Source of the DNA: Bacillota bacterium
Lineage (GTDB): Bacteria; Sysuimicrobiota; Sysuimicrobiia; Sysuimicrobiales; Segetimicrobiaceae
Assembly: GCA_021324295.1 (NCBI GenBank)
Contig: JAJPJJ010000039.1
Location: 1 to 37,478 of the forward strand
DNA: 37,478 nt
Direction of reading: 5' to 3'
The translations under genes were made by a program, and so were the position numbers. The notes under the pieces were generated by a model. It ran no database searches, was not told the DNA's origin, and saw only the letters and a program-made list of their open reading frames with translations. Below are positions 1 to 37,478 of the stretch, piece by piece. The stretch's first letter is position 1. The number at the start of each line of letters is the position of its first letter.

Positions 1-130
1 CGAATGCGAAAATAGAAACCCCTGTCCACACGGGCAGAGGCAAACACCCAACCAGCCTATTATTGGTGCTGTGGGCGATCAGCCATCTCGGGTTCCGAAA
101 CGCCTGATCGTGCCTATCGTGCCTGTAATA

Positions 131-178
131 GCTCAATGATTCTGTCATCCCACGACGGCTCAGTGATTCTGTCACCCT
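131..178. repeat. Pair of 21-bp direct repeats upstream of the transposase remnant
   Basis: Two near-identical copies sharing the core TGATTCTGTCA lie at 131-151 and 158-178, separated by 6 bp. They end 6 bp before the start codon of the transposase-like reading frame at 185. A repeated, less GC-rich sequence directly before a transposase fits an insertion-sequence end or transposase-binding sites. No matching right end was seen downstream, so the element appears to be only its left portion. Confidence 0.5.
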
Positions 179-184
179 GGGACC

Positions 185-475
185 ATGACCAGGGAGACGA
201 TCACCTTGAACCAGAAGGAGCAGCACCGCGTGCGCATCCTCACGCGGCTCCAGGGTGGGATCCCCCGGGCCGCTGAGGCAGCTACCCTCCCGGGCGTGTC
301 CGTGCGGCACCTTCGCCGCCTCCTCGCCCGCTTCCGGCGCCACGGCATCGCTGCCGTGCCTCACGGGAACCGCGCCCTCCCGGGGCCCCGGGCGAATCGC
401 CGCGCTCCCGCGGTTCGTCGGGGTGGGACGCCGTTCCTCGACCGGCAGGCCCCCGCGGCCGATCCGCTTCGCTAG
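185..475 (+). pseudogene. Truncated ISNCY-like transposase, N-terminal HTH fragment
   Basis: The first 63 or so residues look like the N-terminal helix-turn-helix of ISNCY/IS481-type transposases: a basic start, then a helical segment with SVRHLRRLLARFRRHG, followed by the characteristic HGNR sequence. After HGNR (about position 371) the similarity stops. The frame then runs through a GC-rich dispersed repeat to a chance stop at 475. The DDE catalytic domain, normally about 300 more residues, is absent. This is therefore a decayed left end of an insertion sequence, not a working gene. The ATG at 185 follows the 21-bp direct repeats. A complete small HTH protein is unlikely, because the tail is shared with a non-coding repeat at 22.5 kb. 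Confidence 0.6.
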
Positions 476-509
476 AGCCCTCGTCAGACCTCGGAGATCA
501 TGCGCTAGC
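371..509 (-). repeat. Dispersed repeat B, copy 1, abutting the CDF gene stop codon
   Basis: Read on the minus strand, this segment begins at the TAG stop of the CDF transporter (507-505), continues as CGCATGATCTCCGAGG and runs about 139 bp to the broken transposase at 371. It aligns along its length with 22535-22678, which begins at the TAG stop of the SDR gene as CGCATGAGCTCCGGAGG. The central part contains 24 identical consecutive bases, and most of the rest differs by scattered substitutions and a few small indels. Both copies lie 3' of a gene in the same orientation relative to it. Confidence 0.75.
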
Positions 510-1941
510 CGTGCTTGGACGCGGGCTCCGGGTGAATGCTGACCGTGATGTCCTCGACTTCCTGCCGGAGCTCCTGCCGCACGCGGAATTCCAGGTCTTC
601 CGTAATATCATGGACGCGGGTGACCGACAGGGCGGGCTGTAGTGTGCAGTGCACCGTGGCAAGCAGGGCGCCCCCGACCCGATGAACCTCGACGGCGTGG
701 CAGTTCACCACCCCGGGCGTCTGGCGGGCGATGTCGAGGATGCGTTGCTCCAGCTCAGCCCGGACCCGTGTCGCCGCCCGCGCGGGTTGGACGCGTTCCG
801 GCAGTGGTTCGATGTGGACGTTCACCTCGTCGATTTCAGGCAGGGCGCTGCGGAGCGTGTGCTCGAGCGCGGTGGCGCGATCATGGGCCGCTGTGAGCCG
901 CAGGTGCGGATCCACCTCCAGGTCGAGGTCGACTTTGACCCTGCCCCGTGTTTCAAACACGGTCACGTCGTGGATCTGGAAGTTCTCCCGGTGCGCGATC
1001 GAGCGGACGCGCTCCACCAGGTCTCCGGACGAGGGGGCGCGCGGAATCGCGTCGACGGTGACATCGGCCGTCGGCTGGAGGTCGTGGATCGTCCGCTCGA
1101 CGCGCTGCACCACTGACTGGGCATATTCGAAGGGGATGTTGCTCTGGAGGACGAGGCGCAGGTCAACGAAGAGCCTGTTGCCGCTCTGCCGGGCGCGCAC
1201 GCGCTCCACCTTGAGGACGCCGGGGACGCGCGCCGCGGCCTCCACGATGCGCTCGGGCACGCCCTCCGGGGCCGCGTCCAGGAGGGGCCCAACGGTCCGG
1301 TTTCCCAGCCGCGTCCCGACGTAGAGGCTGAGGGCGGCCACCACGAGCGCCGCCACGGGGTCGGCATCCCGGAGCCAGGGCAGTCGGGTGGTGCCGGCCA
1401 GGGAGACGAGGAGGAGCCCGAGGATCACCGCGCTCGTGCTCCAGACGTCTGTCGAGAAGTGGAGCGCGTCCGCCTCGAGCGCCTGGCTGCGGTATTTCGC
1501 CGCCGCCCGCGACAGCGCGCGAGAGCGCAGCGTGTCGATCAGGATGGACAGCAGCAGCACCCCAAACGCCCATGCGGACGGCTCCACGTGCGACGCGCGG
1601 AGGGCAAGCCGGCGTATCGCTTCGATGACGATCCAGACGCTCGTGACGATGAGCAACCCCGTCTGGACGAGCGCCGAGAGATGCTCGACTTTGCCGTGCC
1701 CGAAGGGGTGCGCCGGATCCGCCGGCTGGTCCGCAACCCGGACCGAGAGGTATGTGATCACGGCCGCGACAAGATCGATGCCGGAATGCGCCGCCTCCGA
1801 CAGCATGCCCAGGCTTCCGATGAGGAGCCCGACGATGGCCTTGAGGGCGGTGAGGAGCGCGGCGGCCACCACGGACGAGAGTGCCACCGCGCGCTTCTCC
1901 CGAGCCGGGATCCCGGCAAGGGGTGACGGGCGGGTCGACAT
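505..1941 (-). CDS. Cation diffusion facilitator (CDF) metal exporter with three cytoplasmic domains
   Basis: This is a CDF-family exporter of divalent metals from the cytoplasm. About 478 aa, with six predicted membrane helices in the first 225 residues. TM2 carries HSGID (HxxxD) and TM5 carries HFSTD (HxxxD); an all-HxxxD site is the zinc-type arrangement rather than the DxxxD form of FieF. After TM6 there are three successive ferredoxin-like dimerisation-type modules instead of one: roughly residues 230-300 (starting at PGVLKVERV), 310-380 (ending HIEPLP) and 395-475 (starting PGVVNCHAV, ending HPEP). The ATG at 1941 is preferred over an in-frame GTG at 2004, because the intervening 21 residues are an Arg/Pro-rich extension. 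The gene is divergent from the DUF2945 gene and monocistronic. Metal specificity is inferred from the motif only. Confidence 0.9.
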   Translation of the reverse strand: MSTRPSPLAGIPAREKRAVALSSVVAAALLTALKAIVGLLIGSLGMLSEAAHSGIDLVAAVITYLSVRVADQPADPAHPFGHGKVEHLSALVQTGLLIVTSVWIVIEAIRRLALRASHVEPSAWAFGVLLLSILIDTLRSRALSRAAAKYRSQALEADALHFSTDVWSTSAVILGLLLVSLAGTTRLPWLRDADPVAALVVAALSLYVGTRLGNRTVGPLLDAAPEGVPERIVEAAARVPGVLKVERVRARQSGNRLFVDLRLVLQSNIPFEYAQSVVQRVERTIHDLQPTADVTVDAIPRAPSSGDLVERVRSIAHRENFQIHDVTVFETRGRVKVDLDLEVDPHLRLTAAHDRATALEHTLRSALPEIDEVNVHIEPLPERVQPARAATRVRAELEQRILDIARQTPGVVNCHAVEVHRVGGALLATVHCTLQPALSVTRVHDITEDLEFRVRQELRQEVEDITVSIHPEPASKHG

Positions 1942-2264
1942 GGTCGGCACAGGCCTCGGACGCCGTCGGATCAGCCCGACCGACGGCTCCCTACATGCTA
2001 GCACATCGTAGCGTGGTCACGGCGTGGCCGCAAGGCCCTTCGCTCACCACCGGGGTTGCCCACCGGTGGCCATCCTCTCACGGAGATGCGGGCGTTCGCC
2101 GTGGGGGCGGACGTGACGGCACGGGGTTGAGGTGGACTTGCGGGCCGTAGGTCACGGAGGCCGGCAGGAAGAGACCGTCCCGGCGCGCCAATATCGACCC
2201 GTGGCACGACGGTGTGTCGGAGACGGGGTAAGCAATCTATGCGAGCTCGTGCGAGGAGGGCAGG
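1942..2264. other. Divergent intergenic region between the CDF and DUF2945 genes
   Basis: About 320 bp that must contain the start signals of both flanking genes. I see no convincing TTGACA/TATAAT pair on either strand, no strong hairpin and no plausible reading frame. The only clear signal is the Shine-Dalgarno sequence GAGGAGG at 2253-2259, before the ATG at 2265. Confidence 0.4.
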
Positions 2265-2531
2265 ATGCGCGGCGTGCTCCGGGTGGGTGATCGTGTCGCG
2301 TGGAACTCGGAGGCCGGACGGGTGAGCGGCGTCATCATCCAGAAGATCACATCCGACACGCTCCTCAAAGGCCGCGTGCGGCACGCGTCGAGGGACGAGC
2401 CGCAGTACGTGATCAAGAGCGACAAGACCGACCACATCGCGATCCATAGAGCCTCGGCGCTCACCAAAATCCGGCGGCGCGCGGGCACCGCGCGCCGCCG
2501 GACGCGGGCGGCCGCGCGCAGGGGCCGGTGA
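2265..2531 (+). CDS. DUF2945 / HVA1-type Tudor-domain protein
   Basis: Small basic protein of 88 aa. Residues 5-66 match the DUF2945 (hypervirulence-associated Tudor-like) fold: GDRVAWNSEAGRVSGVI, then a turn, the VRHASRDEPQYVIKSDKT strand pair and HRASALTKI. The last 20 residues are almost entirely Arg/Ala, which suggests nucleic-acid contact. The start is fixed by GAGGAGG five bases before the ATG. It ends 7 bp before the debranching enzyme gene and is probably co-transcribed with it. The molecular role of this family is not established. Members are usually short single-domain proteins, so the length is normal. Confidence 0.85.
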   Translation: MRGVLRVGDRVAWNSEAGRVSGVIIQKITSDTLLKGRVRHASRDEPQYVIKSDKTDHIAIHRASALTKIRRRAGTARRRTRAAARRGR

Positions 2532-2538
2532 CGGCGCG

Positions 2539-4692
2539 ATGCCGGTCGAGATCAGCGTCGGCCCTCCCGTCCTGACGATCAACCAGAGCACCACCTTCAT
2601 GGTCACCGACCTCGGCGGCGAGATCGCGGCCGACAGCGAGCAGGGCGTCTTCGCCGGCGACACGCGCTTCGTCAGTTACTACGCGATCTTCGCGAACGGC
2701 CGGCCGTGGGTCCGCCTCACCTCGAGCCCGATCACCTACTACGCGGCCCGGATCGTGCTCACGAACCGCGCCTTTCGAACCGAGGAGGGAGAGGTTCCCG
2801 AGGGCACGCTCGGACTTGAGATCTGCCGGACGGTCGGCGAGGGGATCCACGAGGACCTCGACGTGACCAACTACGGCGTGGCGCCGGTGCGGTTCAACCT
2901 GGAGATCGCGCTGCGCTCGGACTTCGCCGACCTGTTCGAGGTGAAGTCGCACGAGTTCGTGCGGCGCGGGCGGATCGAGACGGTGTGGGACGCGGAGCGG
3001 AGCGAGGTGCGCACGTCCTACACCCACCGCGACTTCCACTGCGAGTTCACCTACCGGCTCGTCAACACCGACTCCGCGGCGCACTACGCCAACGGCCGCG
3101 TGACGTTCGAGATCGCGCTGGCGCCCGGCGCGAGGTGGCACGCGTGCGCCCACTACATCCTGGCCGGCGCCGGGCAGGTCCGGGCCCCGCTGTACGGGTG
3201 CGCCCACCTCGACGAAGAGACGGATTTCGACCGGCTGCAGGCCGGGTGGCAGGCACAGGCCACGCAGCTCACCTCCGCCAACGAGGAGGTGTACCGGCTC
3301 TACCAGCAGTCGGTGGAGGACATCGGGGCGCTGCGGCTGTACGAGCACGACCTGGCCCCGGACGTCTGGGTGCCGGCGGCGGGGGTGCCGTGGTATGTGA
3401 CGCTGTTCGGCCGCGACAGCCTGATCGCCGGGTTGCAGACGCTGCTGCTGCACCCGGGGCTGGCGCGCGGGGCGTTGCGCAAGCTCGCCCAGTACCAGGC
3501 GCGGGAGGAGGACGACTGGCGGGACGCCCAGCCCGGCAAGATCCTGCACGAGATCCGGTTCGGCGAGCTGGCGCACTTCCACAAGATCCCGCACACCCCG
3601 TACTACGGGACGGCGGACGCGACGCCGCTGTACCTGATCCTGCTGCACGAGACGTGGAAGTGGACGGGGGACGAGGCGCTGCTGCGGGAGTACCGGGACA
3701 CCGCGCTGGGGTGCCTGGCGTGGATCGACCGGTACGGGGACCTGGACGGGGACGGGTTCCAGGAGTACCGGACCCGCTCGCCGCAGGGCTACGAGAACCA
3801 GGGATGGAAGGACGCGGGGGACGCGGTGGTGGACGCGGACGGCCGCCCGGTGGGGCAGCCCAAGGGCACCTGCGAGCTGCAGGGGTACGTGTTCGACGCA
3901 TGGCAGCGGATGGCGGAGGTGTTTGCGGCCCTGGGGGAGGGGGGGCGCGCGGAGGAGTTGCGGCGGAAGGCGGCGGCGCTGCGGGCGAGGTTCGAGGCGC
4001 GCTTCTGGTGCGAGGAGATCGACTGCTACGCGTTCGCGCTGGGGCCGGACAAGCAGCCGGTCCGCAGCGTCGCCTCGAACGCGGGGCACTGTCTGTGGAG
4101 CGGCATCGCGTCCGCGGCGCACGCCGCGCGCGTCGTGCGGCGGCTGCAGGAGCCGGACATGTGGAGCGGGTGGGGGATCCGGACGCTGTCGGCGCGCAAC
4201 CCCGCCTACAACCCGCTCTCCTACCAGCGCGGGTCGGTGTGGCCCCACGACAACGGGCTCATCGCGCTGGGGTTCAAGCGCTACGGGTTCGCCGAGGAGG
4301 CCGCGCGCATCGCCCGGGACATCAGCGAGGCGGCCAGCTACTTCGTGAGCCACCGGCTCCCGGAGCTGTACGCGGGCCTGCCGCGGCGCCCGGGGATGTT
4401 CCCCGTGCAGTACCTCGGCGCGAACGTGCCCCAGGCGTGGGCCGCGGGGTCGGTGTTTCACCTGCTGCAGGCGATCCTCGGGCTGCGGGCGGACGCGCCG
4501 CGGAGCTGCCTCTACGTCGACCCGTACTTGCCGCGCTGGCTCACGGATGTCACGCTCCGCAACCTCACGGTGGGCCGGGCCCGGCTCGATCTGCGGTTCT
4601 GGCGGGAGGGCGAGCGCACCCGCTGGGATGCCTCGGTGCGCGACGGCGCCCTCAAGATCGAGGAGGCGCCGTGGCACCCCTGGTCTACCTGA
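2539..4692 (+). CDS. Amylo-alpha-1,6-glucosidase / glycogen-debranching enzyme family protein (copy 1)
   Basis: 717 aa. An N-terminal beta-rich GDE_N_bis-type domain (about residues 8-230; EQGVFAGDTRFVSYY) is followed by an (alpha/alpha)6-barrel glucosidase domain. Barrel motifs: FGRDSLIAG near 289, PGKILHEIRFGEL near 332, DGDGFQEYRTRSP near 404, GWKDAGDA near 422, SNAGHCLWSGI near 512 and VWPHDNG near 567. The family (COG3408) hydrolyses alpha-1,6 branch glucose in glycogen-like glucans; many bacterial members are uncharacterised and may act on other alpha-glucosides. No signal peptide, so cytoplasmic. The gene starts 7 bp after the DUF2945 gene. A paralog with the same architecture lies at 24242-26398. 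Substrate is inferred. The antisense strand is also open over most of the gene, a GC-bias shadow. Confidence 0.92.
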   Translation: MPVEISVGPPVLTINQSTTFMVTDLGGEIAADSEQGVFAGDTRFVSYYAIFANGRPWVRLTSSPITYYAARIVLTNRAFRTEEGEVPEGTLGLEICRTVGEGIHEDLDVTNYGVAPVRFNLEIALRSDFADLFEVKSHEFVRRGRIETVWDAERSEVRTSYTHRDFHCEFTYRLVNTDSAAHYANGRVTFEIALAPGARWHACAHYILAGAGQVRAPLYGCAHLDEETDFDRLQAGWQAQATQLTSANEEVYRLYQQSVEDIGALRLYEHDLAPDVWVPAAGVPWYVTLFGRDSLIAGLQTLLLHPGLARGALRKLAQYQAREEDDWRDAQPGKILHEIRFGELAHFHKIPHTPYYGTADATPLYLILLHETWKWTGDEALLREYRDTALGCLAWIDRYGDLDGDGFQEYRTRSPQGYENQGWKDAGDAVVDADGRPVGQPKGTCELQGYVFDAWQRMAEVFAALGEGGRAEELRRKAAALRARFEARFWCEEIDCYAFALGPDKQPVRSVASNAGHCLWSGIASAAHAARVVRRLQEPDMWSGWGIRTLSARNPAYNPLSYQRGSVWPHDNGLIALGFKRYGFAEEAARIARDISEAASYFVSHRLPELYAGLPRRPGMFPVQYLGANVPQAWAAGSVFHLLQAILGLRADAPRSCLYVDPYLPRWLTDVTLRNLTVGRARLDLRFWREGERTRWDASVRDGALKIEEAPWHPWST

Positions 4693-4744
4693 GCACCGTC
4701 AACGCGCCCCCGAGACTGCGCCTTCCTCATGCGCCCCGTTCGCT

Positions 4745-4810
4745 GTCGCCCCCGGGCGTGGCCCCCGCCCAACCCGGGACCGTCGCGTGGCCGCGCGGCC
4801 CGGGGGCGAC
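4745..4810 (+). terminator. Long-stem inverted repeat after debranching enzyme 1
   Basis: GTCGCCCCCGGGC at 4745-4757 is perfectly complementary to GCCCGGGGGCGAC at 4798-4810, giving a 13-bp stem around a 40-nt interior. The right arm can alternatively pair with the bases just after it, as GGGGGC-GAC-GCCCCC. There is no U-tract. It lies about 55 bp after the stop codon and is a plausible termination or mRNA 3'-end structure. Confidence 0.5.
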
Positions 4811-5174
4811 GCCCCCGCGATGATCCGGCGGGTCCACCGGGGAAGGTTCCATGCGACGTAGACCGCGTTGTAAACACTGAACGCTGCCAGCCCGAGCAGC
4901 AGGGAGGCCGGTCAGGTATCGCACACGCCTCGGGCTCTGAGCGCCTTCCATGTGAGCGGGCGTTCAAGCATAATCTCCGCTCCTCTTCGATGCCGTGCCG
5001 TCAATCCCATGATGAGGATCGCAACGCGCGGATGCAAGCCCCGCCCGGCGGCGTACGCCCGTTCCAACCCGGCCGGAGGCGGCGGCATTCCGGGCTGCGG
5101 AGACGTGGCGGTGCGGCCGAGCGTTCGGGGCGCTGCCCCGTCGTTCGCCGCGTCGTAGGCGGTCGGTCGCGGGC

Positions 5175-5220
5175 GCGGGCCGGACGCGTGCGCGCTGACA
5201 GAGGGGCGCGTCCGGCCCGC
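5175..5220. repeat. 14-bp perfect inverted repeat
   Basis: GCGGGCCGGACGCG at 5175-5188 and its exact reverse complement at 5207-5220 flank an 18-nt loop. The structure lies 33 bp upstream of the -35 box of the OsmC promoter. It could be a terminator insulating that promoter, a regulator-binding site, or a decayed mobile-element feature. No T-tract follows it on either strand. Confidence 0.6.
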
Positions 5221-5252
5221 GGCGCACCGAGCAGCGCGGGGACAGCGCGGCG

Positions 5253-5282
5253 TTGACACTCGCCAGGCGGCGATACTAGAAT
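5253..5282 (+). promoter_or_regulatory. Sigma70-type promoter for the OsmC-diiron genes, with dyad in the spacer
   Basis: A perfect -35 TTGACA (5253-5258) and a -10 TAGAAT (5277-5282; 5 of 6 consensus) are 18 bp apart. Within the spacer, TCGCC and GGCGA form a short inverted repeat, so a regulator may bind between the boxes. The flanking GCGGCGTTGACAC is the same as at the rpoZ promoter (26416). Transcription would start near 5289, leaving a 5' leader of about 230 nt before the ATG at 5520. Confidence 0.7.
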
Positions 5283-5380
5283 GGGCGTGTGACCGCGATC
5301 GTATCACAGCCGGTACAGCGCGAGGATCTCCTGCGGTATACCCGCCTTCGGTGTATCTGTCCGCCGCGGAGGTGAGCCGC

Positions 5381-5424
5381 AGCGGGGACCGTTCCGCCGC
5401 TGTGGGCGCCTTCGCAGCCCCCTG
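5381..5424 (+). repeat. Possible degenerate copy of dispersed repeat A
   Basis: This stretch shares, in order, a GCAGC block, a GTTCC block, a TGGGC block and a GCCCC end with the 78-bp tandem unit at 12617-12772. Substitutions and small indels separate the blocks. It lies in the leader of the OsmC transcript. The match is weaker than between the other three loci and could be coincidental in such GC-rich DNA. Confidence 0.3.
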
Positions 5425-5519
5425 AGTCCGACCCACACGTCGTTCGAGCGTTTCCGATACGCCGGCGCTGTTCTCGGCGGCGGCGGGAGACCGGTCACCG
5501 GCCGGGTGAGGAGTCGTCC

Positions 5520-6065
5520 ATGGCTGACACACGGGCTACGGTGAAGGTCAACGGGGTGGACCTCCCCACGGTCGTCGATCTGGCGACGCGCATGGACTCC
5601 GATCCTCGCTACGCGGAGGAGATGTCCCGGTTCTCTCGCCGCGCGCGCGTCCGCTGGATCGCCGGCCTGCACAGCCAGGCCTATACGCGTGACGTCCCCC
5701 CGCACGGGTACGACGAGCCCGAATGGCTGGGCGGAACCAACAAGGCGATGGCCGCGAGCGAGGCGCTGCTCGGCGCGATCGGCGGGTGCATCGCGGTCGG
5801 CATCGCAGCCCAGGCCGCTCTCCGCGAAGTCACGGTCGACGAGCTCGAGATCGACGTCGAGGGGACCATCGATCTGCCCGCCTTCTTCGGCATCCGTGAG
5901 AGCACCTCGGGCTACACCGCGATCAACGTGACAATCTACATCAAGTGCAGCGCCGAGGGCCCGCTCCTCGACGAGATCCTGTACCGCGCGGTGAACCTCT
6001 CCCCGGTGGTCAACACCGTGCGGCAGCCGGTGGACCTCCGGTACACCGTCAAGGCGATGGATTGA
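5520..6065 (+). CDS. OsmC-family protein lacking the second canonical cysteine
   Basis: 181 aa. The OsmC fold is recognisable from about residue 40: a strand-rich start, the central helix ASEALLGAIGGCIAVGIA with Cys90 in the usual peroxidatic position, then EIDVEGTIDL and a C-terminal helix ending NLSPVVNTV. OsmC/Ohr proteins reduce organic hydroperoxides with a cysteine pair, and the second cysteine normally precedes PV in that last motif. Here it is Ser161, and the only other Cys is 143, so canonical two-Cys chemistry is doubtful. The ATG at 5520 is supported by GAGGAG about 8 bases upstream. Ten bases separate it from the diiron gene, indicating co-transcription from the promoter at 5253. 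It may be a one-Cys enzyme or a binding protein. Confidence 0.88.
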   Translation: MADTRATVKVNGVDLPTVVDLATRMDSDPRYAEEMSRFSRRARVRWIAGLHSQAYTRDVPPHGYDEPEWLGGTNKAMAASEALLGAIGGCIAVGIAAQAALREVTVDELEIDVEGTIDLPAFFGIRESTSGYTAINVTIYIKCSAEGPLLDEILYRAVNLSPVVNTVRQPVDLRYTVKAMD

Positions 6066-6075
6066 GGGGTGTCGC

Positions 6076-7185
6076 ATGACCCGTCCCGCGCGCGACGACC
6101 GGACCTCCGCGGGCTCTCCTCCTGAGGGGGAGGCCCTTCCCTCCGACCGCGAGCGCCGCGGCGCTGCGGAGCGGCCGTCGCAGCATCCCGCGCCGGCCGT
6201 CCCGCCGCTGGGGCCCGACGGAACTCTCCCCCTGGCCGCCCTGCCGCTGGCCCCGCTCCCCGAGGAAGCGGAGCCCGAGGGCATCATCTTCCGGGGCGCG
6301 GCCCGGGCGGCGCCCGGGCCCGGGATGCCGTACACCGTGACCCGCCGCGACATCGCATGGGCCGACAACGTCCACGAGCTCGTCGAGCGCGCCAAGCGGC
6401 GGCAGTGGAACGCGACCACCGACATCCCGTGGCAGGCGGCACGGGCCGTCCCTCCGGAAATCGAAGAGGCGCTGGCGGATGTGCTGACCTGGATGGTGCA
6501 GCAGGAGTACGCCGCGTGGTACGTGCCCGCCAAGTTCGTGCCGCGGATCCACCCGGCGTTCTCCGAGGTGGGGTTCTTCCTGTCCACGCAGGTCATGGAC
6601 GAAGCGCGGCACGTCGAGGCGTTCGTGAAGCGCCTCTACGTAAACGGGGTCGGCCTGCGCACGGCGTCGGCCGGGACGGAGAGCTCCATCAAGGGCCTGC
6701 TCGCCCAGGACGACTTCGCCAAGGCGAGCTTCCTCCTCCACGTGCTCGGGGAGGGGACGTTCATGGAGCTGTTTCACCTCCTCCTGGAGATCGCGCCGGA
6801 TGAGGCCACCCGCGAGATCGTCGCGCGGTCGCTGGAGGACGAAGCACGGCATGTCGCGTACGGGGTGGGCCGGCTGCGGCGGCAGTTGCTCGCCGCCCCG
6901 CACCCCGACGCCGCCGGACAGGCTTTCGTCGACGCCCTCGAGGCCCGGCTGTCCTTCACATACGAGGTCTCGGGGATCCCGCAGCCCGTCCAGGAGGCCC
7001 TGGCCGTGGTCGCAGGCGGTGGCCGCGAAGCGGCCTCTCTGGATCGGGGCCGCCGCCGGGTGCAGCGGTTCGGCGAGGACCTGAACGGCGCTCGCCTCCA
7101 ACGGCTCCGGCAGGCGGGCTTCAGCGAGAAGCTCGCGGAGCACATCTCCCAGCTCCATATCCGCAGCGCCGGCGGCCTCATGTAG
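6076..7185 (+). CDS. Ferritin-like diiron-carboxylate protein (AurF / R2-like oxygenase fold)
   Basis: 369 aa. A Pro-rich, low-complexity N-terminus (1-65) precedes a four-helix ferritin-like domain. Candidate iron ligands follow the duplicated E...DEARH pattern: Glu144 (QQEY), Glu176 and His179 (DEARH), Glu226 (GEGTF), Glu256 and His259 (DEARH). Proteins of this type bind two irons and activate O2 for N-oxygenation, hydroxylation or R2-like oxidation; which one applies cannot be told from sequence. No signal peptide, so cytoplasmic. Ten bases after the OsmC-family gene, probably one transcript. The ATG at 6076 has a weak GAGGGGT ribosome-binding site. The Pro-rich N-terminus makes a later start possible, but the domain itself is complete. 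Confidence 0.8.
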   Translation: MTRPARDDRTSAGSPPEGEALPSDRERRGAAERPSQHPAPAVPPLGPDGTLPLAALPLAPLPEEAEPEGIIFRGAARAAPGPGMPYTVTRRDIAWADNVHELVERAKRRQWNATTDIPWQAARAVPPEIEEALADVLTWMVQQEYAAWYVPAKFVPRIHPAFSEVGFFLSTQVMDEARHVEAFVKRLYVNGVGLRTASAGTESSIKGLLAQDDFAKASFLLHVLGEGTFMELFHLLLEIAPDEATREIVARSLEDEARHVAYGVGRLRRQLLAAPHPDAAGQAFVDALEARLSFTYEVSGIPQPVQEALAVVAGGGREAASLDRGRRRVQRFGEDLNGARLQRLRQAGFSEKLAEHISQLHIRSAGGLM

Positions 7186-7193
7186 ATCTCGTG

Positions 7194-7290
7194 TATCGCG
7201 ACGCGGCCAAGCGGCTTTGGCGCTCAGGCGAGCGGGGTCGGTCCGCTGGGGGCCCGGGCCCTTCCGTGAGGGGTATCGCGACGCGGACAG
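7194..7290 (-). repeat. Dispersed repeat A, locus 1 (80-bp period, 1.2 copies)
   Basis: TATCGCGACGCGG occurs at 7194 and again at 7274, an 80-bp period. Between them, TCGGTCCGCTGGGGGCCCGG matches all but one base of the minus-strand reading of the 78-bp tandem unit at 12617-12772. The flanking CGCGACG blocks match too. The minus strand can fold as a TCGC...GCGA outer stem around GCCAA...TTGGC. It lies between the diiron gene and the CoA-binding gene and encodes nothing recognisable. Confidence 0.65.
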
Positions 7291-7319
7291 ACGGCGCGGC
7301 GCTGAAGGGCTGACGTGCC

Positions 7320-7790
7320 ATGACCCAGACGACCGACGAACGGGCGCTCATCCGCGAGCTCCTGCGGGCCTGCCGGACGATCGCGGTCGTGGGCGTCTCC
7401 TCGCATCCGTTCAAGGACAGCCACATCGTGGCCCACCACCTCCACCGCGAGGGCTATGAGGTGGTGCCGGTCAATCCCAATGCGTCGGCCGTCCTCGGCC
7501 GGACCGCGTACCCCTCGCTGAGCGCCCTGCCCGAGGACGTGGCGGCGCGGGTGGACCTCGTGGTGGTCTTCCGCCCGAGCCGGGAGGTCCCCGAGATCGT
7601 GGAGCAAGCGCTGGCCCGGCTGCCCAACGTCAAGGGGATCTGGACACAAAAGGGAATCGTCCACGATGGGGCGGCCGCCCGGGTCCGCGGCGCAGGTCTT
7701 GCGGTGGTCCAGGACCGCTGCATCCGCACGCAGCACCTGGGCTACAAGTTCAGCGCGCAGGCCGGGGGCTCCGCAGAGGCACGAGCATGA
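7320..7790 (+). CDS. CoA-binding domain protein (YccU-like)
   Basis: 156 aa, a single Rossmann-type CoA_binding domain. Visible elements: TIAVVGVSSHPFKDSHIV (glycine-poor phosphate loop, residues 20-37), EVVPVNPNA near 52, the VDLVVVFRPSREVPEIV strand-helix and IWTQKGI near 105. Stand-alone proteins of this family bind CoA or acyl-CoA, but their reaction is not known. Its TGA overlaps the thiolase ATG by four bases (ATGA), so the two are translationally coupled. This makes a role in handling acyl-CoA for the thiolase plausible. Start at ATG 7320; the upstream gap holds repeat A. Confidence 0.9.
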   Translation: MTQTTDERALIRELLRACRTIAVVGVSSHPFKDSHIVAHHLHREGYEVVPVNPNASAVLGRTAYPSLSALPEDVAARVDLVVVFRPSREVPEIVEQALARLPNVKGIWTQKGIVHDGAAARVRGAGLAVVQDRCIRTQHLGYKFSAQAGGSAEARA

Positions 7791-9010
7791 GCGAGACGCA
7801 GCAGGCGGTGATCCTCAGCGCCGTCCGCACGCCGGTAGGGCGTTTCCAGGGAGCGCTATCGTCTGTTCCCGCCGCGGAGCTGGGGGCGGCGGCTGTCCGC
7901 GCGGCGGTCGCGCGGGCGGGGTTGCCCGACCCCGCGGACATCGACGAGGTCATCATGGGCAACGTCGTCTCCGCCGGGCTCGGGCAGAACATCGCGCGGC
8001 AGTGCGCCATGCGAGGCGGCCTCCCGAGCAGCGTCGGCGCCATGGCCGTGAACAAGGTCTGCGGCGCGAGCCTCAAGGCCGTTGTGCTGGCGGCCCAGGC
8101 CATTCGCGCGGGTGACGGCGCGTTGTACGTGGTGGGCGGCGTCGAGAGCATGAGCCGTGCGCCACACCTCATCGACGGACGCGGAGGACAGCTTCGCCTG
8201 GGCCACGTGGAGGTCAGGGACGCGCTCGTCGTCGATGGCCTGTGGTGCGCGTTCGCGGACTGGGCCATGGGCAGCGCCGCGGAGCACATCGCCGACCGCT
8301 ACGGGGTGACCCGGGAGGCGATGGACGAGTTTGCCCTCGGCAGCCACCGGAAGGCGGTAGCGGCGGTGGACGGTGGGCGATTTGCGTGCGAGATCGTGCC
8401 GGTGGTGGTTCACCAGCGCGGAGGCGAGACAGCCGTGGTGGACCGCGACGAAGGGCCGCGGCGCGACACGTCTCTGGAGGCGCTGGCGAAGCTGCCGCCG
8501 GTGTTCAAGCCGGGCGGTCGGGTGACGGCCGGCAACTCCCCCGGACTCAACGATGCTGCCGCGGCGCTCGTGATCGCGAGCGCATCCAAGGCCCGGGAGA
8601 TCGGCGCGCGGCCCCTGGCCCGCATCGTCGGGTACGCGCAGGCTGCGGTCGAGCCCAAGGACATCTTCGATGCGCCGGCCCGGGCGATTCCCCGTCTGCT
8701 CCAGACGGTCGGTTGGTCGCTGGACGACGTCGACCTGATCGAGCTGAACGAGGCCTTTGCCGCGCAGATCCTGGCGAACGGCTACGCGCTGGCGGACCTG
8801 GGGTGGAACTGGGAGCGGGTGAACGTCAACGGCGGCGCGATCGCGCTCGGGCATCCGCTGGGAGCCACGGGCGCACGGATCCTCACGACACTCGTGCATG
8901 CGCTCCGCCGTGGTGGGAGACGGCGGGGGATCGCCGCGCTCTGCCTGGGGGGCGGCGAGGCTGTCGCGATCGCTGTGGAGGCGGAGGACGGTGGGCCCGG
9001 CGGTGGCTAG
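7787..9010 (+). CDS. Acetyl-CoA C-acetyltransferase (thiolase)
   Basis: 407 aa, full-length thiolase. It catalyses Claisen condensation of two acyl-CoA molecules or the reverse thiolytic cleavage. All catalytic elements are present: nucleophile Cys92 in NKVCGAS, NEAFAAQ at 321-327, His356 in [12 protein letters not shown] and Cys386 in [18 protein letters not shown] (117-127) is also typical. The closest functional class is biosynthetic or degradative acetoacetyl-CoA thiolase; chain-length preference cannot be read. Coupled by a 4-bp overlap to the CoA-binding gene upstream and overlapping the FAD oxidoreductase downstream by 20 bp, so the three form one operon. Confidence 0.95.
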
Positions 9011-10166
9011 CCGCGTGCCGCTGCTCGTCGTCGGTGCGGGGCCGTACGGGCTGGCCCTATCGGCCTATGCGCGGTCCCAGGGCATCGAGCACGTCGTCGT
9101 CGGTCGTCCGATGGACTTTTGGAAGTCGCACATGCCCGGGGGGATGTACCTGCGGTCCGGGTGCGACTGGCACCTCGATCCTGCGGGCGATGACACGATC
9201 GAGCGCTACCTGGGGGCCAGGAACCTCCGGCCCACGGACGTCGAGCCGCTGTCGCGGGATGCCTACCTCGACTACTGCGCGTGGTTCCAGGATCGGAAGG
9301 CGATCCCGGTGCTTCCGAAGCTGGTGCGCGCGCTCCACTACCACCGCCGCGCGGGGCCGTGCTTCGAGGCCGTGCTGGAGGATGGGGATACGATCGCGGC
9401 CCGGTCGGTGGTGCTCGCCCTCGGCTTTCGGTACTTCGCGCACGTGCCCGACACCTACGCGGCTCTCGTGCCATCCGGGCGGCTCGTTCACACCTGCGAT
9501 CTCGTGGACTTCTCACCGCTCCGGGGGAAGCGGGTGCTCATCATCGGGGGCCGGCAGAGCGCGTTCGAATGGGCCGCCCTCATCCGTGAGCACGGCGCCG
9601 CCGCCGTGTACCTGTCGTATCGTCACCCGACGCCGGCCTTCCAACCGTCCGATTGGTCCTGGGTGGATCCGCTCGTCGCGGCGATGGCATCGGATCCGGG
9701 CTGGTTCCGGCGTCTCACAGCCGAGGAGAAGGAGCAGGTGAACCGCCGCCTGTGGGCGGAGGGGCGGCTCAAGCTGGAGCCCTGGCTTGCCCCGCGGCTC
9801 GCGCACGGGACGGTCCGGCTGTTCCCCGAGTCCCGTGTGATCGGATGCCGCGAGCGGCCCGGCGGGGAACTCGATGTGACGCTGGACGACGGCACGGTCC
9901 TCCTCACGGATCAGGTCGTCCTGGCCACGGGATACAAGGTCGACGTCAGACGGATCCCGCCCCTGGCCCAGGGCAACCTGCTCGGGATGCTGAGCACCGA
10001 GAACGGCTTCCCGACACTCGACGAGCAGTTCCAGAGCACCGTGCCGGGGCTGTTCTTCACCAGCATGTGTGCGACGCGGCACTTCGGACCGTTCTTCGCC
10101 TTCACGGTCGCGGTCCGGACCTCCGCGACCGTGATCGGCTCCGCGGTGAAGGCGATGCTGGCGTAG
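8991..10166 (+). CDS. FAD/NAD(P)-dependent monooxygenase-like oxidoreductase
   Basis: About 391 aa, a flavoprotein with two Rossmann folds. The FAD-binding motif [13 protein letters not shown] is near residue 15, followed by [15 protein letters not shown] (flavin-containing monooxygenase / lysine-N6-hydroxylase-like). The NAD(P) site is [13 protein letters not shown] near 183 and the late FAD contact is ATGYKVD near 317. Likely substrates are small amines, ketones or other soft nucleophiles, but none can be assigned. The GTG at 8991 is chosen because GGAGG lies about 10 bases upstream; it overlaps the thiolase by 20 bp. A second GTG at 9003 is possible. Last gene of the CoA-binding/thiolase operon. 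Confidence 0.85.
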
Positions 10167-10662
10167 CACCGGAGCGCGCCGGCCGAAGGCTCCGCCAAGC
10201 GCCCCTGCGACATCCCGCCGGAAGAAACGTTCGTTCGATTGCTCAAATCCTTCGCCCGACCGAGGGTGGCGCTGCCCGTGCATGGAAGGCGGAGAGTGCC
10301 ACCAACTTTTCATCATTACACAATCGTTGCAGTGAATGACGTAGGTCGTGCCGGGGGGGAGCATGGGCCGCCGGCCGAAAGGTCGAGGGGCCTCGTTGCG
10401 TGGGGGCGCCGACGCGGGGAACCGCCGCAGGGCGCCCTGCTTGCTCCGCCATGTCGTGCCTTCGAAACGCGGCGCGCTGCGGCGCCGCTCACGGCACTCC
10501 TCGTCGTCCGCCCGGGCAGGCCTCGGTAGGGAGATCGCGGCGGGACGCCGCGCTTCCGACCGATCCCGGGCGCCACCCCGCCCGCCGGGCCGTCACCCCG
10601 CACTCCACCGGCGCAGCGGTGCGCCGTGGCTCCAAGCTCCGAGTAGGTGAGGAGGTGCGGAA
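10167..10662. other. 496-bp intergenic region before the secreted dehydrogenase
   Basis: It begins with a weak terminator-like hairpin (10170-10194). A locally AT-rich patch at about 10308-10340 contains TACACAAT and could hold a promoter, but no good -35 accompanies it. The rest is very GC-rich without a convincing protein frame. The last 20 bases contain the strong ribosome-binding site of the next gene (GAGGAGG). Confidence 0.4.
10170..10194 (+). terminator. Weak hairpin after the FAD oxidoreductase
   Basis: CGGAGC (10170-10175) pairs with GCTCCG (10189-10194) three bases after the TAG. The 13-nt interior also contains a self-complementary GCCGGC. There is no U-tract. Its position suggests an operon 3' end. 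Confidence 0.35.
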
Positions 10663-12420
10663 ATGGTGTATAGACGGCCGCGCACGGCCGTGCTGCTGGG
10701 AATGCTTCTGTTGCTGACGCTGCCAACCCTCGGCTCCGCGCAACAGACCAAAGTGGTGCTCGCCAACCCCCTCTGCCCTCAGGAAACGGTGCTCTTCAAC
10801 CCCGGTAATGGCGAGGACATCGTGCTCCCGTCGGGCTACAAGGTATCGGTCTTCGCCAAGGGCCTGAATTTCCCGACCGGGATCGCGTTCCTGGGCAACA
10901 GGCAGCGCTTCGCGGTCTTCGTGCTGGAATCGGGGCATGGCCTGCCGAGCCGGTGCAACGACGAGACCGCGGTATCGGGCGGCACGTTCGCCTCCACCAA
11001 CCCATTCACACCGGATATCCTGGTGTTCGACCAGGGCGGACATCTGATCGCGGGTCCTCTTGCGAAGCCGACGGCCACCGGGGGCGGCTTCCAGCCACAT
11101 GGTCCCGCCATCGACATCGCGTTTGAGCACGGGACGGCGGGCGGGCGGCTCTTCGCGACGGACTCAAATCAGGCGACCCACGGAGGCGGGCAGAACAACA
11201 GCTCGCGTATCGTGACCGTAAACCTCGTCAGCGGCCAAGTCACCCCGTTCATCACGAACCTGCCGACCGGCGATCACCCGTCGGAGCAGCTCGCGTTTAA
11301 GGGCGAGTTCATCTACTGGTCACAGGGATCCACGACAAACTCCGGGGTGGTCGGCCGCGACAACAACGGCGGGCTCAACCAGCAGGACATCCCGTGTCAG
11401 GACATCACGCTCAGCAACAACGTCTTCGACTCGGGCCTCGGCGTGAAGACGAGCGGGTACTCCCCCTTCGGCGTGCAACGCCCCGGAGCAACCGTCAGGG
11501 CATTCGAAAGCGCGAAGCACCGTGGCGTATGCGACGGCGCCATCTTGCGCGCGCGGCTGCACGTGGCGCATCCGGAGACCACGATCCAGCCGTTCTCGTG
11601 GGGGTACCGGAACGGGTATGCCATCCGGTTCGCGCCCGATGATCACGCGCTGAGGGGAGGGCTGCTCGTGGGCGAGGACGGCGCCGATGAGCGCGGCGCA
11701 CGGCCGTCCAATAACGCCCCGGACGCCCTGGACCTGGCTCGCCAGAACCCCGACGGCACCCCGGACTACCACGGGTGGCCGGACCGGTTCGGGTTCCTGC
11801 CGTCGAGCCAGGCGATGTTCAACCCGATCGGCGGACCCGGCGACGACCTCTGCGGGCCGCCGGTCGTGCCGTCCTTCGATCCGGTCGCCTGCCGTGCGGC
11901 GCTTGCGGCGGCCGGCGACATCCCGATCCGGGACGTCCTGAAGGTCCCCCCTCAGCAGATCACGTCGCCTCTGGCCATCGAGGCGCCGGACTCCTCGTTC
12001 ACGGGGATCGACTTCGTGCCTGATGCGTTCGTCAGCGGGCCCGTCCAGCGCGGGGCTGCGCTTTACTCCCTCGAGGGAGACTTCGGGTTCTCAGCGGCGA
12101 ACGCCACCGCACCCGCTCCCGAGGTCGGGCACGAGGTCAAGCTGATCAACTTCAGCCCGCCGAACGCGCCGCTCGCCCTGAAGATCATGCGGTTCGCCCA
12201 CAACACCACGTTCGAGCAGGCGTTCCCCGACGGGCTTCGCGGCTTCAACCGTCCTACGAACGTCAGGTTCGGCCCCGATGGCTGCGCCTATGTCGTCGAC
12301 TATGGTGCCGTGCGCGACTTCGGCCAGTCGGACCCGGAGAGCAAGTTCATCGTCCCCGGGGACGGTCCGCTCGTCCAAATCCCGGGAACGGGTGTGATCT
12401 GGAAGATCTGCCGGCGGTAA
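10663..12420 (+). CDS. Secreted sorbosone/PQQ glucose dehydrogenase-like beta-propeller protein
   Basis: 585 aa with a clear Sec signal peptide: positive MVYRRPRT, hydrophobic core to residue 22, cleavage likely after GSA before QQT. The mature part resembles the six-bladed propeller of soluble PQQ-dependent sugar (sorbosone/glucose) dehydrogenases: LPSGYKVSVFAKGLNFPTG near 45, EQLAFKGEFIYWSQGS near 208, DYHGWPDRFGFL near 367, FTGIDFVPDAF near 446 and FGPDGCAYVVDYG near 537. Several Cys residues fit an exported disulfide-bonded protein. PQQ or calcium ligands cannot be assigned with certainty, so catalytic activity is unproven. Start fixed by GAGGAGG about 8 bases before the ATG. A strong hairpin follows the stop; the PilX-like gene begins 150 bp later. 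Confidence 0.82.
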   Translation: MVYRRPRTAVLLGMLLLLTLPTLGSAQQTKVVLANPLCPQETVLFNPGNGEDIVLPSGYKVSVFAKGLNFPTGIAFLGNRQRFAVFVLESGHGLPSRCNDETAVSGGTFASTNPFTPDILVFDQGGHLIAGPLAKPTATGGGFQPHGPAIDIAFEHGTAGGRLFATDSNQATHGGGQNNSSRIVTVNLVSGQVTPFITNLPTGDHPSEQLAFKGEFIYWSQGSTTNSGVVGRDNNGGLNQQDIPCQDITLSNNVFDSGLGVKTSGYSPFGVQRPGATVRAFESAKHRGVCDGAILRARLHVAHPETTIQPFSWGYRNGYAIRFAPDDHALRGGLLVGEDGADERGARPSNNAPDALDLARQNPDGTPDYHGWPDRFGFLPSSQAMFNPIGGPGDDLCGPPVVPSFDPVACRAALAAAGDIPIRDVLKVPPQQITSPLAIEAPDSSFTGIDFVPDAFVSGPVQRGAALYSLEGDFGFSAANATAPAPEVGHEVKLINFSPPNAPLALKIMRFAHNTTFEQAFPDGLRGFNRPTNVRFGPDGCAYVVDYGAVRDFGQSDPESKFIVPGDGPLVQIPGTGVIWKICRR

Positions 12421-12432
12421 CAGGCGCGGCGT

Positions 12433-12464
12433 CGGCAGGAGGCGGCTCGAGCCGCCTCCTGCCG
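12433..12464 (+). terminator. Strong palindromic hairpin after the secreted dehydrogenase
   Basis: A perfect 32-bp palindrome centred on CTCGAG: the left arm begins CGGCAGGAGGCGGCT and the right arm is its exact complement. It lies 13 bp after the TAA. There is no clear U-run (GTTCTG follows). It would form an extremely stable hairpin and probably ends or protects the upstream transcript. Confidence 0.7.
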
Positions 12465-12570
12465 TTCTGCCGCATGGCCGTGCGCACGAGGGGCGCGGCC
12501 CCGGACGTCGCGCTGAGGGACCCGCCGGGAGCCGATGCACCAGCCCGAAGGTCGGTGAAGTGAGGACCCC

Positions 12571-14706
12571 GTGAACGGAGGCTGCCCGCGCGCGCAGCGC
12601 GGGATCTTGTGGCTAAAGGCCCGGGCCCCCATCGGACCGAGGCAGCTCGCGTCAGTTCCACGACCGTGGGCCGTCGTCGCGAGCCCCGTGGTACAGGCCC
12701 GGGCCCCCATCGGACCGAGGCAGCTCGCGTCAGTTCCACGACCGTGGGCCGTCGTCGCGAGCCCCGTGGTACAGGCCCGGGCCCCCATCGGCCGGAACGC
12801 GCGTTTCGCCTCCACCGCCGTCGTCCGGCGTCTCGATGCGTGTGATCCAAAGCGGGCCCGCAACGACCGTGGGATGGCCCTGATCACGGCGCTGTTCATC
12901 ATGTTCGCGGTCGCGATGATGCTGTTCGCGTTCTCGTCCTTGATACAGAACGAGGCCAGGTTCGCGACCGCGAGCCGGGACAGCAGCGAGGCGCTCGGCC
13001 TCGCCGAGGCGGGGATCCAGGAGTCGCTTGCGCGTCTCTCGAGCTTCGGCGCGGTCCCGGGCGGGACGGTCTTCAAGAATAGCCTCACGGCCGGCGCGTC
13101 GCAGAACTGCGCGTCTAGCTCCACCGGCACGCCGGTCAACTGCGTCATCTACGAGTCCCCCCTGCGAGGATTCTCTACCGGGCAGGCGATCGTCTTTCCG
13201 ATTCTCTCGACGGCCTCGTACGGACCGGGCCGGACACAGGCGACCCGGTGGGTCCGCATCTTCGAGCAGGCGGCGCTGCGCCAGGGATTCCTCCCGTGGA
13301 TCATCTACGGTCCCCGCGTGACGTTCCAGGGCGACGCGGCACCGGTCCAGGGCGACACATACTCGCGGTCGGCCGTCGGCTTCGCCTCGTGGAGCAAATC
13401 CCCGCAGTGTGCAGGCGGGGACGCCGCGGCAGTCCTCCTCAGCCCGCAGGTCATGGCCGGGACATACATCGATCTTCAGGGCGGCGGCGGTAGCCAGAAC
13501 ACCGACTGCCCGACCGGGCTCCAGGTCAGCGACGGGGTCAACTACACGGCGGAGTGCACCGGCTCCCCGCAGACGGAGGTAGCGCCGACCCCCTGCCCGG
13601 ATGGGTTGCGCGCGGTGCCGTACAACTGGCACCCGCTCACGCCGATCGGGATGGCGTCCGCGGACTTCACCGCATTGATCACGTGGATTGCGGACAACCA
13701 CGATCGCCTGAGGACGCAGTGCGATGGTCTCGGCATGGGACTCTGCTACTATCAGGCGACCCAGAACGGTACCGGCGTCACCTATGCGCCCGCCGGCACG
13801 TACACCCCCTCGTACTGGTCCACCATCGGCTCGACGAGCGGGAAGGTGATGGTGACGAGCGCCACGCAGCCGTTCTGCGTCAACCCGACGCCACCGATCA
13901 CCTCGGCGAGCGTCGTGCTGCCATCGCCGCCGATCACCGGCGGCTGCCCGAGCGGGTACCACTATTACGGGGCGGCCGACAACGGCAAGGCGTCGGCGAC
14001 TCGGTACCTCGATTGGGGACTGGTGGCGGACGACCTCACCCGCGCGCCGGCCAGGACGTTCTTCCAGCCACCCTCGTGCACCGCCCCGTGCGCCGGTACC
14101 GGCAACCAGAACGGGATCCGCTACATCCCGCTCCTGCCGGCGATCCCGGTCCTTCGGAGTATGCAGGCATGCCAGCAGTTCTTCGCCCCGGGCGTCACGG
14201 CGTATATCGTGCAGACCGGGGACGGGGTCAACTGCTCCCCGCCGATCCGGCAGACGGGTCTCTCGAACAGCGTCTCGTTCACGGGGACGAAGGGCAACCC
14301 CGAGGCGCTGCTGATCGACGACCAGGGCTACGCGAACCCCGGAGGGGTGACGGTCAACGGATCGCTCGGCAGGGGCGGCCAGACGTGCAGCAGCATGGCG
14401 ACCTCCAACGCCTGGGACAACTACAACTGGGGATTCATCTTCGCGACGGGGGACATCACGCTGCCGGCGAACACGATCTTCACCGGTTTCATCTATACGC
14501 CGGGGAGCGTCTTCACACGCGGGACGGTGCTGGTCCAGGGCGGGATCTTCTCGGCCAACGTGGAGGGCCAGAGCGGACAGGTCAGCGCGATCGACTCGGT
14601 CGGGAACGTGCACTTCTGCGCGGGCGAGGGCTCGATGCCTCTCGGCTCACAGTTCTTCAGCTTCAAGACGCTCTCCTGGCAGGATCGCCCGCTCGACCGG
14701 CCCTAG
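12571..14706 (+). CDS. PilX-like type IV pilus-associated protein with very long N-terminal leader
   Basis: 711 aa from GTG 12571. The recognisable start of the mature protein is at residue 101: RNDRG then MALITALFIMFAV, a prepilin-like basic leader, cleavage glycine and hydrophobic helix typical of PilX N-terminal domains, followed by SEALGLAEAGIQESLARL. The remaining 590 residues are Cys- and Gly-rich, extracellular in character, ending with a beta-helix-like part (FIFATGDITLPANTIFTGF). PilX proteins act in pilus assembly or adhesion. No ATG/GTG/TTG lies in frame close to the cleavage site: the nearest is GTG 12766, and GTG 12571 has GAGG upstream. The segment between encodes a 26-residue tandem repeat (12617-12772), so the true start is uncertain. 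No other pilus genes adjoin. Confidence 0.7.
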   Translation: MNGGCPRAQRGILWLKARAPIGPRQLASVPRPWAVVASPVVQARAPIGPRQLASVPRPWAVVASPVVQARAPIGRNARFASTAVVRRLDACDPKRARNDRGMALITALFIMFAVAMMLFAFSSLIQNEARFATASRDSSEALGLAEAGIQESLARLSSFGAVPGGTVFKNSLTAGASQNCASSSTGTPVNCVIYESPLRGFSTGQAIVFPILSTASYGPGRTQATRWVRIFEQAALRQGFLPWIIYGPRVTFQGDAAPVQGDTYSRSAVGFASWSKSPQCAGGDAAAVLLSPQVMAGTYIDLQGGGGSQNTDCPTGLQVSDGVNYTAECTGSPQTEVAPTPCPDGLRAVPYNWHPLTPIGMASADFTALITWIADNHDRLRTQCDGLGMGLCYYQATQNGTGVTYAPAGTYTPSYWSTIGSTSGKVMVTSATQPFCVNPTPPITSASVVLPSPPITGGCPSGYHYYGAADNGKASATRYLDWGLVADDLTRAPARTFFQPPSCTAPCAGTGNQNGIRYIPLLPAIPVLRSMQACQQFFAPGVTAYIVQTGDGVNCSPPIRQTGLSNSVSFTGTKGNPEALLIDDQGYANPGGVTVNGSLGRGGQTCSSMATSNAWDNYNWGFIFATGDITLPANTIFTGFIYTPGSVFTRGTVLVQGGIFSANVEGQSGQVSAIDSVGNVHFCAGEGSMPLGSQFFSFKTLSWQDRPLDRP
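12617..12791 (-). repeat. Dispersed repeat A, locus 2: 78-bp tandem repeat, 2.2 copies
   Basis: Two identical 78-bp units (12617-12694 and 12695-12772) and a third copy of the first 19 bases (12773-12791). Each unit contains AGGCCCGGGCCCCCATCGG, then CTCGCG and CGCGAG arms that can pair around CCACG-AC-CGTGG. The unit matches intergenic DNA at 7194-7290 (inverted) and 27968-28050 (same orientation). Because 78 is divisible by 3, the repeat keeps the frame of the overlapping PilX-like gene open. Identity between adjacent units implies recent duplication. Confidence 0.9.
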
Positions 14707-14865
14707 TGCGTCGTGGCGTTGGTTCGGAGGCAGGTGAGGGGGTGTGAGCTGGCCTGAGCGCCCCCCGGGAGGCGCGCGGCACAGGCCCGCCGCGTCCCCC
14801 GGTCGACAGCGCGCGACGCTGCGGTGGAATGGTCCAGCATCCCTGAGCCCCGAGGGCGCGTGGTG

Positions 14866-14892
14866 GCGGACCGGAGCAGCCTCGCGGTCCGC
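14866..14892. terminator. Hairpin between the convergent PilX-like and MDR genes
   Basis: GCGGACCG (14866-14873) pairs perfectly with CGGTCCGC (14885-14892) around an 11-nt loop. It sits in the 273-bp gap (14707-14979) between two convergent genes, where a bidirectional terminator is expected. No T-tract on either side. Nothing else identifiable was seen in this gap. Confidence 0.45.
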
Positions 14893-14979
14893 GCCTTGGG
14901 CGCGGCGTCGCCTGGAGGCCCTCCTGGCGAGGTGCGGAAGTCGCCTCGCATGGATCCCCGGGCCGCGGCGCTCCACGCG

Positions 14980-16026
14980 TCAGGGGACGAGGACGATCTT
15001 GCCGAAATGCTCCCGCGCCTCGAAGATGCGGTGCGCCTCACGGATCTCCGAGAGGGGCAGGACCGCGTGAATGACGGGTCGGAGCGCGCCGCGGAACACC
15101 AGCTCCATGACGGTCCGAAAGTCCCGAACGTTCCCCATCGGCGCGCCCAGGATGCGCCGGTGGTGCTGGTAGATCTCCCGGATATCGATATCCGGGCGCT
15201 CGCCGCCGCTGGCGCCGCAGATCACCAGGCACCCACCGGGTCGCAGGCTGCGAATCGATTCGGGCCACGTGGGCCGTCCGACGGGATCGGCCGCGATGTG
15301 CACGCCGGCCCCGGTCAGGGCCCAGACCCGCTTGCTGAACTCCGGGTGCTCAGTGCGATCGACGGGGATCGCGCCCAGCGCCTCGGCCTTCCGGCACTTG
15401 TCCGCGCTGCCGACGAGCGCGATCACCCGTGCCCCGGCGTGGCGCCCGATGACGAGGGCCGCCGCCCCCACCCCGCCCGATGCGCCGACCACGAGGACAT
15501 CGTTGCCCGGCCGCAGGCCTCCGACCGTGACCAGCATGCGCCACGCCGTCGTGAAACACACCGGCGCGGCGGCGGCCACCTCGAAGGGGACGGCATCGGG
15601 GATCCGCAGCACGTTGCGCGCCGGCACGACGGTGAACTCCGCCATCCCGCCCGGCGTGTGCTCCCCGAGGATCGCGTAGCCTGGGCACATCGTCTGCTCG
15701 CCGGCCAGACAGTAGGCGCACTCCCCGCACGCACGGATGGGGTTGACGACGATGCGGTCCCCCACCGCGACGCCCGCGACGCCGGGGCCGGCTTCCTCGA
15801 CCACGCCCGCGACATCGACGCCCGTGATCCGGGGCAGCTCCATCCGGCCCCACGGATAGACCGGGCGGCCGCCGGGAGGGCCGCTGCGTGCCCAGACATC
15901 GAGGTTGTTGAGCGCGACCGCGCGAACACGCACCAGGACCTCGCCGGGGCCCGGGCGAGGCGTGGGGACCTCCTGGAGGCGCAGCGTGTCGATCCCGCCG
16001 TGCTCCCGAATCACCACCGCCTTCAC
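14980..16026 (-). CDS. Zinc-binding MDR-family oxidoreductase (alcohol dehydrogenase-like)
   Basis: 348 aa, medium-chain dehydrogenase/reductase using NAD(P)H. It has an N-terminal GroES-like domain and a Rossmann domain with VVGASGGVGAAAL near 174. The four structural-zinc cysteines are intact (CGECAYCLAGEQTMC, about 98-112). The catalytic-zinc positions are not: the usual Cys after the first strands is replaced (ALNNLDVWARSG) and the GHE motif reads GVDVAG. This resembles the AdhT/quinone-reductase-like branch, so it may reduce C=C or carbonyl groups without catalytic zinc. GTG 16026 is chosen because GGAAGGTGGG lies just upstream and the family starts at KAVVI; the open frame continues further upstream as GC-rich non-coding sequence. 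Divergent from the ABC binding-protein gene. Confidence 0.88.
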   Translation of the reverse strand: MKAVVIREHGGIDTLRLQEVPTPRPGPGEVLVRVRAVALNNLDVWARSGPPGGRPVYPWGRMELPRITGVDVAGVVEEAGPGVAGVAVGDRIVVNPIRACGECAYCLAGEQTMCPGYAILGEHTPGGMAEFTVVPARNVLRIPDAVPFEVAAAAPVCFTTAWRMLVTVGGLRPGNDVLVVGASGGVGAAALVIGRHAGARVIALVGSADKCRKAEALGAIPVDRTEHPEFSKRVWALTGAGVHIAADPVGRPTWPESIRSLRPGGCLVICGASGGERPDIDIREIYQHHRRILGAPMGNVRDFRTVMELVFRGALRPVIHAVLPLSEIREAHRIFEAREHFGKIVLVP

Positions 16027-16277
16027 AGGCTGCCCACCTTCCTCGACGGTGCCTGAACTCCTCCCCCGCGATCCCCTCCCGGCCGACCGCGCCCCGTCCG
16101 CCCGGTCGGGGCGACACGCGTCGGCCCCGGGGACACTCCGGGGAGAGGCTGGGGCCCGGGCCGTCGGCGGGGAGGCGACGGAGGGAGGCCATCGCTCCCC
16201 GCCGAAGTTGCGACGCCGAGAACCCGGCCGCCTCAGGCCGCGTATCATGCACCAAAGCCTCAAAGGGGGGATGCACC

Positions 16278-17873
16278 ATGCGGCGCGTCGTGGCGGTGCT
16301 CGTTGCCGTCCTGCTGGTCGGCGTCTGGGCGGTGGGTCGCGGAAGCTCGGCCCCGGTCTACGGCCCTCAGCAGACGATCGTGATCGCCGCAGACATCAGC
16401 AGCGTGGTATCGCTCGACCCGCAGGTCTCCTTCGAGTTTACGACGCCCGACCATCTGTGCTACTCGAACCTCGTCGAGTTTGCGCGCGGCGACCTCACGC
16501 ACCCGCGCCCGAGCGTTGCCACGTCCTGGGACGTGAGCAAGGACGGGCGGGTGTACACGTTTCATCTCAGACGCGGCATCAAATTTGCCAGCGGCAACGT
16601 GCTGACGGCGGACGACGTCGTCTACTCGTTCCAGCGAGTGGTCAACATCCCCAAGGATCCGGCGGCATGGCTGATCACGCAGATGGGGATCGACGAGAAG
16701 AACGTCGGGGAAGTCGTCAAAGCGCCGGACCCCCAGACCGTGGTTATCTCGCTGCCGAAGCCGTTCAGCCCGGGCGCCTTCCTCTCGATCATGGCCAACA
16801 CGGTCGCCGGGATCGTGGACAGCAAGACCGTCAAGGCGCACGTGCAGAACAACGACTGGGGCACCAACTGGTTGAACGACCACTCGGCCGGCAGCGGGCC
16901 CTACCAGCTCGCGAGGTGGGAGCGCCTGGTGACGATCGAGCTCGTGGCCAACCCCAACTACAACATCGGGCCGGCCCCGGCGATCAAGCGCATCATCTGG
17001 CCGAACATCATGGAGAACACGGTCCAGCGCAACATGCTGACCCGGGGCGATGCGGACATCGCGACGGGGCTATCGGCGTCCCAGCTCGCGGCGCTGCGGC
17101 GGGAGCCGCGGTTCTACGTGGCGCAGATCCCCGACCTCGGGATGGAGTACGTCGGCATGGACGTGAAGAACGTGCCGGCGTTCGCCAAGCCGGAGGTCCG
17201 GCGTGCCGTCAAGTACGCGCTCGACTACGATGGCATCGTGCGGGATCTGCTGGCGGGGAACGGGCTGCCGCTCCAGGGCATCATCCCCAAGGGGCTGTTC
17301 GGGTACGACGCGTCCCTGCCGTTCAAGCACGACCCCGCCCGGGCCAAGCAGCTCCTCTCGGAGGGCGGCTTCGGCAACGGCTTCACCGTGGAGATGCTGG
17401 CGCCAAACGGCACAGCGGCGGGCGGCATCTCCGCCGGAGACCTCGCCTCCAAGATCAAGAACGACCTCGCGGCGGCCGGAATCACGGTGAACGTCCGCCA
17501 GCTCGCCTCCGACGAGCTCTACAAGACGTACCGCGCGCAGAAGTCGCAGATGGTGCTGGCCAACTGGTACGTCGACTACCCGGATCCCGACGACTTCGCC
17601 AAGCCGTTCGGGGACTACACGCAGAAGTCGCTCGCCTGGCGCCTCCAGTACTACAACGATCCGCTCGCCAAGCTCGTCCAGCAGGCCAGCGGGCTCCAGA
17701 ACACGCCCGAACGCGCCTCGCTCTACAAGAAGATCAACGAGATGGCGATGCAGGATGGCCCCTTTGCGATCATGTACCAGCCGATGATCTCGTACGCGGT
17801 CTCCAAGCGCATCCAGCACCTCGTGTTCGACGCGGTGAACGGCATCGATTTCTTCAGCCTGACCAAGCAGTAA
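16278..17873 (+). CDS. ABC transporter substrate-binding protein, family 5 (peptide/nickel type)
   Basis: 531 aa, periplasmic or cell-surface solute receptor of the DppA/OppA/NikA family. The N-terminus (MRRVVAVLVAVLLVGVWAV) is a Sec signal peptide or anchor without a lipobox cysteine, so not an obvious lipoprotein. Family landmarks: HLRRGIKFASGNVLTADDVV near residue 95, GSGPYQLARWE near 210, VRRAVKYALDYDGIVRDLL near 304 and a C-terminal FAIMYQP. Ligand (peptide, nickel chelate, sugar) cannot be told. AAGGGGGG before ATG 16278 supports the start. First gene of a set with two permeases starting 49 bp downstream. A hairpin in that gap may reduce permease expression relative to the receptor, as is common. 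Confidence 0.93.
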   Translation: MRRVVAVLVAVLLVGVWAVGRGSSAPVYGPQQTIVIAADISSVVSLDPQVSFEFTTPDHLCYSNLVEFARGDLTHPRPSVATSWDVSKDGRVYTFHLRRGIKFASGNVLTADDVVYSFQRVVNIPKDPAAWLITQMGIDEKNVGEVVKAPDPQTVVISLPKPFSPGAFLSIMANTVAGIVDSKTVKAHVQNNDWGTNWLNDHSAGSGPYQLARWERLVTIELVANPNYNIGPAPAIKRIIWPNIMENTVQRNMLTRGDADIATGLSASQLAALRREPRFYVAQIPDLGMEYVGMDVKNVPAFAKPEVRRAVKYALDYDGIVRDLLAGNGLPLQGIIPKGLFGYDASLPFKHDPARAKQLLSEGGFGNGFTVEMLAPNGTAAGGISAGDLASKIKNDLAAAGITVNVRQLASDELYKTYRAQKSQMVLANWYVDYPDPDDFAKPFGDYTQKSLAWRLQYYNDPLAKLVQQASGLQNTPERASLYKKINEMAMQDGPFAIMYQPMISYAVSKRIQHLVFDAVNGIDFFSLTKQ

Positions 17874-17900
17874 GCCCGGGGATGCCGGGGGGCGGGGGGC

Positions 17901-17918
17901 CGGGGATCCGGCTCCCCG
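17901..17918 (+). terminator. Intercistronic hairpin between binding protein and permease
   Basis: CGGGGA (17901-17906) pairs with TCCCCG (17913-17918) across a 6-nt loop, within a G-rich 49-bp spacer. There is no U-tract, so more likely an attenuating or mRNA-stabilising structure than a full stop. It would fit excess binding protein over membrane subunits. Confidence 0.4.
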
Positions 17919-17922
17919 TCGA

Positions 17923-18942
17923 ATGGAGATGAGCCTCGCCCGGTACCTGGCCCGCCGCGCCGCCCTGACCGTGTTCGTCGTTTTCGGGGTGACGCTGATC
18001 ACCTTTGCCCTGACCCATGTCGTGCCCGCCGACCCGGTGGTGGCGTACCTCGGGGACCACGCGCCGCCCGAGCTCGTCGAGAAGGTCCGGCACCAGATCG
18101 GGTTGGACCGGCCGCTGCCCGTGCAGTACCTGCTCTACCTGCGGGACCTGCTGCGGGGCGACCTGGGGATCTCGATCATGGACAACCGGCCGGTCAGCCA
18201 CGACCTCGGCCAGTACCTGCCGGCCACGGTCGAGCTCGCCACCTCCGCGATGGTGGTCGCGATCCTGATCGGCGTGCCGACGGGGATCGTCTCCGCCCTG
18301 TACAAGGACTCCTGGCCGGACCAGGCCGCGCGCGTGTTCGCGCTCGGTGGGACCTCGCTGCCGGTCTTCTACGTGGCGCTCCTGCTCCTCGGCGTGCTGT
18401 ACTCCCGCTTCGGCGTGCTGCCCGGCCCCGGCCAGCTCAGCATCTACACGCCGCCGCCACCGCACCTGACCGGCATGGTGGCCGTCGACGCGCTCGTCGC
18501 AGGCGACTGGGCCGCGCTCGGGGATGCGCTGCGGCACCTGGTGCTTCCCGCGTTCGTTCTCGGCTACTTCTCGACGGGCCTCGTGACGCGCATGACGCGC
18601 AGCAGCCTGCTCGAGGTGATGCGCCAGGACTACGTGCGCACGGCGCGCGCGAAGGGGATGGGGGAACGCCGCGTCGTCCTGCGCCATGCTCTGCGGAACG
18701 CGCTGCTCCCGACCGTCACGGTGATCGGGCTGACCTTCGGGGACCTGCTCTCGGGCTCCGTGCTCACGGAGACGATCTTCTCGTGGCCGGGGATCGGGCG
18801 CTACGCGACGAACTCGGTCACCAACGTGGACGTCCCCGCGGTGCTGGGCGTGACGCTCGTGGCCGCGGTCATCTACTCCGTCTTCAACCTGGTCACAGAC
18901 GTTGTCTACGCCTATCTCGATCCGCAGATCCGATACACTTAG
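17923..18942 (+). CDS. ABC transporter permease, DppB/OppB type
   Basis: 339 aa integral membrane subunit with about six helices. The N-terminal TM (ALTVFVVFGVTLITFALTHV) is followed by the characteristic extracellular segment with DLLRGDLGIS near 80. The cytoplasmic EAA loop that contacts the ATPase is YVRTARAKGMGERRVVLRHA near 236-255. The C-terminal half carries GSVLTETIFSWPGIG, a DppB hallmark. Start is ATG 17923 or ATG 17929, and neither has a well-spaced ribosome-binding site. Its last 41 bp overlap the next permease gene, so the two are translated together. Confidence 0.93.
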   Translation: MEMSLARYLARRAALTVFVVFGVTLITFALTHVVPADPVVAYLGDHAPPELVEKVRHQIGLDRPLPVQYLLYLRDLLRGDLGISIMDNRPVSHDLGQYLPATVELATSAMVVAILIGVPTGIVSALYKDSWPDQAARVFALGGTSLPVFYVALLLLGVLYSRFGVLPGPGQLSIYTPPPPHLTGMVAVDALVAGDWAALGDALRHLVLPAFVLGYFSTGLVTRMTRSSLLEVMRQDYVRTARAKGMGERRVVLRHALRNALLPTVTVIGLTFGDLLSGSVLTETIFSWPGIGRYATNSVTNVDVPAVLGVTLVAAVIYSVFNLVTDVVYAYLDPQIRYT

Positions 18943-19801
18943 CCTCCCGCTGGCGCGGTCCTCCACCGACGTCGCCTGGCGGGCGCTGCGGCGGAGCCCG
19001 CTCACGCTCGCGGGCGCGGTGATCGTCGCGCTGTTTGCGCTCGTGGCGCTCCTGGCACCCTGGATCGCGCTGCAGAGCCCGCTGACGCAGGACCTGGCGC
19101 ACCGCCTGACCGGGCCGAGCCCCGCGCATCCGTTCGGCCTGGACTCCCTCGGCCGCGACGTCTTCAGCCGCGTGGTCTACGGCGCCCGCATCTCGGTCGT
19201 GTCCGGGGTGCTGGTCGTGGCGACCGCCAGCGCGTTCGGCATCACGGCCGGCACCGTGGCCGGGTGGGTTGGCGGCTGGTGGGACGAGGCGCTGATGCGG
19301 CTCACCGACATGTTCCTGGCGTTCCCGAGCCTGATCCTGGCGATGGCGATCTCCGCGATCCTGCGCCCGAGCCTGACGAACGCGCTGCTCGCGATCGCCG
19401 TCACCTCCTGGCCGACGTACGCGCGGCTGATCCGTGCCCAGGTGCTGTCGCTGCGCAGCCGGGACTACATCGACGCGGCCCGCGCCCAGGGCGCCACGGA
19501 CATCGTCATCATCGTCCGCCACCTCATCCCGAACGCCCTCGCCCCCCTCCTCGTCCAGGCGACGCTCAACATCGGGGGCATCATCCTCACGTCGGCGGGG
19601 CTGTCGTTCATCGGGTTCGGCGCGCAGCCGCCCACGCCGGAGTGGGGGCTCATGGTCTCGGAGGGCCGGACGTTTCTGATGGACCAGTGGTGGGTCGCGA
19701 CGTTTCCGGCGCTCGCGATCCTGCTCCTCGTGCTGGGGTTCAACCTGCTCGGCGACGGCGTCAGGGACGTGTTGGACCCGCGCCTTCGAAAGATGGGCTA
19801 G
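18902..19801 (+). CDS. ABC transporter permease, DppC/OppC type
   Basis: 299 aa partner permease. An N-terminal helix (LAGAVIVALFALVALLAPW) is followed by HPFGLDSLGRDVFSRVVYGAR, diagnostic of DppC, and the EAA loop YIDAARAQGATDIVIIVRHL near residue 190. GFGAQPPTPEWGLMVSEGR near the C-terminus is also typical. No ATG or GTG is available; TTG 18902 is the likely start, giving a 41-bp overlap with the first permease. The usual DppD/DppF ATPase genes do not follow: a convergent MFS gene begins 6 bp after the stop. The system must borrow ATPases from elsewhere in the genome. Confidence 0.9.
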   Translation: MSTPISIRRSDTLSLPLARSSTDVAWRALRRSPLTLAGAVIVALFALVALLAPWIALQSPLTQDLAHRLTGPSPAHPFGLDSLGRDVFSRVVYGARISVVSGVLVVATASAFGITAGTVAGWVGGWWDEALMRLTDMFLAFPSLILAMAISAILRPSLTNALLAIAVTSWPTYARLIRAQVLSLRSRDYIDAARAQGATDIVIIVRHLIPNALAPLLVQATLNIGGIILTSAGLSFIGFGAQPPTPEWGLMVSEGRTFLMDQWWVATFPALAILLLVLGFNLLGDGVRDVLDPRLRKMG

Positions 19802-19807
19802 CGTCGA

Positions 19808-21067
19808 TCACCCGCGCGCCTTCATACCATCGCGCGCCTGCCCCCCGTGGGGAACGGCGCCCCGCTCCAGCGGCACCCCCCGGAACATGAGCCAGAGGGT
19901 CACATCGTACACGACCTTGAGCCCGCCGGCGAGGGCGAACGGCAGGCCGCTTGCGGCCGCCTGAAGCGCGGCGCCGGACACGACAGGGGCCAGGCTGCTG
20001 GCCGCGGGGCGCACGGCGTTGGTCAGCCCCGCCGCCGCCGCCCGCTCGTCGGGAGCGACCAGGACCATCGTGTACGCTTGTCTCGTCGGGACGTCCATCT
20101 GGGAGAGCGCGTGCCGGGCCAACAGGACCACGGCGGCCAGCGGCCACGACGGCATGAATGGAACCATCGTGAGGAGCACGTTGGAGGGCAGGTGGGTAAA
20201 GACCATCGTGTTGAGCAGTCCAAACCGGTCGGCCAGGCGGGCGGCCACCAGGCCGGACAGCGCGGAGAGCAGGTTCGTGCCGAAGAACAACGGCCCCAGG
20301 CGCTCCGGTCCCACGCCGAAGCGCTGGTGGAACCAGAACGCGATGAGGCTCTGGACGACGAAGCCTCCAGCCAGAGCGTCCAGCCCGAAGAGCGCCGCGA
20401 GGCGAAGCACAACGCCGCGTGACCGGTGCAGCCCGGGGCGTGAAGCCTCCGGGGCGACGGCGCCGCCGGGCGGGGCCTCGGTCAAGGGCGAGAGGGGAAG
20501 ATAGCACCCGATCAGCGCGAGCCCGATCGCCGCGAACGCCCAGACCAGGAGCCGCTGAGCGCCCAGCGGCGTCCATCCGGCGGCCTGCAGAGCGGCCGGG
20601 ACCGCTCCGGCCGCGAGCGCCCCCACGGCCACGGCGAGATACCCGGCGAGGTTGTACCACGCGTACGGCATCGCGCGCCCGGGCTCGGCGCTCGCCTCCG
20701 ACAGGGCCGCCTGCTCCAGGGATTGGAATGGTCCGATCTCCTGGCCGCTCGGACTCAGCGTGCCGAGCGCCGCGAACCCCAGCAGCAGGGGAAAGCTCGT
20801 GCTCGTCGCCAGCGCCACCCCTGCGATCGCCATGAGCCCGGAAGAGACGATCAGGCTGGTCCGCCGGCCCCACCGATCGGCGACCAACGAGATCGCGATC
20901 GTCGCGGCGGCGCCGCCAGCCAGCGCGACGGTGAACAGCGTGCCGATCTGGAGGGCGGAGAAGCCGACGGCGGACAGGTACAGGGCGAGGATGACCGAGA
21001 GGAAGCCGTAGGACAGCATCCGGAGGCTCCGGGCCGCCAGGAGCAGGTAGCCGTCCCGGGTCAGCAC
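19808..21067 (-). CDS. Major facilitator superfamily transporter
   Basis: 419 aa, about 12 hydrophobic helices in two halves separated by a cytoplasmic loop (about residues 195-215). The MFS signature between TM2 and TM3 is present (ADRWGRRTS, near 63-71), with a degenerate repeat in the second half (ARLADRFGLLN). The substrate is not evident; the closest general class is drug or small-molecule efflux permeases. GTG 21067 gives a natural start (MLTRDGYLLLAARSLR). It ends 6 bp from the convergent ABC permease. It is probably transcribed on its own, since a hairpin separates it from the DUF2628 gene upstream. Confidence 0.88.
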   Translation of the reverse strand: MLTRDGYLLLAARSLRMLSYGFLSVILALYLSAVGFSALQIGTLFTVALAGGAAATIAISLVADRWGRRTSLIVSSGLMAIAGVALATSTSFPLLLGFAALGTLSPSGQEIGPFQSLEQAALSEASAEPGRAMPYAWYNLAGYLAVAVGALAAGAVPAALQAAGWTPLGAQRLLVWAFAAIGLALIGCYLPLSPLTEAPPGGAVAPEASRPGLHRSRGVVLRLAALFGLDALAGGFVVQSLIAFWFHQRFGVGPERLGPLFFGTNLLSALSGLVAARLADRFGLLNTMVFTHLPSNVLLTMVPFMPSWPLAAVVLLARHALSQMDVPTRQAYTMVLVAPDERAAAAGLTNAVRPAASSLAPVVSGAALQAAASGLPFALAGGLKVVYDVTLWLMFRGVPLERGAVPHGGQARDGMKARG

Positions 21068-21131
21068 CCGTCGGCCTCCGGTGGAGCGGCGCCGGTGACG
21101 GTCAGGACGCGCTCCTCGCCGCGGGCGTGGC

Positions 21132-21147
21132 CCGACCCCCGGGTCGG
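21132..21147 (-). terminator. Short palindromic hairpin between DUF2628 and MFS genes
   Basis: CCGACCC-CC-GGGTCGG (21132-21147) is nearly a perfect palindrome. It lies between the end of the DUF2628 gene (21289) and the MFS start (21067), both on the minus strand, and could separate the two transcripts. No T-tract. Confidence 0.35.
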
Positions 21148-21288
21148 CGGGGCCTTGCCCGGGACAGCCGGGGACCGGCCTGTGACAGCGCGGCGTAGAG
21201 GCCCTCGAACAGGGCGATCCCGTGGGCCTCGCGGTCGGCAGTCGTGGGGAGGGGGGACCGGCCGCCCGACGGATGGAGCGGTGCTAAC

Positions 21289-21684
21289 TCAGTAGTAGCT
21301 GTGCTTGGCGAGGCGGAAGTCCTCCAGCGTCTCGTTGGCCTTGGCGCCGGCGTAGAGCATCGTGAACGGCAGGAGGATGCCGCCGGAGAGGCCGATGAGC
21401 ACCAGCAGGATGATCGCGTGGACCCAGAGCCCCTCCGCGATGAACCAGATCGGGCCCAGGAAGAACGCCCACCAATTCCACCCCAGCTTGCGCGGGGTCC
21501 GGCGCCGCGCGAGGTCGCGCTCGACAAAGACCGCGGGCGACGGCCCGACCTTGAGCGGCTGGTAGGCCGTGAGGGCGCGCGTCAGCCAGACGAAGAACCC
21601 GAGCAAACCGGCCACGATCAGGATGAAGACGATCCTTGCCGTCAGCTCCAACCGGATCACCTCGGTATCGGCGGTTCCCGCCAT
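21289..21684 (-). CDS. DUF2628-like small membrane protein
   Basis: 131 aa. One helix at about residues 14-37 (TARIVFILIVAGLLGFFVW) is followed by a cytoplasmic basic stretch, then the DUF2628-type signature WNWWAFFLGPIWFIAEGLW (69-87) and two closely spaced hydrophobic segments (88-113). The C-terminus GAKANETLEDFRLAKHSYY is polar. Proteins of this family are small inner-membrane proteins of unknown function. ATG 21684 is used; the frame stays open upstream but loses protein-like character. It is divergent from the SDR gene across 72 bp. Confidence 0.8.
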   Translation of the reverse strand: MAGTADTEVIRLELTARIVFILIVAGLLGFFVWLTRALTAYQPLKVGPSPAVFVERDLARRRTPRKLGWNWWAFFLGPIWFIAEGLWVHAIILLVLIGLSGGILLPFTMLYAGAKANETLEDFRLAKHSYY

Positions 21685-21756
21685 CCGGGTATTTCGCCGG
21701 CGGGCCGCGAAATCCCTTACGAGGGGCGGCAGCAGGACGAGAGGGGGCGAGCGCAG

Positions 21757-22539
21757 ATGAGCGAGGGGGAGTTCGCGGCACGGCGGGTGGTGGTCACGGG
21801 CGCGGGCGCCGGCATCGGGCGGGCGATTACCGCCGCGTTCGTGCGCGAGGGCGCGTGGGTCGCGGCCGTCGACCTCGTGGCCGAGCGGGCGGCGGAGACG
21901 GCCGCGATCGTCGAGGGACCGGGGCGCGCCTTCGGGATCGCGGGGGATATCCGGGCGAGCCGCAGCGTGGATCGGATCGTCGAGGAGGCGCTCGGCCACC
22001 TCGGCCGGATCGAGGTGCTGGTGAACAACGCGGCGATCTACCCCAACTGTCCGGTGCTCGAGATGCCGGACGAGCAGTGGGATGCCGTGATCGAGACGAA
22101 CCTCCGGGGGCCGTTTCTCATGTCGCGCGCCGCCGCCCGGCAGATGGTGGCCGGTGGGATCCGCGGACACATCGTGAGCGTCGCATCCGGCGCCTACAAA
22201 TCGGCCCGCCGGGGCGCGTCGCACTACTGCGCCTCCAAGGCGGGCGTGGTGATGCTGAGCAAGGTGCTGGCGCAGGAGCTGGCCGAGCACGGCATCCACG
22301 TGAACGTCGTCTCCCCGGGACTCATCGATGTCGGGCGCCGCGGGGACGTCAACCCCACGTACCGGGAGACCCTCCTCCGGAACATCCCTTGGGGACGCAT
22401 GGGACGGCCGTCTGAGATCGCGGATGCGGTGCTGTTCCTGTGCTCGCGGCGTGCCGAGTACGTGACCGGCGCCGTGCTCGACGTCGACGGCGGGTCCGGT
22501 GCGGGCCGGTTCTTCCTGCCGTACAGCCGCGGCGCCTAG
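21757..22539 (+). CDS. Short-chain dehydrogenase/reductase (SDR)
   Basis: 260 aa classical SDR using NAD(P)(H). It has TGAGAGIG (cofactor loop, residues 14-21), NNAA near 89, the catalytic Ser in SVASGAYKS, YCASK (Tyr-X3-Lys) near 161 and PGLIDVG after it. The C-terminus VTGAVLDVDGGSGAG is typical of 3-oxoacyl-ACP reductase / sugar dehydrogenase-like members. An Asp after beta-2 (AVDL) suggests NAD preference. Substrate unknown; proximity to a sugar-type aldolase gene suggests a polyol or sugar derivative, but this is only context. ATG 21757 has a G-rich ribosome-binding region upstream. Its stop codon is the first base triplet of dispersed repeat B. Confidence 0.93.
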   Translation: MSEGEFAARRVVVTGAGAGIGRAITAAFVREGAWVAAVDLVAERAAETAAIVEGPGRAFGIAGDIRASRSVDRIVEEALGHLGRIEVLVNNAAIYPNCPVLEMPDEQWDAVIETNLRGPFLMSRAAARQMVAGGIRGHIVSVASGAYKSARRGASHYCASKAGVVMLSKVLAQELAEHGIHVNVVSPGLIDVGRRGDVNPTYRETLLRNIPWGRMGRPSEIADAVLFLCSRRAEYVTGAVLDVDGGSGAGRFFLPYSRGA

Positions 22540-22678
22540 CGCATGAGCTCCGGAGGCCGAGGCGGGTGCGCACAGACGGATCGGCCGCGGGGGCCAGCCC
22601 GTCGGTCGAGGAACGGCGTCCCACCCGAACGAATCGCGGGAGCACGGCGACTCGTCGGGGGCCCGGGAGGGCGCGCGG
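22535..22678 (+). repeat. Dispersed repeat B, copy 2, starting at the SDR stop codon
   Basis: Starts at the TAG of the SDR gene (22537-22539) and aligns over about 140 bp with the minus-strand reading of 509-371. The copies share CGCATGA immediately after the stop, GGATCGGCCGCGGGGGCC in the middle, a 24-bp identical block at 22603-22626 and GGGAGGGCGCG at the end. A 7-bp insertion (about 22595-22601) and scattered changes distinguish them. Confidence 0.75.
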
Positions 22679-23042
22679 GGCAGGTCCGCCGCGGCCCTCC
22701 TCGACAGTGCGCGGCGCGGCATAGCGCCCCGTTCCCGATGACGGTGGCGGTGCAGTGGGTGCCGGGGACCTCCCCTTGGTGGAGGGGGCGCGAGGTCCCG
22801 GCGCTCGTCGCCGACGCCGGCTCGGCCATTGCGGTCCATCCCTGCACGGCACGCGGCGGCGAGACCAACGCTCCGGGAAGATCTGCGCGCCCCCGGGTCC
22901 TCGGTGCCGCCGGCCCGCCGCCGCGCCGAACTGATGGCGACGCCGACCAAGCGGGGGGCAGGCCCCGTCCCTCAACCGCATCTGTCGGCGGATGTGGTCG
23001 ATCGGAGAGGGAAGCCGCGGCCCGCGGAGAACCTTCCCGACC
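22540..23042. other. 503-bp intergenic region (repeat B, large hairpin, aldolase leader)
   Basis: The first 140 bp are repeat B. A stable stem-loop follows at 22761-22802, then about 240 bp of GC-rich DNA up to the aldolase start. A frame stays open across it on the plus strand, but its composition (Arg, Gly, Pro, Ala, no hydrophobic core pattern) does not look like a protein. No promoter boxes of good quality were found. Confidence 0.5.
22761..22802. other. Stable stem-loop in the SDR-aldolase gap
   Basis: The arms at 22761-22772 (GCCGGGGACCTC) and 22792-22802 (GAGGTCCCGGC) pair over 11 bp with one bulged G. The 19-nt interior can itself fold (CTCCCC with GGAGGGG). It could be the SDR transcript terminator or a leader element of the aldolase gene. 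No U-tract. Confidence 0.5.
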
Positions 23043-24107
23043 ATGACAACGGCCGCGCCCACGCCGGCGGCCTTCGACCCGGCGGCGTTCCTCCCGCGTG
23101 CCTGGTACGATGCCATCGTCGAGCTGCGCCTCGCTCATCCCGGCGCCGCGCAGGAGGAAGCGGAGGCCCGCGTGCGCCGGCCCGTGCGGACGCCCGGAGG
23201 GCGGCTCCTGATCCTCGCGGCGGACCACCCCGCGCGCGGGGTGGTCCGTGCGGGCGCCGACCCCGTTGCGATGGGCGATCGCCGTACGTTGCTCGCCCGT
23301 GTCCTGCGGGTCCTCGCCTCCCCCGGCGTCGACGGACTGATGGCGACGCCGGATGTGATCGAGGAGCTCCTGATGCTGAGCCACCTGGCCCGCAGGCGGC
23401 GGGGTCACGGCTGGCTCGACGGCAAGCTCGTGATCGGGTGCATGAACCGCGGGGGGCTGGCGGGCGCGGTGTTCGAGCTGGACGATCGGATGACCGCCTT
23501 CACGCCGGAGGGGTTGCACCGTCTCGGGTGCGACGGCGCCAAGCTCATGGTGCGGATCGACCTTCAGGACCCGGCGACGGTCGCGACCCTGGCCACGGCG
23601 GCGCGGGCGATCGACGCGTGCTACGAGCGGGACCTCGACGTCTTCCTCGAGGCATTCGAGGTCGATCGCACACCGGCAGGCGCGCGGGCGCGCACCGATC
23701 CCGAGAGCCTCATCCGCGCCGCCGGCGTGGCCGCCGCCCTGGGCACGTCGACGGCGCGCACGTGGCTGAAGCTTCCCTACGGCCCGGAGTACGGGCGGGT
23801 CGCCGCGGCGACCACCCTGCCGATCCTGCTGCTCGGCGGCGAGGTTCGCGACGATCCTGGGGCGATCCTGGAGGAGCTCGCGCAGGGAATGGCGGCCGGC
23901 GCCGCCGTGCGCGGGGCGCTCGTCGGACGGAACGTCTCGTTTGCTCCCGGAGAGGATCCCCGCGCGGTCGCAGCCGCGCTCGGCGCCATCGTCCACGAGG
24001 GGGCGGGGCCCGCCGCCGCGCGCGCGGCGGGTGCGCGCGAGCGCGGCCGGGAGCTGGACCTCGTCACCCGGCTCGGAGACGTACCGCGCGTCTCTGCGGT
24101 CGTCTGA
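23043..24107 (+). CDS. Cgl0159-type (beta/alpha)8-barrel aldolase-like protein
   Basis: 354 aa, related to the DhnA/class I aldolase barrels and to the Cgl0159 family often found with inositol or sugar catabolism genes. Landmarks: LLILAADHPARGVV near residue 56, GCMNRGGLAG near 124, LGCDGAKLMVRID near 161, FLEAFEVDR near 200 and GTSTARTWLKLPYG near 235, with the Lys in WLKLPY as candidate Schiff-base residue. The barrel ends at LLLGGEVRDDP near 262 and GRNVSFAPGEDP. Activity and substrate are inferred from the fold only. The ATG at 23043 is preferred (MTTAAPTPAAFDP); an ATG at 22992 in frame would add 17 residues. Followed 134 bp later by debranching enzyme 2. Confidence 0.82.
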   Translation: MTTAAPTPAAFDPAAFLPRAWYDAIVELRLAHPGAAQEEAEARVRRPVRTPGGRLLILAADHPARGVVRAGADPVAMGDRRTLLARVLRVLASPGVDGLMATPDVIEELLMLSHLARRRRGHGWLDGKLVIGCMNRGGLAGAVFELDDRMTAFTPEGLHRLGCDGAKLMVRIDLQDPATVATLATAARAIDACYERDLDVFLEAFEVDRTPAGARARTDPESLIRAAGVAAALGTSTARTWLKLPYGPEYGRVAAATTLPILLLGGEVRDDPGAILEELAQGMAAGAAVRGALVGRNVSFAPGEDPRAVAAALGAIVHEGAGPAAARAAGARERGRELDLVTRLGDVPRVSAVV

Positions 24108-24241
24108 CTCCGGGCGGTCGCGGGAATATTTGGAATCGTGAGCGTGCACGAAACGTGCCGGTGCCGTCGCGATGGCGCCGCGGCGCACGACTGTAAGAGC
24201 GCCCTGGGCAGGGTAAATATCTTGCCGGACGCTGGAGGGAT

Positions 24242-26398
24242 ATGCTCGCCGAGATCAAAGTTGGGCCAAACGTCATCACCGTCAACCGTGGCAGGACGTT
24301 CGTCGTCAGCGATCTCGACGCCAGTATCCGGGGACAGGCCGAGCAGGGGCTGATCTCTCGCGACATCCGGTTCCTGTCGCACTACCGCTACCGGATCAAC
24401 GGGCGGAAGTGGAAGCTGATCACCTCCGCCCCCCTGTCCCACGTCGCTGCCCGGTTCGAGTTCACCAACCCCGCGCTGCTGAGCGCCGCCGGACCGGTGC
24501 CCCGGCACGTCGTCGGCTTCACCGTGCAGCGTGCGATCGCGGACGGCGTGCACGAGGACCTGGAGCTGGTCAACTACCACTACGCGCCGGTGCGGCTCAC
24601 GCTCGAGATCGAGCTCGGGTCGGACTTCGCGGACCTCTTCGAAGTGCGGAACCGCCACATTCGCGTCCACCGCGAGATCCACTCGCACTGGGACGAGGCC
24701 GCACAGCGCTACACCGCCGAGTATGCGCGCGAGGGCTACCGCGCCCGCTTCGTGTATGAGGTCACGCGCAGCACGACGCGGGCGCGGCGACACGGGCACG
24801 CGCTCCTGTTCGACCTGACGCTCCCGCCGGGCGGCCGCTGGCAGGCCTGCGTGAACCTGATCCCGGAGATCGACGGCGTCCCGTTCGGCCCCGTGTCGCG
24901 CTGCGGCTCGGAGCCCCTCATGCGGTGGGAAGCGCACATGGACGAGTGGCGGGGGGCGATGGCGCGCCTCCGTACGAGCGACGACCGGCTGACGCAGACG
25001 CTTCGGGTGTCGGGTGACGATCTCGTCGCCCTCCTGCTGGATGAGCAGCCGCCGGGGCGGCCCGCCGTGCTCGCGGCCGGCGTGCCGTGGTTCGTGGCGC
25101 TGTTCGGCCGGGACAACATCATCGCGGGCCTCCAGGCGCTGCCCCTCCACCGGTCGTTCGCGCTGGGCGCGCTCGGCGAGCTCGCGCGGCACCAGGCGAC
25201 CACGTCGGACGACTATCGCGACGCCGACCCGGGCAAGATCCCCCACGAACTCCGGACCGGCGAGCTGGCGCGATTCGGGTTGATCCCCCACACGCCGTAC
25301 TACGGCACCGCCGACGCGACGCTCCTGTACCCGATCCTCCTGCACGAAGCCTACCTGTGGACCGGAGACCCGGAGCTGCTGGCGGACTACCTCCCCGCGG
25401 CCGAGCGGTGCCTGCACTGGATCGACGCCTACGGCGACCGGGACGGGGATGGGTTCCAGGAGTACCGCACGCGATCGCCGCGCGGGATCAAGCACCAAGG
25501 GTGGAAGGACTCCGGCGACGGCGTCGTGTACGGCAACGGTCAGTTCGTCGAGCCTCCGGTGGCGCTGTGCGAGCTGCAGGGGTACGCCTACGACGCCAAG
25601 ACCCGGATGGCCGTCCTCTACGAGGAGATGGGGCACGCGGCGCGGGCCACGCGCCTGCGCGAGGAAGCGGAGACCCTGTACACGCGGTTCAACGAGACGT
25701 TCTGGCTGGAGGACGAGGGCACGTACGCGTTCGGGCTCGATGCGCACAAGGAACCGATCACGAGCACCGTCAGCAACGCCGGCCACTGTCTGTGGTCGGG
25801 GATCGTCCCACCGGCCCGCGCCCGGCGCGTGATCGCGCGCCTGACCGCGGACGACATGTGGAGCGGGTGGGGGATCCGGACGCTCAGCGCGGCCCACCCC
25901 GCGTTCAACCCGTTCGCGTACCAGCGCGGCGCGGTGTGGCCGCACGACAACGCGATCATCGCCACCGGCTGCCGGCGCTACGGGGATGCCGAGACAGCCG
26001 CGCGCATCGCGCGCGGCGTCTTCGACGCCGCCGAGCGGTTCCAGCAGAACCGGCTGCCCGAGTTGATGTCGGGCCTCGAGCGGAGCGTCCCGGGCTTCCC
26101 GGCGCAGTACCTGGGAGCGTGCGTCCCGCAGGCCTGGGCCGCGAGCAGCGCGTTCGCGCTGCTCCACGTGTTGCTGGGCCTGCGCGCCGACGCGCCCCGC
26201 GGCTACCTCTACGTGTCGCCGGCGCTGCCCGCCTGGCTCGACTGGGTCGAGGTCGAGAACCTGCAGGTCGGCCCGGCGCGCGTGGCGCTGCGGTGCTGGC
26301 GCGAGGACGGGCGCTCCCGCGTCGAGGTGCTGGATCTCTGCGGTCCCTGTCGCGTCGTGCCCCTCGAGGAGTGGACCGCGCTGCCGGCGCGGTCCTGA
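24242..26398 (+). CDS. Amylo-alpha-1,6-glucosidase / glycogen-debranching enzyme family protein (copy 2)
   Basis: 718 aa, the paralog of the gene at 2539-4692, with the same domain order and nearly the same length. Matching motifs: EQGLISRDIRFLSHY (N domain), FGRDNIIAGLQ near 289, PGKIPHELRTGEL near 332, DGDGFQEYRTRSP near 401, GWKDSGDG near 419, SNAGHCLWSGI near 510 and VWPHDNAII near 565. By eye the barrel is roughly 60% identical and the N-terminal domain lower. The role is presumably hydrolysis of alpha-1,6 glucosyl branches or a related alpha-glucoside in the cytoplasm. GGAGGG five bases before ATG 24242 fixes the start. A weak -10-like TAAATA at 24214-24219 suggests its own promoter. 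It precedes rpoZ by 115 bp. Confidence 0.92.
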   Translation: MLAEIKVGPNVITVNRGRTFVVSDLDASIRGQAEQGLISRDIRFLSHYRYRINGRKWKLITSAPLSHVAARFEFTNPALLSAAGPVPRHVVGFTVQRAIADGVHEDLELVNYHYAPVRLTLEIELGSDFADLFEVRNRHIRVHREIHSHWDEAAQRYTAEYAREGYRARFVYEVTRSTTRARRHGHALLFDLTLPPGGRWQACVNLIPEIDGVPFGPVSRCGSEPLMRWEAHMDEWRGAMARLRTSDDRLTQTLRVSGDDLVALLLDEQPPGRPAVLAAGVPWFVALFGRDNIIAGLQALPLHRSFALGALGELARHQATTSDDYRDADPGKIPHELRTGELARFGLIPHTPYYGTADATLLYPILLHEAYLWTGDPELLADYLPAAERCLHWIDAYGDRDGDGFQEYRTRSPRGIKHQGWKDSGDGVVYGNGQFVEPPVALCELQGYAYDAKTRMAVLYEEMGHAARATRLREEAETLYTRFNETFWLEDEGTYAFGLDAHKEPITSTVSNAGHCLWSGIVPPARARRVIARLTADDMWSGWGIRTLSAAHPAFNPFAYQRGAVWPHDNAIIATGCRRYGDAETAARIARGVFDAAERFQQNRLPELMSGLERSVPGFPAQYLGACVPQAWAASSAFALLHVLLGLRADAPRGYLYVSPALPAWLDWVEVENLQVGPARVALRCWREDGRSRVEVLDLCGPCRVVPLEEWTALPARS

Positions 26399-26415
26399 CC
26401 TGCGCCGGAGCGGCG

Positions 26416-26444
26416 TTGACACCCCCGGCCGGGGGTACTATCAT
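26416..26444 (+). promoter_or_regulatory. rpoZ promoter with a 16-bp palindrome in the spacer
   Basis: A perfect -35 TTGACA (26416-26421), 17-bp spacer and -10 TATCAT (26439-26444; 5 of 6). The palindrome ACCCCCGGCCGGGGGT (26421-26436) overlaps the last base of the -35 box and fills most of the spacer, a position where a dimeric regulator would directly affect RNA polymerase. Expected transcription start near 26451, about 60 bases before the rpoZ ATG. Confidence 0.75.
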
Positions 26445-26513
26445 GCCAGAGAGACGCACGGCGCAGGACGGAGCCGGGGCTCTGTCCTGTGCGCTTTGTG
26501 GAGGCACCCGACG

Positions 26514-26753
26514 ATGCGGCAACCACCGATTGAAATTCTCGTCGAGCGTGCCGGCAGCCGGTACGCGGCGGCGGCCATCGCTGCGGACCGTGCGCGGCAG
26601 TTGAGCGCCGGCGCGCTCCCGGCCGTGGGGACCGTGGCCACGAACCCGCTCACGGTCGCGTTGGAGGAGCTCGCGGCGGGCAGGTTGCGGGTCGAGACGC
26701 CCCAGCGCCAGCGGGAGGCCGAGCCCGGCCCGCGCGTGCCGGTCGGCGCGTGA
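26514..26753 (+). CDS. rpoZ: RNA polymerase omega subunit
   Basis: 79 aa. Omega binds the C-terminal region of beta-prime and aids assembly of RNA polymerase. Recognised from SRYAAAAIAADRARQL (the conserved SRY-X-RA segment that contacts beta-prime) and the second helix NPLTVALEELAAGRLRVE, which matches the family's conserved ALEEIxxGKI. The length is normal for short bacterial omega. ATG 26514 is chosen over GTG 26496 because GGAGG lies 9 bases upstream. It is driven by the promoter at 26416, next to a debranching-enzyme gene rather than the usual gmk or dfp neighbours. Confidence 0.88.
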   Translation: MRQPPIEILVERAGSRYAAAAIAADRARQLSAGALPAVGTVATNPLTVALEELAAGRLRVETPQRQREAEPGPRVPVGA

Positions 26754-26857
26754 CCCGTACCGGTCTCCGCCGGTCTCCAGCGCGTTCCGTCTCCTGTGCG
26801 CGCGCCGGCCGCGCGTCGCCCCGTCGCTTCCGCGACGATCGCGGCGCTTGCGCGCGG

Positions 26858-26886
26858 TTGACACACCGGGGCGTTCTCCCTACAAT
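26858..26886 (+). promoter_or_regulatory. tRNA-Tyr promoter
   Basis: TTGACA (26858-26863), 17-bp spacer, TACAAT (26881-26886). With a start 6-8 bases after the -10, transcription would begin near 26893, just before the mature tRNA 5' end at 26901. One of the clearest promoters in the window. Confidence 0.85.
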
Positions 26887-26900
26887 CTCCCAGGAGGCGC

Positions 26901-26987
26901 GGGGAGGTACCCAAGCGGCCAAAGGGGGCTGACTGTAGATCAGCTGGCGGAACGCCTTCGGAGGTTCGAATCCTTCCCTCCCCACCA
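26901..26987 (+). tRNA. tRNA-Tyr (anticodon GTA)
   Basis: 87 nt including an encoded CCA. Acceptor arms GGGGAGG (26901-26907) and CCTCCCC (26977-26983) pair fully, with discriminator A. The anticodon GTA is at 26935-26937 in the loop CTGTAGA. The long variable arm identifies a class II tRNA, as expected for bacterial tRNA-Tyr. The T-loop is GGTTCGAATCC. It lies downstream of a near-consensus promoter and is followed by a strong hairpin. Confidence 0.96.
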
Positions 26988-27083
26988 GACGACAGGGTCG
27001 CCTCGCCCCGGGGCGGCACCCGCAGGTCCGGGCGGTCTAGGGCCCGGGCATTCGGGGCATATCGCTGGCGGCATCCGGTCAAT

Positions 27084-27109
27084 CCTCGCCCCGGCCTGCC
27101 GGGGCGAGG
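27084..27109 (+). terminator. Hairpin after tRNA-Tyr
   Basis: CCTCGCCCCGG (27084-27094) and CCGGGGCGAGG (27099-27109) form a perfect 11-bp stem with a 4-nt loop, about 100 bp after the tRNA. The same left-arm sequence also occurs at about 27002. No U-tract. It precedes the start of the zinc-ribbon-like gene by 25 bp. Confidence 0.55.
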
Positions 27110-27134
27110 CTCGGAGGGGGGATCCGCGAGGCCT

Positions 27135-27650
27135 GTGGGAGCACAGGCGTCTCAGGGCGGTCGAAACCACGGGGTGGCCCGCTGCTTCAAGTGCCCCAAG
27201 GAGCGCCACGGGGGCGACGCGGGCTGGTACTTCATGGATGTCCACGATCGCCGCGGCGGCATCGCGCGCGTCAGGGTATATGTCTGCCCCCGGGACTACG
27301 TGCTCTTCGCCCAGTCCGAGCGCAGCCGCTGGACCCCCGTCCTCGACGGGCCGGAGCCCGGCGGGCCGGCCGATCAGCCCGCGCTGCCCGCGGTGGCCGG
27401 GGGCGGTCCTGATGATCTGGTCGCGGCGCTCTCTCTGCGTGGCATGACAGGCTGGGCGCTGCTCGTCCGGGACGTGGCCGAAGGTCGCGTGCGGCGCCTC
27501 CATCTCCGGCAGCTCCCCGCCGATCCCGGGATCCGCCACGCCCTCGTAGCCTACCTCAAGAGCGCGGGGGCGGAAATCATCGTGAGCCGGGACCTCCTCC
27601 CGGAGTCGCTCGGGGCCGCTGCCGCCCACGAGGGCACGCCCGCGGACTAG
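27135..27650 (+). CDS. Small protein with zinc-ribbon-like N-terminus, unknown function
   Basis: 171 aa from GTG 27135 (or 158 aa from GTG 27174; neither has an ideal ribosome-binding site). The N-terminus has CFKCP, then, about 35 residues later, CPRDY, which could be half of a metal-binding ribbon. Only three cysteines are visible, so a fourth ligand must come from His or another molecule. The rest alternates strands and helices: WALLVRDVAEGRVRRLHLRQL, then HALVAYLKSAGAEIIVSRDLL, suggesting a small alpha/beta domain. I do not recognise the family. It lies between tRNA-Tyr and tRNA-Gly on the same strand. Protein-like hydrophobic patterning supports it being real. Confidence 0.6.
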   Translation: MGAQASQGGRNHGVARCFKCPKERHGGDAGWYFMDVHDRRGGIARVRVYVCPRDYVLFAQSERSRWTPVLDGPEPGGPADQPALPAVAGGGPDDLVAALSLRGMTGWALLVRDVAEGRVRRLHLRQLPADPGIRHALVAYLKSAGAEIIVSRDLLPESLGAAAAHEGTPAD

Positions 27651-27688
27651 GGCCGCGTCCTTCCGAGGTCACGCACGAAGCGCATCCC

Positions 27689-27713
27689 CCGAACCCTCCC
27701 GAGGAGGGCTCGG
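27689..27713 (+). terminator. Hairpin after the zinc-ribbon-like gene
   Basis: CCGAACCCTCC (27689-27699) and GGAGGGCTCGG (27703-27713) pair with one A-C mismatch around a 3-nt loop, about 40 bp after the stop codon. Its sequence resembles the hairpin at 27955-27971 on the other side of tRNA-Gly. Confidence 0.55.
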
Positions 27714-27804
27714 GGCCCCGCCACGAATTCGCATCGCCTCGGCGGATCCCGTGGGGTGGGCCAGCGACCACGCCGCCGTCCGTGTGGGAAACCACCGGCC
27801 GCTC

Positions 27805-27813
27805 TGGTACAAT
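27805..27813 (+). promoter_or_regulatory. Extended -10 promoter of tRNA-Gly
   Basis: TGGTACAAT: a TGN extension (27805-27807) plus TACAAT (27808-27813), placed 20 bp before the tRNA 5' end. No good -35 sequence is present at the expected distance, which an extended -10 can compensate for. Confidence 0.6.
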
Positions 27814-27832
27814 GGGGCCGGTCGGATGCGCC

Positions 27833-27906
27833 GCGGGAGTAGCTCAATGGTAGAGTGCCAGCCTTCCAAGCTGGCGATGCGGGTTCGATTCCCGTCTCCC
27901 GCTCCA
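27833..27906 (+). tRNA. tRNA-Gly (anticodon TCC)
   Basis: 74 nt with encoded CCA. Acceptor arms GCGGGAG (27833-27839) and CTCCCGC (27896-27902) pair fully; discriminator T. The anticodon stem CCAGC/GCTGG encloses the loop CTTCCAA with anticodon TCC at 27865-27867. GGTTCGATTCC forms the T arm. It reads GGA and GGG glycine codons. Confidence 0.96.
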
Positions 27907-27954
27907 TCCACTTGTGCGGCTCGGCCCGGGTCCCGCTAGGAGCCTGTCCCGGAA

Positions 27955-27971
27955 GCCTTCCCAGGGGAGGC
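27955..27971 (+). terminator. Hairpin after tRNA-Gly
   Basis: GCCTTCC (27955-27961) pairs with GGGAGGC (27965-27971), including one G-T wobble, 50 bp after the tRNA. It is followed by GC-rich DNA rather than a T-tract. It shares sequence with the hairpin at 27689-27713. Confidence 0.45.
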
Positions 27972-28050
27972 CCGGGGCTCCAACCGAAAGCCCTACGCTC
28001 CCATCGGGCCGAGGCGGGACGCCAGGGTTCCAAAGCCGTGGCGTCCGGCG
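27968..28050 (+). repeat. Dispersed repeat A, locus 3
   Basis: After AGGCCCGGGG and a 22-bp insertion, the sequence from CCCATCGGGCCGAGGC (starting at about 28000) onward aligns with the 78-bp unit of 12617-12772 through GTTCCA and CCGTGG, roughly 75% by eye over 50 bp. It contains a perfect 8-bp stem, GGACGCCA (28017-28024) with TGGCGTCC (28039-28046), around a 14-nt loop. It lies between tRNA-Gly and folD. Confidence 0.6.
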
Positions 28051-28119
28051 TGGCGGCATTCGCGTTACCTCAGCGACGTCGTGGGGTGGTTACGGCCCCG
28101 CAGGCCCAGGAGGCCTCAG

Positions 28120-28980
28120 GTGGCAGCGAGGATCCTCGACGGTACGACGCTGGCGCGCGCGCGGCGGGAGCGCCTCGCGGCCGAGGTCGCAGAGTTCACC
28201 CGGCGCCACGGGGTGGCGCCGTGTCTCGCCGCCATCCTCGTCGGCGACAACCCCGCCTCGCGGTCGTACGTCGAGAGCAAGGCCCGCGCCTGCGCCCGCG
28301 CGGGGATCCGCTCCGAGACGTTCCACCTCGCGGCGGATACCCCGGCCACGGATGTGCTGGCGCTCGTCGAGGAGCTGAACGCGCGCTCCGACGTGCACGG
28401 CATCCTGCCCCAGCTCCCCATGCCGCCCCAGATCGATCCGGACGTCGTCTTCGGGCGCCTCCGCCCCGACAAGGACGTCGACGGGCTCACGCCCGCCAAC
28501 ATGGGGCACCTCGCGCTCGGGCATCCCCGCCTCGCGCCCTGCACGCCGCTCGGCATCCTGGCCCTGATCGACGCCGCGGGCGTGGAGATCTCCGGGAGCG
28601 AGGCGGTGATCGTGGGGCGGAGCAACATCGTCGGCAAGCCGACGGCGCTCCTCCTGCTCCTGCGGCACGCCACGGTGACGCTCTGCCACTCGCGGACGGC
28701 GGACCTGGCGGCCCACACGCGGCGCGCCGATATCCTGGTGGCGGCCATCGGGCGGGCCCGGACGATCCGGCGTGAAATGGTCAAGCCGGGCGCCGTCGTG
28801 ATCGACGTCGGCATCAGCCGGATCGGCGGTGCGATCGTGGGCGATGTGGATTTCGAGGCGGTGCGGGAGGTGGCCGGCGCGATCACACCGATGCCCGGCG
28901 GCACGGGCCCGATGACGATCGCGATGCTGCTGGAGAACACCCTCGCTGCGGCGCGGTGGCAGCTCGAGGGCGCGGCGTGA
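28120..28980 (+). CDS. folD: Methylenetetrahydrofolate dehydrogenase / methenyl-THF cyclohydrolase
   Basis: 286 aa bifunctional FolD, which interconverts 5,10-methylene-, 5,10-methenyl- and 10-formyl-tetrahydrofolate with NADP. Diagnostic parts: SRSYVESKARAC near residue 49 with the catalytic Tyr and Lys, DKDVDGLTPANMG near 117, the dinucleotide loop VIVGRSNIVGKPTALL near 163 and the C-terminal PMPGGTGPMTIAMLLENT (usual form PGGVGPMT). GTG 28120 is fixed by AGGAGG six bases upstream. The stop shares one base with the folC ATG. It opens a five-gene run. Confidence 0.96.
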   Translation: MAARILDGTTLARARRERLAAEVAEFTRRHGVAPCLAAILVGDNPASRSYVESKARACARAGIRSETFHLAADTPATDVLALVEELNARSDVHGILPQLPMPPQIDPDVVFGRLRPDKDVDGLTPANMGHLALGHPRLAPCTPLGILALIDAAGVEISGSEAVIVGRSNIVGKPTALLLLLRHATVTLCHSRTADLAAHTRRADILVAAIGRARTIRREMVKPGAVVIDVGISRIGGAIVGDVDFEAVREVAGAITPMPGGTGPMTIAMLLENTLAAARWQLEGAA

Positions 28981-30371
28981 TGGGCTGGAGTGCCGTCTCG
29001 TCTCCCCCGCGCGCCTCAGGGGCGGCGTACGATGCGGCGCTGCGGTACATCGACAGCCTGATCACCGCGGAGCGCCCGCCCGTCCGGCCGGAGGAGCGCC
29101 CTGCGTACCACGAGGGGAAGCTCGAGCGCATGCGCCACCTGCTCCATCTCCTCGGCGACCCTCACACGCAGCTCCGCAGCGTGCTCGTGGCCGGTACCAA
29201 GGGCAAGGGGTCGACGGTGTCGATGATCGCGGAGATCCTCCGGGCCGCGCGCTGGCGGGTCGGATGGACGGTGAAGCCGCACCTCGTCGACTACCGCGAG
29301 CGCATTCGGGTGGGCGGACAGGTGATCCCGCGGGCCGATCTGGTCGCGCTGGTCGACGCGGTGCGGCCCGCGGTCGAGGCGGCGCGCGCGCACCCCTGGG
29401 GCCGTCCGACATACGTGGAGACGACCGTCGCGATGGCGTTCCTGTACTTCGTCCGGCGCCGGGTGGACGTGGCGATCGTGGAGGTCGGCATCGGGGGTCG
29501 GCTCGACGCGACGAACGTGCTGGCTCCGCTCGTGTCGGTGATCACCCCGATCAGCTACGACCACATGGAGCTGCTCGGCAGTACCCTCGCCCAGATCGCT
29601 CGGGAGAAAGCCGGGATCATCCGGCCCGGAGGCCGCGTCGTCTCCGCGCCCCAGGTGGAGGAGGCGGGATCTGTGATCGCGGAGACGTGCGCGGCGCGCG
29701 GCGCGCGCCTGACCCTCGTCGGCCGGGACGTGGCGGTCCGCGTGCGAGACTCGTCGCTCGATGGGGTCCGCGCCGAGATCTCCGGGCTGCGGGGGCGGTA
29801 CGAGGTGCAGGTGCCGCTGCTGGGCCGCCACCAGGCGACGAACGCCGCGGTGGCCGTCGCGGTGGCGGAGCTGCTCGGCGAGCGGGGGCTCGCGGCCGGG
29901 GAGGAGGCGGTCCGGCGCGGCCTGGCCGCCGTGCGCTGGCCGGCGCGAGTCGAGCTGATCGGCGTGCGACCGTACATCCTCGTCGACGTGGGACACAACC
30001 CGGCGTCGATGCAGGCGCTGCGGGACACGGTGCAGGAGCTCCTCGGAGGCCGCCGGCTCGTGCTGGTCTTTGGAATGCTGGCCACCAAGGACTACCGCTC
30101 GGTCACGTCCCTCATCGCGCCGCTGGCCGACGTGGTGGTGACGACGGCGCCGGACAACGCGCACGCGCTCCCCGCCGGCGCCCTCGCCGACGAAGCGCGC
30201 CGGTATACGCGACACGTGATCCCGATCGAGGACCGCCGCGCGGCGGTCGCGCGCGCGCTGGAGCTCACGGGGCCGGAAGACGTGCTCGTGGTGACGGGCT
30301 CGTTCTACCTCGTCGGCGAAGCGCGCGAGTGGCTCGCCCGGAGGAGGCGCCCTGCCGTGGCGAGAAGGTAA
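28980..30371 (+). CDS. folC: Folylpolyglutamate synthase / dihydrofolate synthase
   Basis: 463 aa Mur-ligase-like ATP-dependent enzyme that adds glutamate to folates, and in many bacteria to dihydropteroate. The P-loop is VAGTKGKGST near residue 71, followed by the folate-contacting VKPHLVDYRERIRVGG (usual form SPHL) near 97. EVGIGGRLDATNVL near 168 holds the Mg-binding region, and VDVGHNPASMQAL near 337 begins the C-terminal domain. The ATG overlaps the folD TGA by one base. The N-terminus is slightly longer than usual (MGWSAVSSPPRA before AYDAALRYIDSL). Seven bases separate it from the lysyl-tRNA synthetase gene. Confidence 0.95.
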   Translation: MGWSAVSSPPRASGAAYDAALRYIDSLITAERPPVRPEERPAYHEGKLERMRHLLHLLGDPHTQLRSVLVAGTKGKGSTVSMIAEILRAARWRVGWTVKPHLVDYRERIRVGGQVIPRADLVALVDAVRPAVEAARAHPWGRPTYVETTVAMAFLYFVRRRVDVAIVEVGIGGRLDATNVLAPLVSVITPISYDHMELLGSTLAQIAREKAGIIRPGGRVVSAPQVEEAGSVIAETCAARGARLTLVGRDVAVRVRDSSLDGVRAEISGLRGRYEVQVPLLGRHQATNAAVAVAVAELLGERGLAAGEEAVRRGLAAVRWPARVELIGVRPYILVDVGHNPASMQALRDTVQELLGGRRLVLVFGMLATKDYRSVTSLIAPLADVVVTTAPDNAHALPAGALADEARRYTRHVIPIEDRRAAVARALELTGPEDVLVVTGSFYLVGEAREWLARRRRPAVARR

Positions 30372-30378
30372 CGAGAGC

Positions 30379-31962
30379 ATGTGGGTCGATCGCCTCGTCG
30401 AGGACCTGCTCCGGCAGCACCCCGGCCCCCACGTCGTGAACGACGCGAAGACGCCCTCCGGGCACGTGCCGGTCGGGCACCTGCGCGGGGTGCTGATGCA
30501 CGACTGTATCGTGCGGGCGCTGCGGGACGCCGGCGCCGCGGCGGAATTCCTGTACGGCTTCGACGATTACGACCCGATGGACGACCAGCCGCCGGCGCTT
30601 CCCCACTACGAGCCGTACATGGGGATGCCGTTCTCGAACATCCCGTCCCCGGACGGGCGGGCCGCGAGCTACGGCCACTACTACGCCGAGGAGTTCGCCG
30701 CGGTCTTCACGCAGCTCGGCGCCCACCCGCGCATCTACCGCACCTCGGAGATGTACCGCGCCGGCCAGTTCGACGAGGCGATCCGCCGCGCGCTCGACCA
30801 GGTGGCCGTGATCCGGGAGATCTATCGCGAGGTGACGCACAGCAAGCGCATCGACGATGGCTGGTGGCCGGTGCAGGTGCTCTGCGAGCGCTGCGGGCGG
30901 ATCGGGACCACGAACGTGGTCCGCTGGGACGGGTGCGAGGTGGAGTACGTCTGCGCGCCCGATAAGGTGGCCTGGGCGCGCGGCTGCGGGTACCACGGGC
31001 GGCGCTCGCCGTTCGGCGGCGGCGCCAAGCTCCTCTACCGGGTCGAGTGGCCGGCCAAGTGGGCGGTGCTTCACGTCACGGTCGAGGGCGCGGGCAAGGA
31101 CCACATGACCCGCGGCGGCACGCACGACGTCGCCGAGGCGCTGAGCACCCGGGTGTTCGGCCGCCCCGCGCCGTACGCGTTCGCCTACGAGTTCCTGCTC
31201 TACGGCGGGAAGAAGATGAGCACGTCCCGGGCGGTCGGGGCGACCGCCGCGGAGATCGTCACCGTCCTCCGTCCGGAGCTCGCCCGGTTCCTCATCGTCC
31301 GGCCGCTCCCACGGCGGCAGGTGGAGTTCGACCCGGGGGGCGATACGATCCCGAACCTCTACGACGAGTACGACCGGGCCGCCGCCGCCTACTTCGGGGA
31401 GATCGAGAACGGCGACCTCGCGCGGACGTTCTACTTCTCGAAGGTCGACGACGAGCCGTCCCGCTGCTACCGGCCGCGCTTCGTCAAGGTGGCGCAGCTC
31501 GCGCAGATGCCCCAGGTGGACCTCGAGCGCGCGGTCGCGCGCGACAAGGGCGCCCCGCTCACGGAGGCCGACCGGCGGGAACTGGCGCTGCGCGTCGCCG
31601 ACGCGCGCCGATGGCTCGCCACCTACGCCCCGGAGCACTACAAGTTCGAGATCCAGGCGCGCCTCCCGGAGGCGGCCGCGTCGCTCAGCCCCGCCCAGCG
31701 GCGGTATCTGGCCCGGGTCGCCGACGCGATGCGTGCGCGGTCCTGGACGGGCGAGGAGCTGCACGCCCACCTGCACGCGCTCAAGGAGGAGGTGGGCCTC
31801 AGCCCGCGCGAGGCGTTCGGCGCGATCTACAAGGCGTTCCTGGGCACCGACTCCGGGCCCCAGGCGGGATGGATGCTGGCGGCGCTCGATCCCGCGTTCG
31901 TGCTGGAGCGCCTCGCGCAGGCGGCGCGGGACGCGGTCGGCCAGCGGCCGGGGGCACCCTGA
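30379..31962 (+). CDS. lysS: Class I lysyl-tRNA synthetase
   Basis: 527 aa. It charges tRNA-Lys with lysine via lysyl-adenylate. This is the class I form (LysK, archaeal type), not the class II LysS of most bacteria: it has the HIGH-type motif PSGHVPVGHLRG (26-37) and KKMSTSR (KMSKS equivalent, near 279) on a Rossmann catalytic domain. A Cys cluster in the connective region (CERCG near 172, then CAPDK and CGYHG) fits a zinc knuckle. The C-terminal helical domain with SLSPAQRRYLARVADAM resembles the class I LysRS anticodon-binding part. Length is normal (about 500-550 aa). Located 7 bp after folC and 1 bp before the dehydrogenase gene. Confidence 0.95.
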   Translation: MWVDRLVEDLLRQHPGPHVVNDAKTPSGHVPVGHLRGVLMHDCIVRALRDAGAAAEFLYGFDDYDPMDDQPPALPHYEPYMGMPFSNIPSPDGRAASYGHYYAEEFAAVFTQLGAHPRIYRTSEMYRAGQFDEAIRRALDQVAVIREIYREVTHSKRIDDGWWPVQVLCERCGRIGTTNVVRWDGCEVEYVCAPDKVAWARGCGYHGRRSPFGGGAKLLYRVEWPAKWAVLHVTVEGAGKDHMTRGGTHDVAEALSTRVFGRPAPYAFAYEFLLYGGKKMSTSRAVGATAAEIVTVLRPELARFLIVRPLPRRQVEFDPGGDTIPNLYDEYDRAAAAYFGEIENGDLARTFYFSKVDDEPSRCYRPRFVKVAQLAQMPQVDLERAVARDKGAPLTEADRRELALRVADARRWLATYAPEHYKFEIQARLPEAAASLSPAQRRYLARVADAMRARSWTGEELHAHLHALKEEVGLSPREAFGAIYKAFLGTDSGPQAGWMLAALDPAFVLERLAQAARDAVGQRPGAP

Positions 31963-31963
31963 G

Positions 31964-32929
31964 ATGCGCGCGGACGCGGGCGATCGGCCGTGCCTGGTCG
32001 CGGTCCTCCGCAGCCTCGACGAGCGGTACGTGGCCGCGATCGAGGCGGTCGACCCGCGCGTGCGCGTCGTCCGCGTGAGCGACCGGACGTCGTGGCTCCG
32101 CGAGGCGCCCGACGCGGAGGTGATCTTCGGGTTCCGTCCGCTGCGGGACGGCGCGCTGCAGGCCCGCCGCCTCCGGTGGGTCCACGCGGCCGGGGCGGGC
32201 GTCGAGAACCTCAGCCAGGACGTCGCGGGAACCGACGTCGTCGTGACGAACAGCCACATCCACGGCGACGTGATCGCGGAGCACGTCTTCGCGATGATCC
32301 TGGCGCACACCCGACGGCTGCGCGCGGCGTTCGCCTACCAGCACGAGCGTCGCTGGGGACACCGGGACCTCGCCGGCGCGGTGATCGCCGGCCGGACGAT
32401 GGGCATCCTCGGCCTGGGGACGATCGGCCGGGCGATCGCGCGCCGGGCGCAGGCGTTCGGGCTGCGTGTGTGGGGTACCCGGCGGACGGCCGGCGAGGTG
32501 CCGGGTGTCGAGCGCGTTCTGGGGCCGGAGGGCCTCGACGAGGTGCTCCGCGTTGCCGATGTGCTCGTCGTGACGCTTCCGCTGACGCCCGCGACCCGCG
32601 GGCTCATCGGCGCGCGCGAGCTGGCGCTCCTGCCGGCCGGTGCCTTCGTGGTGAACGTCGGCCGCGGCGGCCTGATCGACGAGGCGGCGCTCGTCGATGC
32701 CCTGCGGGCGGGACACCTCGCGGGCGCGGGCCTCGATGTCTTCGAGGAGGAGCCGCTGCCCGAGACGAGTCCGCTGTGGACGCTGCCGGAGGTGATCCTG
32801 ACGCCCCACGTCGCGGGCAATTTCCCCGGGTACATGGACCGGGTCGTCCCTCTGTTCTGCGCGAACCTCCGGAGGTATCTCGCCGGCGAGCCGCTGGCGA
32901 GCGTCGTGGACACGGCCCGGGGGTACTGA
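31964..32929 (+). CDS. D-isomer-specific 2-hydroxyacid dehydrogenase
   Basis: 321 aa NAD(P)-dependent enzyme reducing 2-oxoacids to D-2-hydroxyacids (or the reverse). The cofactor loop is GILGLGTIGRAI near residue 147. The catalytic Arg is in NVGRGGLID near 230, Glu in DVFEEEPLP near 258 and His in LTPHVAGN near 283. The N-terminal lobe is short (about 95 residues), as in the GhrA/phosphoglycerate-dehydrogenase-like group without ACT domains. Substrate unknown (glyoxylate, hydroxypyruvate or others). ATG 31964 lies one base after the lysyl-tRNA synthetase stop, so translation is coupled. Confidence 0.93.
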   Translation: MRADAGDRPCLVAVLRSLDERYVAAIEAVDPRVRVVRVSDRTSWLREAPDAEVIFGFRPLRDGALQARRLRWVHAAGAGVENLSQDVAGTDVVVTNSHIHGDVIAEHVFAMILAHTRRLRAAFAYQHERRWGHRDLAGAVIAGRTMGILGLGTIGRAIARRAQAFGLRVWGTRRTAGEVPGVERVLGPEGLDEVLRVADVLVVTLPLTPATRGLIGARELALLPAGAFVVNVGRGGLIDEAALVDALRAGHLAGAGLDVFEEEPLPETSPLWTLPEVILTPHVAGNFPGYMDRVVPLFCANLRRYLAGEPLASVVDTARGY

Positions 32930-32966
32930 GGCGCCGGGTGACACGTGAGGAGCAGGAGGAGCCACC

Positions 32967-35051
32967 GTGAAGCGATACGCGAGTGACCGTATCCGGAACG
33001 TCGCCGTCGCCGGCCACGGCGGGACCGGAAAGACCACGCTCGTCGAGGCGCTGCTGTTTGCCGCGAAGGCGATCGACCGCCTCGGTCGGATCGAGGACGG
33101 CACGACGACGACGGACTTCGACCCCGAGGAGATCCGCCGGAAGATTACCGTGAACGCCGCGCTGGCACCGCTCGAGTGGCGCGATCACAAGGTCACCCTC
33201 GTCGACACGCCCGGATACCCGGATTTCATCGGCGAGGTGACGGGCGCCCTGCGGGCGGTGGAGGGCGTGCTCCTCTGTGTGGACGCCGTCGCCGGCGTCG
33301 AGGTGCAGACGGAGAAGATCTGGGCCCTCGCCGACCGCGAGCGGCTGAGCCGGATCGTCGTCGTCACGCGGATGGACCGGGAGAACGCGGCCTTCCCCCG
33401 CGTGCTGGAGGGCCTCCAGGCCCGATTCGGCCGCCGCGTCGTTGCGCTGCAGTGGCCGGTCGGGAGCGATGCCTCGTTTGCCGGCGTTGTCGATCTTCTC
33501 GAGCTGCGGGGCTACGGGGACGCCGGGCCCGTGCCGCTGGAGCACCTCCCCGAGGAGGTCGCCACCGCCGCGCGGGCCGCGCGCGAGCGGCTCGTCGAGG
33601 CCGTCGCCGAGACGGACGATTCCCTCACGGAGGCCTACCTGGAACGGGGCGAGCTGGCGGCCGAGGCGCTCGCGGCGGGCCTGCGGGCCGGCGTCCGGTC
33701 GGGAGCGCTCGTGCCGGTGCTCTGCGCGGCGGCGGCGCGGGGCCTCGGCACCGCGCCGCTGCTGGACGTGCTGGTGGCGGTCGCTCCGGCGCCGACCGAC
33801 CGCGGACCGGTGGCGGCGCAGGACGCCAAGGGCGGACAGGTCGCGCTGGCCGCCGATCCGGCCGGTCCCCTGGCCGCCCAGGTCTTCAAGACGATGGCCG
33901 ATCCGTACGTCGGTAAGCTCTCCTACCTGCGCGTCTTCAGCGGGACGCTGACCAGCGACTCGCAGGCGTGGAACGCCGTCAAGGGGAAGGCGGAGCGCGT
34001 GGGCCAGCTCTTCCTGCTCCGCGGCAAGCACCAGGAAGCGGTGCCCGAGCTGCCTGCGGGCGACATCGGCGCCGTGGCCAAGCTGGCCGAGACGGCGACC
34101 GGCGATACGCTCGCGGACAAGGACCACCCGCTCGTGCTGCCGCCGATCGAGTTCCCCCGGCCGGCGATCGCGATGGCGATCCAGCCCAAGAGCAAGGCCG
34201 ACGAGGACAAGCTGGGGACGGCCCTCGGCCGCCTGCTGGAGGAGGATCACACGCTGCTCATCCAGCGCGCCAGCGAGATGAAGCAGACTGTGATCTCCGG
34301 GATGGGCGAGTCGCACCTCGAGATCGTGGCCGACCGGCTCAAGCGGAAGTTCGGGGTGGAGGTCGTCCTCGCGCCCCCGCGCGTGCCGTATCGTGAGACC
34401 GTGCGCGGTCACGCGCGCGTCCAAGGCAAGTACAAGAAGCAGACCGGCGGCCGCGGCCAGTACGGGGACTGCTGGATCGAGCTGGACCCCAGGTCGCGGG
34501 GAGAGGGCTACGAGTTCGTCGACAAGATCTTCGGCGGCGCGATCCCGCGCCAGTACATCCCCGCGGTCGAGAAGGGGATCAAGGAGGCGATGGAAGAGGG
34601 CATCGTCGCCGGCTATCCCGTCGTGGACGTCCGGGTGACGCTCGTGGACGGTTCCTACCACGAGGTGGACTCCTCGGAGATGGCGTTCAAGATCGCCGGC
34701 TCGATGGCGTTCAAGAAGGCGATGCAGGAAGCCAAGCCGGTGCTCCTCGAGCCGATCCTGGCCGTCGCCGTCCGGGTGCCCGAGGAGCAGATGGGCGACA
34801 TCATCGGCGACCTGAACGCGAAGCGCGGCCGGATCCAGGGCATGGAGCCCGCGGGGGACGGCACCACAGTCATCCGCGCGCAGGTGCCGATGGCGGAGAT
34901 GTTGCGGTACGCGTCGGACCTCCGGTCGCTCACCGGCGGGCGCGGAACGTTCGAGCAGGAGTTCTCGCACTACGAGGAAGTGCCGGCGCACATCGCCGAG
35001 AAGGTCATCGCGGACGCCCGCAAACAGAAGGAGGCGGTCGCGAGCCACTAG
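32967..35051 (+). CDS. EF-G-like translational GTPase (EF-G2 type) with altered G3/G4
   Basis: 694 aa with the five-domain EF-G layout. G1 is GHGGTGKT (16-23) instead of AHxDxGKT. G3 is DTPGYPDF: Tyr84 replaces the catalytic His found in EF-Tu/EF-G. G4 is TRMD (134-137) rather than NKxD. Domain IV (GGRGQYGDCWIEL, AIPRQYIPAVEKG, VTLVDGSYHEVDSSE) and domain V (LEPILAVAVRVPEEQMGDI) are intact. This pattern fits the EF-G-like/EF-G2 paralogs rather than housekeeping FusA. Mycobacterial EF-G2 is reported to lack ribosome-dependent GTPase activity. The role here is unknown. GTG 32967 has AGGAGG upstream. Last gene of the folD run, 37 bp after the dehydrogenase. Confidence 0.93.
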   Translation: MKRYASDRIRNVAVAGHGGTGKTTLVEALLFAAKAIDRLGRIEDGTTTTDFDPEEIRRKITVNAALAPLEWRDHKVTLVDTPGYPDFIGEVTGALRAVEGVLLCVDAVAGVEVQTEKIWALADRERLSRIVVVTRMDRENAAFPRVLEGLQARFGRRVVALQWPVGSDASFAGVVDLLELRGYGDAGPVPLEHLPEEVATAARAARERLVEAVAETDDSLTEAYLERGELAAEALAAGLRAGVRSGALVPVLCAAAARGLGTAPLLDVLVAVAPAPTDRGPVAAQDAKGGQVALAADPAGPLAAQVFKTMADPYVGKLSYLRVFSGTLTSDSQAWNAVKGKAERVGQLFLLRGKHQEAVPELPAGDIGAVAKLAETATGDTLADKDHPLVLPPIEFPRPAIAMAIQPKSKADEDKLGTALGRLLEEDHTLLIQRASEMKQTVISGMGESHLEIVADRLKRKFGVEVVLAPPRVPYRETVRGHARVQGKYKKQTGGRGQYGDCWIELDPRSRGEGYEFVDKIFGGAIPRQYIPAVEKGIKEAMEEGIVAGYPVVDVRVTLVDGSYHEVDSSEMAFKIAGSMAFKKAMQEAKPVLLEPILAVAVRVPEEQMGDIIGDLNAKRGRIQGMEPAGDGTTVIRAQVPMAEMLRYASDLRSLTGGRGTFEQEFSHYEEVPAHIAEKVIADARKQKEAVASH

Positions 35052-35079
35052 AGTGAGGCGCTGCGGCGTCGTCCCTTTC

Positions 35080-35101
35080 CCGGCCGTGCTCCGGCGGCCG
35101 G
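35080..35101 (+). terminator. Hairpin after the EF-G-like gene
   Basis: CCGGCCG (35080-35086) pairs with CGGCCGG (35095-35101) across 8 nt, about 30 bp after the TAG and preceded by CCCTTT. The likely end of the folD-to-EF-G transcript; it faces a convergent small gene. Confidence 0.5.
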
Positions 35102-35209
35102 CGGCCTAGATGTCCGCGCGACGGCGTGTCTCCGCCCAACACGATCGGGGGCAGCGGGCTGGTCTTACGCCCCCGCGTGGGATCGGGCGTTGCGGCGAGG
35201 GCGAGCCGG

Positions 35210-35524
35210 TCAAAAGATCGGCTTGAGCGAGCTCACCTCCCTGAGGCCGTCTTCCAACGTCAACGAGGGCAGGACCCGCACGCTGTTCCACTGTGCCAGT
35301 CCGCTCTCCGAGATGAACCGGTCGACGGCTTCCGCCTTCTCCGCCTCAGCGATGACGACGGTCACGTGTTCCCGGCTGACGAAGGGCCCGGCGACGATGT
35401 TGACACCGAGCCTCTTCGCCAACCCCGGCATTTCGGGCGCGCGCTGGAGCAGGATCTCCCGCGTCTTCGCGTTCGACGTAGGACACACCTCGGCGCTGTG
35501 AGACGCCAGTAGGACGAAATGCAT
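35210..35524 (-). CDS. Small protein of unknown function (possible ferredoxin-like alpha/beta fold)
   Basis: 104 aa. It starts MHFVLLASHSAEVCPTSN, then a helix with KTREILLQRAPEMPGLAKRL, the strand VNIVAGPFVSREHVTVVIAE, a helix EKAEAVDRFISES and the strand VRVLPSLTLEDGL. The beta-alpha-beta-beta-alpha-beta order resembles dimeric alpha-beta-barrel (DUF3303 or muconolactone-isomerase-like) proteins, but I cannot name the family firmly. ATG 35524 is fixed by GGGAGGGT just upstream. Two Pro-flanked residues (Cys14, His9) near the N-terminus could be functional. It is monocistronic, convergent with the EF-G-like gene, and separated from the hpn operon by a strong hairpin. Confidence 0.75.
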   Translation of the reverse strand: MHFVLLASHSAEVCPTSNAKTREILLQRAPEMPGLAKRLGVNIVAGPFVSREHVTVVIAEAEKAEAVDRFISESGLAQWNSVRVLPSLTLEDGLREVSSLKPIF

Positions 35525-35640
35525 GGGAGCACCCTCCCTCATCGGGATGTATTCGCGATACCCGTTCGCTGTTGGACTGGAACTTCCCGCCGGGCTCCCG
35601 AACGCCGCTCCTCGCGGGTGGTCCGGGAAGGGCCGACGCA

Positions 35641-35670
35641 GGCGGCGCGCCACCCACCGGGCGCGCCGCC
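35641..35670 (-). terminator. Terminator-like hairpin of the hopanoid operon
   Basis: GGCGGCGCGCC (35641-35651) and GGCGCGCCGCC (35660-35670) are exact complements around an 8-nt loop, 20 bp beyond the hpnG stop on the minus strand. Very stable, no U-tract. Confidence 0.6.
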
Positions 35671-35690
35671 CTCACCGTCGTCCGCCAGGC

Positions 35691-36356
35691 CTAATCTGAG
35701 CCCCGCGCGGCGCGGGGGTCCGCGACGGGCGCGTGCGGCTGGAGCGCCGCGGCGAGCACGGCGGCCGCGCGGCGGGCACAGCGGGGAGCCTCCCGCGCCA
35801 GCCACAGCGCCTCGGGCCAGGCGGACGGGCGGGCGAGCGCGAGCAGGGGGCGCAGCCACACCTCCGAGAGCTCCCGCGCCGGCGTATCGAGGACGACCCG
35901 CACGGCGGCGACGCGCGGTGCCGCAAGCAGGCCGGTCTCCATGTCCGCGGCGACGCACCCCTGCCGGGCCCACTGATCGCGCGCCGGGCCGCGGACGATC
36001 GTGGGGCAAGTCGCAAGCGGCCCGCGCTCCAGCGGCAGCGCGAGGCGCCGGGCCGCAGCCGCGAGGGCGTCCACGAGGTCGGGATCGCACCTCAGCCACC
36101 CGCCGTCCGGCCGGAGCACCCGATCCGGCACGACCACGGTCCCCGTCTGTAGGTCGGGGCGCAGCGCCCCGGCGAGGCCGCAGCTCAGCGCCACCGGGCC
36201 CGGCACGGGCCCGCGCAGCCGGCTCAGCCCGACCCCGGCCACGACGATCCGCGCCCGGGGCAGCGCGCGGCGCACCGCCCGGGCCTCGACACCGACCGCC
36301 ACGATCACCGTGGCCGCCGCGACGCCGCCGGCCCCTGTGCACCCGGGGTCATGCAC
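35691..36356 (-). CDS. hpnG: Hopanoid-associated phosphorylase / nucleosidase (HpnG)
   Basis: About 221 aa from GTG 36356, or 205 aa from GTG 36308. HpnG is a purine-nucleoside-phosphorylase-like protein that removes adenine from adenosylhopane made by HpnH, on the way to bacteriohopanetetrol. Visible: the N-terminal strand VIVAVGVEARAV, GLAGALRPDLQTGTVVVPD (glycine-rich substrate loop region) and CVAADMETGLLA, the conserved Met-Glu ribose-binding motif of the nucleoside phosphorylase/MTA nucleosidase fold. The start is unclear; GTG 36356 would overlap the hpnA stop by 8 bp, matching the tight spacing upstream, but neither start has a good ribosome-binding site. Followed by a strong hairpin. 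Confidence 0.85.
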   Translation of the reverse strand: MHDPGCTGAGGVAAATVIVAVGVEARAVRRALPRARIVVAGVGLSRLRGPVPGPVALSCGLAGALRPDLQTGTVVVPDRVLRPDGGWLRCDPDLVDALAAAARRLALPLERGPLATCPTIVRGPARDQWARQGCVAADMETGLLAAPRVAAVRVVLDTPARELSEVWLRPLLALARPSAWPEALWLAREAPRCARRAAAVLAAALQPHAPVADPRAARGSD

Positions 36357-37347
36357 GGCGGGTCCGCGGGGACAGATAGCCGTGCTCCCGGTACCACGCC
36401 ACGGCGCGCGCGAGCGCATCGCGCACCGGTCCCGGCCGGTGGCCCAGCTCCGCCCTCGCCCTCGCGTCATCGACGTACATCCGCTGGATCGACATCCGGA
36501 CGCCTTCGAGCGGCACGCGCGGATGGGCGCGCGGTTGCAGCCGGCAGCGCACCTCATCGATGCATCCGGCGAGCAGCGCCACGGGGTAGGGGATCCGCCA
36601 CCGGGGCACCGGCCTGCCCGTGACCTCGGCCAGCAGGCGCCACACCTCGTCGAGAGCGAGGTTCTCGCCGCCGACGATGTACCGCGTCCGGGCCTGCCCG
36701 CGCTCCAGCGCCAGCACGTGGGCGCGGGCGACATCCTCGACGGGCACGAGATTGAGGCCCCCAGGCGGCGGCGAGGCGAAGACGCGGCCGCACGCAAAGT
36801 CCACGATCAACCGACCGGTGGGCGTGGGCTTCCAGTCGCCGGGCCCGACCGGTGTGGTGGGCAGGACCAGGACCGCGGGGACCCGGGCCGCGAGCGCCGC
36901 GCGCTCCTGCTCGAGCTTGGAGCGGTGATACGCTGACATCGGGACGCCCGCGCCGTGCTCCGCGCAGTCGGCCTCCGTCGCGGGCCGCGCCGCGCGCGCG
37001 GGGCCCACGGTGGCCGCGCTGCTGGTGACCACGGCGCGCTCGACGCCGGCGATTCGCGCCGCCTCCAGCAACCCGGCGGTGCCCACGACGTTCACGGCGC
37101 GGATGAGGGCGCGATCCCGGGGCGCGAACGAGTACACGGCCGCGCAGTGCACCAGGTAGCGGCAGCCCCGCAGCGCCCGCACGAGCTCGCCGGGCCGCCG
37201 CAGGTCCCCGACGACGGTCTCCGCGCCGTCGACCCGCCCTTCCCGCACGAGGCAGAGGACCTCGTACCCGGCGGCGCGCAGCGCGTCGAGCACGTGCCGA
37301 CCGACGAACCCCGTCGCGCCGGTCAGGAAGACGCGCGCGCTAGCCAA
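36349..37347 (-). CDS. hpnA: Hopanoid-associated sugar epimerase (HpnA)
   Basis: 332 aa extended-SDR protein with Rossmann start VFLTGATGFVGRHV (TGxxGxxG), Ser-Ser-Ala in VTSSAATVG and the catalytic pair Tyr/Lys in SAYHRSKLEQE. The hopanoid-branch signatures PVGPGDWKPTPTGR and the C-terminal YIVGGENLALDEVWRLL are clear. HpnA is co-conserved with hopanoid genes; its exact reaction is not settled (proposed sugar-epimerase or reductase on the side chain). The only start near the conserved N-terminus is TTG 37347, which overlaps the hpnH stop by 8 bp, implying translational coupling. Order hpnH-hpnA-hpnG. Confidence 0.92.
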   Translation of the reverse strand: MASARVFLTGATGFVGRHVLDALRAAGYEVLCLVREGRVDGAETVVGDLRRPGELVRALRGCRYLVHCAAVYSFAPRDRALIRAVNVVGTAGLLEAARIAGVERAVVTSSAATVGPARAARPATEADCAEHGAGVPMSAYHRSKLEQERAALAARVPAVLVLPTTPVGPGDWKPTPTGRLIVDFACGRVFASPPPGGLNLVPVEDVARAHVLALERGQARTRYIVGGENLALDEVWRLLAEVTGRPVPRWRIPYPVALLAGCIDEVRCRLQPRAHPRVPLEGVRMSIQRMYVDDARARAELGHRPGPVRDALARAVAWYREHGYLSPRTRRA

Positions 37348-37478
37348 CGGCCGCCCGCAGCATCTCCCGCAGCGAGCTCATCGTGGCCAGCACCGCGGTC
37401 GGCTCGTAGCCGCAGTGCGCCATGCAGTTGGCGCACTTGGGGTGCCGCCCGCGGCCGTACCGCGACCAGTCGGTCTCC
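37340..37478 (-). CDS. hpnH: Radical SAM adenosylhopane synthase HpnH, C-terminal part
   Basis: Only the last 45 residues lie in the window; the gene continues beyond 37478. The segment reads ETDWSRYGRGRHPKCANC then MAHCGYEPTAV, the distinctive C-terminal cysteine motif (KCxxCMxHCGYE) of HpnH. HpnH joins a 5'-deoxyadenosyl radical to diploptene to start the hopanoid side chain. The radical-SAM CxxxCxxC motif would be upstream, outside the window. Its stop (TAG, 37342-37340) lies within the first codons of hpnA. Confidence 0.9.
   Translation of the reverse strand, partial: ETDWSRYGRGRHPKCANCMAHCGYEPTAVLATMSSLREMLRAAVG

Follow-up and report, generated by a model that had tools for sequence, protein, structure and literature searches.

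How does a gene for a PilX-like pilus protein come to begin with a leader of about 100 residues made largely of a tandem repeat? In the 37,478-nt stretch of DNA analysed here (the window), a frame on the + strand is open from GTG 12571 to a stop at 14704 (through 14706), 711 codons in all, and its first part runs through an array that Tandem Repeats Finder places at 12609-12791 (period 78, 2.3 copies, 98% match) with a score of 350, against 54 for the next-best tandem array in the window. The initial annotation had described an in-frame 78-nt repeat in this leader, and the array call and the frame, open throughout, bear it out. It had also described two identical units. Two 78-nt units are indeed present, but they are equal at 77 of 78 positions (12614-12691 versus 12692-12769, the sole difference being TAAAGG versus TACAGG), and a third, diverged unit follows at 12770-12843. 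This unit scores 45 bits with a sequence model of the repeat family described below, and the array thereby reaches almost to the junction between leader and body.

The starts available to this frame are few. None lies within 34 codons of the cleavage glycine (12871), in agreement with the earlier observation that the RG/MALITALF cleavage region has no start close to it. GTG 12571 and GTG 12766, the two starts named at that time, both exist, but TTG 12607 and GTG 12688 are also in frame ahead of the glycine. The protein scores 8.7 bits against Pfam PF14341 (PilX-type), far below the cut-off of 25.5, so that "PilX-like" describes the cleavage site and the place in the operon and does not assign the protein to the family. 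It has in common with PilX-type minor pilins the RG/xALI cleavage region, the hydrophobic stretch and, for a second copy of the gene, a place among pil genes; it differs from them in that the window copy is off-operon and has a predicted 100-residue leader.

This second copy, on another contig of the same genome (C43), encodes a protein 75% identical to that of the window copy and lies in an operon with genes for a prepilin peptidase, two N-methylation-motif prepilins, PilM, PilN, PilO and a secretin; the gene directly upstream of it is an N_methyl prepilin. The operon paralog begins CCCGTGAACGGA, with its start 16 codons ahead of the cleavage glycine, and in three sister-genus orthologs the starts lie 9-20 codons ahead of it. 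The prepilin cleavage site is kept in 5 homologs and is followed by a hydrophobic helix. The window copy aligns to the operon locus (L083) in two blastn segments, 12499-12595 versus 8642-8744 (E=8e-8, 73%) and 12853-14706 versus 8750-10552 (79.5%). Homology breaks around the array, where the window has 257 nt instead of 5, a net gain of 252 nt or 84 codons. The first segment also covers the tail of the upstream prepilin gene, which makes the window copy a stray duplicate of one part of the operon. The start regions read GGAGGGCCC-GTG-AACGGA in the paralog and CCC-GTG-AACGGA at 12571. Since the window copy has the same CCCGTGAACGGA at GTG 12571, followed by the in-frame insert and then DRG/MALITALF, we take GTG 12571 to be inherited. 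The default prediction is then a leader of 100 residues, with QLASVPRPWAVVASPVVQ as an example peptide; the similar length proposed earlier is thus backed by the paralog. On the + strand, the locus reads as follows.

12499-12570, + strand: what is left of the upstream prepilin gene's 3' end, with the start context, by blastn to L083; duplicated along with the PilX-like gene
12562-12566, + strand: Shine-Dalgarno-like GAGGA before GTG 12571, from the sequence
12571-12595, + strand: start GTG and first leader codons (CCCGTGAACGGA), common to the operon paralog
12596-12852, + strand: in-frame inserted repeat element, the gap between the two blastn segments against the operon paralog; its outer limits are approximate to a few nt, the borders being blurred by GC-rich sequence
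12614-12691, + strand: repeat unit 1, 78 nt, in the reverse of the orientation found before genes elsewhere
12692-12769, + strand: repeat unit 2, 77/78 identical to unit 1
12770-12843, + strand: repeat unit 3, the diverged one; read in gene-sense orientation it is terminal, like its counterparts in other arrays
12853-14703, + strand: PilX-like body, the rest of the leader (ending RNDRG) and then the MALITALF mature part, by blastn

The inserted sequence belongs to a family spread over the genome. A family sequence model built from 62 units finds 143 units in the 4.02-Mb host genome, a draft of 129 contigs in which several arrays lie at contig ends, so that copy numbers may be wrong. Contigs C42, C71, C78, C80, C102 and C122 of this assembly (G000) end inside repeat arrays, and because contigs break within arrays the family is one cause of the fragmentation of the draft. 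The window array, used as a query, matches 57 places in the genome. The loci that we fetched hold 66 arrays or single copies (29 single, 18 double, 8 triple, 8 four-unit and 3 five-unit); head-to-tail arrays of 1-5 units thus occur at dozens of places. Unit spacing is most often 78 nt (39/70) and mainly 75-83 nt; because it is often no multiple of three, the family is not one designed to preserve a reading frame. The core GGCCCGGGCCCCCANCG is near-invariant and stands between unrelated flanks.

Outside this genome, units of the repeat are absent from the 11 other genomes of the same taxonomic family and from the 42 other genomes of the order and phylum that were searched, and the repeat has no match in the viral contigs or plasmids searched. 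One weak match in the phylum genomes lies inside ligA, and an exact 20-mer scan of GTDB representatives returned a single match, in Budvicia; we take both as chance. The repeat family is apparently private to one lineage. Two more copies lie in the window itself.

7190-7263, - strand: second family copy, a single intergenic unit before the gene at 7320, which encodes a CoA-ligase-like N-terminal domain
27936-28092, + strand: third family copy, a degenerate unit (27997-28057) with the outer modules of a long form

The first of these, like many other sites in the genome, agrees with the earlier remark that the repeat is elsewhere intergenic. In arrays of at least three units, the first unit in gene-sense orientation averages 66% identity to the rest, whereas the rest share 84% among themselves. 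This pattern fits local amplification beside an older terminal unit, and the window array has the same layout of near-identical units plus a diverged terminal one. The idea of a recent expansion therefore holds as far as local amplification goes, but the expansion did not arise inside this leader: the leader received a copy of a 143-unit family that normally lies before other genes.

In so fragmented a draft, with several arrays at contig ends, an insert of this kind might be a short-read chimera or a mis-sized repeat. We find such an artefact highly improbable here, as the sequences on either side of the array align, in order and in frame, to a single contiguous stretch of the paralog, even if the copy number may still be wrong.

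Where the family sits was assessed on 59 arrays away from contig ends, using composition-based gene calls made for this analysis, on which the placement null also rests. These calls make 89% of the DNA coding, yet in 50 of the 59 arrays any overlap with a called gene is 25 nt or less. When the strand opposite to the window's + strand is read, arrays often stop just short of a Shine-Dalgarno sequence and a start codon. A same-sense start lies 10-40 nt past the array in 24/59 cases, against 9.4% for random intergenic points, and in 19/33 of the multi-unit arrays; mirror-image placement occurs in 4 cases, the PilX-like gene included. Arrays between two sense-strand genes number 28/59 and those between two antisense-strand genes 9/59. 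The genes behind arrays include argJ, purS, hisIE, a glgC-like gene, sufD, phosphoglycerate mutase, solute-binding proteins and others, and a regulon was ruled out since the downstream proteins are unrelated. The gap between argC and argJ (L085; L022 5897-6213) is filled by four units directly before the Shine-Dalgarno sequence of argJ; it is short and repeat-free in the 8 relatives with a readable argJ start region.

The two strands of the unit differ in what they allow a reading frame to do. In several arrays the frame of the upstream gene extends 32-44 nt into the first unit, and the unit carries a largely conserved TGA on its gene-sense strand, from which we infer that upstream genes use this TGA as their stop codon. 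At L019, L027, L028 and L031, the frames of the upstream genes enter the first unit by 32-37 nt and then stop. Through multi-unit arrays, 69% of frames are open on the pilX strand versus 35% on the other. The pilin case suggests an orientation rule, in which one strand mostly reads through and the other has a largely conserved TGA able to end frames.

Placement of this kind invites the proposal that the arrays are 5' control elements, in which unit number, changed by slippage, would set the expression of many unrelated genes, the pilin insert being a by-product of their spread. We regard this as rather doubtful; if it were true, the genome would hold a repeat-number dial placed right before ribosome-binding sites. 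It is very unlikely that the long repeat-encoded leader is itself functional, with copy number selected as a switch of pilin length. Both 78-nt steps do keep the frame, and units 1 and 2 are nearly identical. Yet units whose spacing is often not a multiple of three precede dozens of unrelated genes, and the gene copy concerned is not part of the pilus operon. With one chance in three of keeping the frame, and about 69% of frames open, an open insertion is also unremarkable. Because that share of the frames on this strand is open, a single open in-frame insertion is not improbable.

The prevalence of untranslated arrays ahead of genes also bears on the start codon. Translation of the PilX-like gene could begin within or after the array (at GTG 12688, GTG 12766, ATG 12874 or a non-standard codon), leaving the array as 5' untranslated DNA like most of its family. 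The gene caller indeed favours ATG 12874, owing to the non-coding composition of the insert. We hold a start of this kind to be unlikely: GTG 12766 has no Shine-Dalgarno sequence (GCCGTCGTCGCGAGCCCC), whereas GTG 12571 has GAGGA ahead of it and is itself shared with the paralog, and a start at ATG 12874 would drop the basic leader residues and the glycine.

Tight placement in one orientation ahead of Shine-Dalgarno sequences, together with conserved blocks of bases, is also what a structured RNA or a tandem riboswitch in 5' untranslated regions might display. The repeat has no match in Rfam, and a covariation test found no nested covariation in the alignment of units. A consensus fold was unsupported on either strand, whether by average pairing probabilities or by RNAalifold on subsets and alternative alignments, and the fold z-scores of the unit average 0.0 and -0.1 on the two strands, as for shuffled sequence. 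With neither match, covariation, common fold nor excess stability, the family is not filed as structured RNA, and a riboswitch, for which the downstream genes would moreover be unrelated, is extremely improbable. A c-di-GMP aptamer, which one stretch resembles by eye only, was dropped. So were cassette recombination sites (attC), as there are no cassettes and the units are directly tandem.

A search of the genome for Y1 transposases found no dedicated mobiliser, which counts against the insertion reading given next. The single Y1 transposase sits in an ordinary IS605-type tnpA-tnpB pair with different flanks, and no repeat unit occurs within the 1.6 kb read around it. A RAYT/REP system, which would have a single-copy REP-type Y1 transposase flanked by the repeats, was set aside on this result.

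We consider it likely that a copy of the dispersed family inserted in frame in the leader of the duplicated PilX-like gene, where it would since have been read from GTG 12571 as a tolerated accident. The insertion and the change in copy number are drawn from comparison with the paralog and between arrays. A small, lineage-specific repeat would spread to new sites, its mobility being deduced from its dispersal, and would afterwards amplify locally, head to tail, presumably by slippage or recombination. Its usual site is the gap before a gene, in one orientation and right ahead of the Shine-Dalgarno sequence. At 12596-12852 a three-unit copy lies in the opposite orientation, within the leader codons of an off-operon duplicate. 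The frame survived because the unit has few stop codons on that strand and the net gain is divisible by three. With the inherited GTG 12571 kept and the insert presumably translated, the leader would grow from 16 to 100 residues. Most likely, this is a tolerated accident and not an adaptation.

What the insert is tolerated in can be asked separately. The stray gene may be silent or decaying, with the insert sitting in a dead gene, which is compatible with the origin of the insert that we favour. Its off-operon location points that way, as do a scan for sigma-70-type promoters, which found no promoter-like site just upstream, and pairwise distances to outgroups that exceed those of the operon copy. 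On the other hand, the 711-codon frame is intact and dN/dS on the window-copy branch is ~0.3-0.4 (worked out by hand from pairwise distances), which makes a dead gene possible but somewhat unlikely. The body is constrained, with a dN/dS of 0.42 against the operon paralog. The branch values point to a gene that was functional through most of its history.

A tolerated insertion of a dispersed repeat turns a gene-specific story into a genome-wide one, that of a 143-unit family often placed before unrelated genes and also within operons. The pilin case illustrates one predicted way for a repeat to give a protein a long additional N-terminal stretch. The placement of the family without an RNA fold signal raises the testable question of by what means repeats of this kind spread and whether expression is tuned by them.

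The repeat forms a new family within a known class of bacterial repeats, and its best analogues are MIRU and BOX. Mycobacterial interspersed repetitive units (MIRU) have a 77-bp unit, form few-copy head-to-tail arrays between genes, also in operons, and can include a differing 53-bp unit (PMC2453075, PMC4213456); a promoter role has been reported for the senX3-regX3 MIRU (PMC4213456). The family described here resembles them in its ~78-nt unit, its dispersed tandem arrays of few copies (1-5), its diverged terminal unit and its position between co-directional genes, in operons (argC-argJ). It differs in that the organism is unrelated and many arrays abut a Shine-Dalgarno sequence. The likeness drawn here is one of unit length and arrangement, and the repeat is not filed as MIRU. 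BOX elements of Streptococcus pneumoniae are modular (boxA-boxB(n)-boxC) and able to modify genes; their transcripts are predicted to fold, and the elements are over-represented between convergent genes (PMC3049150). The long-form copies described here look similarly modular (outer module, 1-2 units, outer module), but the unit gives no sign of folding (z-scores near 0 for either strand) and lies ahead of gene starts. Rickettsia palindromic elements are small repeats often inserted in frame in protein genes, where they encode a conserved peptide (PMC10969869). They share with the pilin insert a small repeat in frame within a protein gene, but among the 59 arrays we found a single leader insertion and not frequent coding insertion.

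Conserved outer modules mark a long form of the element, seen in about 8 copies of 1-2 units each, in which the internal units are bounded by one outer module on one side and a different one on the other; most multi-unit arrays are without them. The copy at 27936-28092 is one such long form, with CTAGGAGCCTGTCCCGG...GGCCCGGGGC on one side and GCATTCGCGTTACCTCAGCGACGTCGTGGGGTGG on the other. Used as a marker of an autonomous element, the outer-module end gave 37 matches, versus 69 for the reversed control. The outer 3' module (for example in L033 near 5965, L066 near 3599 and L011 near 6278) reads roughly GAATTCGCATCACCCCAGCGAATTCGTGGGGTG and contains two interleaved inverted repeats, GAATTCGC/GCGAATTC and CACCCCA/TGGGGTG, in a pseudoknot-like layout; a longer variant bears an additional hairpin.

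Other features of the window deserve mention. The long-form copy at 27936-28092 lies directly after a tRNA gene (27833-27903). Just past the stop of the gene at 10663-12420 is a perfect GC-rich inverted repeat (12424-12475, GGCAGGAGGCGGCTC/GAGCCGCCTCCTGCC) without a T run, which may end transcription ahead of the stray pilin gene. Finally, direct repeats of 113 and 300 nt (74-75% identity, ~21.7 kb apart) at 2831-3669 and 24534-25366 mark a pair of paralogous genes, 2539-4692 and 24242-26398.
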